A DNA stretch of 37,079 nucleotides from a virus, in the IMG/VR virus record IMGVR_UViG_3300000239_000011, positions 1-37,079 of that record; one strand, given 5' to 3'. The notes under the pieces are model-generated. The model ran no database searches and was not told the DNA's origin. It saw only the letters and a program-made list of their open reading frames with translations. This document shows, in pieces, positions 1-37,079 of this stretch (positions are counted from its first letter, which is position 1; every line of letters begins with the position of its first letter). Position numbers and translations under genes: made by a program.

Positions 1-937
1 CACCTGACCCTCCATCTGCAGCATCAGCATAACCATACGAACCGTTTCCACCGCCGCCGCCTCCGGTGTTAGCTGTTCCATCAGTTGGTAATCCAACGAG
101 TGTTCCCCCTCCATTTCCACCACCACCAGCTCCTCCAGTACCAATACCTCCAGTTGCTAATGTATAAATTCCTCCTCCTGCACCACCAGCGTAAGTTACC
201 GCAGCACCTGTAATGGAAACTGATAATCCAGCTCCACCGTTTCCTCCGTATTCTCCCGAAGGTGTATTATTTCCTGAACCTTGGCTACCTGCTGCAGATG
301 CACCACCACCACCAGCACCACCTACCCAACCAGCTGTTGGATTCGTAGCACCTCCATAACCTTGATTAGCAGTTCCTGCTCCACCGCCACCACCAGCTTG
401 GCCATCTCTTATGCCTCCACCACCAGAACCACCAACGTTCCCTGGTGTTTTAGGGTTTTGCGCTCCTCCATAACCGCCTCCTGCAGATGTTATAGTTGAA
501 AAAACTGAATCTCCTCCATTTGAACCTGGCGCAACTCCTCCTGCAGTATCAGCTCCCCCTGCTCCTCCTGCACCAACTGTTACCGTAAAACTTGTTGATA
601 GTGCTAGCGATAATGCTGTTTCTGCTGATGAACCTCCTCCAGAGGTGCTACCATAAGATGTACGCAACCCACCAGCTCCAGCACCTCCTTGACCTCCTCC
701 ACCGCCTCCGGCGACTACTAAATAGTCAACTGTTACCAGAGGTAAAGATGCCGCTCCTTCAGAGAATCTCTTCCAATCTGCGTTGTCTTTGTATTCGAGT
801 CTGCTATCTGTTGTATTTAAACGTAGGTCTCCAGCAACTCCCGTTGGTCTTTGAGCTTCAGTTCCCTTAGCCCACACTAGACCTCCAGTGTTACCACTCA
901 TGTCAATTACGTTTGTAGTTACTTTGTTTGTTGCCAT
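1..937 (-). CDS. Glycine-rich tail fibre / adhesin, cut by left edge
   Basis: The minus-strand reading frame opens with ATG at 937 (MATNKVTTNVIDMSG) and stays open to base 1, so the C-terminus is missing. Residues about 1-70 resemble the attachment section common in phage fibres, including the stretch RLNTTDSRLEYKDNADWKRF that is usually found just before a fibre tip. From about residue 75 onward the protein is dominated by glycine runs (VVAGGGGGGQGGAGAGG and many GGAGGGG blocks) with scattered aromatic residues. This is the style of polyglycine sandwich adhesins of T-even type and of many marine phage fibres. I infer a receptor-binding tail-tip protein. It follows the 948-1613 fibre gene after a 10-base gap, so the two are probably co-transcribed. 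Coding frame and glycine-rich nature are clear; receptor binding is inference. Confidence 0.82.
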   Translation of the reverse strand, partial: MATNKVTTNVIDMSGNTGGLVWAKGTEAQRPTGVAGDLRLNTTDSRLEYKDNADWKRFSEGAASLPLVTVDYLVVAGGGGGGQGGAGAGGLRTSYGSTSGGGSSAETALSLALSTSFTVTVGAGGAGGADTAGGVAPGSNGGDSVFSTITSAGGGYGGAQNPKTPGNVGGSGGGGIRDGQAGGGGGAGTANQGYGGATNPTAGWVGGAGGGGASAAGSQGSGNNTPSGEYGGNGGAGLSVSITGAAVTYAGGAGGGIYTLATGGIGTGGAGGGGNGGGTLVGLPTDGTANTGGGGGGNGSYGYADAADGGSG

Positions 938-947
938 GAGCTGCCTG

Positions 948-1613
948 TTATTCTGTTATTACTACTTCTATTCCATTTGTTGCGGTTGTTGGTGGCGCTG
1001 TTACGAAACGCAATGTCGTTCCTGTAACAAGGCTATAATTAGCCGCTCCACTTGAATCAAGTGAATTTTGATATACACCGCTAATAAATATGTTGAGATT
1101 GTCTACTCCGCTTGGAGTTACTGATAAGGTAAAATCTACAGTTGCGTTGTTTCCTGTAAACTGGTCTTTCGTCATCGTTACACCTGCGGCAGAAGCAATT
1201 GTAACTTCTGTTGCTGAAGTTTGAGTAAGGGTAATTCCCGTACCCTCTGTTAAGTTTACAGCTGAGTCAGCTCCAGTAGCAGCGTCTAATTGTAAAGGAA
1301 CACTGCTTCCAGCTTTTGCACCAGCTTGTAATGTATAAGTATCTCCAGTTGCAGTTGATGCAATTGTTATTTGACTAGCACTATTTCTAGTAAGAGTTAT
1401 ATCCGTTCCCCCTGTAAGTGTTAAAGCGCTATTGCTTGAATCACTTCCCGCTAAGTTAATGCTTTCTGTTCCTGCTGGAACATCTAATGTGTAAGTTGTT
1501 CCTGCTAATAAAGAAGGAGGGATTTGTACGTTTGCTGTTCCTTTATATCCCACTAAATGTGTTATGTCAGATAGTTGGGTAGCTGTTGTGAATTGTGAAA
1601 ATTTTACTGCCAT
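948..1613 (-). CDS. Tail fibre shaft protein with beta-repeat segments
   Basis: The 221-residue product starts MAVKFSQFTTATQLSDITHL, a start typical of phage appendage proteins, and then carries at least two related repeats of the form YTL..G...S.VPL.LDAATGADS.VNL.EGTGITLTQ (about residues 40-85 and 95-145). These threonine, glycine and hydrophobic periodic repeats suggest a beta-structured fibre shaft. The C-terminal part (GVTMTKDQFTGNN onward) looks like a separate domain with ISGVYQN and FVTAPPTTATNGIEVVI, seen in many fibre and virion proteins. It sits directly upstream of the glycine-rich adhesin. The same repeat type recurs in the 3211-3846 protein, so the two may be related by duplication. 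The exact role in the fibre is inference. Confidence 0.78.
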   Translation of the reverse strand: MAVKFSQFTTATQLSDITHLVGYKGTANVQIPPSLLAGTTYTLDVPAGTESINLAGSDSSNSALTLTGGTDITLTRNSASQITIASTATGDTYTLQAGAKAGSSVPLQLDAATGADSAVNLTEGTGITLTQTSATEVTIASAAGVTMTKDQFTGNNATVDFTLSVTPSGVDNLNIFISGVYQNSLDSSGAANYSLVTGTTLRFVTAPPTTATNGIEVVITE

Positions 1614-1624
1614 TTTATTTTAAT

Positions 1625-1765
1625 TTATTCTGTTATTAAGTCATTACTGTTTAATTCTGAAACCATTTGGATTGAAAGTTCGGTTATAATATCTTCACTT
1701 CCAAACGGAGCTTGCCCCGCTTCTCTTTGTCCTATCCAATTCCCTATGGCAATAAATGTTGGCAT
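1625..1765 (-). CDS. Small hypothetical protein, 46 aa
   Basis: A short frame starting MPTFIAIGNWIGQREAGQ fills the gap between the fibre gene at 948-1613 and the virion protein at 1790-2260, leaving only 11 and 24 bases of spacing. It is acidic in its C-terminal half (SEDIITELSIQMVSELN) and has no recognisable motif. The tight fit in a co-directional string of late genes is the main argument for it being real. Function unknown; a small appendage-associated protein is possible. Confidence 0.5.
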   Translation of the reverse strand: MPTFIAIGNWIGQREAGQAPFGSEDIITELSIQMVSELNSNDLITE

Positions 1766-1789
1766 CTTATATTGATATTATTATTCCTA

Positions 1790-2260
1790 TTACCACAATG
1801 CAATTATATTGTCTGCGCTAGTTCCCGTTGCAAAAACCTTAGTTACATTGACTGGGAAAAAAGTTCCTGTGTTAACACCTTGAAATGTTACATCATCTCC
1901 AGCTACCGTTCTTACTTTTAAATTTCCTGCTGTACCAATATATAACACAGCTCCCTCTTGATGGCCGCCATAAATTACATAAGCTTTACTGTTTACAGCA
2001 AATATATTTGCTGAAACACTTAAGGTGGTATCATTCTCTATACCGATAACTACCGCTTGCGTATTGTCTGTAGTATTCACTATAATCATATTTAGCTTTA
2101 CACCACTTGTTAAAAAAGTTGCAGTAGAGTCTATTAATTGAGTTGCGCTTGCTGTTGTTGTTGTACCAGTTGGTCCCGCTATCCCTATGTTTGGAATATC
2201 AGTGTTATCTGATTTGTTGACTTGCCACGCTCTGCCGGCTTGTAATTTTTGATATGCCAT
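1790..2260 (-). CDS. Virion-associated protein, probable head or appendage decoration
   Basis: The 156-residue product begins MAYQKLQAGRAWQVNKSDN and ends FFPVNVTKVFATGTSADNIIALW. In my recollection that pairing is common in small structural proteins of marine tailed phages (FFPV.V..V.ATGT.A..IIALW). The middle is rich in threonine, valine and alanine, consistent with an all-beta fold. It lies four bases downstream of the 51-residue gene at 2264-2419 in a continuous minus-strand late operon. A decoration, collar or fibre-associated protein is the likeliest role. The family resemblance is from memory, not a search. Confidence 0.68.
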   Translation of the reverse strand: MAYQKLQAGRAWQVNKSDNTDIPNIGIAGPTGTTTTASATQLIDSTATFLTSGVKLNMIIVNTTDNTQAVVIGIENDTTLSVSANIFAVNSKAYVIYGGHQEGAVLYIGTAGNLKVRTVAGDDVTFQGVNTGTFFPVNVTKVFATGTSADNIIALW

Positions 2261-2263
2261 AAT

Positions 2264-2419
2264 TTATTTTTTATAAGGGAACATTCGGTTAAGACCATCT
2301 CGTCTTTCGGTGCACCCGCAATCTTTATTTAATTTTTCTGCTACTACGTCTACAGCTTTTTTTATTCCTGTAAATTTAGTAAACTTTTCTATATCATCTC
2401 CAAGTCCTCTTGACTTCAT
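2264..2419 (-). CDS. Small conserved-looking phage protein, 51 aa
   Basis: The frame could start further upstream, but the start MKSRGLGDDIEKF is preferred because its ATG overlaps the TGA stop of the preceding gene (ATGA at 2416-2419), a usual coupling arrangement. The product runs GLGDDIEKFTKFTGIKK, then CGC, and ends LNRMFPYKK. Small proteins with a GLGD...KFTGIK start and a CxC then FPY end occur among late genes of marine phages, usually without assigned function. The two cysteines spaced by one residue could bind metal, but that is speculative. Only four bases separate its stop from the next gene. Confidence 0.68.
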   Translation of the reverse strand: MKSRGLGDDIEKFTKFTGIKKAVDVVAEKLNKDCGCTERRDGLNRMFPYKK

Positions 2420-2577
2420 CTTATACATATACACTTTTCCTTTTTGCAATCCTTCATCTTAAATGATATTGCAAATATAATCTTATTCCAGTTACATTTA
2501 AATTTATGTGTTAGGCCACCCCACCATCTTGCGATTGCGTGTGATGTTTTTATAAGCCATGCTCCTAATTTTTTCAT
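2416..2577 (-). CDS. Small basic protein with Trp-rich centre, 53 aa
   Basis: The frame starts MKKLGAWLIKTSHAIARWWGG one base after the stop of the 2579-2755 gene and ends by overlapping the next start (ATGA). It is lysine- and arginine-rich with a hydrophobic or amphipathic N-terminal half and four tryptophans, plus four cysteines (one mid-protein, three near the C-terminus). It could associate with membrane as an amphipathic helix, but there is no clear 20-residue membrane span. Its reality rests on coupling to both neighbours. I do not recognise the family. Confidence 0.58.
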   Translation of the reverse strand: MKKLGAWLIKTSHAIARWWGGLTHKFKCNWNKIIFAISFKMKDCKKEKCICIR

Positions 2578-2578
2578 G

Positions 2579-2755
2579 CTATTTATTTATTTTTCTCATC
2601 GTTTTTGCAAAGTTGTACTTTTTAGACCCGACAGGACAGCTTGAGCTTCCATATTTTTTTCCCGTACAATCCCCTAAAGTGCCCCTTCGTTTAGCGTCTC
2701 CAAAAACCTTATCGATAAAGTCCTTTTTTTTCTTAGTTCTGCCTTTTGTAGCCAT
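2579..2755 (-). CDS. Small basic cysteine-containing protein, 58 aa
   Basis: The product starts MATKGRTKKKKDFIDKVFGD and contains two cysteines in a glycine- and lysine-rich middle (GDCTGKKYGSSSCPVG). Its ATG overlaps the TAA of the 2755-2910 gene by one base (TAATG). The composition and size resemble the neighbouring broken gene at 2956-3211, and both encode very basic proteins. A DNA-associated virion component is possible but only a guess. Function unknown. Confidence 0.6.
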   Translation of the reverse strand: MATKGRTKKKKDFIDKVFGDAKRRGTLGDCTGKKYGSSSCPVGSKKYNFAKTMRKINK

Positions 2756-2910
2756 TATTTCATTTTTGAATCAGCAGAATATGGGTGTTCTCCAAAATGC
2801 TTGTACATTCCTTTAGACTCATTTCTTCTGTCTTTTAAAGATTGTTTTTTCTTACCGTTCCGAAGTGCGATTGCTTCGTCATCTCTTGAATTGTATCCTT
2901 GTTTATTCAT
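2755..2910 (-). CDS. Small charged hypothetical protein, 51 aa
   Basis: The frame starts MNKQGYNSRDDEAIALRNGK at 2910 and ends by overlapping the next start by one base. It is highly charged throughout (KKKQSLKDRRNESKG) with a short aromatic C-terminal part (KHFGEHPYSAD). A minus-strand TATCTTTG, the usual -7 element of Bacteroidota promoters, lies at 2932-2939 about 22 bases upstream of the start, so this gene may begin a transcript; no matching -33 element is seen. I do not recognise the family. Confidence 0.6.
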   Translation of the reverse strand: MNKQGYNSRDDEAIALRNGKKKQSLKDRRNESKGMYKHFGEHPYSADSKMK

Positions 2911-2955
2911 AATATAAAATTTTTATTAATACAAAGATAGTAATATTTTTATAGT

Positions 2956-3211
2956 CTATTTTGCGGACTTAGCACCAACACAATTCCAGCGCTTTCTAGA
3001 TAAGTTATTTGGAGTGTTTGGGTCGTTTTGTTTCTTCTTGCTTAGGCGTCCTTTTAATACCTAGACTTCTAGCGCAGTAGCTGTCCCCTTTAGAAGTTCC
3101 AGGTCTAACCCTTGGCCCTCCACCTTTAGCTTTTCCTGCTTGACCGTAGCTTACCTTTTTACCTGTTTAAGTAATTTTTACTCTTGCTTTTCCTTTTCTT
3201 GGTGTTGCCAT
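2956..3211 (-). pseudogene. Broken small basic phage gene (nonsense plus frameshift)
   Basis: The start MATPRKGKARVKIT overlaps the stop of the 3211-3846 gene (TAATG at 3209-3213). Codon 15 is TAA (3167-3169), but the same frame continues as TGKKVSYGQAGKAKGGGPRV and PGTSKGDSYCARSLGIK. Near 3045-3056, around an AAAAGG run, the frame must move by one base to continue as LSKKKQNDPNTPNNLSRKRW and then NCVGAKSAK to a TAG at 2956-2958. Joined, these parts read as one coherent protein of about 84 residues. I recall it as a small family common in marine phages, basic and ending in an arginine and tryptophan-rich tail. Two independent lesions suggest decay or assembly error; recoding is less likely. 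Confidence 0.72.
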
Positions 3212-3846
3212 TATGTAGATTTTGCTTGAATCACAATCCAGTTAGAGCCGTCTGACCAAACTGCAATTCCATTATACACTTTATTAATTCTATAAGATTC
3301 TTCTCCGTCAATCGTTTCACTTCCCGGTGCATATATATCCACTTTATCTTGAGCTGTTATAGTGCCGTCATTTACTATTCTTAAAAACCTATACGGAATA
3401 GCTGCGGCTGAAGGAAGTGTTACATTAGCAGTTCCTGAACCTCCTCCATTCCAAGATAAATCTATTATGTTTTTACTAGTAGTTATCGTAGTTGATGTAC
3501 CTGACCCTACAGTTATAAACTCTGGTATTAATAATGCTTCACCACCCGGCCCAAATTCTCCGCTTGAATTTATAGTTATATTATTACCTCCTGTTTGACT
3601 AATTGTAACATTAGTTCCTGCTGTTAATTGAACTGTTGAATCTAATCCAGATGTTGCATCTAGGGTTAAATCAACATTGCTACCGTCTGTAGCAGATACC
3701 AAAGTGTATACATCCGAAGTACCTACAGAGCCAATCTCTTCAATTGTGTAAACATCTCTGTTTGAATTTGCAGTTGCTGAACCCTTATTAATTGTTTCAA
3801 CTCCCGCTGCTACTCCGTGAAATTTTGTTCCTGCCGGTATACTCAT
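3211..3846 (-). CDS. Fibre-like virion protein with beta repeat and tail-tip-like C-terminus
   Basis: The 211-residue product starts MSIPAGTKFHGVAAGVETIN. Residues about 40-95 (YTLVSATDGSNVDLTLDATS, then DSTVQLTAGTNVTISQ) match the repeat type of the 948-1613 protein. The second half contains IDLSWNGGGSGTANVTLPSA and ends RINKVYNGIAVWSDGSNWIV, a sequence style frequent in small phage structural proteins. I infer an appendage protein, possibly a second fibre or adaptor sharing a shaft module with the 948-1613 gene. Its stop overlaps the start of the broken gene downstream. Repeat similarity is seen directly; placement in the virion is inference. Confidence 0.7.
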   Translation of the reverse strand: MSIPAGTKFHGVAAGVETINKGSATANSNRDVYTIEEIGSVGTSDVYTLVSATDGSNVDLTLDATSGLDSTVQLTAGTNVTISQTGGNNITINSSGEFGPGGEALLIPEFITVGSGTSTTITTSKNIIDLSWNGGGSGTANVTLPSAAAIPYRFLRIVNDGTITAQDKVDIYAPGSETIDGEESYRINKVYNGIAVWSDGSNWIVIQAKST

Positions 3847-3883
3847 GCGTTTCTTGCTGCTGGAATAGTTTTATGCTTTTTTT

Positions 3884-4105
3884 TTATTTACCCATTTTAA
3901 ATTTAGGTCTATCTGGAGGAACCATGGTTCCAGTACTTTTATAATAAGGCATACCTGTTGGCCCTGTACTCATTAGTCTATTAATTCTTTCTGCTTGATA
4001 ATTATTAAAAGCAACCGTGTCATATACTGTTCCCATTCTTGGCGACTTACTTTTAATAAAATCTTTTTGCGTTTTTCGTTTAGGCTCACGTTTTCTTTGT
4101 TGCAT
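3884..4105 (-). CDS. Small basic hypothetical protein, 73 aa
   Basis: The product is strongly basic at the N-terminus (MQQRKREPKRKTQKDFIKSK) and ends with a proline and lysine-rich tail (MVPPDRPKFKMGK). A middle section, YDTVAFNNYQAERINRLMS, could be a helix. It sits 37 bases upstream of the fibre gene 3211-3846 and 7 bases downstream of the small frame 4113-4238. No domain is recognised. A nucleic-acid-binding or scaffold role is possible from charge alone. Confidence 0.6.
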   Translation of the reverse strand: MQQRKREPKRKTQKDFIKSKSPRMGTVYDTVAFNNYQAERINRLMSTGPTGMPYYKSTGTMVPPDRPKFKMGK

Positions 4106-4112
4106 AATATTC

Positions 4113-4238
4113 TTATTTTATTTTAGATTTAAATTTATTTTTACTTTTTTTATAGATTAACATATTAGGATAATCTTTTGTGTTACCCTTAGAACATTTG
4201 TAATTGTATTTGTTTTTATTTAAAGAACTCTTGTTCAT
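4113..4238 (-). CDS. Tiny lysine-rich protein, 41 aa
   Basis: A frame starting MNKSSLNKNKYNYKCSKGN and ending in a lysine-rich tail fits neatly between the genes at 3884-4105 and 4253-4480, with 7 and 14 base gaps. The sequence is low complexity (Lys and Asn), expected by chance in AT-rich DNA, so support is only positional. Function unknown. Confidence 0.4.
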   Translation of the reverse strand: MNKSSLNKNKYNYKCSKGNTKDYPNMLIYKKSKNKFKSKIK

Positions 4239-4252
4239 TTTTTATCTCTTAC

Positions 4253-4480
4253 TTATCCTGACGGCAAATTATTTTTTTTATCTTTCTTTTTTTTAACTGC
4301 TTTTCTAAATCCAGCCATAGTAATATAATCGTATGAACTTTCTTTAGCTGTTCTTCCTATATCTTTTATTGTTTCACGCAATTGTTCTCTTCCTTGATTA
4401 AGCTTTTCTATAGTTCTGTTTTTAAAGCTTAACGAATCTTTCACTTTTTTTAATGGGTCTCCTTTTTGTGCTTGTGCCAT
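4253..4480 (-). CDS. Small charged helical protein, 75 aa
   Basis: The product MAQAQKGDPLKKVKDSLSFK and onward is rich in lysine, arginine, glutamate and glutamine, with a likely helical stretch TIEKLNQGREQLRETIKDIG and a lysine-rich C-terminus. It is the first gene of this minus-strand run and starts 38 bases from the divergent winged-helix gene at 4519. A TATCTTTG element lies on the minus strand at 4497-4504, 16 bases upstream of the start, which would let it begin a short-leader transcript. No family recognised. Confidence 0.62.
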   Translation of the reverse strand: MAQAQKGDPLKKVKDSLSFKNRTIEKLNQGREQLRETIKDIGRTAKESSYDYITMAGFRKAVKKKKDKKNNLPSG

Positions 4481-4518
4481 AATAGTATTATTTTCACAAA
4501 GATAAGAAATCTAATCTA
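4481..4518. promoter_or_regulatory. Divergent intergenic region with minus-strand -7 element
   Basis: Only 38 bases separate the divergent starts of the 4253-4480 gene and the winged-helix regulator. The minus strand carries TATCTTTG (4504 to 4497), matching the Bacteroidota TAnnTTTG element. A -33 TTTG at the usual distance is not present, so it would be a weak or activated promoter. The spacing would let the winged-helix protein control both directions. The element is seen; the regulation is inference. Confidence 0.45.
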
Positions 4519-4959
4519 ATGAAATTAAAAGTAAATGATTGCCTAAAATACTGGAGAGTAATTCGCTACTTTATTAAATCTAAGCACGGTTTGAATACTG
4601 CTGACCTAGACATGCTCCTATTCCTATACAGCGAAGATATATTTTCTAAAGAAAAGTTTGATGAGTTTGACAACCTACTATCCTGGAATGAAGACAGGTT
4701 TAACCGACTGCTTCGTGATGGATGGATAGAAGTGTTTAGAAAAGAACCTAAAAAATTCAAAACTCTATATGACCTCTCGTATAAATCACAAAGAGTTATC
4801 AGTTCTATTTATAAAAAATTATCCGGGGAAGAAATACCCGCTGATAAAAATAACCGCATGTTTGCAAAGAATGTAAAGTACTCAGACCAAGTTTATCGAA
4901 ACATGATAATAGAGATGAACAAACTTAGACGACAACAACAACGTCTTTCTCCTGAATAA
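4519..4959 (+). CDS. Winged-helix (MarR-like) DNA-binding protein
   Basis: This 146-residue protein starts MKLKVNDCLKYWRVIRYFIK and has the order helix, LNTADLDMLLFLYSE, FDNLLSWNEDRFNRLLRDGW, IEVFRKEPKKFKTLYDLSYK. That is the layout of a winged helix: a helix-turn-helix followed by a two-stranded wing and a further helix region. It resembles MarR-type proteins I recall from marine phage genomes. It is the only plus-strand gene among minus-strand late genes. It diverges from the gene at 4253-4480 across 38 bases, and its last 35 bases overlap the 3' end of groES in antisense. A local transcription regulator of late or chaperonin genes is plausible. The fold call is from sequence pattern. Confidence 0.7.
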   Translation: MKLKVNDCLKYWRVIRYFIKSKHGLNTADLDMLLFLYSEDIFSKEKFDEFDNLLSWNEDRFNRLLRDGWIEVFRKEPKKFKTLYDLSYKSQRVISSIYKKLSGEEIPADKNNRMFAKNVKYSDQVYRNMIIEMNKLRRQQQRLSPE

Positions 4960-5182
4960 TTGTAAACACATCATCGTTTATAATCATAGAGTAACCAGCG
5001 CGTTTGTCATAAAAGATTAAGTCTCCTTCTTTTAAAACACCTACCTCAGTACCGCTTTTTATTATAACTCCTTTTTTGTATCTTAGTTGATTGGCGTCTT
5101 CTGAACTAAGCAGTAGACCGGAAGCTGTTTTAATTTCTTCCTCAATTGTTTTTATAATTATATTTTTTCCTATTGGTTCCAT
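4925..5182 (-). CDS. groES: GroES-type co-chaperonin
   Basis: The 85-residue protein begins MEPIGKNIIIKTIEEEIKTA and shows the GroES pattern. An N-terminal beta strand with a PIG..IIIK core is followed by a mobile loop with the hydrophobic GLLL segment (about residues 22-25, equivalent to the GIVL of bacterial GroES). Then come KKGVIIKSG, VGVLKEGDLIFYDKRAG and a C-terminal INDDVFTIIQEKDVVVV. It is slightly shorter than the usual 95 residues. It would cap the GroEL ring to form the folding chamber in the host cytoplasm. GroEL lies about 0.7 kb upstream in the same direction with four small genes between, an unusual separation. Its 3' end overlaps the convergent regulator gene. Confidence 0.93.
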   Translation of the reverse strand: MEPIGKNIIIKTIEEEIKTASGLLLSSEDANQLRYKKGVIIKSGTEVGVLKEGDLIFYDKRAGYSMIINDDVFTIIQEKDVVVVV

Positions 5183-5191
5183 ATTTTAATT

Positions 5192-5272
5192 TTAAGATGC
5201 TACTGTTAAAAAAAGTATTAACAGAAAAAAAAGTATTAGGTAATCTAGTGTGTCTTCTAAAAAGTTTTTCAT
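5192..5272 (-). CDS. 26-residue single-span membrane peptide
   Basis: The frame reads MKNFLEDTLDYLILFFLLIL and ends FLTVAS, that is a short acidic head followed by about 15 hydrophobic residues. Its ATG overlaps the stop of the upstream membrane gene (ATGA at 5269-5272), which argues that it is translated. Tiny one-span peptides next to a two-span protein are often part of phage lysis systems, but no lysis enzyme is visible nearby. The frame, overlap and hydrophobic span are seen; a lysis or membrane-modifying role is only possible. Confidence 0.55.
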   Translation of the reverse strand: MKNFLEDTLDYLILFFLLILFLTVAS

Positions 5273-5451
5273 TTACTGGTTTTATAATCTAACACAAATC
5301 CAATCGCTACTAAAAGATTCATACCGATTGAGGATGCTATCTCCACTAGGTCATGAAACGAATGAATCGATAGATGTATGTGTCCGACAATCCAAAATGG
5401 TATAGCTAGGTTCTGACTTATCCAGATAAGAGTGAACTTAAGAAGCCTCAT
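5269..5451 (-). CDS. Small two-span membrane protein, holin candidate
   Basis: The 60-residue product starts MRLLKFTLIWISQNLAIPFW and has two hydrophobic stretches, about residues 6-25 and 40-55, joined by a histidine-containing stretch (HIHLSIHSFHDLVEIASS), with a basic C-terminus (DYKTSK). Size and topology suit a small phage holin, yet no endolysin is seen in the window, so this is only a candidate. Its start overlaps the end of the 5438-5701 gene by 14 bases and its stop overlaps the 26-residue membrane peptide. Confidence 0.55.
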   Translation of the reverse strand: MRLLKFTLIWISQNLAIPFWIVGHIHLSIHSFHDLVEIASSIGMNLLVAIGFVLDYKTSK

Positions 5452-5701
5452 CCTTATAAATTGAATATTCTTTTAATTTTATTTTTAATTCCCTTGGTTC
5501 TTCTTCATCAGAATATGATTCGTAAGGTAACTCCACTTCTTCACCGTAATTTTTTTTCATAAAATAATTGGCATCATAAAATAACCTACCGTTATGGTGG
5601 TAAACATATTGTACAAATTTTTCAAGAATATCTATTTCTTTTTCATAATGTTCAATTTTTCTATTTTTACGATTTAATACATCTTTTTTTATATATGGCA
5701 T
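5438..5701 (-). CDS. Hypothetical acidic protein, 87 aa
   Basis: The product begins with a basic, probably helical part (MPYIKKDVLNRKNRKIEHYE) and continues through KEIDILEKFVQYVYHHNGRL into an acidic section (YESYSDEEEPRELKIKLKEY). No domain is recognised. It lies between the 68-residue gene next to groEL and the membrane gene at 5269-5451, all in the same direction with short gaps or overlaps, so it is likely co-transcribed with groEL and groES. Confidence 0.6.
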   Translation of the reverse strand: MPYIKKDVLNRKNRKIEHYEKEIDILEKFVQYVYHHNGRLFYDANYFMKKNYGEEVELPYESYSDEEEPRELKIKLKEYSIYKDEAS

Positions 5702-5710
5702 AATTTAATT

Positions 5711-5917
5711 TTATTTATTAAAGTCGTTTTTTCTTAGCATAGCTCCAAATATTATTTTTTTTACTGCAAGATAAACATGGTTTGCGGAACTTACACTAAT
5801 TTTTTTCTGCACAAACAAATCAGTTGAAATCTTATCAGCTATTTTATCTGCTTCTCTTTCTTCTAAATAATTATCTAATAACATATTATTTATTTTTTCT
5901 TTTGTTATATATTTCAT
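5711..5917 (-). CDS. Hypothetical helical protein, 68 aa, coupled to groEL
   Basis: The product starts MKYITKEKINNMLLDNYLEE and is predicted mostly helical, with alternating charged and hydrophobic residues and a basic C-terminus (AMLRKNDFNK). Its ATG overlaps the TGA of groEL by four bases (5914-5917), so translation is probably coupled to groEL. I do not recognise it. A chaperonin accessory role is conceivable only from position. Confidence 0.62.
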   Translation of the reverse strand: MKYITKEKINNMLLDNYLEEREADKIADKISTDLFVQKKISVSSANHVYLAVKKIIFGAMLRKNDFNK

Positions 5918-7521
5918 TTCGCCTCATAAGTTCTTGCCATAGTTACTATGGCGTTAGTAGAAAGTATGGTCACCGCTACCGACACTGCATTTTGAAGCGC
6001 CTGCTTGGTAACTTTCAGTGGGTCTATTATCCCCATCTCAATTAAATCTCCCTCTATACCTGTCTTAACATCAAGCCCTATGTTCTTTTCGTTATATACT
6101 CTATCGTTTTCTATCCCTGCGTTCTCTTGAATTTGTTTTAAAGGCTCAAACAGTGCTTGTGATAAAATCGCCATAGCGATTTTTTTATTTGAATTTTTAT
6201 TAGAGATATACTCATCTTGCAATAACAACCCTTCTTGATACAAAGCGAGTCCTGCTCCAGGGAGTATGCCCTGCTCAAGAGCACTACGGACTGCGCATAC
6301 TGCATCGTCAACCCTATCGAAAAGTTCTTTCTGTTCAAGGTCCGTGTTTCCTCCCACATATATAACACCAACACCTCCTGTTAATGACGCTATTCGAGAG
6401 AGGATAAACTCTTTGTCTACCTTCTTCACTGTTATGGAATGAGCATCCCAGAGTTGGGCAACCCTCTCATCGATTAGCTCCACGTTCACATGGGTATCGT
6501 CTTTAAGTATTATACTTGAGTCTTTACTTATGATTATTTTCTTTGCACGACCCAGGTCTTCAAACTTCATTATGCTCATATCATCACCTGTCTGTTGTGA
6601 AAAATAAGTAGCCCCTACTGACAGAGCTATGTCCTGCATCAGTTCATGTTGCTTATAGCCAAAGGAGGGTGGAATTATGGCGCAAAGCTTCAAGCTGTTC
6701 TTCATGACATTCGCCGCTAGGGTGTTTATCACGTTTTGTGAACAAGGTGCTACTATAAGTAATTTTTTTCCTTCGTTGATTATTGGTTTTAGTATGTTCT
6801 CAATAACCAGTATGTTGTTAATCTCGGCATCAGATACTAGAATATGCACATCCTCCATAACGCACTCATCTTTTTTGTGGTTGTTTATAAACAGCGGTGA
6901 GGAATATCCTCTGTCTATTTTTAAACCATTGGTCGTCTCGAAGCTGGTCTCAGCTCCCTGGGCTTTCTCCACAGTTACTATCCCATTTTTTCCTACCGCC
7001 AAATATGTTTTGGCTATTATCTCTCCTGTTGTGGTATCATTATTGGAAGATATAGTGGCTACATCTAGCAGTTTTTTATCCGAGACTTTACGTGCTCGTT
7101 TCTTTAAGTTCTTCACAACCCCCTCTGTTAATGAGACCATATCCCGAAGGACTTGTGTTTTATTATCTGTATGCTCCAGCTCATCTATCCCTCTTCTAAC
7201 TAAGGACTCCGTTAGCACGATAGCCGTAGTGGTCCCATCCCCTGCATTAGCAGCAGTTCGAGACGCAGCTTCACGCAGCATCTGCACCGCTAAGTTCTCA
7301 ACCGGGTCAATAAGTTGAATAGATTTCGCAACGGTCACCCCATCTTTAGTCACGGTAATTCCGTGCGTGTGACTTGGTGATTCTATAAGAACCGTATTTC
7401 CCATAGGCCCAAGTGTAGACTTGACAGCCGCTGACATTTTTGATATACCTTTTATTAATTTTGACCTAGCATCTTCTCCAAAGTGCAAGTCTCTTGGTGA
7501 GTACCCTCCAGTAGTTTCCAT
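5914..7521 (-). CDS. groEL: GroEL-type chaperonin (Hsp60)
   Basis: The 535-residue protein matches group I chaperonins end to end. Visible landmarks are FGEDARSKLIKGISKMSAAV, the ATP-binding TLGPMG (36-41), TKDGVTVA (58-65), GDGTTT (94-99) with its catalytic aspartate, and a DRVDDAVCAVRSALEQGIL segment near residue 400 that carries the second ATPase aspartate. The C-terminus ends TMARTYEAK and lacks the Gly-Gly-Met tail of bacterial GroEL, which probably enlarges or alters the chamber floor. With the phage groES it would fold phage proteins such as the very large virion proteins here. Phage-encoded GroEL and GroES are known from marine viruses and Pseudomonas phage EL. A promoter and an octamer repeat cluster lie just upstream. 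Confidence 0.95.
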   Translation of the reverse strand: METTGGYSPRDLHFGEDARSKLIKGISKMSAAVKSTLGPMGNTVLIESPSHTHGITVTKDGVTVAKSIQLIDPVENLAVQMLREAASRTAANAGDGTTTAIVLTESLVRRGIDELEHTDNKTQVLRDMVSLTEGVVKNLKKRARKVSDKKLLDVATISSNNDTTTGEIIAKTYLAVGKNGIVTVEKAQGAETSFETTNGLKIDRGYSSPLFINNHKKDECVMEDVHILVSDAEINNILVIENILKPIINEGKKLLIVAPCSQNVINTLAANVMKNSLKLCAIIPPSFGYKQHELMQDIALSVGATYFSQQTGDDMSIMKFEDLGRAKKIIISKDSSIILKDDTHVNVELIDERVAQLWDAHSITVKKVDKEFILSRIASLTGGVGVIYVGGNTDLEQKELFDRVDDAVCAVRSALEQGILPGAGLALYQEGLLLQDEYISNKNSNKKIAMAILSQALFEPLKQIQENAGIENDRVYNEKNIGLDVKTGIEGDLIEMGIIDPLKVTKQALQNAVSVAVTILSTNAIVTMARTYEAK

Positions 7522-7541
7522 TTGATTCGATTTAATTTATT

Positions 7542-7574
7542 CAAATATATAAATTTAATTGGAATTTACTCAAA
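7542..7574 (-). promoter_or_regulatory. Candidate Bacteroidota promoter of groEL
   Basis: Read on the minus strand, TTTG (7574-7571), a 21-base spacer and TATATTTG (7549-7542) match the Bacteroidota TTTG / TAnnTTTG promoter form. The start codon of groEL is 20 bases further on. The spacer is one base longer than the 20 seen in the plus-strand promoters of this window. Confidence 0.6.
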
Positions 7575-7578
7575 TCGC

Positions 7579-7771
7579 TATGACGATTTTTATCCTCCCC
7601 TATATATATATATATTTTATATATTATTATATTTTTTTTTCACTATAATACTCTTTCTTTTTTGTCATTTCGTCATAAAAAAAAGTAAAGTATTATAAAT
7701 GAATTAGTTATCCTATGACGATGTTAAAATATTTCGTCATAAGTTCGTCATAATTTACAAAGTTCGTCATA
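7579..7771. repeat. Cluster of six TCGTCATA octamers (iteron-like)
   Basis: Six exact copies of TCGTCATA occur in 193 bases: inverted at 7579-7586 and 7714-7721, direct at 7670-7677, 7734-7741, 7745-7752 and 7764-7771. A partial copy (TTTGTCATT) is near 7661. Start-to-start distances of the last four are 20, 11 and 19 bases, close to one or two helical turns. The region is otherwise very AT-rich (long TA and T runs at about 7602-7640). It lies directly upstream of the groEL promoter and downstream of the gene at 7833-8030. Such clusters act as operators or as replication-initiator sites. Which applies here cannot be told from sequence. Confidence 0.75.
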
Positions 7772-7772
7772 T

Positions 7773-7799
7773 TAAAAAAGCTACCCAAGAAGGTAGCTC
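7773..7799 (-). terminator. Rho-independent terminator after the 7833-8030 gene
   Basis: On the minus strand a 7-bp stem AGCTACC / GGTAGCT (7798-7792 with 7785-7779) and a 6-base loop are followed by a run of T residues (complement of the A run 7773-7779). This fits an intrinsic terminator about 35 bases past the stop of the 7833-8030 gene, and it separates that gene from groEL. Confidence 0.78.
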
Positions 7800-7832
7800 T
7801 CTAACACTAAAACCAACTAATATAGATGTTAA

Positions 7833-8030
7833 CTACTCATCCATAAACAATGTAGACATCTTAGCTCGTAAGATTCCGTCTGCTATCATTTGTTCTTTTT
7901 CTTGTTTCTGAACCATCTTTTTCATCTTAGAAATTTTCTCAATACCCATCATCCCATCAGGACGACTATTGATTAACCTACCATCCTTTACATACAATCC
8001 GTCAACAAAGTCACTTATTTTATTTTCCAT
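7833..8030 (-). CDS. Hypothetical protein, 65 aa, probably leaderless mRNA
   Basis: The start chosen is MENKISDFVDGLYVKDGRLI at 8030. A frame-extending ATG at 8045 is rejected because a TACCTTTG -7 element (8042-8035) lies between the two. The product is charged and helical (GIEKISKMKKMVQKQEKEQM) and ends in an acidic tail (TLFMDE). It has its own terminator at 7773-7799, so it is a single-gene transcript at the border of the late and early blocks. No family recognised; a small regulator is possible from its position. Confidence 0.6.
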   Translation of the reverse strand: MENKISDFVDGLYVKDGRLINSRPDGMMGIEKISKMKKMVQKQEKEQMIADGILRAKMSTLFMDE

Positions 8031-8034
8031 GTAA

Positions 8035-8042
8035 CAAAGGTA
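8035..8042 (-). promoter_or_regulatory. -7 element TACCTTTG directly upstream of a start codon
   Basis: TACCTTTG on the minus strand matches the Bacteroidota TAnnTTTG element. It ends only four bases before the ATG at 8030, so transcription would begin at or next to the start codon and give a leaderless message. No clear TTTG is found about 20 bases further upstream. Confidence 0.45.
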
Positions 8043-8045
8043 CAA

Positions 8046-8486
8046 AAAATTATGAGATATATAGAGTGTTTAGATTCCCTGCGCATATACGCAACGCACC
8101 CGCCAACCGAAACCGATATTTTTTTTGACCCCCCCCTCAATTTTTCCCTTTTTTTTCTCAAATATTTTAGCTTTTGCTAGCCCGCTATAGGCGCTCCCTA
8201 CGGTCGCTATTGTGTCGCCCTCGACACTTTCTCAAATCGTTGAGTGTTCCAGGAACAGACCGACCTTCTTTTATCCCTACTCAACCTTTTTTTTTACAAA
8301 CAAAACTAAAAGAAACAATCGCGCGCGGGTCCTTTATTGGTGGGCCATCGATACTAATGCTACTCGAGTAATGAATTTGAAGAGAAAAAATATATAGTTA
8401 TATGTATAGATTAACCAATTAATAACCGTATATTGAACTCGTAATGCACAAAGAGTGCACTACATTAAACACTTAAAACTAAATAA
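8046..8486. other. Noncoding divergence region between late and early blocks
   Basis: No convincing gene is seen in these 441 bases. They hold a pyrimidine-rich tract with eight consecutive C residues (about 8130-8160), a GC-rich stretch with several short inverted repeats (8180-8260, including the 16-bp palindrome at 8212 and TGTTCC-A-GGAACA near 8244), a CG-rich run near 8317, and a small hairpin TGCAC/GTGCA (8444-8458) in the leader of the next gene. A weak promoter-like pair (TTTG at 8376, TATATGTA at 8399) precedes that gene. The region separates the minus- and plus-strand transcription blocks, a usual place for regulation or an origin. Confidence 0.5.
8212..8227. repeat. 16-bp palindrome GTGTCG-CCCT-CGACAC
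   Basis: This is the first copy of the dispersed palindrome GTGTCG-N4-CGACAC. It lies in the noncoding region upstream of the 8487-9218 gene. As RNA it would form a 6-bp hairpin with a four-base loop. Confidence 0.8.
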
Positions 8487-9218
8487 ATGATAAATTTAAA
8501 CAACGCTGAAAAGCAACTTTTAGAAAGGTATCCAAGCCTTTCGGAGTCATTGAAAATCGATGACTTTACACGATTAGAAACTCAAATTGAAACAACTCAA
8601 TTTGATACTTTCAACACTCAAATAGAGAAAGGAAAGTTAATTATTCAGGTCGAAGAGAACCTGAAAAATCCTGATGTAATCGCAATGATTGCAGATATGG
8701 AAATGACACTAACACCTACTGATATTCAAAGAATTTTTAGAATATCAAAAACTTGGTACTACAGATTGAAAAAGGCCGCTCAATATAACAATACGGGTAC
8801 AATAAACCTATATAAAAATTGTATTGAAGCCGCTAAAGGTACGGGCCAAGAAGTTAAAATCGACATTGACTCTTTTAATAAGGTTGCTAAGGCTAAGGCC
8901 GATGCAATGAGTGCGGCCGAAACAACTAGATTTTCAGATGTTCCAATAGCTGCTAGAAGAGATGTTTTAAACACTCTTATTGACACTAGCGATGCGGTTA
9001 CACCTGAAGAGATAGCAAGTGAAGTTAGAGCGACTGAAAATCTATTCTTTCAAGGCTCAATGAAAGTCAAAGTAGATGGTGACTGGAAAGAAATTAAGTT
9101 TTCAGTTAGCAGCGGTAATGGCCATAGTGTAGAGGGTGACACCGACCAAGAGTATAGACATATTTTTGAAAGAGCGTGCCAATCATATTTATTCCAACAA
9201 GTAAATACAACACTTTAG
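8487..9218 (+). CDS. Unrecognised 243-aa protein preceding the amidoligase
   Basis: The protein starts MINLNNAEKQLLERYPSLSE. Its N-terminal two thirds look helical. A possible helix-turn-helix lies around residues 73-95 (LTPTDIQRIFRISKTWYYRL), followed by alanine-rich helices (VAKAKADAMSAAETTRFSDV). The last 65 residues are more beta-like (MKVKVDGDWKEIKFSVSSGN). The leader AAAACTAAATAA before the ATG matches the leaders of the small genes at 10301 and 10651. Only two bases separate it from the amidoligase start, so the two are co-transcribed and probably work together. It could be a substrate, adaptor or DNA-binding regulator of that system. I do not recognise the family. Confidence 0.75.
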   Translation: MINLNNAEKQLLERYPSLSESLKIDDFTRLETQIETTQFDTFNTQIEKGKLIIQVEENLKNPDVIAMIADMEMTLTPTDIQRIFRISKTWYYRLKKAAQYNNTGTINLYKNCIEAAKGTGQEVKIDIDSFNKVAKAKADAMSAAETTRFSDVPIAARRDVLNTLIDTSDAVTPEEIASEVRATENLFFQGSMKVKVDGDWKEIKFSVSSGNGHSVEGDTDQEYRHIFERACQSYLFQQVNTTL

Positions 9219-9220
9219 AG

Positions 9221-10195
9221 ATGAAAATTAAATACTCAAACACTGGAGCTAGCGCACGCGCGCACCTACAGCCTTACTCGTATCACGCGACCGTAGGGCT
9301 CGATAGAGAATTTCATATTGTTACTAGAAATGAAGTTCTTGATTTACCTAAAAAATGCTATACAGAGTCGGTCAATGGTAAATACTACCGTACTAACTTT
9401 GCGATAGGATTTGAAATTGAAAAGCTAACTATTACTCAAGAAAGGGAATACCCGATTTTTAGAGGATACGAAACTGATTCAAGTTTAAGCAATTCACCTA
9501 GAGCCAATAGAGCCGGTGAAGCCATAACAAACATACTCCCGCTAGTTCCAAATTCAAATTTGAAAAACCAAATTATGGATATGATGGCTGAAGCTAGCCC
9601 GATTTTAAATGGACCCGTAGATACTTATTGCGGGGGCCATATAAATCTTTCAGCGAAAGGCTATACCGGCATTGAATTAAAAGCCGCGTTAAAGCCATAT
9701 AGCGGCCTTGTATACGCGCTTTACAAAGGTAGGCTTAGAAAGCACTACGGAAATGGTGATTTCTTCTTAAACGGCACCGGTAGCACTCGAGGCGTAATAA
9801 ACGCGAAGAGCAAGGTAGCTGAATATAGGCTCCCAAGCGCGGTTCCTACAGCGCAAGCCTTAATGAAAAGATATTCATTATTCTATGAGTTGATGGACAC
9901 CGCGGTAAACAAGCCAACGACTAGGTTTAATACTTTCTTAGAAAGGGTTAGACCCATCCTAATGAGGATGTACGATGGCGATAGAGCCAAGGTCGAAGAG
10001 GTCTTTGCTTATGCTAGGGACTTTCAAAGGATGCTTAATACGGGTAGAGTGTCGAGAATGATTCTACCTTTCCTACCTCCTAGATATGGCAGACCGAATG
10101 CCGACAACTGGGATAATCATTCCGGAAGATTTGTTAGAGTGTTAGCCGATGGCACTCGAGAATATGGCCTAATAAGGGTTGATAGGGAAGTTTAA
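9221..10195 (+). CDS. Amidoligase_2-type COOH-NH2 ligase
   Basis: The start MKIKYSNTGASARAHLQPYS at 9221 is preferred; an upstream in-frame ATG at 9176 would overlap the previous gene by 43 bases. The core follows the glutamine-synthetase-like Amidoligase_2 pattern: IGFEIE (62-67), GYETDSSL (82-89), AGEAITNILPL (98-108), CGGHINLS (137-144) and VAEYRLPSAVPT (199-210). The acidic residues, the histidine and the arginine are those expected to bind ATP, metal and substrate. The family is predicted to form amide bonds between carboxyl and amino groups of peptides or small amines. It is known to neighbour glutamine-amidotransferase-like or AIG2/GGCT genes, and such a fusion lies 1.2 kb downstream. 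Family assignment is from motif order; the substrate is unknown. Confidence 0.8.
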   Translation: MKIKYSNTGASARAHLQPYSYHATVGLDREFHIVTRNEVLDLPKKCYTESVNGKYYRTNFAIGFEIEKLTITQEREYPIFRGYETDSSLSNSPRANRAGEAITNILPLVPNSNLKNQIMDMMAEASPILNGPVDTYCGGHINLSAKGYTGIELKAALKPYSGLVYALYKGRLRKHYGNGDFFLNGTGSTRGVINAKSKVAEYRLPSAVPTAQALMKRYSLFYELMDTAVNKPTTRFNTFLERVRPILMRMYDGDRAKVEEVFAYARDFQRMLNTGRVSRMILPFLPPRYGRPNADNWDNHSGRFVRVLADGTREYGLIRVDREV

Positions 10196-10205
10196 AATTG
10201 AGGGG

Positions 10206-10221
10206 GTGTCGCGTGCGACAC
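10206..10221. repeat. 16-bp palindrome GTGTCG-CGTG-CGACAC
   Basis: An exact copy of the dispersed palindrome lies 10 bases after the amidoligase stop and directly before the first hammerhead candidate. With flanking bases the stem extends towards CTCC on the right. It could be a transcript-end hairpin, although no T run follows. Confidence 0.82.
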
Positions 10222-10225
10222 TCCC

Positions 10226-10276
10226 GCTCTATCGGGATGAATGTTCCGACTGATGATTCCAAAAGGATGAAAGAGC
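10226..10276 (+). ncRNA. Candidate type III hammerhead ribozyme 1
   Basis: All conserved hammerhead parts appear in order. Stem III is GCTCT / AGAGC (10226-10230 with 10272-10276) and the cleavage base is A at 10231 (CUA triplet). Stem I is TCGGGA / TTCCGA closed by loop TGAATG (10232-10249, one G-U pair). The core CTGATGA is at 10250-10256. Stem II is TTCC-AAAA-GGAT (three pairs plus a U-U mismatch at its base), and GAAA is at 10269-10272. The open stem is III, so this is type III. Predicted cleavage is between 10231 and 10232, 70 bases before the ATG of the next gene. The three-pair stem II is the weakest part. Confidence 0.8.
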
Positions 10277-10300
10277 AATACTAATTAAAACTAAATTAAA

Positions 10301-10474
10301 ATGGATTTAAATTTAACAGAACAACAATTGAAATTTTTATTATCAATCTTAAATAATCTTGAAAAAAATGAAGTCACTTGGTTTGCACCATTGCCACCAT
10401 ACGACAAAGAAATATTAAGAACGATTATTCAGGATGTTGAATATTGGAAAAGATTCAAAAACCAAAGCGCGTAA
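10301..10474 (+). CDS. Small hypothetical protein, 57 aa, behind a hammerhead leader
   Basis: The frame starts MDLNLTEQQLKFLLSILNNL after the leader AAACTAAATTAAA. It looks like two helices separated by a proline-rich loop (WFAPLPPYDKEI) and ends YWKRFKNQSA. No domain recognised. Its leader contains hammerhead candidate 1, so the mature message would carry a 5' hydroxyl end and start with the ribozyme remnant. The stop overlaps the next start by one base. Confidence 0.62.
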   Translation: MDLNLTEQQLKFLLSILNNLEKNEVTWFAPLPPYDKEILRTIIQDVEYWKRFKNQSA

Positions 10475-10545
10475 TGAAAATCGATATAAAATCTTTACTC
10501 GTAATTATAGTTTGGCTGATAGGATTTTTCGCAGCTATTAACTAA
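10474..10545 (+). CDS. 23-residue single-span membrane peptide
   Basis: The frame MKIDIKSLLVIIVWLIGFFA ends AIN and contains an almost unbroken hydrophobic span after a short charged head. Its ATG overlaps the stop of the 57-residue gene (TAATG), which implies coupled translation. A hairpin (10553-10577) follows the stop directly. Tiny membrane peptides of this kind are often toxins or regulators of membrane complexes; nothing here tells which. Confidence 0.52.
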   Translation: MKIDIKSLLVIIVWLIGFFAAIN

Positions 10546-10552
10546 CCTGAAA

Positions 10553-10577
10553 ACCCGCTGAAAAATAGTAAGCGGGT
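10553..10577 (+). other. Hairpin between the membrane peptide and hammerhead 2
   Basis: A perfect 7-bp stem ACCCGCT / AGCGGGT (10553-10559 with 10571-10577) encloses an 11-base loop. It ends exactly where stem III of the second hammerhead begins. The first hammerhead is likewise preceded directly by a hairpin, so hairpin plus ribozyme may be one processing unit. There is no T run, so simple termination is less likely. Confidence 0.6.
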
Positions 10578-10630
10578 CTGTCTTAGAGTGTGTGCTCTAA
10601 CTGATGATGACTCAAAAGAGTCGAAACAGA
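10577..10630 (+). ncRNA. Candidate type III hammerhead ribozyme 2
   Basis: Stem III is TCTGT / ACAGA (10577-10581 with 10626-10630) and the cleavage base is C at 10582 (GUC, the classic triplet). Stem I is TTAGAG / CTCTAA with loop TGTGTG (10583-10600). The core CTGATGA is at 10601-10607, stem II is GACTC-AAAA-GAGTC (10609-10622) with one extra U at 10608, and GAAA is at 10623-10626. Compared with candidate 1, all three stems differ in sequence but keep pairing, while the core and the AAAA loop are unchanged. Predicted cleavage is between 10582 and 10583. The single bulged U between the core and stem II is unusual. Confidence 0.82.
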
Positions 10631-10650
10631 AACTTTAAAACTAAATTAAA

Positions 10651-10899
10651 ATGAAAAAAGTAAAACAATTGCATCGACTGATGCCCGACCAAGTAGAGAA
10701 ACTGCTTGACTTTATGGCCAACGAATTAAAAGGCGAAGAAACTTTTAACTTGTTGGATAAGTCCGACCAAATGGATTTAATATCTTGCTTATGTGATAAC
10801 CCGTCCGAGTGGTGGGCAAAGTCATATAGAATTATTAACGAAAACTTTGATGAAGAGCATTTATCATCGTTAATGCACGGGGTAGATAATAACCAATAA
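10651..10899 (+). CDS. Hypothetical acidic protein, 82 aa, behind a hammerhead leader
   Basis: The product starts MKKVKQLHRLMPDQVEKLLD and is helical and acidic, with the segment NLLDKSDQMDLISCLCDNPS and a C-terminal NENFDEEHLSSLMHGVDN. The leader TTTAAAACTAAATTAAA between hammerhead 2 and the ATG is almost the same as that of the gene at 10301. A terminator follows at 10923. Function unknown; location suggests it belongs to the same accessory module as the amidoligase. Confidence 0.66.
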   Translation: MKKVKQLHRLMPDQVEKLLDFMANELKGEETFNLLDKSDQMDLISCLCDNPSEWWAKSYRIINENFDEEHLSSLMHGVDNNQ

Positions 10900-10922
10900 C
10901 TTAAACTAAATAAAAAAGAAAG

Positions 10923-10945
10923 CCGGCCTTAGAGCCGGTTTTTTT
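10923..10945 (+). terminator. Intrinsic terminator after the 10651-10899 gene
   Basis: Stem CCGGC / GCCGG (10923-10927 with 10934-10938) with a 6-base loop is followed by a run of T residues (10939-10945). It lies 24 bases after the stop codon and closes the amidoligase-side transcripts. Confidence 0.8.
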
Positions 10946-10956
10946 ATGCGCTTAAT

Positions 10957-11092
10957 CCAAGCGCTTGGTATTGGAAAGCAGACGATGAAAACCACGCGCG
11001 TGGTTTTTGGAAAGCAGACGATGAAAAACGAATTAACTCTTCGCTAGTGTGCAAAAGTTTTGCATACTAAATAAAACGAATTAACTCTTCGC
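10957..11092. repeat. Alternating palindromes and direct repeats, noncoding
   Basis: Three perfect palindromes are interleaved with two pairs of direct repeats. CCAAGCGCTTGG (10957-10968) comes first. A 21-bp repeat beginning TTGGAAAGCAGACGATG follows at 10971-10991 and 11007-11027, flanking AAAACCACGCGCGTGGTTTT (10988-11007). A 20-bp repeat, AAAACGAATTAACTCTTCGC, occurs at 11025-11044 and 11073-11092, flanking TGCAAAAGTTTTGCA (11050-11064). The block lies between two terminators. It could be a replication origin, a recombination site, or the template of a structured RNA. No known element is recognised. Confidence 0.75.
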
Positions 11093-11131
11093 ATGCTTGA
11101 TTTACATTTGTAGTGTTTCGATTTCTAATTA

Positions 11132-11160
11132 AAAAAGCCGGATATAAATTCCGGCTTTTT
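11132..11160. terminator. Strong symmetric terminator
   Basis: A perfect 10-bp stem AAAAAGCCGG / CCGGCTTTTT (11132-11141 with 11151-11160) with a 9-base loop works in either direction. On the plus strand a possible -7 element TACATTTG lies at 11103-11110, so a very short RNA of about 45-50 bases ending here is possible, but there is no clear -33 element for it. Confidence 0.82.
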
Positions 11161-11201
11161 ATTATTAATCTATGCGAATTTTCTTCACAAAATTAAACAT
11201 T

Positions 11202-11282
11202 ATGAACACCTCAAATATAGCAAACAAATCTAAAAACCCAAACAAATCTATACAACTCTGGAAACCAAGTCATTACATATAA
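11202..11282 (+). CDS. Possible 26-residue peptide
   Basis: The frame starts MNTSNIANKSKNPNKSIQLW and ends KPSHYI just before the promoter at 11284. It has 26 residues, a plausible AAACATT leader and no membrane span. Chance frames of this length are common in AT-rich DNA, and there is no promoter evident for it downstream of the terminator at 11132-11160. Listed as a low-confidence possibility. Confidence 0.25.
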   Translation: MNTSNIANKSKNPNKSIQLWKPSHYI

Positions 11283-11283
11283 A

Positions 11284-11315
11284 TTTGGTAAAGTGTATAA
11301 ATTGTGTTATCTTTG
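11284..11315 (+). promoter_or_regulatory. Bacteroidota promoter of the GATase-GGCT gene
   Basis: TTTG (11284-11287), a 20-base spacer and TATCTTTG (11308-11315) match the Bacteroidota consensus. The -33 element is extended as ATTTGGTA, a form repeated at 13629 and 14033. Transcription would start near 11322, about 45 bases before the ATG of the gene at 11369. Confidence 0.8.
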
Positions 11316-11334
11316 TGTATAACTAACCGAGGTC

Positions 11335-11350
11335 GTGTTCAGTGGAACAC
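11335..11350 (+). promoter_or_regulatory. Leader hairpin GTGTTC-AGTG-GAACAC
   Basis: A perfect 6-4-6 palindrome lies in the predicted 5' leader of the gene at 11369. It has the same geometry as the dispersed GTGTCG-N4-CGACAC palindrome but with TTC/GAA in the inner arm. It could be an operator on DNA or a hairpin in the leader RNA. Confidence 0.55.
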
Positions 11351-11368
11351 CCTCAAAACTAACTAACT

Positions 11369-12472
11369 ATGTGTGTAATACTTATTAAACAAAGTGATAA
11401 GCAATTATCAAAAACTATTCTGAGGACATCCTCAAAAATAAATCCCCACGGATTGGGGATTGTGTGGCTCGACACTTACGAGACAACCTATCACAAATCT
11501 TCCGCTTGGAAGACACTTGTAACAGACAGACCTTTCATCGCTCATTTCAGATATGCAACCAAAGGTATAGTTAACAAGGCCAACACCCATCCTTTTATAT
11601 GTGGTAAAAATACAGATGAATTACTGATGCACAATGGAACCATACCTAATATAGGTGCGGATGCTAAGTCAGATTCAAGGATGCTTGCTGAGTATCTTGG
11701 AGATATGCCAAGGCACTCTTGGGCTGAGGAATTAGCTGAGTATGATTCAAGATTTGTTACCATCAACACAAGGACTAGAACCTTTCAGATTTACAACAAA
11801 GAACTTTGGACTAAGCAAGCCGATGTATGGTACAGCAAAGACAATGTAATAAAGAACAGCCTTGTAGCTGTGTATGGTACACTTAAGAAAGGGAACAACA
11901 ACTACTATCATTACCTTAGAAACGAAACCTTTGTAGGCAAAGGTACAACGACTATGAAGTATCCGATGATTGTGCCAGGACTACCTTATGTAATAGACAA
12001 GCCAGGCAAGGGTCATCATATTGATATCGATTTGTTTGCGGTCAGCAATACAGCAATGAAGTCACTCGATATGCTTGAGGGACATCCAACTCATTACAAG
12101 AGAAGAGAGATAACAGTACTCGTCAAAGGCAAGGTCTATAAGGCTTGGCTATACTTTGGACAGAACCAAGAGTACAAAGGCAAGCAATTACATAGCACTT
12201 ATGAGAAACAGTATCCTAAGTTTACCCTAAGAGGTAACTCCAATTATACTGATTGGTCTAAGCCAACCTACACTCCACCTTGGAGATTGGAAATGGAAAC
12301 AGAGAGTGTCGAGCACGACACTCCTTGTTTTGAAAAAACCTATGACAACTCAACACACTATTGCCCCGATTGTGGGCAAGCGACAGAGGTAGACCCGTAC
12401 TCTTTGGAGTGGTGGTGTCACTCGTGTCAGAAGTTTGAGACAGAGGAAGTAATGAATCAATTTAAATTTTAA
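11369..12472 (+). CDS. Fusion: class II glutamine amidotransferase, GGCT and zinc ribbon
   Basis: This 367-residue protein has three domains. Residues 1-155 are a class II (Ntn) glutamine amidotransferase: catalytic Cys2 in MCVILIK, NPHGLG (25-30), AHFRYATKG (58-66), THPF (73-76), MHNGTI (87-92) and SDSR (101-104). Residues 165-275 are a gamma-glutamylcyclotransferase (AIG2-like): VYGTLKKG (168-175) and LEGHPTHYKRREI (236-248) with the catalytic Glu237. The C-terminus is a zinc ribbon (Cys332, Cys335, Cys350, Cys353). The first domain would release ammonia or cleave an amide; the second would release gamma-glutamyl groups as 5-oxoproline. Amidoligase_2 genes are known to neighbour each domain type, so the gene at 9221 is a likely partner. 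It has its own promoter at 11284. The domains are clear; the pathway is inferred. Confidence 0.88.
   Translation: MCVILIKQSDKQLSKTILRTSSKINPHGLGIVWLDTYETTYHKSSAWKTLVTDRPFIAHFRYATKGIVNKANTHPFICGKNTDELLMHNGTIPNIGADAKSDSRMLAEYLGDMPRHSWAEELAEYDSRFVTINTRTRTFQIYNKELWTKQADVWYSKDNVIKNSLVAVYGTLKKGNNNYYHYLRNETFVGKGTTTMKYPMIVPGLPYVIDKPGKGHHIDIDLFAVSNTAMKSLDMLEGHPTHYKRREITVLVKGKVYKAWLYFGQNQEYKGKQLHSTYEKQYPKFTLRGNSNYTDWSKPTYTPPWRLEMETESVEHDTPCFEKTYDNSTHYCPDCGQATEVDPYSLEWWCHSCQKFETEEVMNQFKF
12306..12321. repeat. In-gene palindrome GTGTCG-AGCA-CGACAC
   Basis: An exact copy of the dispersed palindrome lies inside the GATase-GGCT gene, read as codons for Ser-Val-Glu-His-Asp-Thr in the linker before the zinc ribbon. 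The stem extends by two pairs (GA...TC). Confidence 0.8.
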
Positions 12473-12476
12473 GATT

Positions 12477-12689
12477 ATGAACAAACCTAAATGGCGCGGC
12501 CATGCACAAAAGAAAGCCCAACGCGAAACAAAAGAGTGGGCGGAGAAACTATCCGATGAGGATAGAACTAGGATGAATATACCTAGACCAAGAACTCAAG
12601 GAGAACTTGTGTTCAAAAAAAGGGTGGACCCCTTTATTGATTTTGCTTTAGAAAATCTAATGCAACACCTTAACACTAAAAAGAAATAA
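12477..12689 (+). CDS. Small basic hypothetical protein, 70 aa
   Basis: The product starts MNKPKWRGHAQKKAQRETKE and carries a helical, charged N-terminal half and the segment PRPRTQGELVFKKRVDPFID. It starts 4 bases after the GATase-GGCT gene, so the two are on one transcript. No domain recognised. Confidence 0.68.
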   Translation: MNKPKWRGHAQKKAQRETKEWAEKLSDEDRTRMNIPRPRTQGELVFKKRVDPFIDFALENLMQHLNTKKK

Positions 12690-12691
12690 CA

Positions 12692-12925
12692 ATGAGCAAT
12701 TTATTAAATTTAACAAGTAAATTTTTATTGATGTCAGAACTATTATGTGATACCGATGAAGAAAAGGTAGCCAATAAACAGAAAATAGTTTTTGCTACAA
12801 TGAAAAATGCCAACCCATATTGGGAACAGCCCTCTAATTGGGATGAACTACCAACTGATGAAAAACTCAGAAGACTAAATGAAATTCAAAAATTCTTAAA
12901 AGAAAATAATCATGACAAATCTTAA
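12692..12925 (+). CDS. Hypothetical acidic protein, 77 aa
   Basis: The product MSNLLNLTSKFLLMSELLCD and onward is helical, with the segment NPYWEQPSNWDELPTDEKLR in the middle and KFLKENNHDKS at the end. It follows the 70-residue gene by 2 bases and overlaps the next gene by 14 bases. No family recognised; it looks like one of the small early genes common at this place in phage genomes. Confidence 0.68.
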   Translation: MSNLLNLTSKFLLMSELLCDTDEEKVANKQKIVFATMKNANPYWEQPSNWDELPTDEKLRRLNEIQKFLKENNHDKS

Positions 12926-13202
12926 ATCACTTGATAAAAAAATCGAAAGACTAACTAAAAAGTATGACCCGGAAAAATTAAAAATTCATTGGCAAAAAAA
13001 AGTAGCCAAGGAATTGGTGGGCAGAAAAATTAAAACTGTAAGATACCTCACTAAGGAGGAGGCCGGAGATTGGTGGAGTGTGCCAATCGCTATTCAATTA
13101 GATAATGGAAAATGGTTAACTCCTATGAGAGATGACGAAGGTAATGACGGTGGTGCAATTCACACAACCATTGAAGGATTACCTTGTATACCAACTATGT
13201 AA
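12912..13202 (+). CDS. Conserved-type phage protein with WWSVPIAIQLDNG motif, 96 aa
   Basis: The N-terminal third is basic and helical (MTNLKSLDKKIERLTKKYDP). The rest reads GRKIKTVRYLTKEEAGDWWS, VPIAIQLDNGKWLTPMRDDE, GNDGGAIHTT and LPCIPTM. I recall the pattern (V)GRKI..VR.L...EA...W...PI.L.LD.G.WLTPM.DDEGN..GA as a widespread small domain of unknown function in phages and bacteria. It probably forms a compact beta-rich domain. It overlaps the previous gene by 14 bases. No reaction can be assigned. Confidence 0.72.
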   Translation: MTNLKSLDKKIERLTKKYDPEKLKIHWQKKVAKELVGRKIKTVRYLTKEEAGDWWSVPIAIQLDNGKWLTPMRDDEGNDGGAIHTTIEGLPCIPTM

Positions 13203-13204
13203 TT

Positions 13205-13315
13205 ATGAAACCAACTTATTTATCTAAGTGCTGCGATGCACTACCTTATGGCAACGAAATTGGATACAGTAGGTGTTCAATGTGCGGAGATAACTGCACC
13301 TTTTATACAATATAA
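13205..13315 (+). CDS. Tiny zinc-ribbon protein, 36 aa
   Basis: The frame MKPTYLSKCCDALPYGNEIG, then YSRCSMCGDNCTFYTI, carries CC and CxxC pairs about 14 residues apart, the layout of a small zinc ribbon. It fits between the genes at 12912 and 13326 with 2 and 10 base gaps. Zinc binding is inferred from cysteine spacing; partners are unknown. Confidence 0.66.
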   Translation: MKPTYLSKCCDALPYGNEIGYSRCSMCGDNCTFYTI

Positions 13316-13325
13316 AAAAATAATT

Positions 13326-13565
13326 ATGGAAAGAACAACAGAAGTACCTAAGTGGTTCAAACAAATTGGCGGAACAGTTTACACCGAAGGAGCGATAGTA
13401 GAAAATCGTTTTGGCGGAGACTCTTACCAATTAAATAATGTTGAACTTAGTATATACGATTATCTTATGGGGTGTGAACTCATCGGAGATTGGGAAGGTG
13501 TGAGAAAAGGCCTTGACTTTTTTAGAACTCATAATGCAAAAGCATATATGGTTCTGTTAGATTAA
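13326..13565 (+). CDS. Conserved-type phage protein ending AKAYMVLLD, 79 aa
   Basis: The start MERTTEVPKWFKQIGGTVYT at 13326 is preferred to an in-frame ATG at 13236, which would run through the zinc-ribbon gene. The pattern GDSYQLNNVELSIYDYLMG, then GLDFFRTHNAKAYMVLLD, is one I recall from many phage proteins of 80-100 residues that end in AYMVLLD, with no known function. A terminator follows 27 bases after the stop, closing the transcript that begins at the 11284 promoter. Confidence 0.72.
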   Translation: MERTTEVPKWFKQIGGTVYTEGAIVENRFGGDSYQLNNVELSIYDYLMGCELIGDWEGVRKGLDFFRTHNAKAYMVLLD

Positions 13566-13592
13566 GAAAATTAATTTTAGTTTTAATGTTGG

Positions 13593-13618
13593 AGCAGGTC
13601 GAAAGGCCTGCTTTTTTT
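13593..13618 (+). terminator. Intrinsic terminator with GAAA tetraloop
   Basis: Stem AGCAGGTC / GGCCTGCT (13593-13600 with 13605-13612, one T-G pair) is capped by GAAA and followed by a T run to 13618. It ends the 11369-13565 operon. Confidence 0.88.
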
Positions 13619-13629
13619 ATGCCCTACAA

Positions 13630-13661
13630 TTTGGTAATGCAAAACTTATACACTATCTTTG
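13630..13661 (+). promoter_or_regulatory. Bacteroidota promoter
   Basis: TTTG (13630-13633), a 20-base spacer and TATCTTTG (13654-13661) match the consensus, with the same ATTTGGTA extension as at 11284. It lies directly after a terminator and about 28 bases before the gene start at 13689. Confidence 0.82.
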
Positions 13662-13688
13662 AACTATTGTTTAACTAAATATAAATTT

Positions 13689-14030
13689 ATGAGTAACTTA
13701 GATAAAGTAATGAAAAAGGTTTTAGACATTGACATCAAGTCAATTCAAGAACTAGATAAAGAAATGAATCAGAAGATAAAAGATAATTTTGATTTGTTAG
13801 AATTTAAAACTCATCCTTGCGGTAGTGGAGTCAGAGCGACTTATCCTATTGACAAGGATAATGACAAAGGACTGCTTATCTCAGTTGTAGGAGGAGATAA
13901 TTTCTACGGAGATGGAAAGGCAAGCTTTGAGGTAGGGATTTGCTTAGGCGGGTCTGTTGCAGTAGCTGGGTGGAAATCCAAGTACGAGGTGGCAGCTTTA
14001 ATTGAAATGCTAAGTGATTTTAATTCATAA
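13689..14030 (+). CDS. Hypothetical protein, 113 aa
   Basis: The ATG at 13689 (MSNLDKVMKKVLDIDIKSIQ) is chosen because the promoter -7 element ends at 13661; a TTG further upstream falls inside it. The N-terminal third is helical and charged. The rest alternates glycine and hydrophobic residues (LLISVVGGDNFYGDGKASFE, then CLGGSVAVAGW), suggesting a beta sheet, and ends with a helix (KYEVAALIEMLSDFN). It is transcribed alone from its own promoter; another promoter follows its stop directly. Function unknown. Confidence 0.68.
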   Translation: MSNLDKVMKKVLDIDIKSIQELDKEMNQKIKDNFDLLEFKTHPCGSGVRATYPIDKDNDKGLLISVVGGDNFYGDGKASFEVGICLGGSVAVAGWKSKYEVAALIEMLSDFNS

Positions 14031-14033
14031 TAA

Positions 14034-14065
14034 TTTGGTAGCAAAATATTAATGAACTATATTTA
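14034..14065 (+). promoter_or_regulatory. Candidate Bacteroidota promoter for the replication run
   Basis: TTTG (14034-14037), 20 bases, then TATATTTA (14058-14065) fits the consensus except for the last base. It shares the ATTTGGTA extension of the 11284 and 13630 promoters. The -7 element ends 8 bases before the ATG at 14074, so the leader would be extremely short. Confidence 0.66.
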
Positions 14066-14073
14066 CACTAACT

Positions 14074-14301
14074 ATGATAAACCCTTACAATGATTGTTCA
14101 GTTTGCGACTCCTCTAACCTAGTCTTAAAAGATTCTAGTTACAAGGGGGAGTGGACTGAGCAAGATTATAAATGTGAGGAGTGTGGTAAAGAACAGACAA
14201 CATACTTTGACTTTGTTTATTACTTACCAAAAATTAAATTAAATCCAACTACAAATGAAACAACTACAAACACTCTACCAAAACTACAGACGAGTAGCTA
14301 G
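14074..14301 (+). CDS. Small zinc-ribbon protein, 75 aa
   Basis: The product starts MINPYNDCSVCDSSNLVLKD and has CSVC (8-11) and CEEC (34-37), two pairs about 23 residues apart, a classical zinc ribbon. The C-terminal part (LNPTTNETTTNTLPKLQTSS) is low complexity and lies in the overlap with the next gene. It probably binds nucleic acid or a protein partner. It begins the long early run that continues to the primase-helicase. Confidence 0.7.
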   Translation: MINPYNDCSVCDSSNLVLKDSSYKGEWTEQDYKCEECGKEQTTYFDFVYYLPKIKLNPTTNETTTNTLPKLQTSS

Positions 14302-14545
14302 ACATAGGAGATATCTTTATGATAGGATATTAGAAACTAGAAACAAGTGTGTGCGTATCCTACTTAGGATTGATTGTTCAACCAACCTTGAGATTCAAAA
14401 AAAATCAAGAAAGAGAAAATACGAAACGAAAAAATATTTTATTTGTAGAGTAGCCGAAGATGATATACATTTACTTTCAATGGCTAGAAAATATTTATTA
14501 CTAACACAGAAATATAAAAGAAAATTAAAATACTTAAACCTATAA
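14255..14545 (+). CDS. Very basic hypothetical protein, 96 aa
   Basis: The product MKQLQTLYQNYRRVARHRRY and onward is highly basic and helical throughout, with KKSRKRKYETKKYFICRVAE in the middle. Its first 47 bases overlap the zinc-ribbon gene in another frame. Charge suggests nucleic-acid binding, but no motif is recognised. The overlap is longer than usual, so the true start could be a later codon. Confidence 0.6.
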   Translation: MKQLQTLYQNYRRVARHRRYLYDRILETRNKCVRILLRIDCSTNLEIQKKSRKRKYETKKYFICRVAEDDIHLLSMARKYLLLTQKYKRKLKYLNL

Positions 14546-14547
14546 CT

Positions 14548-14721
14548 ATGACTGCACAAGAATCACAAAACAATTATTTACTACAGAGCAATGAAGCACT
14601 TCGTAATCTTATTAAAAAAGCTAATAACGATGTAGGCTTTTTGTTGTCGCATAAACCTATGATGACAGAGCAAGAGCAAGACATTCGCTTGAGTAAAATA
14701 AAGCAATCTTTAAATATTTAA
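14548..14721 (+). CDS. Small hypothetical protein, 57 aa
   Basis: The frame MTAQESQNNYLLQSNEALRN and onward fits between the basic protein and the DnaA-like gene with 2-base gaps on each side. It is helical with a short central segment FLLSHKPMMTEQEQDIRLSK. No domain recognised. The tight spacing supports it being a real gene. Confidence 0.62.
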   Translation: MTAQESQNNYLLQSNEALRNLIKKANNDVGFLLSHKPMMTEQEQDIRLSKIKQSLNI

Positions 14722-14723
14722 TT

Positions 14724-15029
14724 ATGAAATATAAATTATTCAAAAAATTTATTGAAAGAATCTTAGACCACATGGAAATTTCTCATGGCGATTTGTTTGA
14801 CAAGTCCAAAAAGAAATCAGTCGTAATGGCTAGACAGTTATTATACTACTTATGCTACAACAGAGGAATGGGAGCATCAGAAATAAAAGAGTATATGGCT
14901 AGAGAAGGTCAGTCAGTAGAGCATACTACTATCCTTCATGGAATAAAATCAATTGGCAAAGCTATTGCAGAGGATGCAGACTTACTAGTAATTTATGATA
15001 ATCTAATTACAGAGTCTGTTGAATTATAG
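14724..15029 (+). CDS. DnaA domain IV-like DNA-binding protein
   Basis: Residues about 33-75 follow the DNA-binding domain IV of DnaA: VVMARQLLYYLCYNRGMGAS, EIKEYM and SVEHTTILHGIKSI. The HTT.LHG.K segment is the signature that reads DHTTV..A..K in DnaA. The protein has only 101 residues and lacks the AAA+ part, so it cannot be a full initiator. Phages use such stand-alone domains to bind DnaA-box-like sites, either to recruit or block initiation. A second one is encoded at 22072. The domain call is firm; its target site is unknown. Confidence 0.82.
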   Translation: MKYKLFKKFIERILDHMEISHGDLFDKSKKKSVVMARQLLYYLCYNRGMGASEIKEYMAREGQSVEHTTILHGIKSIGKAIAEDADLLVIYDNLITESVEL

Positions 15030-15438
15030 TTTGGATGAAATATATAATGAAGCAGTATCTCATTACAAATCTAAACACTTGCAAAGTAAAGAACACGAGT
15101 CTTGTATATTCTTGGGTGTTAAAATTACCAAAGACTATGCAACGGGGGAGATTAAAATTTTTGACCCCTCCAAGAGTAACAACTATTACATAGAACTAGA
15201 CATTAATCTTTATGAATTATTTTTTGAAGAGGGGTGGACTAGGGCGGTACTAAAAATAACTTTAGAGAAATACAAATCTAAATTAGAAAGAATAAAACAA
15301 AGTATTAATAATGAAGTTAACAACAACGCCAGTCAAAAAAGATTGAATTTCTTTAGAGATGCTAGAGAACAAATCTTAAAAAAATATTATAAATTAACAC
15401 TTAAATTAAATACTAATGACTACACTAAGAACAACTAA
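15019..15438 (+). CDS. Conserved-type phage protein of unknown function, about 139 aa
   Basis: No in-frame ATG lies near the start, so a TTG is needed: 15019 (overlapping the previous gene by 11 bases) or 15031 just after its stop. The sequence LDEIYNEAVSHYKSKHLQSK, HESCIFLGVKITKDYATGEI, EEGWTRAVLKITLEKYKSKL and a basic helical C-terminus match a pattern I recall from early regions of marine Bacteroidota phages, with no function assigned. Its end overlaps the next gene by 23 bases, so it is embedded in the recombination operon. Confidence 0.72.
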   Translation: MNYSLDEIYNEAVSHYKSKHLQSKEHESCIFLGVKITKDYATGEIKIFDPSKSNNYYIELDINLYELFFEEGWTRAVLKITLEKYKSKLERIKQSINNEVNNNASQKRLNFFRDAREQILKKYYKLTLKLNTNDYTKNN

Positions 15439-16000
15439 CATTCAAGGAACACCTTATGTTGAGGTCAGTGAAAGACTAAAACATTTTCGTTCTACTTATA
15501 TCGGATACAGTTTGATATCCGAAATCGTTGACATCAACGATACATCTATTACTATTAAGGCTACAATTTTTGATGATAAACAAAACCCGATTGCGTCTGG
15601 GATTGCTCAAGAAGTAAAGGGAAGTTCATTCATTAACAAGACAAGTCATGTAGAGAACTGTGAAACCTCAGCGTGGGGTAGAGCTCTAGCTAACTTTGGA
15701 ATTGGAATAGATGCAGCAGTTGCATCCTACAATGAAGTAGCTAACGCTAAACTAAATCAAACTAAAACCAAGGTAGAGAAAGTAGAAGAACCGGACTTAC
15801 CTTTAAAGGATTTTGATTTAGCAGAGGTGCTAGGCGGAATTAATTGGTATAAAGAAAACAAACCTGAGATGTCTGAGGAAGATATCTTTAAAAAAATTGT
15901 GGACACCTACAAAGATGTAGATGATGTAAAAATTAAACTAATAAAAGAAAAAACAGATGGCAAAGCTAAACCTAAAAAAAGAAATAGAAAAACTGCGTAG
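15416..16000 (+). CDS. Putative ERF/Sak-like single-strand annealing protein
   Basis: The 194-residue product starts MTTLRTTNIQGTPYVEVSER. It has a beta-rich part (EIVDINDTSITIKATIFDD, about 36-54) and the conserved block SSFINKTSHVENCETSAWGR followed by ALANFGIGIDAAVAS (70-104), then a charged tail ending KAKPKKRNRKTA. The N.TS..ENCETSA.GRAL...G block is found in a phage family that I associate with ERF-type annealing proteins. The next gene encodes a PDDEXK nuclease, the usual exonuclease partner of such proteins. Together they would carry out single-strand annealing recombination. The family name is moderately certain. Confidence 0.62.
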   Translation: MTTLRTTNIQGTPYVEVSERLKHFRSTYIGYSLISEIVDINDTSITIKATIFDDKQNPIASGIAQEVKGSSFINKTSHVENCETSAWGRALANFGIGIDAAVASYNEVANAKLNQTKTKVEKVEEPDLPLKDFDLAEVLGGINWYKENKPEMSEEDIFKKIVDTYKDVDDVKIKLIKEKTDGKAKPKKRNRKTA

Positions 16001-16748
16001 CGATGAGTTCTATTACGGAGAAGGGGGTTCCAAATATCTGAGCAATTCGGATTGTAAAGTTTTATTTGAAGACCCCGCTCAGTTTAGAGTTAAAGTTAAT
16101 GAGAACGAAAACCTAGCAAAAGGCAGGCTCTTTCATCAGCTGTTATTAGAACCTAAAAAAAGTAATGAGTTTATAACTTATGATGGCGGTGTTCGTAACG
16201 CAGCTTACAGAGAATTTTTGAAAGAAAATAACTTGGGCTTTGCTTTGAAAACCAGTGAAGCAGATGAGGTTAAAGAAATGGCTGCGTGGTTTTTGGATGA
16301 GTCCAATACTAAAACGGCTAGTCTTAGAGAATACATCTATAGGTTTGGCGCTAAGTATGAAGAGCCTATGATTAAAGAATTACACGGCCATCTCTTTAAA
16401 GGAAAAGCGGATGTCGTTAGTGATAATATAATTATAGATATAAAAACTACGGCTGATATATATAGGTTTCCTAACCTAGCAAGTAATTATTTTTATGATA
16501 CACAAGCATACATTTATCAAGAACTATTTGAAATGCCAATGGTGTTCTTTGTTATAGGAAAAACAAAAAAGAAATATGGTGTGTTTGATGAGGACTACTA
16601 CGATGTAGCAGTATTCAATACCTCCCCAGAGTTTATAGCTAAGGGGAAGGCGAAAGTAGAACATGCGTTAAATCATTACAGCATGTACTATGGTAAAAGT
16701 AAAACTGAATCAATAAAAGATATAGTTTTTAAAGGAGTATTAACATAA
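15957..16748 (+). CDS. PDDEXK-type exonuclease (RecE/YqaJ-like)
   Basis: The 263-residue protein has KGRLFHQLLLEPKK (about 55-68), LFKGKADVVSDNIIIDIKTT (about 146-165) and YFYDTQAYIYQELF. These are the catalytic aspartate, the D-x-K pair and the helical Q-x-x-Y motif of PDDEXK exonucleases that accompany phage recombinases. It would resect double-stranded ends to give single strands for the upstream annealing protein. The start at 15957 overlaps that gene by 44 bases. The nuclease fold is well supported by motif order; polarity cannot be told. Confidence 0.86.
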   Translation: MAKLNLKKEIEKLRSDEFYYGEGGSKYLSNSDCKVLFEDPAQFRVKVNENENLAKGRLFHQLLLEPKKSNEFITYDGGVRNAAYREFLKENNLGFALKTSEADEVKEMAAWFLDESNTKTASLREYIYRFGAKYEEPMIKELHGHLFKGKADVVSDNIIIDIKTTADIYRFPNLASNYFYDTQAYIYQELFEMPMVFFVIGKTKKKYGVFDEDYYDVAVFNTSPEFIAKGKAKVEHALNHYSMYYGKSKTESIKDIVFKGVLT

Positions 16749-16757
16749 ATAAAAAAA

Positions 16758-17036
16758 ATGAGTCAAGAAAAATATGTACACAAAGAGGGAAGCGGTTCTC
16801 TATTCAAAAATAGTTATAAAGAAAAAGAGAATCAACCTGACCTAAAAGGCACGATGACTGGCCTTGATGGTAAAGAGTATGAAGTCGCTGCATGGTATGG
16901 TAAAACACAAGCAGGCGATGACAAGTTATCACTCAAACAAAGTCTTCCATATAAAAAGGAAGAGAGTGAGGCTACATTAATAAATAAAGATGAAGCCAAA
17001 AAGCTTAAAGAGGGAGCAGATAATTTCCCATTTTAA
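16758..17036 (+). CDS. Small protein with SSB-like acidic NFPF tail, 92 aa
   Basis: The product starts MSQEKYVHKEGSGSLFKNSY and contains GTMTGLDGKEYEVAAWYGKT and KLSLKQSLPYKKEE, short beta-strand-like segments, and ends GADNFPF. The terminal acidic stretch with a final PF resembles the partner-binding tail of single-stranded DNA-binding proteins. Placed between the nuclease and the primase-helicase, it may be the phage single-strand binding protein or a small DUF736-like relative. The role is inference. Confidence 0.6.
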   Translation: MSQEKYVHKEGSGSLFKNSYKEKENQPDLKGTMTGLDGKEYEVAAWYGKTQAGDDKLSLKQSLPYKKEESEATLINKDEAKKLKEGADNFPF

Positions 17037-17062
17037 GATTCATATTAATTAGTTTTAAAGTT

Positions 17063-17111
17063 GAAGAGAGAGTTGTCGAAACAGGGTCATTATCCTCAGA
17101 CCTCTCTCTTC
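17063..17111 (+). other. Long hairpin before the primase-helicase gene
   Basis: A perfect 10-bp stem GAAGAGAGAG / CTCTCTCTTC (17063-17072 with 17102-17111) encloses 29 bases and ends 17 bases before the TTG start of the next gene. A short T-rich stretch follows, so it could attenuate transcription or control translation of the primase. Its function is not shown by the sequence. Confidence 0.6.
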
Positions 17112-17128
17112 TTTAAAAAGATAAATCA

Positions 17129-19549
17129 TTGGACACACAAATAACTATATTCAAAAATATTAAGGAAACTGAAACGCCTTTCTTCAAGGAAGTTTCTTTC
17201 ATACTTAAAAGAATTAAAGAGGGCAAGTCAAAAAATCTTATTAAAGAAATAAGAAAAGAGAAAGATAAGACTGCCCGAAACGAACTCAAAAAAAACTTAC
17301 CGGCTATTTGTTTCTCGGGACAATTTAATAAACGAAGTGATTCGTCTTTGCTAGAACACAGTGGTATAATGTGTTTGGATTTTGATGGATACAAAAAGCA
17401 GAAGGATATGTTGCAAGACAAGGAAATGTTTATTAATAATAAATTTGTCTTGTCAGTTTTTGTTTCCCCATCTGGCAATGGATTAAAGGTGTTGATTAAA
17501 ATACCGGCTGATGCTGAAAACCATATCAAATACTTTACATCTCTTAAGACCGAGTTCGATTCTACTTACTTTGATACAACCTCTAAGAATCTGAGTAGAG
17601 TATGTTATGAAAGCTATGACCCGCTCTTATACTACAACCCGAACAGTTTAGTCTGGGATACCATAGAGGAAGAGGAGCACGAAGAGAGAAGTTCTTATAG
17701 AGATAAGCCAACCATAAAGATAACGGATGAGAATAAGATAGTGGAGATACTTGTGAAGTGGTGGACTAAACGCTATCCAATGGCTGAGGGTCAGAGGAAC
17801 CACAATGTCTACATATTAGCCATGGCCTTTAATGACTTTGGAATAAGTAAAAGTCTTGCATCTTTTATATGTAATCAGTATGAATCTAAAAGTTTTCCTA
17901 AAAATGAGATAGAGACTACTATCAATTCAGCGTATGGAAAGACACAAAATTTTGGAACAAAGTATTATGAAAATACAGAAACCATAGATGAGATAAAGCA
18001 AAAACTTAAAAGGGGAGATTCAAAAAAAGTTATAAGAAGACAGTTGTTGGATACCAATGTAGATGAAGAAGTTATTGAGGCTGTGTTAGAAAAAGCGGAG
18101 GAAGATGATACAGCTAAGTTCTGGTCAAAGAATGAGAAAGGTACAATCAAAGTTATACCAATCATGTTTAAAAAATTCCTAGAAGACAGCGGCTTTTACA
18201 AGTATTGTCCAGAGGGTGGAAAGAACTATGTCTTTGTTAAGGTAACTAATAACCTTATAGACCACACAAGCGAGAAGGAAATAAAAGATTATATACTAGA
18301 CAAGCTCTATCATTATGAGGATGTCTCTGTTTACAATTACTTTGCAGACCAAACTAGATTGTTCAGAGAAGAGTTCCTTACGTTGCTCAGCACCATAGAT
18401 ATATATTTTATAGCCGACACTAAGAAATCTTCTTATTTATATTACAAAAATTGCGCGGTACAAATAACCAAAGATGAAGTAGTCTCGATAGACTATGTAG
18501 ACCTAGGAGGTTATGTTTGGAAAGACCATGTGATAGATAGGATGTATAAAGAATGTGAGTCAAACCAATGTGACTATCAAACTTTCATTAGCAATGTCTG
18601 TGGACAAAAAGAAAAAAGAAAATTATCGATGGAGTCTACGATAGGATTTTTAATGCACGGCCATAAGAACTTATCTTATTGCCCGGCAGTAATATTAAAC
18701 GATGAAGTCATCTCAGATAATCCAGAAGGGGGAACTGGTAAAGGTATATTTATGAACGCTCTAAGCCACATGAAAAAGTTAGTGACTATAGATGGTAAAG
18801 CCTTTACATTTGAAAGGTCTTTTGCATATCAATTAGTCTCAGCTGACACGCAGATACTTTGCTTTGATGATGTTAAGAAATACTTTGACTTTGAAAGATT
18901 GTTCAGTGTGGTAACCGAAGGCTTAACACTTGAAAAGAAAAACAAGGATGCAATTAAGATACCATTTAGCAAGAGTCCTAAGATAGCTATCACTACGAAC
19001 TATGCCATAAAGGGTGCGGGTAATTCTTTTGCAAGAAGAAAGTGGGAACTAGAATTACATCAGCACTACACTAAATCTTACACACCACAAGATGAGTTTG
19101 GAAAGTTGTTCTTTGGTGATTGGGATTCCGATGAGTGGTGTTACTTTGATAACTATATGATATACTGTTTACAGTTGTATCTAAAAGAAGGCTTAATACA
19201 AAGTGAGTTTGTTAACTTAAAGATAAGACAGTTGTCAGCTGAAACATCACACGACTTTATAGAGTGGTGCGGATTACTTGAGGGACAAGAGGAGAATCAA
19301 AAACTATTCATAGGAATACAGATTAGAAAAAACGAAATGTATTTTGATTTCATTAACGAGTATCCAGACTATGGTCCAAAGTCTAAGATGACTATAAGCA
19401 GACAGAGGTTTTATAAATGGCTGCATGCTTACTGTGTATACAAGACTGGAGAACCACCTATCGAAGGCAAGGATATGGTAGGGAGATGGTTTATGATGGA
19501 GGAAGAGGAGGAGGAAGACAATAAAAATGATGATGAAGCACCATTCTAA
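17129..19549 (+). CDS. Primase-helicase (BT4734-like N-terminus, SF3-type helicase)
   Basis: The 806-residue protein starts at TTG; a stop at 17114 and no earlier ATG leave no other choice near the N-terminal domain. Residues 60-170 resemble the BT4734/VirE-type primase-like domain: LDFDGY (83-88), SPSGNGLKVLIKI (113-125), and SKNLSRVCYESYDP (152-165). The C-terminal part is an SF3-like helicase with Walker A NPEGGTGKG near 530-538, Walker B ILCFDDVKK near 575, sensor KIAITTN near 615 and a following RRKWELELH segment. It would unwind the fork and make primers. The C-terminus is extremely acidic (MMEEEEEEDNKNDDEAPF). Domain order is clear; primase activity is inferred. Confidence 0.88.
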   Translation: MDTQITIFKNIKETETPFFKEVSFILKRIKEGKSKNLIKEIRKEKDKTARNELKKNLPAICFSGQFNKRSDSSLLEHSGIMCLDFDGYKKQKDMLQDKEMFINNKFVLSVFVSPSGNGLKVLIKIPADAENHIKYFTSLKTEFDSTYFDTTSKNLSRVCYESYDPLLYYNPNSLVWDTIEEEEHEERSSYRDKPTIKITDENKIVEILVKWWTKRYPMAEGQRNHNVYILAMAFNDFGISKSLASFICNQYESKSFPKNEIETTINSAYGKTQNFGTKYYENTETIDEIKQKLKRGDSKKVIRRQLLDTNVDEEVIEAVLEKAEEDDTAKFWSKNEKGTIKVIPIMFKKFLEDSGFYKYCPEGGKNYVFVKVTNNLIDHTSEKEIKDYILDKLYHYEDVSVYNYFADQTRLFREEFLTLLSTIDIYFIADTKKSSYLYYKNCAVQITKDEVVSIDYVDLGGYVWKDHVIDRMYKECESNQCDYQTFISNVCGQKEKRKLSMESTIGFLMHGHKNLSYCPAVILNDEVISDNPEGGTGKGIFMNALSHMKKLVTIDGKAFTFERSFAYQLVSADTQILCFDDVKKYFDFERLFSVVTEGLTLEKKNKDAIKIPFSKSPKIAITTNYAIKGAGNSFARRKWELELHQHYTKSYTPQDEFGKLFFGDWDSDEWCYFDNYMIYCLQLYLKEGLIQSEFVNLKIRQLSAETSHDFIEWCGLLEGQEENQKLFIGIQIRKNEMYFDFINEYPDYGPKSKMTISRQRFYKWLHAYCVYKTGEPPIEGKDMVGRWFMMEEEEEEDNKNDDEAPF

Positions 19550-19568
19550 ACCCGCGCTATGAACAGGA

Positions 19569-19600
19569 TTTGCACAAATAATATTATTTTCGTACCTTTG
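19569..19600 (+). promoter_or_regulatory. Bacteroidota promoter
   Basis: TTTG (19569-19572), 20 bases, then TACCTTTG (19593-19600) match the consensus exactly. It lies just after the primase-helicase stop and 54 bases before the ATG at 19655. It lacks the GGTA extension seen in three other promoters. Confidence 0.8.
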
Positions 19601-19654
19601 TATTATCGTTCTTTGACATATTGTAATATTTTTTTAAACTTTAAAACTAACATT

Positions 19655-20014
19655 ATGAATATTATTGATGTCCGACACCTACAAAAAGAAACTGGTAGGC
19701 GTAAGACTTTAAAGTGGAATTACTATGTTCATCCTAAATCTAAATACATTGGATGGAAATGTTCCTCTAATTACTTTTCGTTTTTTAGAGAGACCAATAA
19801 ACTTTTTACATTAACTCAATATGGCTTTCCAAAAGCATGGGGCCTTGGTTTAAGTCTACCGGAAGGTTCAAGGCAATGTAAAAAATGGTACGGATTAAAA
19901 GTTCCAAGCACTGGATGGAAAAAAATTCAGTTTGTTTTACACGAGCCAAAAGATTTTCTAAAAGAAAATTCATTTGCTGAGTTGTTAAAATTTTTATTAA
20001 GTAAATTAAAATAA
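19655..20014 (+). CDS. Hypothetical protein, 119 aa
   Basis: The ATG at 19655 (MNIIDVRHLQKETGRRKTLK) follows the promoter and an AAAACTAACATT leader; frame-extending starts upstream would overlap the promoter. The protein is basic and aromatic-rich (WNYYVHPKSKYIGWKCSSNY, then KKWYGLKVPSTGWKKIQFVL), mostly beta-like. It is the only gene between this promoter and the terminator at 20022. A DNA-binding or inhibitor protein is possible from charge, but no family is recognised. Confidence 0.68.
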   Translation: MNIIDVRHLQKETGRRKTLKWNYYVHPKSKYIGWKCSSNYFSFFRETNKLFTLTQYGFPKAWGLGLSLPEGSRQCKKWYGLKVPSTGWKKIQFVLHEPKDFLKENSFAELLKFLLSKLK

Positions 20015-20021
20015 CTAAACG

Positions 20022-20077
20022 CCCCGGGGGTTTGGCCATGTTCAATGAGCCTTTCATATTCCTCCGGGGTTTTTTTA
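20022..20077 (+). terminator. Intrinsic terminator with long loop
   Basis: Stem CCCCGGGG / CTCCGGGG (about 20022-20029 with 20062-20069, one G-T pair) encloses about 32 bases that can fold further, and an eight-base T run follows. It separates the 119-residue gene from the helicase. No new promoter is visible between this terminator and the helicase start at 20087. Confidence 0.75.
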
Positions 20078-20086
20078 TAAATCATT

Positions 20087-21313
20087 ATGAAATATAGACA
20101 CTATCAATTAGAAATTATAGACACATCGGTCACGGTTTTGGAGGTGCACCGGTTTTGTTATTTATCAATGCAGGTTAGAACCGGCAAAACTTTGACAGCA
20201 ATGGGCGTGGCTCAGAAATTAAACATCAGTAGGATGTTGTTTGTTACAAAGAAGAAAGCCATTTCATCTATAGAAGACGATTACAATAAATTGAAACCAT
20301 CGTATGAGATAGTTGTAATTAACTATGAAAGCCTGCATAAGATACAAGGAGAGTTTGATTTAATTGTTTTAGATGAAGCTCATAGTATGGGAGCGTATCC
20401 TAAGCCAAGCAAAAGAGCTAAGCAAGTAAAAGATATTATCAAGTCTAACAATCCTTATGTGGTCTTGATGTCTGGTACACCGACTCCAGAATCTTTTAGT
20501 CAGATGTATCACCAGGTGTATGCGTGTCCTAAAAACCCATTCAGACACCACGCTACATTCTATAAGTTTGCAAAACAATATGTAGATGTGGTTCAGATTA
20601 AGATAGGTGCAATGCCTCATAATAATTATAGCAATGGGAGAACAAGTATACTAGATGAAATGAAACCTTATATGATTTCGTATACTCAAAAAGAAGCGGG
20701 GTTTAAAGTTAAAACTGTTGAGGAAATAATTAAAGTTCCAATGAATCCTTTAACTTATAAGCTTACTAAAGAATTAAAAAAAAGTAATGTCATTGAAGGA
20801 GAAGATGAAGTTATCCTTGCGGACACTGGTGTAAAGCTAATGTCTAAACTGCATCAACTATACTCAGGAACGGTAAAATTTGAAAGCGGAAAGGCTCAGG
20901 TAATAGATAAAACAAAAGCAGAGTTTATAAAGAAGAAATTTAAAAATATGAAGGTGGGCATCTTTTATATTTTTAAAGCCGAATACGAGGCTCTAAAGAG
21001 TGTCCTGGGCGACACTTTAACATCAGACATAAAGGAGTTTAAGGAAACAGACAAGAACATAGCGTTACAAATTGTAAGTGGAAGAGAGGGCATTAGTTTA
21101 AAGGAGGCTGATTGTTTGGTTTACTACAACATTCATTTCTCAGCTCTGAGTTACTGGCAATCTCGTGATAGGATGACAACCAAAGACTCTATACTTAATA
21201 AAGTTTACTGGATATTCTCTGATAAAGGTATAGAAGATAAAATATATAAAGCAGTCTCAAAGAAAAAAGATTATACGCTGAGACATTTTAATAAAGATTT
21301 ATTAAGTTTATAA
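20087..21313 (+). CDS. SNF2-type SF2 DNA helicase
   Basis: The 408-residue protein carries the superfamily 2 motifs in order: Q-like YRHYQLEII at the N-terminus, motif I MQVRTGKT (28-35), motif II LDEAHS (95-100), motif III LMSGTPTP (127-134), motif V SGREGISL (about 335-342) and motif VI YWQSRDRMT (about 356-364). This is the compact SNF2-like helicase common in phage replication modules, where it remodels forks or displaces proteins from DNA using ATP. It is followed closely by a coiled-coil gene and the VRR-NUC gene. Codons near residue 305 carry one copy of the dispersed palindrome, with one mismatch. Confidence 0.9.
   Translation: MKYRHYQLEIIDTSVTVLEVHRFCYLSMQVRTGKTLTAMGVAQKLNISRMLFVTKKKAISSIEDDYNKLKPSYEIVVINYESLHKIQGEFDLIVLDEAHSMGAYPKPSKRAKQVKDIIKSNNPYVVLMSGTPTPESFSQMYHQVYACPKNPFRHHATFYKFAKQYVDVVQIKIGAMPHNNYSNGRTSILDEMKPYMISYTQKEAGFKVKTVEEIIKVPMNPLTYKLTKELKKSNVIEGEDEVILADTGVKLMSKLHQLYSGTVKFESGKAQVIDKTKAEFIKKKFKNMKVGIFYIFKAEYEALKSVLGDTLTSDIKEFKETDKNIALQIVSGREGISLKEADCLVYYNIHFSALSYWQSRDRMTTKDSILNKVYWIFSDKGIEDKIYKAVSKKKDYTLRHFNKDLLSL
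21000..21015. repeat. In-gene palindrome GTGTCC-TGGG-CGACAC (one mismatch)
   Basis: This copy inside the helicase gene differs from the consensus at one arm base. It is read as Ser-Val-Leu-Gly-Asp-Thr, in the same frame as the other two in-gene copies. Confidence 0.7.
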
Positions 21314-21315
21314 AT

Positions 21316-21519
21316 ATGAAAGAACAAAAATTAATTGAGATGATGAACAAGCTTAATAAGCTTGACCAAATTATGCAACAAGTAATTCAGGAGATGTATA
21401 ATTTAAAGAACTTATCTGTGGGTACTCTTGAAACTATTCAAAGAATGAAAGGATATGACAAAGCTATCAAACAATTAAAAGCAGATGCCGAGAAAGAAAA
21501 AAAGGAATCAAAAGATTAA
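21316..21519 (+). CDS. Small coiled-coil protein, 67 aa
   Basis: The product MKEQKLIEMMNKLNKLDQIM continues with heptad-like hydrophobic spacing (QQVIQEMYNLKNLSVGTLET) and ends in a lysine and glutamate-rich tail. It follows the helicase stop by 2 bases. Probably a dimerising accessory protein; no family recognised. Confidence 0.65.
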   Translation: MKEQKLIEMMNKLNKLDQIMQQVIQEMYNLKNLSVGTLETIQRMKGYDKAIKQLKADAEKEKKESKD

Positions 21520-21532
21520 CTAAATTTATAGT

Positions 21533-21772
21533 ATGACAGAGCAACAGATTCAGACAAAGAAAATAAAAGACCTTGAAGCTGCCGGTTACTTTGTTTTAAA
21601 ATTAATAAAGACTAACAAGAATGGTATACCAGATGTTCTTGCATTGCATCCAGAGTATGGGATTGAGTTCTACGAAATCAAAACCAAGAAAGGTAGAGTG
21701 TCAAAGCTTCAGGAGTATCGTCTAAAAGAATTAAAACAATATGGATTTACCGCAGAGATTTACAGGGGATGA
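21533..21772 (+). CDS. VRR-NUC domain nuclease
   Basis: The 79-residue protein is almost exactly one VRR-NUC domain: an N-terminal helix (MTEQQIQTKKIKDLEAAGYF), GIPDVLALHPEYGIEFYEIK with the catalytic PD and E-x-K, then the helix KGRVSKLQEYRLKELKQYGF. Stand-alone VRR-NUC proteins of this size in phages are structure-specific nucleases, thought to resolve branched DNA. It belongs with the helicase and recombination genes. The active-site residues are all present. Confidence 0.9.
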   Translation: MTEQQIQTKKIKDLEAAGYFVLKLIKTNKNGIPDVLALHPEYGIEFYEIKTKKGRVSKLQEYRLKELKQYGFTAEIYRG

Positions 21773-22082
21773 GCATTTTTATGAAATGGAAGAAACATTT
21801 CTGGAAGACCTAGAATCTTTACCTTCGCTATACAGTGCCGGAATTATAATGCAGCTTGACATCTTAGCTGAAGACATGTATCAAAGTAACCGAAAGTCTG
21901 CACCGACACAAAGAATTGGAAAAATTGCTGGAGTTGTTACACTAGACGAGCCACTTTTTTTTAGTGTTGAATACCTAAACAGTAAAACAATGCACCCACT
22001 GTTTTATAAATTCAACATCATTGACAGCGACCAATACCTAGACTTTATTAACCTTAATAAAACCATCAATCATGAAGCTTGA
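21741..22082 (+). CDS. Hypothetical acidic protein, about 113 aa
   Basis: Two starts are possible: ATG at 21741, overlapping the nuclease gene by 32 bases, or ATG at 21786 (MEETFLEDLESLPSLYSAGI), which avoids the overlap. The protein is acidic, with SAGIIMQLDILAEDMYQSNR and GVVTLDEPLFFSVEYLNSKT as the most structured sections. No family recognised. Its end overlaps the next gene by 11 bases. Confidence 0.6.
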   Translation: MDLPQRFTGDEHFYEMEETFLEDLESLPSLYSAGIIMQLDILAEDMYQSNRKSAPTQRIGKIAGVVTLDEPLFFSVEYLNSKTMHPLFYKFNIIDSDQYLDFINLNKTINHEA

Positions 22083-22470
22083 ATTAATTGAAAATTTAGT
22101 AGTAAGAGAATTTCAAAATGATTTTACTATTCCAGTAAGAACCCAGGAGAATGTGTATCAGAGAGCCATATATTATAGAATATGTAGAGAGTTTACCACC
22201 AAATCTTTAAAAGATATCGGGTACTCCATAGGCAGAGACCACGCCACAGTTCTTCATGGTATGAAACTGTTTAAAAACTTTGAGCTATGGGGGGAGGATA
22301 AGCTATTAGATTCCTATTCGAGAATTAGAAATAAAGTTCAGAAAAAAAAGGAGAAAGAGTATCGCGCAGCTTATAATCGTAAACAAACATACAAGCTTTT
22401 ATTAAATCAGTATATCAATCTAAAGGAAAAAAATTATAAATTGAAACAATCATTACAAAAATTTTCCTAA
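22072..22470 (+). CDS. Second DnaA domain IV-like protein, with basic coiled-coil tail
   Basis: Residues about 28-66 read VYQRAIYYRICREFTTKSLK, DIGYSIGRDHATVLHGMKLF, which is the DnaA domain IV signature (R..A.Y..C......L..IG...GRDHATVLH). It is closer to DnaA than the protein at 14724 because the RDHATV motif is intact. The C-terminal half is a basic helix (KVQKKKEKEYRAAYNRKQTY). No AAA+ domain is present. It could bind DnaA-box-like sites in phage or host DNA. Two such proteins in one phage suggest distinct targets or times of action. Confidence 0.84.
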   Translation: MKLELIENLVVREFQNDFTIPVRTQENVYQRAIYYRICREFTTKSLKDIGYSIGRDHATVLHGMKLFKNFELWGEDKLLDSYSRIRNKVQKKKEKEYRAAYNRKQTYKLLLNQYINLKEKNYKLKQSLQKFS

Positions 22471-22496
22471 CTTTAAGTAGCAGTGAGCTTTAAATA

Positions 22497-22685
22497 ATGA
22501 TTATAACACCGCTCGATAAGAAAAGACTTCAGAACATTAACTTTATAATGTCTGATATTCACGACTCAGTTAATCAGATTTACGAAACTTTAGTAGACCA
22601 AGAGTATGATGAGACACGCAAAAGTATTCTTATGCTTAACAGTAAACTCAAAGCTATCAATGAATCTATAAATGATGAGCTTTAA
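22497..22685 (+). CDS. Small helical protein, 62 aa
   Basis: The product MIITPLDKKRLQNINFIMSD continues with regularly spaced hydrophobic residues (SVNQIYETLVDQEYDETRKS), suggesting a short coiled coil. It is the last plus-strand gene before the convergent late block, whose last gene ends at 22698, 12 bases away. Function unknown. Confidence 0.62.
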   Translation: MIITPLDKKRLQNINFIMSDIHDSVNQIYETLVDQEYDETRKSILMLNSKLKAINESINDEL

Positions 22686-22697
22686 TGAACTACAAAT

Positions 22698-22874
22698 CTA
22701 TTTACGCAACCTTCTTCTTGCGCGTCTTTGAGTGAGCCTTCTGCGTGTAGCAGTTTGTGGTCTTATTCTTGCGGGTAAAGAATCTGGGTTCGGAGTTTCT
22801 TTTTCAAACTCCTTAGCAAGCTCTGGCTTGTTTATGTGCATCCATCTGCGCTGTGCTTTACTTAAAAATGGCAT
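22698..22874 (-). CDS. Small phage protein of the SKAQRRWM type, 58 aa
   Basis: The frame MPFLSKAQRRWMHINKPELA continues KEFEKETPNPDSLPARIRPQ and ends in an arginine-rich tail (RRLTQRRARRRLRK). The start P-F-x-S-K-A-Q-R-R-W/Y-M-x-x-x-x-P-E-x-A-K is very common in phage proteins, alone or within virion proteins, with no proven function. Its ATG overlaps the stop of the 2097-residue gene by one base (TAATG), so it ends that operon. The arginine-rich tail suggests DNA contact. Confidence 0.78.
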   Translation of the reverse strand: MPFLSKAQRRWMHINKPELAKEFEKETPNPDSLPARIRPQTATRRRLTQRRARRRLRK

Positions 22875-25800
22875 TAGTCGAAATATTTACTTTTAAATTT
22901 ATCTTTAAATGTTTTCTGTTTATCTTTAAAATCATTCTCCATTTTATTCTCAAAATTAAATCCTTTACCTCCAGTTTTAGACATTTCAAACGTAGACTTT
23001 GGTTTCGGGTTTGGTCTATAGTAAGGCGATATACCTACTGCATCATATAAAGCGTCTGGGTCTACTTCATCTCTACCACCCCCAAAACCTAAATTTTTAC
23101 CTTCAAAGAAATCTGATACAGTTTTAGCAGCACCTTCTATAGGAGAAGCACTCACACCAAAATATATTTCTGTCATAGCTTTAAGCACAGGTTCTATATT
23201 TTTTTTGTAAAATGTTTCTTTTTCATCAATATCTTTGGCATACTTATATGCTTTTCTTGTCATCTCTGTATAAGGATTTACTATGTCTTTAACTCTAATG
23301 TTTTTATTTTCAAGGAAAGATTGATTAACTAATATTTCAGCAGCAGACCCCATTAGTGGAATTGCGTAAAGCAATGAAAGTGGAGATAACATAACTCTTT
23401 CGATAACCTCTTCTTTATCTTCCTCTCCACCAAATGCGTACTTAGCTATATTAGCTGAGAATGCAAAGAAAGCGTTGGCGATAACAGCACTAGTTGTTAC
23501 CGACCTTAAATTAGTAGCTGTAGGTCTCTCCATATTTTTTAAAGAAAAACTTTTCCCATCATAAGGCGAAAGACTTCTCATTATACCTCCCATTCCCTGC
23601 ATGGTTTCATTTATCTGTAAAAACGTTGTGCTTAAAAACATCGTGTATCCTCTAGTCAACATTTCTGGGCTGTTTTGCAAACTATTTTTTTCTGTACCTC
23701 TACGAGTTTGCTGCGTAGCATTATAATCATTAAACCTTTCTAACGCTTTCTCCTCAGATACACCTCTTCTTATGTCAGCATTGTAAGCTGCTTTATATCC
23801 TAGCACACCCATGGTATCTCCAAAAACTGTAGGGGATGAAAATATAGCTTTAATAGCCCTCCACAATACTTGTCCTCGTTTTACAAAACTTCTTCCACTT
23901 CTACCCCCTGCTTCAAGTCCCATTAAGTCCCCACCTATTCCTTTGTTAAGTCTATCTCTAAATCCTGCTGACATATTATAAGATTGATATACTTGATAAG
24001 GAGCGGTTGATAGAACGAACGCCATGTCTGCAGCAAACGCTACGTGGTCGATAAATGTTTCATACGGCGCACGCTTTCCTTCTCCGGGTAATGTCCTGTA
24101 TTTTTTAAAAGCATTTACAAAAGAAGTTGATTGTTTAACAAACTGTATAGCCTTTAAAGATAATGCTACACCTGTATATCCTGACAAGAACCAAGTTGTT
24201 TTTTTATCCAATTGTTCTGCTCCCGCATACGGATTTATTGCATAATTAATTAGTTGTCTTACTAAAGCATCTGTTGTTAAAGCATCTTTTAATAATCTTT
24301 GTACCGCAGGAGTCTTCATTATGTTGTTTAAGTTCTCTACTTCTTTGGCGTAAGCTTTGTATCTCTCTGTTGTTTCCAGATGACCACTTAAAGTATTTAA
24401 AAAAGTTTCTTGAGGCTCTAAATTAACATTACCTTTAGTATTACTTCTAACTAATAACGGTGCAGTTTCAGCATTAAATAAGTTACTAAATTCTCCTCTG
24501 TTTAAATTAGAGATGAACTCATTTCCGTCAGTATCTCTAATTGTTTTAGTAGGAAAATAGTTTTCAATACGAGGAAGATTTATATCATTCACTTCACGAT
24601 ACACATCATTTACACCTTCATAATTTTCAGTGCTTAAATAAACTACGGTTTTGTCTACAAATTCTACTATTTCTTTTCCTAAGATTTTTTTTATTTCTTC
24701 TATTTTCTTAGCATCAAACCCATCTTTTGCCAACATTTCCGCTTGAATTTCGTTTTGACTTAACGCATAAATTCTTGCTAAGTTATCTTTTGATAATGAA
24801 AATGTCCCCTCACTTGTTTTAATTTCTATTTGTTTAAACCCAAAGAGTTTTTTTAAAGATGCAAAATTTTTAACTCCATCTATACTAGATGCAATTTCAT
24901 TCATTTTCTTTTCTTGGTCAAATTTTCCTCTTAATGCTTTTTCCTCGGCTAGGTTTAATTTAGTATAAAAGTTTTTTGTAAAGAAACCCTCTTTGTTTCC
25001 ATCTAAAGTATAGGCAATAGTTCCTAAATGATATAAATTTTCTTTTAACATTCTAGTAAATCCTGGCGCAGTATAAATCCTAAATTTATTAGCCACTTCT
25101 CTTAAGTTTTTCCACACTCCTTTTCCATCAAATAATTTCCAAATAGAAGTTTGTCTTTTTTTGTTTGTTAACTGAGTTTGACTTAACAAGTCTCCTTCCT
25201 CAGTAAACATAAAAGGAAACTCATCGTTTACTTGTTCTGTAGCTTCCTCACTTGTTTTTTTTGCACGTAAAGCTTTTAATTCTTTTCTTTTATTTAAATC
25301 AGCTATAGCTTGACTTCTCGCTAACTTTAAATCATTTAATAAATCTTGAACTTCTTCTAAAGATTTCCCCTCTATATCAGCAAACAATTCTATCGCTGTC
25401 ATTCTATCTAAAAAAGAAGACTCTTCTTGAGTAAGCTTATCACCTGCTAATTCTTTCAGTGTCAATTCATTTATTCTTGCACCTGAATCAATAGTTTCAA
25501 CCTCACCATTTTTATTTCTCTTAGTGACATAACTCAATTCTCTAGTCATTGCATCAAATTCTTCTATACTTCCTTTAAAGACTGTATTTAAAACCCTATT
25601 GACTTCTTGAAAAAATTGTTTTCCTTGAGCTGATATGTCTCCACCCCTTGATTTATTTGAACGTGTCTTTCTTATCTTAGCTTTTTTACGAGCAAGCGTT
25701 TGTATGTCTTTAATTAACTTTTGTTTTTGCTTTTCTCTTATAGCTTGAACATCTTTAATAATTTTTTCTGCTACAGCAGGTAGGTCTTGTTTCGATGTTA

Positions 25801-28800
25801 CTTTATTTATTGAGTTAACAAACCTCTTAATATCTTTTGCATTAGGTAATACTTCTTTAATAAACTTAGTTACTTGAGCTTGTGCTTTCTTTAAATTTTT
25901 AACCCCTTCTTTATACTTCTTAATACTCTCCCTTATGGTTTTAATTTCTTGTTGAACCTTTCTATTAGCTCTTGTACCTATAGACCTATCCAGCGCTAAT
26001 TCTAACTCTTGCTGTTCTATAGTTTCTAGGTTTTGATAAACTTCTGAGTCTCTTAGTAGCTCTAAAGCTTTCTCTCTAATTTCTCCTTTTGTAACTACTT
26101 CATTAACATTTTTACGGTCTTTACTAAACTTTATTTCAAATTTATTAAGCTCTTGTTTTATTTTTTCAAACAATGCTTGGCCCACTTTAATACCTCCAGG
26201 TATATTTGCAAAGGCTGCCGGTAATGGTACTCCCATTGTTTCCTCTACAGCAGTTCGCGCTCTTTCTAATACAGGTTTTATATCTCTAACTTTAAAACCT
26301 CTCCCTTGTAATACTTTTTGTATTTGCGCATCAGTAAACCCTCCCTCTCTTCCAACCTCAACTGTTTCTTCTATGCCGGCTGATGGGTCATTAATAGTGT
26401 CTATAAGTAATTGTACTTCGTCTTGGGGGGCTTCAATAGTTTCTTCTACTACTTCATCAGTAGCGGTGTCATCCTCTATTGTTTCTTCGGTGGTAGTCTC
26501 AGAGTCTCTAGCTATTGCTTGCTCGACCTTCTGATAAAGGCTTGTCCCTTCAAGCTGTTGTCGAATGGAGCTTTCTTTAAGCGCGCTAAGAATCTCTCCC
26601 CTCTTTGCCTTCGTGATAAACCTGGAGTTAATTGCTCTTTGTTTTTGGACGTCATATTCAATTTGTTTTTCTTCAAATACCTCTTCAAGTAAACCTAGGT
26701 TGTCGAGAAACGTTTCCGTATCCATAAAGTCTAGGTTGAACAAAGATAAGGAATTATTTTGGTCATTCAAAGTAAAGTCTGTAATCCCAGCCTCCTTAAG
26801 GGCTGACAGGGTTCCTTGAATATCAGAAACATTTAGAACATATTCAAATCCATTTTGTGTTGCATCTGTCTCATCTACATAATCTGCAGCTATCGAGGAC
26901 TCTTGTGTTTCTGGAGCAAGAGCTCCCAACATACTAGCAATTTGGTCAGCTTGTTCTCTTGTCGTTCCTTCTCCTAGTTTTATTACGTTTGATATTTCAA
27001 CAATTTTTGTACCCGCATCGTTTTTATATCCACCTATGGCTTCTTCTATCGTACCTGTTACACCAAAGTCAGCAAGCACATCATTAATAGTTTGTATTTG
27101 CTGTTGGTATTTTTCACCTTGTCTAAGCTCAACAGCCTGCTCAACTGTTTCTATAGTGGTGTCAAATAATGGCGCAACATTAATTGAAGGAGTGTCGCCT
27201 GCGACACTTTCAGTTACAGTTATTTTAGAGAGTGAGGCAAGCTCTGAGTCAATCTCCGAAATTCTTTCTTGTTGTACAGATGTTAAAGAAGCGTCATCAA
27301 TTTTATTTACCTCTTGCTGTAAACCATCCCTCTCCCTTAGTAGATTAGCTGCCTGTACTTTTTGTTCTCCAGTTAATTTAGTGGCATCTAGTTTTACATC
27401 TATAACAGTAGTGTCAAAAAAGTTTTGTTTGATTTTAGTTGCTTCTTCTTGTGTCATCTCACCAGATGCCACTCTTTTTTTTAGTTCTTTATCCAGTATA
27501 ACATCTGACCTTTTAACTTTGGATAAATCAAACTGCAAATCTCCTATTGTAGGATTTTGAAAAGCTTCAGTTATATTATTAAATTCAGAAGACTCTAAGA
27601 CACTGTTTATTTTTGTTCTTGATACAGCTTCGTTTAAAGGTTTGATAAAATTATTATTTATACTAATAGGCGAACCATAAAGAGCTCCACCTGCTACTCC
27701 CACAGTAAACGCATCAGGCACACCTTCCAATGCAGGCCTACCATTAATTAAGTTTTGAGTCATTTGTGTTGCAACTTCTTCTACTCCTTCTCCAACCATT
27801 GCTGCGCCAGAACCATATTTTTTAAGAGCCTCTTGATACATAGATACTATTCCTTTTTGAAAAGTTTGAGCTCCTTTTTTAACACCCTCTTTAAAAATTA
27901 TTTCTTTATATACCTTAGCAAGAGACCCACTTGATATAGCAGAGAAGACCATTTCAGCTCCCCCTAAACCTAAAGCTTTAAACACACTCATTGCCTCTGT
28001 TTGCTCTGGATTGTTTTCTCGTTGTTGTCTTAGCTCTGGTCCGGCCATAGCAACTGTACCTCCTCTAGCTATTTGCCCTATTCCAAGTCCAGAAAAAGAA
28101 GCCATCATTATTCCTATAGTAACCGGTGCGCTTTCCGCAAGCATACTCCCTAACTGTTTAAAGCCATCTGAAAAATTACCATCTGAAAAATTATCAGTAA
28201 CACCACCTTTGATTCCTTCTGATTGATTCCATATATCTCCTTTTTTTCTTCTATACTCTTGCTCCTCTACCAGTTTTTTAAGAAGAGGACCTGTGCCAAT
28301 CATTTGCTCAAACTGTTCTTCAGTGATGTTGTCTTTTATGTCAATACCCAACATACCCAACTCTTTATTTATTCTCGACCCCACAACATTAGCCATAGAA
28401 TATATGGTGCCAGGAACACTTACTAACATTTCTCCTAAAGACTTATCACCTGCAGCTAAATCATTTCCTATTTTTTGCATGTAAGACATGGAGGATATTT
28501 TATTCTTTTCTGTCTTAACGTCAAATAAAAAATTTTCTGGTGATTGATTATACTTAGCCGCCATTTTATCTATTTTCACACGACCAGTTGCATTAAGTTT
28601 ATTGTAGTCTAAATCTGGAAACTCTAATGCTACATCTACAATATCCATTTCTTTCTCTCTTTCTAATTCTTTTGTAACTACTGGAGGAGGAGGAGCACTT
28701 TTTACACGTTGGTCTATGTTTTTTAAAAGCCTTTCTCTTTGATTTACTAAAGAGTCTAACTCTACCATTTCAGGAGTGTTCATTGCAGGTTTACCTCCTG

Positions 28801-29167
28801 GATATTTTTTCTCTTCTTCCTCAGTAAAGGGCACATCTTGTTGTTCTTTAATTTCGTTTTGAAGAGTGGCTATTTTTATTGAGAGAGTATCATATTCACG
28901 GCCGGAATTACGTAATGATTCTGCGGACGAATCCAACCCACCAGTCCCCGATGGTAAATCCGTAGGTTCGTCTTCGCCTTTTTTTTTTACAAATGCAGTT
29001 TCAAACTGGTCAAAAGATGTATCTTCAAATATACCTGCTTGCCCTCCCAAATCAAATAAACCTGCTTGTTGTTCTCTATTAGAATTTGCAAATTGCTCTA
29101 ACGTAACTTCAGCACTAATCAACCCAGCTTCAAGATAAAGATTGTATAAGCTTTCTAATTTTTCCAT
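22874..29167 (-). CDS. Giant internal virion / DNA-ejection protein, 2097 aa
   Basis: The protein starts MEKLESLYNLYLEAGLISAE. Residues about 335-505 hold glycine and alanine-rich hydrophobic helices (PVTIGIMMASFSGLGIGQIA, then GLGGAEMVFSAISSGSLAKV). Several hundred residues of highly charged coiled coil follow (about 900-1300, with TIREKQ, KKAQAQVTKF and KKAKIRKTRSN). The C-terminal third contains TWFLSGYTGVALSLKAIQFV, FGDTMGVLGYKAAYNADIRR, YNATQQTRRGTEKNSLQNSP and YTMFLSTTFLQINETMQGMG. That C-terminal pattern is one I recall from large polyvalent or ejection proteins of podovirus-like phages. Length and hydrophobic segments suit a protein that leaves the capsid and spans the cell envelope. 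A palindrome copy lies at 27192. No lytic domain was recognised. Confidence 0.8.
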   Translation of the reverse strand: MEKLESLYNLYLEAGLISAEVTLEQFANSNREQQAGLFDLGGQAGIFEDTSFDQFETAFVKKKGEDEPTDLPSGTGGLDSSAESLRNSGREYDTLSIKIATLQNEIKEQQDVPFTEEEEKKYPGGKPAMNTPEMVELDSLVNQRERLLKNIDQRVKSAPPPPVVTKELEREKEMDIVDVALEFPDLDYNKLNATGRVKIDKMAAKYNQSPENFLFDVKTEKNKISSMSYMQKIGNDLAAGDKSLGEMLVSVPGTIYSMANVVGSRINKELGMLGIDIKDNITEEQFEQMIGTGPLLKKLVEEQEYRRKKGDIWNQSEGIKGGVTDNFSDGNFSDGFKQLGSMLAESAPVTIGIMMASFSGLGIGQIARGGTVAMAGPELRQQRENNPEQTEAMSVFKALGLGGAEMVFSAISSGSLAKVYKEIIFKEGVKKGAQTFQKGIVSMYQEALKKYGSGAAMVGEGVEEVATQMTQNLINGRPALEGVPDAFTVGVAGGALYGSPISINNNFIKPLNEAVSRTKINSVLESSEFNNITEAFQNPTIGDLQFDLSKVKRSDVILDKELKKRVASGEMTQEEATKIKQNFFDTTVIDVKLDATKLTGEQKVQAANLLRERDGLQQEVNKIDDASLTSVQQERISEIDSELASLSKITVTESVAGDTPSINVAPLFDTTIETVEQAVELRQGEKYQQQIQTINDVLADFGVTGTIEEAIGGYKNDAGTKIVEISNVIKLGEGTTREQADQIASMLGALAPETQESSIAADYVDETDATQNGFEYVLNVSDIQGTLSALKEAGITDFTLNDQNNSLSLFNLDFMDTETFLDNLGLLEEVFEEKQIEYDVQKQRAINSRFITKAKRGEILSALKESSIRQQLEGTSLYQKVEQAIARDSETTTEETIEDDTATDEVVEETIEAPQDEVQLLIDTINDPSAGIEETVEVGREGGFTDAQIQKVLQGRGFKVRDIKPVLERARTAVEETMGVPLPAAFANIPGGIKVGQALFEKIKQELNKFEIKFSKDRKNVNEVVTKGEIREKALELLRDSEVYQNLETIEQQELELALDRSIGTRANRKVQQEIKTIRESIKKYKEGVKNLKKAQAQVTKFIKEVLPNAKDIKRFVNSINKVTSKQDLPAVAEKIIKDVQAIREKQKQKLIKDIQTLARKKAKIRKTRSNKSRGGDISAQGKQFFQEVNRVLNTVFKGSIEEFDAMTRELSYVTKRNKNGEVETIDSGARINELTLKELAGDKLTQEESSFLDRMTAIELFADIEGKSLEEVQDLLNDLKLARSQAIADLNKRKELKALRAKKTSEEATEQVNDEFPFMFTEEGDLLSQTQLTNKKRQTSIWKLFDGKGVWKNLREVANKFRIYTAPGFTRMLKENLYHLGTIAYTLDGNKEGFFTKNFYTKLNLAEEKALRGKFDQEKKMNEIASSIDGVKNFASLKKLFGFKQIEIKTSEGTFSLSKDNLARIYALSQNEIQAEMLAKDGFDAKKIEEIKKILGKEIVEFVDKTVVYLSTENYEGVNDVYREVNDINLPRIENYFPTKTIRDTDGNEFISNLNRGEFSNLFNAETAPLLVRSNTKGNVNLEPQETFLNTLSGHLETTERYKAYAKEVENLNNIMKTPAVQRLLKDALTTDALVRQLINYAINPYAGAEQLDKKTTWFLSGYTGVALSLKAIQFVKQSTSFVNAFKKYRTLPGEGKRAPYETFIDHVAFAADMAFVLSTAPYQVYQSYNMSAGFRDRLNKGIGGDLMGLEAGGRSGRSFVKRGQVLWRAIKAIFSSPTVFGDTMGVLGYKAAYNADIRRGVSEEKALERFNDYNATQQTRRGTEKNSLQNSPEMLTRGYTMFLSTTFLQINETMQGMGGIMRSLSPYDGKSFSLKNMERPTATNLRSVTTSAVIANAFFAFSANIAKYAFGGEEDKEEVIERVMLSPLSLLYAIPLMGSAAEILVNQSFLENKNIRVKDIVNPYTEMTRKAYKYAKDIDEKETFYKKNIEPVLKAMTEIYFGVSASPIEGAAKTVSDFFEGKNLGFGGGRDEVDPDALYDAVGISPYYRPNPKPKSTFEMSKTGGKGFNFENKMENDFKDKQKTFKDKFKSKYFD
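27192..27207. repeat. In-gene palindrome GTGTCG-CCTG-CGACAC
   Basis: An exact copy lies within the 2097-residue gene. On the coding (minus) strand it reads Ser-Val-Ala-Gly-Asp-Thr, the same frame as the copies at 12306 and 21000. Confidence 0.8.
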
Positions 29168-30721
29168 TTAATTTTTGGGCATAAATAATATATCACCAGG
29201 AGGTCTATTTTTACCACCTTTAATCCTTTCAGATATCATTTCCAATCTAAATGCTATATCTGCAGGCGATGCGTAAATAGGAATTTGTGAAACTATTTCA
29301 TCATATAAATCTAATATATCTAAACCTTGAGTAAGAGGAATTCTAAATGCTTCTTCATCATCTCCGTTTAAAGCATTTATTGATATAAACCCTAATGGCT
29401 TCGGTTGGTTATTTTGTTCCGCATAACTTTTATCAAGTTTTGAAGCGTCTTCATAATTAGCACCTATACCTAATTGTCTTAACTTTCTTAATTGGTTAGT
29501 TAAGGCACCAGGTTTACCATCAGAAACGGCTTGATTTAAAGTCTCAGCTGTTATTCCTGCAACAAAGCCTGTTAAATCTGCATTAAATTCAGCAAAAGAA
29601 TTATCATCTATACCATCAGGGAATGTATCAGCAATTTGCTTGTCGTCTAATCCTAAATCTTTAAGCAACTGTGTAAATAATTTTGGGTCAACCTTACCCC
29701 CTGCTAATCTTACAGTATTAATTATATCAATTGTTTCTCGTGTTTTATCTTTTGGCTTTTCAGCAGGAGCAGCTTTACGTTCAACTGTAATTGCTCTTGC
29801 AAGCTTGTCTCTTACGTGTTGAAACGCTGCTTGTTTTTGTCCATCAGTAATTTCAAATACATTAGCGTCTTGATTAAAGTATAGTTCATTTGGATTGTCA
29901 GTCTTCTCTGTTACAATTTTATATCCCATGCTATCAGCTAACACACTTTCGATTTCAGAGTCTTGGTCTATTAAAGATTGCACTTCTAAATCTAAACCTT
30001 TCATTAATGTATCATTGGTAATAAGCTCATCATACATCATACCTTGATACTTAAGGCTATTACCCGCACTGTCTTGTATAAACTTATTACCCAATCCTTG
30101 CGCAATAGTTCCAACTGCTGCATTTATATTGTATTTGTCTCGTTTGTATTTTGAAAAGTATCCTATTTGAGATACATCTAAAGTTTTATCTGTTACCTTT
30201 CCATCTTTGTCTAGTTGTGCAAAGATTAAACTTCCATTAGCTGGGTTAACGTTTACTTGAATACGTCCAAAATCTGTATAGTTCTGCATTAATTCGTGCA
30301 TAAAAACCTCTACTTGTGAGGCTGAACCGTTTTGAGCACGTGTTGCAAACTCGTTGAAGTTTTGATTATAATTTTTTACTGCATCAAAGAACATATCAGT
30401 TCCTGAATTTAGATTATTTTCAAAGTTTTTATATTGCTGTAATGTAATCTCTTTGTTTTTATACCTATTAAAATTATTAACTGAGGTATCTTTTATTTGA
30501 GTAGCCGTAGCAGACATAACTGAATTAGCAACTTCGTTTTGTCCAGAGGGTCTGTCTATTAAAGTTTGATTAAAATCTTTTCGATTTTGTAAAATGTTTT
30601 CTTTTTCTGTTTGAGCTATATCTTTTCTAGCTTGAACTTGGTCAGTAAAATCTTTACTTATTTTTGCCCAGTCTATAAAAACTGGTTGTGTATCTGCTGA
30701 GTATCCGTATCCTACTGGCAT
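29168..30721 (-). CDS. Probable internal virion protein, 517 aa
   Basis: The protein starts MPVGYGYSADTQPVFIDWAK and continues with a long glutamine and lysine-rich helical section (about 20-120). The middle is mixed alpha/beta, and an acidic C-terminal region contains LTQGLDILDLYDEIVSQIPI. No enzyme motif is visible. It lies directly upstream of the 2097-residue gene with no gap, and downstream of the 236-residue protein. That trio, growing in size, matches the usual order of the three ejection proteins of podoviruses. Assignment is from position and composition. Confidence 0.66.
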   Translation of the reverse strand: MPVGYGYSADTQPVFIDWAKISKDFTDQVQARKDIAQTEKENILQNRKDFNQTLIDRPSGQNEVANSVMSATATQIKDTSVNNFNRYKNKEITLQQYKNFENNLNSGTDMFFDAVKNYNQNFNEFATRAQNGSASQVEVFMHELMQNYTDFGRIQVNVNPANGSLIFAQLDKDGKVTDKTLDVSQIGYFSKYKRDKYNINAAVGTIAQGLGNKFIQDSAGNSLKYQGMMYDELITNDTLMKGLDLEVQSLIDQDSEIESVLADSMGYKIVTEKTDNPNELYFNQDANVFEITDGQKQAAFQHVRDKLARAITVERKAAPAEKPKDKTRETIDIINTVRLAGGKVDPKLFTQLLKDLGLDDKQIADTFPDGIDDNSFAEFNADLTGFVAGITAETLNQAVSDGKPGALTNQLRKLRQLGIGANYEDASKLDKSYAEQNNQPKPLGFISINALNGDDEEAFRIPLTQGLDILDLYDEIVSQIPIYASPADIAFRLEMISERIKGGKNRPPGDILFMPKN

Positions 30722-30736
30722 TTTATATTTTTTTAA

Positions 30737-31447
30737 TTACTTTCCAATGATGTTTCCATCAAAGTCATAACGTACATCGTTATCTGGGTTTACTACATCT
30801 TCAACCAACGCGTCAGGGTCTCCAAAGTCAGGGTCTACTGATTCTAATCCTGCAAGAGCAGAGGTTAAACCTTGAATACCTGAGCCTAAATAAGCACTTT
30901 GTAAATTTCTGTTAGCTTGAAGCTCATTTTGTAATCCTATTAAATTTTTTAATTGCACATCAGCCATTTTTTCATCTCCTCTTTGTGCAGCTATTGCTTT
31001 GTTTAATTGAAGATTAGTAGTTTTATCATCAAACGTAACAGCAGCTCTTTGCATAAAATCTTGCACTTGCTGTAAGTCTCTACCCCCTCCATAAACTCCT
31101 CTACCTCCTTGGTCACTTCTTCTCGATATAAGGTTGCTGGCAATTGATGTAGCAGTATCCATTCCTCTTTCTAAACCTCTGGTAGAATATGAGACATTTG
31201 CAAACCTATCTCTATTTAAAGTGTCCATAGTTTGCTGAAACGCATCGTCACGAGCTGCTCTTCCTTCTTTTACCTGCTCTCCTGCTGCTCTTGCTTGTGC
31301 AAAACTAAAACCTGTAGTGGCAACTGGCACTGCTACAGAGGCTATGTCTTTTATTATTGGAGCTGCTTTCTTAGCTACTGTACCTACTGCTTTACCTACT
31401 CCTGCTATTGTTTTCAAAATACCTGCTACTGCTGTACCTTCTGCCAT
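30737..31447 (-). CDS. Probable internal virion protein, 236 aa
   Basis: The N-terminus MAEGTAVAGILKTIAGVGKA runs into VGTVAKKAAPIIKDIASVAV, an alanine and glycine-rich hydrophobic section. A glutamine and arginine-rich helical part follows (QARAAGEQVKEGRAARDDAF, then LQLNKAIAAQRGDEKMADVQ), and the C-terminus is acidic (DPDFGDPDALVEDVVNPDND). This is the typical look of the smallest ejection protein (T7 gp14-like) in podovirus-type phages. It precedes the 517- and 2097-residue proteins in the operon. No catalytic motif seen. Confidence 0.68.
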   Translation of the reverse strand: MAEGTAVAGILKTIAGVGKAVGTVAKKAAPIIKDIASVAVPVATTGFSFAQARAAGEQVKEGRAARDDAFQQTMDTLNRDRFANVSYSTRGLERGMDTATSIASNLISRRSDQGGRGVYGGGRDLQQVQDFMQRAAVTFDDKTTNLQLNKAIAAQRGDEKMADVQLKNLIGLQNELQANRNLQSAYLGSGIQGLTSALAGLESVDPDFGDPDALVEDVVNPDNDVRYDFDGNIIGK

Positions 31448-31448
31448 A

Positions 31449-31856
31449 TTATATTTTTTTAATTAATTCTGTTGTTTGACTTCCTTTTATAAAACCTAAA
31501 TTTAAAAACTTATTTATTAAATTTTGATTGTTATTATTGGAAAACAAATACTCAACGCCCAGTTCTTCACAATACGCTATTAAAGTTTCTAATAAATAAT
31601 TCAAAGCTTCGTCTCTATTTTCTTTTATATTTCTGTCAGAAACAATCCATTCAACCCAAGCTACATCTGCATTACTTGCAAAATAAATAAACCCTGCGCA
31701 TACAGGCTTGTCTTCCAACGTTACCATCAAACCGCCTTTGCCATTATCAGGTAAAAATTTTTTTTGTGGAGCTTCTTTCCAACTCCAATCTTTCCACCAC
31801 CCTACTAATATGTCTTCATAATCAGATTCATTTAATTCTCTAATACTCAAATTCAT
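31449..31856 (-). CDS. GNAT-family acetyltransferase
   Basis: The 135-residue protein starts MNLSIRELNESDYEDILVGW, the RELNESDY-type start of many GNAT enzymes. It continues with GGLMVTLEDKPVCAGFIYFA, WVEWIVSDRNIKENRDEALN and a C-terminal LNLGFIKGSQTTELIKKI, where an N...F...GF closing motif is recognisable. It would move an acetyl group from acetyl-CoA to an amine. Small GNATs are frequent next to virion genes in marine phages, though their targets are unknown. A TATCTTTG element on the minus strand at 31864-31871 ends 7 bases before the ATG, so a nearly leaderless transcript is possible. Confidence 0.76.
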   Translation of the reverse strand: MNLSIRELNESDYEDILVGWWKDWSWKEAPQKKFLPDNGKGGLMVTLEDKPVCAGFIYFASNADVAWVEWIVSDRNIKENRDEALNYLLETLIAYCEELGVEYLFSNNNNQNLINKFLNLGFIKGSQTTELIKKI

Positions 31857-31877
31857 ACTCTACCAAAGATACTAATT

Positions 31878-33455
31878 TTAAGGATAACTTTTCATTACAT
31901 CACTCTCTATGGCAAATAGTTCAGTAGCTGTAGTGTTTGTGTTTACTAATGAGAAATTAAGAAGATGTCCTAACATTCCATGAGTTTCTGCTTCCATGTT
32001 TTTAATATATAAAATATAGGGGTCAGCTACACTGATAGGTTGAGCTCCAGATATCTGAGTATTAACAAATAACCTGTTTATTCCACTGGCTAGATTTACT
32101 TCTATATTAGTTATTTGGCCAGCAAATTTTATTGTAGTGTAAGCAGGTTCAGAAAAATACAAATAATCTCCAATACTTACGATACTACCTATGTCTATTA
32201 AAGGATTGGTAGAAAAATTAATAGTTAACACATTGCTTTGGCTAGACCAGCTCGCTGCTTTTCCTATACCATTTGCGGAACGTAAAGCAAGTGTATCTGC
32301 TTCCGCAGGTATATAGCCAGTTTTTCTAAGATAAGCAAAATATGCTCCTTCTTTTTTTTCAAACCACGTAGAATCTACAAACCCATTGTTTTGTATATCT
32401 GTTTGTAAATTCACAGACCATGGTGAATCTGATTCTAAGTTAAGTGTTTTGAATAATTTATTTTCCAGTGGATTTTTATTAAATACACTTGTAATTTGTG
32501 AACTAAATTGTTGACCATAATAATTGTTTCTAGTCTCATTAGTGTTATGCTTATATATATTACCACCTTTAAATGAATACAAATAATTATTCATACCCAT
32601 CATGTATTCAGGAATAAAAGAATAAAAAGACGGCCATCCTTTTACCGAATCACTATACGTTAATGTATATTCGGTGGTAACTGGTGATGGAACAGGCGGC
32701 ACTGTACTAGGCGTTGGAGGCGTAGGAGGTGTTGGCGTGGGAGGAGTAGGGGTTGGTGTGCTACATACAGTAGAGTTGTATATTAAATTGTTTTGCCCCC
32801 CCATATAACCATGGTAAAAACACTCATAGCTAATTGTTCCATATCCTCCAATAACTTCTATTGTTACATCTCCCCAGTAGTAAGTATAAACGTTTCCATC
32901 TAATCCAACTTTTGGTCCTACTGCATTAGTTCCAGTGTATGTAATTACATTAGTTAAATTAAAATTTTGAATTGCAATTGGATGTGCAGAGGGAACATTT
33001 TTTAATACATACGTACCTACATTTGTACCGTATGTTCCATAATTACCTCCAAAAACAAACTTGTTACCACCACTAATCGTTTGTATTGTTACTTCGTTTT
33101 CTGCACCCAAACAATAATCAGGACTAGGTGTTGCAGGAGGAGTCGGAGGACTTGGCGGCACCGGCGGCACCGGTGGAACAGGAGGTATTGGGTTTGGACT
33201 TGGGTTATATTCACCACATGCAGTGTCACAGGGTACATCCATTAGTGTCGTGATACCTGAAAGAGAATTTCTTGCAACTGGCTCGCCATTAAAGTTAGTT
33301 GCTTCTGAGTCAATACATGGTATCGCTACTTCGCCCTCTAAAAGAGTTACTCTCTGTACAGTTCCATCACAACAAACAATCGACCATCTACACTCTCCAC
33401 CTTGTGCTCCTATGGGACACGTTAACTCATATTTTAAGCCTTTTGTACACGACAT
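31878..33455 (-). CDS. Proline-rich virion protein with cupredoxin-like domain, 525 aa
   Basis: Three parts are separated by proline-rich linkers. Residues 1-84 form a cysteine-rich head (MSCTKGLKYELTCPIGAQGG, CCDG, DVPCDTACG). Linker 1 (85-113) contains PPVPPVPPVPPSPPTPP. Residues 114-231 resemble a cupredoxin: His158 in AHPIAI and the C-x2-H-x2-M group ECFYHGYMGG (Cys212, His215, Met218), the ligand spacing of amicyanin-type copper proteins. Linker 2 (232-258) contains TPTPPTPTPPTPPTP. The rest looks like a surface beta domain. It is probably an extracellular virion protein. Next upstream are a glycosyltransferase and a prolyl-hydroxylase-like gene. Copper binding is inferred from residues only. 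Confidence 0.72.
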   Translation of the reverse strand: MSCTKGLKYELTCPIGAQGGECRWSIVCCDGTVQRVTLLEGEVAIPCIDSEATNFNGEPVARNSLSGITTLMDVPCDTACGEYNPSPNPIPPVPPVPPVPPSPPTPPATPSPDYCLGAENEVTIQTISGGNKFVFGGNYGTYGTNVGTYVLKNVPSAHPIAIQNFNLTNVITYTGTNAVGPKVGLDGNVYTYYWGDVTIEVIGGYGTISYECFYHGYMGGQNNLIYNSTVCSTPTPTPPTPTPPTPPTPSTVPPVPSPVTTEYTLTYSDSVKGWPSFYSFIPEYMMGMNNYLYSFKGGNIYKHNTNETRNNYYGQQFSSQITSVFNKNPLENKLFKTLNLESDSPWSVNLQTDIQNNGFVDSTWFEKKEGAYFAYLRKTGYIPAEADTLALRSANGIGKAASWSSQSNVLTINFSTNPLIDIGSIVSIGDYLYFSEPAYTTIKFAGQITNIEVNLASGINRLFVNTQISGAQPISVADPYILYIKNMEAETHGMLGHLLNFSLVNTNTTATELFAIESDVMKSYP

Positions 33456-33498
33456 AAATAAATATATTTAAATACAAATTTACAAAAATTTATTGGTG

Positions 33499-34119
33499 TT
33501 AATCAATGAACCCCCATATACCAGTTTGATGATGTTTTGTAAAACAAATACCGTAAGAATTGTTAAATAAATTAGCTGGTAGTATTTCAATATCTTCTTT
33601 GTCTTGTTTAATAAAATCAGATAACGCTATGGGCCCAACAGTTTTTCTAACTATTGTCCCCCTAAGCTCTTCTTCGTAATTAGGATAAGCTCTAACTGCG
33701 TCTAAGTTTTCTATAATATTTTTTCGAGAATATGTAAGGAACCGTCCCCAAAAATCAGAAGGTGGAGATATCATCATACTGTTTTGAACTACTTCATCTC
33801 CAGAAGAAGCACCCATAAGATAAATTTTATTTCTATCTACTTGATGTATAAAAGGAGAGATTAACTCTATATCCATATCGATATAAGCACCTCCTATTTT
33901 TTCTAATATTAAACTACGAACATAGTCTAACTTAAATATCTTATGAAGCATGTCTAATACTTTATAAAACTCTGGGTCATTACATTTAATGAACTCGTCT
34001 ATTTCTTTATCGTTCCAAACTTTTATACAACAATGTGAACGCTTCCAAGAATCAAGACATACATGCCATTTTTGAGACCACTTGGTTTTATCTTCAGGAG
34101 CTAGGAAGTGTAAAATCAT
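33499..34119 (-). CDS. Family 32-type glycosyltransferase with DXD motif
   Basis: The 206-residue protein begins MILHFLAPEDKTKWSQKWHV and carries the core of the DXD sugar-binding glycosyltransferases (GT32-like): KLDYVRSLILEKIGGAYIDM, with DMD at 81-83 as the metal and nucleotide-sugar site, then DIELISPF and an N-containing SMMISPPSDFW section. It would transfer a sugar from a nucleotide-sugar donor. Its start overlaps the tandem oxygenase gene by 26 bases, which implies coupled expression. Both neighbours on the outside are proline-rich virion proteins, so hydroxyproline in those linkers is a possible acceptor; host cell-surface sugars are the alternative. Enzyme class is well supported, the acceptor is not. 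Confidence 0.84.
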   Translation of the reverse strand: MILHFLAPEDKTKWSQKWHVCLDSWKRSHCCIKVWNDKEIDEFIKCNDPEFYKVLDMLHKIFKLDYVRSLILEKIGGAYIDMDIELISPFIHQVDRNKIYLMGASSGDEVVQNSMMISPPSDFWGRFLTYSRKNIIENLDAVRAYPNYEEELRGTIVRKTVGPIALSDFIKQDKEDIEILPANLFNNSYGICFTKHHQTGIWGFID

Positions 34120-35350
34120 TTAACTTGTAATGTATATAAAAGTTTCTAAAATATTTACCGCCAAAAGGTTCTTTGCGTGCGTGTTCACAAAGAGCTGATT
34201 CATACAATATCATATCTCCTGGTTGCGCATAAATTTTATACCACTCTCCATCGTGTCCTTTTATATCTAACGGCCAATCATCTGCATATTTTTTATTTTG
34301 ACAACCACAGGTTAAGTCTTTGTCTACTATAATAATAGATGATATATGATGCGTTTCAATTCTATCTACATGCTCTGTAAGACTTGAACCTTTCTGATAA
34401 GACCTTATGCCATATACATAGCTTGGAGTAATATCTACACCACAAAAATCTCTATGTATTGGTAGTAATTCTTGGTGTAATATTTGTTTCACAGTAGGTA
34501 AGTTATCAAAACTTAACATTGTACTGTCACCAGGAACGTAATGGTCTTTACCATCAAACTCCTCTTTTTCTTCTTTACTTTTTAATAAACTGTAACATTC
34601 TTGAATTAAATTCCACATTTTAGTTGGACATTTCTGTAAAGAAAAACCATTAGGTGTAAGCTTAGGTAGCACACTGTTTTCGTTTAAAAGAACATTGTTA
34701 TTTACTTTAATAATTTTACTTTCATTTTTAGGTTTTTCAACAACAATTGGTTCAATAGGTTTTTTTAATTCTTTATGTTGCTGTTCATCGCCTGCGCCAT
34801 CCCATCCATTTTCTCTCCACCACGATGTAACAATATATTTGTTCCCACTAATAAGTGGTGTGCCTTCATGCAGGGTGTCTGCTAAAACTTCTCCATCTTT
34901 CATGTTTTCCCACCATAACGCTTTACCTTTCTCTGCTTTAACTGATATTTTTTTCTTAGGAAAATTAGTTTCACCACCCTCGAAATCATCATTTAAATAA
35001 ATCATTAACGTGTGAGTTCTATTACCCGAAGCTAAACAGTGCATATCGTAAGCAGGCCCACTAAAATAATCATTGTGGGGTTTAAAATACTCACCTACTT
35101 TATACAATTGCCCTTGTAAAGATTCTCCTTTATGTATAGGTAAACCTAGCAAGTCACTAATTTTTTTATGTACACTTTGTATAATTACGTTGTTAGTGTC
35201 TAAGTTACTTGTACTTGAAGTTCTATGGTCGGTTACATCCGAGCGGTCAGTTCCTCCTACTACTACAGAAGAACGAGTATGATTCGCGTCTATTAATTTT
35301 ATTATTTCATCACACTCTTCGTGAGAAATAAAGTTGGAAATTTCGTGCAT
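34094..35350 (-). CDS. Tandem 2-oxoglutarate/Fe(II) oxygenase, first half prolyl-4-hydroxylase-like
   Basis: Two complete-looking oxygenase domains are fused. Domain 1 (1-185) follows prolyl 4-hydroxylases: FKPHNDYF with His92 and Asp94, LMIYLNDDFEGGETNFP, distal His161 in LHEGTP and Lys171 in GNKYIVTSWWR. Domain 2 (about 230-412) has GSSLTEHVDRIETHH (His327, Asp329), QPGDMILYESALCEHAR (His390) and the arginine of YFRNFYIHYK (Arg402). The linker is lysine and proline-rich. Both iron triads and both 2-oxoglutarate-binding residues are present. The protein would hydroxylate protein side chains, most simply prolines of the flanking proline-rich virion proteins. It has its own candidate promoter at 35371. 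Domain calls are strong, the target is inferred. Confidence 0.86.
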   Translation of the reverse strand: MHEISNFISHEECDEIIKLIDANHTRSSVVVGGTDRSDVTDHRTSSTSNLDTNNVIIQSVHKKISDLLGLPIHKGESLQGQLYKVGEYFKPHNDYFSGPAYDMHCLASGNRTHTLMIYLNDDFEGGETNFPKKKISVKAEKGKALWWENMKDGEVLADTLHEGTPLISGNKYIVTSWWRENGWDGAGDEQQHKELKKPIEPIVVEKPKNESKIIKVNNNVLLNENSVLPKLTPNGFSLQKCPTKMWNLIQECYSLLKSKEEKEEFDGKDHYVPGDSTMLSFDNLPTVKQILHQELLPIHRDFCGVDITPSYVYGIRSYQKGSSLTEHVDRIETHHISSIIIVDKDLTCGCQNKKYADDWPLDIKGHDGEWYKIYAQPGDMILYESALCEHARKEPFGGKYFRNFYIHYKLNDFTLPSS

Positions 35351-35370
35351 TTAATTTGATTTAATTTATA

Positions 35371-35401
35371 TAAAGATATCAAAATTATTGTTGCTGACAA
35401 A
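35371..35401 (-). promoter_or_regulatory. Candidate promoter of the oxygenase-glycosyltransferase pair
   Basis: On the minus strand TTTG (35401-35398), a 19-base spacer and TATCTTTA (35378-35371) fit the Bacteroidota form except for the last base. It lies over the end of the upstream proline-rich gene and 20 bases before the ATG at 35350. This would allow the modification genes to be expressed apart from the virion genes. Confidence 0.58.
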
Positions 35402-37079
35402 CTTGACATGAGCCAAAATAATTTCCAAACCATTGCCTTGAATAACTTCCATCAGACACAAAAGTAGCTGCTGCTAAACTTCCACAGCTATCGTTTGTTC
35501 TATAAAATGCTGTAGCTTGACAAAGTGTAGATGCGTCAAAATACATTGTTTCTGAACGAGACGCATTACAAGCTGCTAATGCTGTTGACCCCGTTGACAC
35601 GGCATTTATAGCAAAACAAGTTGGTGTAGGGGGAGAAGGTGGAGAGGGTGGTGGTGGAGAAGGCACCGTGGCTTCACACGTAGCACAGTCTGCATAGTCA
35701 TCAAAGTTTGAATAGTCTTGCCCTGTTGCTCCAGCTAACTGTATGTATTGATAACAAACACCTGATATTTTAAGAACTGTTGGGAAAGAAGTTCCGAAAG
35801 CTCCACTTACCGTAGCTTGTATATCACTTCCTCCTGTAGCACAGTCACCATATTGAGCATAAACAATAGCAGGTGTTGGAGGACTAGGTGGGACTGGAGG
35901 AGGAGCAAACCCACCACATGAACTTTCAATTGCTACCACTGTTACTGATGTGTTATAGAAAGTAGCAGCATTATCCGTTATTTCCCAAAATTTTGTACCA
36001 TCCATTACCGGAGTTCCTCCTGGACCTGATGGGCCATTTAATCTTAATGCTGTTCCTACCGATAAAGTTGGAGATGTTAACCCTGTTACTCTTACATAGT
36101 ATGGTGTTCCAGATGTATAACATTCTACAATCTTAACATCCTGAGTAGCCGTAGCAGGTGAAGGCGCTGGTGGGCTAGGTGGTGGGGGTGATGGAACCGC
36201 TGGTGGACATCCCGTGTCTGTTCCAACTGCTTGTAGATTTTGACAAGCTAGATTTTGGTCGGAAGTTATACCTGCGTTACCACTATAATAAAAGAAATCA
36301 GGATTACTTCCAGACGTACCATCAACATATCTTTGACTTAGAGTTGGTTGAGTAGCACTTTGAAGGTAACATCCTGGTGGTGCAGTACCGTCAGCTCTTG
36401 TACATCCTATTAAAAAATAAAATAAAGATGGTGGTACTGGTGGCACTGGTGGCACTGGTGGTACTGGCGGTGCCGCACACGCGGTACAATCATTAAAACT
36501 TGATAGCCCAGCTATATCTATTGTAGACGTGAGCTCTGTAGGTCCAAAATTATACCAACACACCCCGTTAAAACTTACAGTAGCAGGGAAAGTTCCTCCT
36601 GCAAGAACTCTAAATCTTAATTTGGATACTCCTCCTGTAATACAATCTGCATATTCTCTATAATCATAGCTACACAGAAGACAGCTTGCGTAACTTGGCA
36701 GAGTGGCAGCGTTTATTGTTGACGTTAATCCTGTTGCTTGTGGGTTTTCCCAACACATATTATTATATCTTATAAATCCTGGGAAAGTAACTCCGCTTTC
36801 AACTCTAAACACTTGAGTTGCTGTAGCGTTACATTGAGTATAAACTCTGTAATCATAAGTAGGCGCGTTACACGCGGTACAATCATTAAAACTATCTAAA
36901 CCTGTAATATCTTGCGTAGATGTTGTGCTTGTTGAACTTGTACTTTCATAACAAACACTATTAAAATCTAAAACATTTGGAAAAGTTTCACCCGAAGGAA
37001 CTCTAAATATTTGCGTATTTGTTCCCCCACACTCTGTGTATAATTGAAAATCATAAGCGGCAGGTGTTGGCGGGTCTGG
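35385..37079 (-). CDS. Cysteine-repeat, proline-rich virion protein, cut by right edge
   Basis: The frame is open to the window end, so the N-terminus is missing; 564 residues are visible. The first part has three tandem repeats of about 65-75 residues. The pattern is a Y-C pair, FRV..G.TFP, a FN..C or YN..C motif, TST.DI..L and a closing C..C, for example SFNDCTACNAP. Next come PPVPPVPPVPPVPPS, a cysteine domain, VPSPPPPSPPAPSP, a domain with a YYVRVTGL strand, PPPVPPSPPTP, another repeat-like unit, and VPSPPPPSPPSPPTP. The C-terminal domain ends FVSDGSYSRQWFGNYFGSCQ, a fibre-end style. SPPPP blocks are the hallmark of plant and algal extensin-like glycoproteins. Probably a disulphide-stabilised surface appendage. 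Confidence 0.74.
   Translation of the reverse strand, partial: PDPPTPAAYDFQLYTECGGTNTQIFRVPSGETFPNVLDFNSVCYESTSSTSTTSTQDITGLDSFNDCTACNAPTYDYRVYTQCNATATQVFRVESGVTFPGFIRYNNMCWENPQATGLTSTINAATLPSYASCLLCSYDYREYADCITGGVSKLRFRVLAGGTFPATVSFNGVCWYNFGPTELTSTIDIAGLSSFNDCTACAAPPVPPVPPVPPVPPSLFYFLIGCTRADGTAPPGCYLQSATQPTLSQRYVDGTSGSNPDFFYYSGNAGITSDQNLACQNLQAVGTDTGCPPAVPSPPPPSPPAPSPATATQDVKIVECYTSGTPYYVRVTGLTSPTLSVGTALRLNGPSGPGGTPVMDGTKFWEITDNAATFYNTSVTVVAIESSCGGFAPPPVPPSPPTPAIVYAQYGDCATGGSDIQATVSGAFGTSFPTVLKISGVCYQYIQLAGATGQDYSNFDDYADCATCEATVPSPPPPSPPSPPTPTCFAINAVSTGSTALAACNASRSETMYFDASTLCQATAFYRTNDSCGSLAAATFVSDGSYSRQWFGNYFGSCQVCQQQ

Follow-up and report, generated by a model that had tools for sequence, protein, structure and literature searches.

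A tandem 2-oxoglutarate/Fe(II) oxygenase and a glycosyltransferase are encoded in the tail gene cluster of a marine phage, between two predicted tail proteins with long proline linkers. We think it probable, though far from certain, that they act as a tail-protein modification cassette by which the linkers are hydroxylated and glycosylated. Such enzymes accompany proline-rich tail proteins in hundreds of related phages, a pattern suggesting that certain phages ornament their tails in a way resembling the ornamentation of cell-wall proteins in plants.

Results and Discussion

In the window (the whole stretch of 37,079 nucleotides analysed), ORFs were re-read on the minus strand, and the genes, their coordinates and a 26-base overlap were found as the original prediction had described them.

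35385..37079, minus strand: large tail structural protein, C-terminal 564 aa; ORF open at the window edge
34094..35350, minus strand: tandem 2-oxoglutarate/Fe(II) oxygenase, 418 aa; ORF, PF13640, phmmer, AF2/Foldseek
34781..35350, minus strand: oxygenase domain 1, aa 1-190, prolyl-4-hydroxylase-like; conserved residues, structure alignment
34097..34675, minus strand: oxygenase domain 2, aa 226-418; phrog_2954/3531, conserved residues
33499..34119, minus strand: glycosyltransferase, 206 aa, GT32/Och1-like; PF04488, AF2 model, DMD motif
31878..33455, minus strand: muzzle-type tail protein, 525 aa, with proline-linked N-terminal extension; PF25729, phrog_38031
33111..33209, minus strand: first proline linker of the muzzle-type protein, NPSPNPIPPVPPVPPVPPSPPTPPATPSP; direct reading, approximate limits
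32679..32759, minus strand: second proline linker of the muzzle-type protein, STPTPTPPTPTPPTPPTPSTVPPVPSPV; direct reading, approximate limits
31881..32672, minus strand: conserved muzzle C-terminal domain, aa 262-525; comparison with linker-less relatives

The start of the glycosyltransferase gene lies over the end of the oxygenase gene (34094-34119, 26 bases). Identical gene order recurs in dozens of further contigs and therefore the cassette is not a chance arrangement. Only the two flanking proteins reach at least 30% proline in any 30 residues within the window, and they contain the PPVPPVPP, SPPPP and TPPTPP linkers reported originally.

The oxygenase and the glycosyltransferase

The oxygenase matched PF13640 (E=1e-15) and, by phmmer, solved prolyl 4-hydroxylases (P4Hs; E down to 4e-31). 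Its AF2 model had a mean pLDDT of 82 and a whole-protein pTM of 0.50, and does not give the packing of the domains. The best Foldseek matches of this model were P4Hs (5v7y, 5iat, 3itq, 3gze and 5c5t), with TM-scores by target of about 0.63-0.75 and a double-stranded beta-helix fold. Both sequence and model liken domain 1 to 5iax, 3itq, the algal 2jig/3gze and the chlorovirus 5c5t. The catalytic residues originally proposed for this half, H92, D94, H161 and K171 (the HxD...H iron triad and 2OG-binding lysine), are at the positions given; they are invariant among 24 oxygenases and, together with Y83, R111 and W177, in an alignment of 92 sequences. R111 and W177 align with P4H residues that we take to be the conserved Arg and Trp of the peptide groove. 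Sequence and model agree on a P4H-like first half, for which peptidyl-proline hydroxylation is predicted.

Domain 2 matches phrog_2954/3531 and stands alone in contigs L100, L183 and L294-L302. H390 and R392 are present in 92/92 homologs, H327 in 91/92, D329 in 90/92 (Glu in the other two) and R402 in 82/92; metal-binding residues are thus retained in both halves across the 92 relatives. No relatives of the tandem enzyme turned up in a scan of host genome contigs. MT838812, a 'phage' record and the best match to domain 1, was set aside because its recJ- and integrase-like ORFs give it the look of a bacterial contig.

Profile, fold and motif conservation all agree with the earlier assignment of the neighbouring enzyme as a GT32-like glycosyltransferase. 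It matched PF04488 (E=3.7e-8, 34.4 bits, cut-off 23), its AF2 model (pTM 0.87) has a GT-A fold whose best structural match is Och1 (9n3s, E=1.3e-9), and D81 and D83 of the DMD motif (D81-M82-D83) are invariant in 10/10 glycosyltransferases.

The flanking tail proteins

The proline-rich ORF upstream covers only the final quarter of a protein of about 2,246 aa that is entire in contigs L003/L004, with 100% identity over the overlap with the 564 aa in the window. Residues 1-1515 share homology with the virion structural protein (phrog_14478) that relatives without linkers carry, and the upstream protein ends in a 730-aa proline/cysteine mosaic of cysteine-containing modules joined by proline linkers; a domain search of it identified no ring-joining or beta-propeller domain. 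The muzzle-type protein contains PF25729 (crAss_MUZ_C) at aa 308-378 (E=9.8e-19, 68 bits, cut-off 27) and matches phrog_38031, and its homologs in cultured phages are annotated as structural proteins. Its C-terminal domain (aa 262-525), which had no sequence match to solved muzzle chains, corresponds in relatives without linkers to a short gene of its own. The claim that the proline-rich flanking proteins are virion proteins is therefore upheld by homology to PF25729, phrog_38031 and phrog_14478, which supports both as tail proteins; both are candidate substrates.

The muzzle C-terminal Pfam domain is shared with the Crassvirales-type muzzle (crAss001 gp44, PMC10172136) and with Pachyviridae/Elemovirus tail proteins, and gene order with neighbouring structural genes is conserved in both groups. 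However, the muzzle is one polypeptide in Elemovirus, whereas in the window two genes encode it, and each of the new ends bears a proline-linked mosaic extension. The muzzle extension was rejected as a necessary substrate: L208 and L156 pair the oxygenase with a short muzzle and a proline-rich upstream protein.

Co-occurrence of linkers and enzymes

Co-occurrence in related phages, a check the original prediction had proposed, was examined across a dereplicated set of 120 muzzle-type relatives; proline-rich tail proteins occur in 74 of them and are missing from 46. An oxygenase was present in 59 of the 74 (tandem in 54, second domain only in 5), the remaining 15 had only a PF11397-type glycosyltransferase, and none (0/74) lacked both enzymes. 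Neither enzyme occurred in 44/46 phages without proline-rich proteins, the other two being fragments. The association (Fisher p 8e-31, without correction for kinship) requires about 3-5 changes on the tree, and the p value is inflated because so few changes underlie it. The comparison supports a functional link between the linkers and these enzymes. Since 15 proline-rich loci have a glycosyltransferase and no oxygenase, the linkers do not require hydroxylation. Five muzzle-type loci combine oxygenase and linkers with no detected sugar enzyme; one of these (L033) keeps glycosyltransferase-like sequence not called as an ORF.

In tape-measure phages (L318, L323, L383, L338) and T4-like contigs (L303, L349), moreover, the oxygenase adjoins unrelated proline-rich proteins of the tail region. 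In the oxygenase tree the tape-measure clade nests among otherwise muzzle-type sequences (support 98). Over 70 dereplicated oxygenase loci, 64 have an adjoining proline-rich protein and 65 an adjoining sugar enzyme (GT32, PF11397, O-FucT or related). Relatives carrying the enzymes without any proline-rich protein had been named as evidence against the prediction. Such evidence was found in part: in six distant relatives, all fragments (L339, L353, L362, L364, L381, L402), an oxygenase and a sugar enzyme occur with no proline-rich protein in the available sequence. The idea that P4H and linkers always come together was rejected, given these six and the 15 proline-rich loci lacking an oxygenase. 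Overall, sequence comparison supports a strong association of proline-rich tail proteins with oxygenase and sugar enzymes, unrelated phages included.

By the same comparison, hydroxylase and linkers stay in relatives and the sugar-enzyme partner is exchanged repeatedly. The families found were GT32-like, PF11397, PF10250 and two with no Pfam match; on the oxygenase tree each glycosyltransferase type shows 7 to 15 changes, and proline-richness 4. Gnt1, the Skp1-hydroxyproline GlcNAc-transferase, belongs to PF11397, and O-FucT-family enzymes in animals are Ser/Thr O-fucosyltransferases. PF11397 alone was rejected as a cassette marker, being common in other phages without an oxygenase.

Comparison with known systems

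The cassette resembles the hydroxyproline-rich glycoprotein system of plants and green algae (extensins, arabinogalactan proteins) in its SPPPP, (SP)n and (TP)n linkers, its glycosyltransferase partner and a P4H homologous to the algal enzyme solved with (Ser-Pro)5 (3gze). In contrast to plants, the phage tail proteins are in the bacterial cytoplasm with no secretory pathway, the glycosyltransferase is GT32-like and not of the Hyp-specific plant families, and a second oxygenase domain is fused. The plant-type pairing of a P4H with a Ser/Thr/Pro protein is seen here as co-occurrence only. Mimivirus L230 is a collagen hydroxylase-glucosyltransferase that couples lysine hydroxylation in collagen repeats to glycosylation. 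Unlike its Gly-X-Y substrates, the phage linkers are Pro/Ser/Thr/Val repeats with no glycine period, and the L230 virus is eukaryotic. The P4H of chlorovirus PBCV-1 (5c5t), also from a eukaryotic virus, is likewise virus-encoded, and for both enzymes viral proteins are the likely or shown substrate.

In Dictyostelium and Toxoplasma, the Skp1 pathway (PMC3515798, PMC11570480) similarly joins a cytoplasmic P4H to a sugar transferase, Gnt1, and cassette relatives carry PF11397, sometimes with O-FucT and GDP-fucose-type enzymes. However, Skp1 is modified at a single proline and the phage linkers are repetitive; moreover, the window has GT32 and not PF11397, the P4H and PF11397 pair being found in relatives L054, L102 and L333. 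Cyanophage and marine-virome 2OG-Fe(II) oxygenases (phrog_61, phrog_2954) are of the same superfamily, and the cultured cyanophage S-SCSM1 alone has 24 such genes (PMC9602691), a domain-2 homolog adjoining an O-FucT. These are mostly single-domain enzymes of large myoviruses with no assigned substrate, whereas the present enzyme is tandem and in a tail cluster.

Proposed mechanism and alternatives

We infer that the linkers are the substrate. In both adjoining tail proteins the tandem oxygenase would hydroxylate residues of the proline-rich linkers; 4-hydroxyproline is the most likely product of domain 1, and domain 2 would act on proline in another position or context, or on another residue. 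The GT32-like enzyme would next glycosylate the linkers, either at hydroxyproline or at Ser/Thr beside it. This would yield a rigid stalk of sugar-coated polyproline at the tip of the tail, with possible roles in spacing, protecting or retargeting the receptor-contacting modules; we infer this purpose, as we do the sugar-carrying residues.

Attachment of the sugar to hydroxyproline is proposed tentatively. In a rather unlikely alternative, sugars sit on linker Ser/Thr, as in mucins, and prolyl hydroxylation separately stiffens the polyproline helix, so that the two share a protein and not a residue. PF11397-bearing phages have fewer prolines without a Ser/Thr neighbour (p=8e-5), as expected if that glycosyltransferase uses Ser/Thr; in oxygenase loci with PF11397 nearly every linker proline is beside one (median share without such a neighbour 0.11 versus 0.27 in loci lacking PF11397), and PF11397 enzymes may act near Ser/Thr. 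The same alternative would accommodate O-FucT-family enzymes among the cassette sugar enzymes, as well as proline-rich phages with only one of the two activities detected. However, 43% of prolines in window-type linkers have no Ser/Thr neighbour, the L338 linkers are mostly (QP)n, and the 65/70 coupling is simplest if hydroxylation creates the acceptor or makes it a better one. The oxygenase was dropped as a cause of linker composition, Ser/Thr-free prolines being no commoner in phages with it (p=0.25). Of the original hydroxyproline-glycosylation system, the enzyme families and the linker association are borne out, and sugar on hydroxyproline, as opposed to Ser/Thr, is a tentative proposal.

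Modification of a host component (e.g. EF-Tu or the cell surface), with the tail genes as a permissive insertion site, appears improbable. Such a target would leave unexplained why muzzle-type relatives without linkers lack the enzymes and why unrelated phages have enzymes and linkers together, although bacterial P4Hs with EF-Tu as binding partner or substrate (5v7y, 4iw3) are among the closest solved structures, some single-domain relatives sit in non-structural regions of other phages, and the S-SCSM1 authors interpret sugar genes as cell-wall modification (PMC9602691). Least credible is that the linkers are ordinary flexible spacers of swapped adhesin modules, with a linked cassette that does not act on them. 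The few transitions within muzzle-type phages fit that account, as do proline-rich ORFs in 13/48 other PF11397-bearing phage loci without an oxygenase; against it, enzymes and linkers also recur together where the tail proteins are not homologous, and active sites are invariant in 92 homologs, the enzymes therefore being under selection.

P4HA is an abundant marine viral auxiliary gene, and in Baltic Sea viruses prolyl 4-hydroxylase genes count among the abundant auxiliary genes, their viral use having been called cryptic (PMC9301287); cyanophage 2OG oxygenase functions have had no specific investigation so far (PMC9602691). The literature searched, with most subscription journals outside it, yielded no hydroxyproline or hydroxylation-dependent glycosylation for any phage. 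The proposed modification cassette supplies a concrete substrate hypothesis for viral P4Hs, namely tail proteins rich in proline, and a genetic design that retains hydroxylase and linkers but exchanges the sugar enzyme. A prokaryotic hydroxyproline O-glycosylation, building extensin- or mucin-like stalks with exchangeable sugar enzymes so that each phage has its own tail coat, is conceivable and we advance it with reserve. If true, this would be the first phage pathway, within the literature found, joining prolyl hydroxylation to glycosylation; it would add a new layer of tail variation and offer a compact enzyme set to make hydroxyproline-rich glycoproteins in bacteria.

A proline-linked tail gene block

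This 37 kb virus fragment from IMG/VR does contain the four genes singled out in the original prediction. All lie on its minus strand, in the order listed, with conserved tail genes following the muzzle-type gene:

35385-37079, minus strand, large proline-rich tail protein
34094-35350, minus strand, tandem 2-oxoglutarate (2OG)/Fe(II) oxygenase
33499-34119, minus strand, GT32/Och1-like glycosyltransferase
31878-33455, minus strand, proline-linked muzzle-type protein

Proline-dense stretches occur in the window only in the first and last of these proteins. The large ORF is truncated by the window edge; its identical copy in related contigs L003/L004 shows a protein of 2,246 aa. In relatives without linkers, a virion structural protein is homologous to residues 1-1,515 of this protein, and the proline/cysteine mosaic is a C-terminal addition. 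The muzzle-type protein carries a crAss-like muzzle C-terminal domain (E=1e-18). Its nearest homologues in the phage collection come from an uncultured circular phage from Manatee Spring (52% identity), Cellulophaga phages (Pachyviridae) and Flavobacterium Elemovirus. The gene order surrounding the muzzle-type gene is conserved; judged from these relatives, the host is likely a member of the Bacteroidota. In Elemovirus the large protein and muzzle domain form a single polypeptide, whereas the window has two genes. Therefore, the window's muzzle-like protein appears to have been divided in two, each new end bearing a proline-linked extension. In crAss001 the tail tip is formed by the muzzle, whose inserted outer domain has been proposed to touch the cell (PMC10172136); if the analogy holds, the extensions here would likewise lie exposed.

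In most relatives, whether or not they carry the linker cassette, the muzzle gene is directly followed by a GNAT-like gene (phrog_17252; in the window at 31449-31856, minus strand). Elsewhere, the window encodes GroEL-like (5914-7521; Cpn60 E=3.5e-50) and GroES-like (4925-5182; Cpn10 E=5.5e-12) chaperonins, both on the minus strand, and one protein joining glutamine amidotransferase-like and gamma-glutamyl cyclotransferase domains (11369-12472).

Oxygenase domain 1 is prolyl-4-hydroxylase (P4H)-like: it matches P4Hs in sequence (E down to 4e-31), and the matches of its predicted structure include a chlorovirus P4H and an algal P4H whose structure contains a (Ser-Pro)5 peptide. Domain 2, though conserved and bearing an HxD/E...H set, matches no Pfam family above cut-off. 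Both domains look active. PHROGs labels phrog_2954 and phrog_3531 'ferrochelatase'; members (domain 2 at window 34097-34675, and L457:5767-6462) have 2OG-oxygenase-type HxD...H motifs and the label is probably a misnomer.

Co-occurrence of linkers and enzymes

Loci were gathered in eight viral contig scans with the oxygenase, muzzle and PF11397-type glycosyltransferase as queries, and among them were 120 muzzle-type loci (dereplicated at 95%, each with at least 3.5 kb of upstream sequence). These were classed by maximum proline content in a 30-residue window (30% threshold), and enzymes by profiles. Proline-rich loci numbered 74, none of which was devoid of all these enzymes: the tandem oxygenase was present in 54 and domain 2 alone in 5, and the other 15 had a PF11397-type glycosyltransferase without oxygenase, a share that is a biased estimate as some came from the glycosyltransferase query. 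Neither oxygenase nor PF11397-type enzyme was found in 44 of the 46 remaining loci; the other two are both fragments, and their proline-rich gene falls outside the interval counted (L345) or probably past the contig edge (L390). The muzzle tree requires only 3-5 changes for these traits, and thus independent observations are far fewer than locus counts suggest.

The association extends to independent lineages with other tail-region proteins. In L318, L323, L338 and L383 the gene directly downstream of the tape-measure gene encodes a proline-linked protein (PVPVAPTP or PQPQPTPQP repeats), and the tandem oxygenase comes after it. This clade nests among otherwise muzzle-type sequences in the oxygenase tree, pointing to transfer of the oxygenase into a phage with a different, likewise proline-linked, tail protein. 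In L303, and similarly in L349, the tandem oxygenase follows an (SPTP)n protein adjoining a T4-like tail-fibre gene. L302 has domain 2 alone after a proline-linked mosaic protein with linkers too short for the threshold.

Among matches listed from 50,697 phage records, the sole domain 2 match was in the cultured Synechococcus phage S-SCSM1 (40% over 120 aa), where the gene adjoins an O-FucT, with another 2OG oxygenase and GDP-fucose genes close by. VrlC, one of its virion proteins, contains (XP)n repeats over more than 300 bases, as (Arg/Gln/Asn-Pro)n (MK867354 28463-28788), and a shorter stretch occurs in its baseplate spike. When seven other phages that carry P4H-like genes were scanned with a slightly longer pattern, only one had a long (XP)n run. 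The S-SCSM1 virion proteome has been determined by mass spectrometry (PMC9602691), and this phage may serve as a testable isolate.

Sugar enzymes and the likely substrate

A sugar-transfer enzyme lies within 6 kb in 65/70 dereplicated tandem-oxygenase loci with context. The sugar genes between oxygenase and muzzle gene differ among loci. They include the window's GT32-like enzyme, PF11397 (the family of the Skp1-hydroxyproline GlcNAc-transferase), fusions of GT32 and PF11397, PF10250 O-FucT alongside GDP-mannose dehydratase/epimerase-type enzymes, and two families that match nothing in Pfam. The variation also takes in genes for carbamoyltransferase, aminotransferase and radical SAM. On the oxygenase tree, three glycosyltransferase types change 7-15 times each.

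PF11397-type enzymes (L216-L293) are common among phages: a single scan gave at least 590 matches, and many of these enzymes belong to large genomes that lack a neighbouring P4H. In several lineages (L102:5167-6075, L058, L183, L353) a radical SAM/SPASM protein, perhaps for further peptide or sugar modification, separates oxygenase from PF11397-type glycosyltransferase. Carbamoyltransferases, fused to O-FucT in L326, recur in these gene blocks, as does a small protein with an HRD...H pattern (L100:4829-6915, L333:11654-14456, L326:6479-9046), suggesting carbamoylated sugars.

Six distant loci (L339, L353, L362, L364, L381, L402) have oxygenase and sugar enzyme with no proline-rich protein in the available fragment. 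The pairing is therefore broader than the linkers, and these phages likely have other substrates. The share of prolines without a Ser/Thr neighbour does not shift with oxygenase presence, whereas it is lower where PF11397 is present, and therefore the PF11397 enzyme may use Ser/Thr. Five loci have oxygenase and linkers with no sugar enzyme detected, although one, L033, holds GT-like sequence not called as an ORF. Because of these observations, we regard hydroxyproline as sugar acceptor as a tentative reading, and hold it below modification of the linkers in general, which we consider somewhat probable. The original proposal of a hydroxyproline-glycosylation system acting on the linkers is confirmed in its observation and partly supported in its interpretation, now on comparative evidence instead of one genome's gene order. 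Eukaryotes and the viruses that infect them are already known to couple hydroxylation to glycosylation; a phage-tail version would be a new variant.
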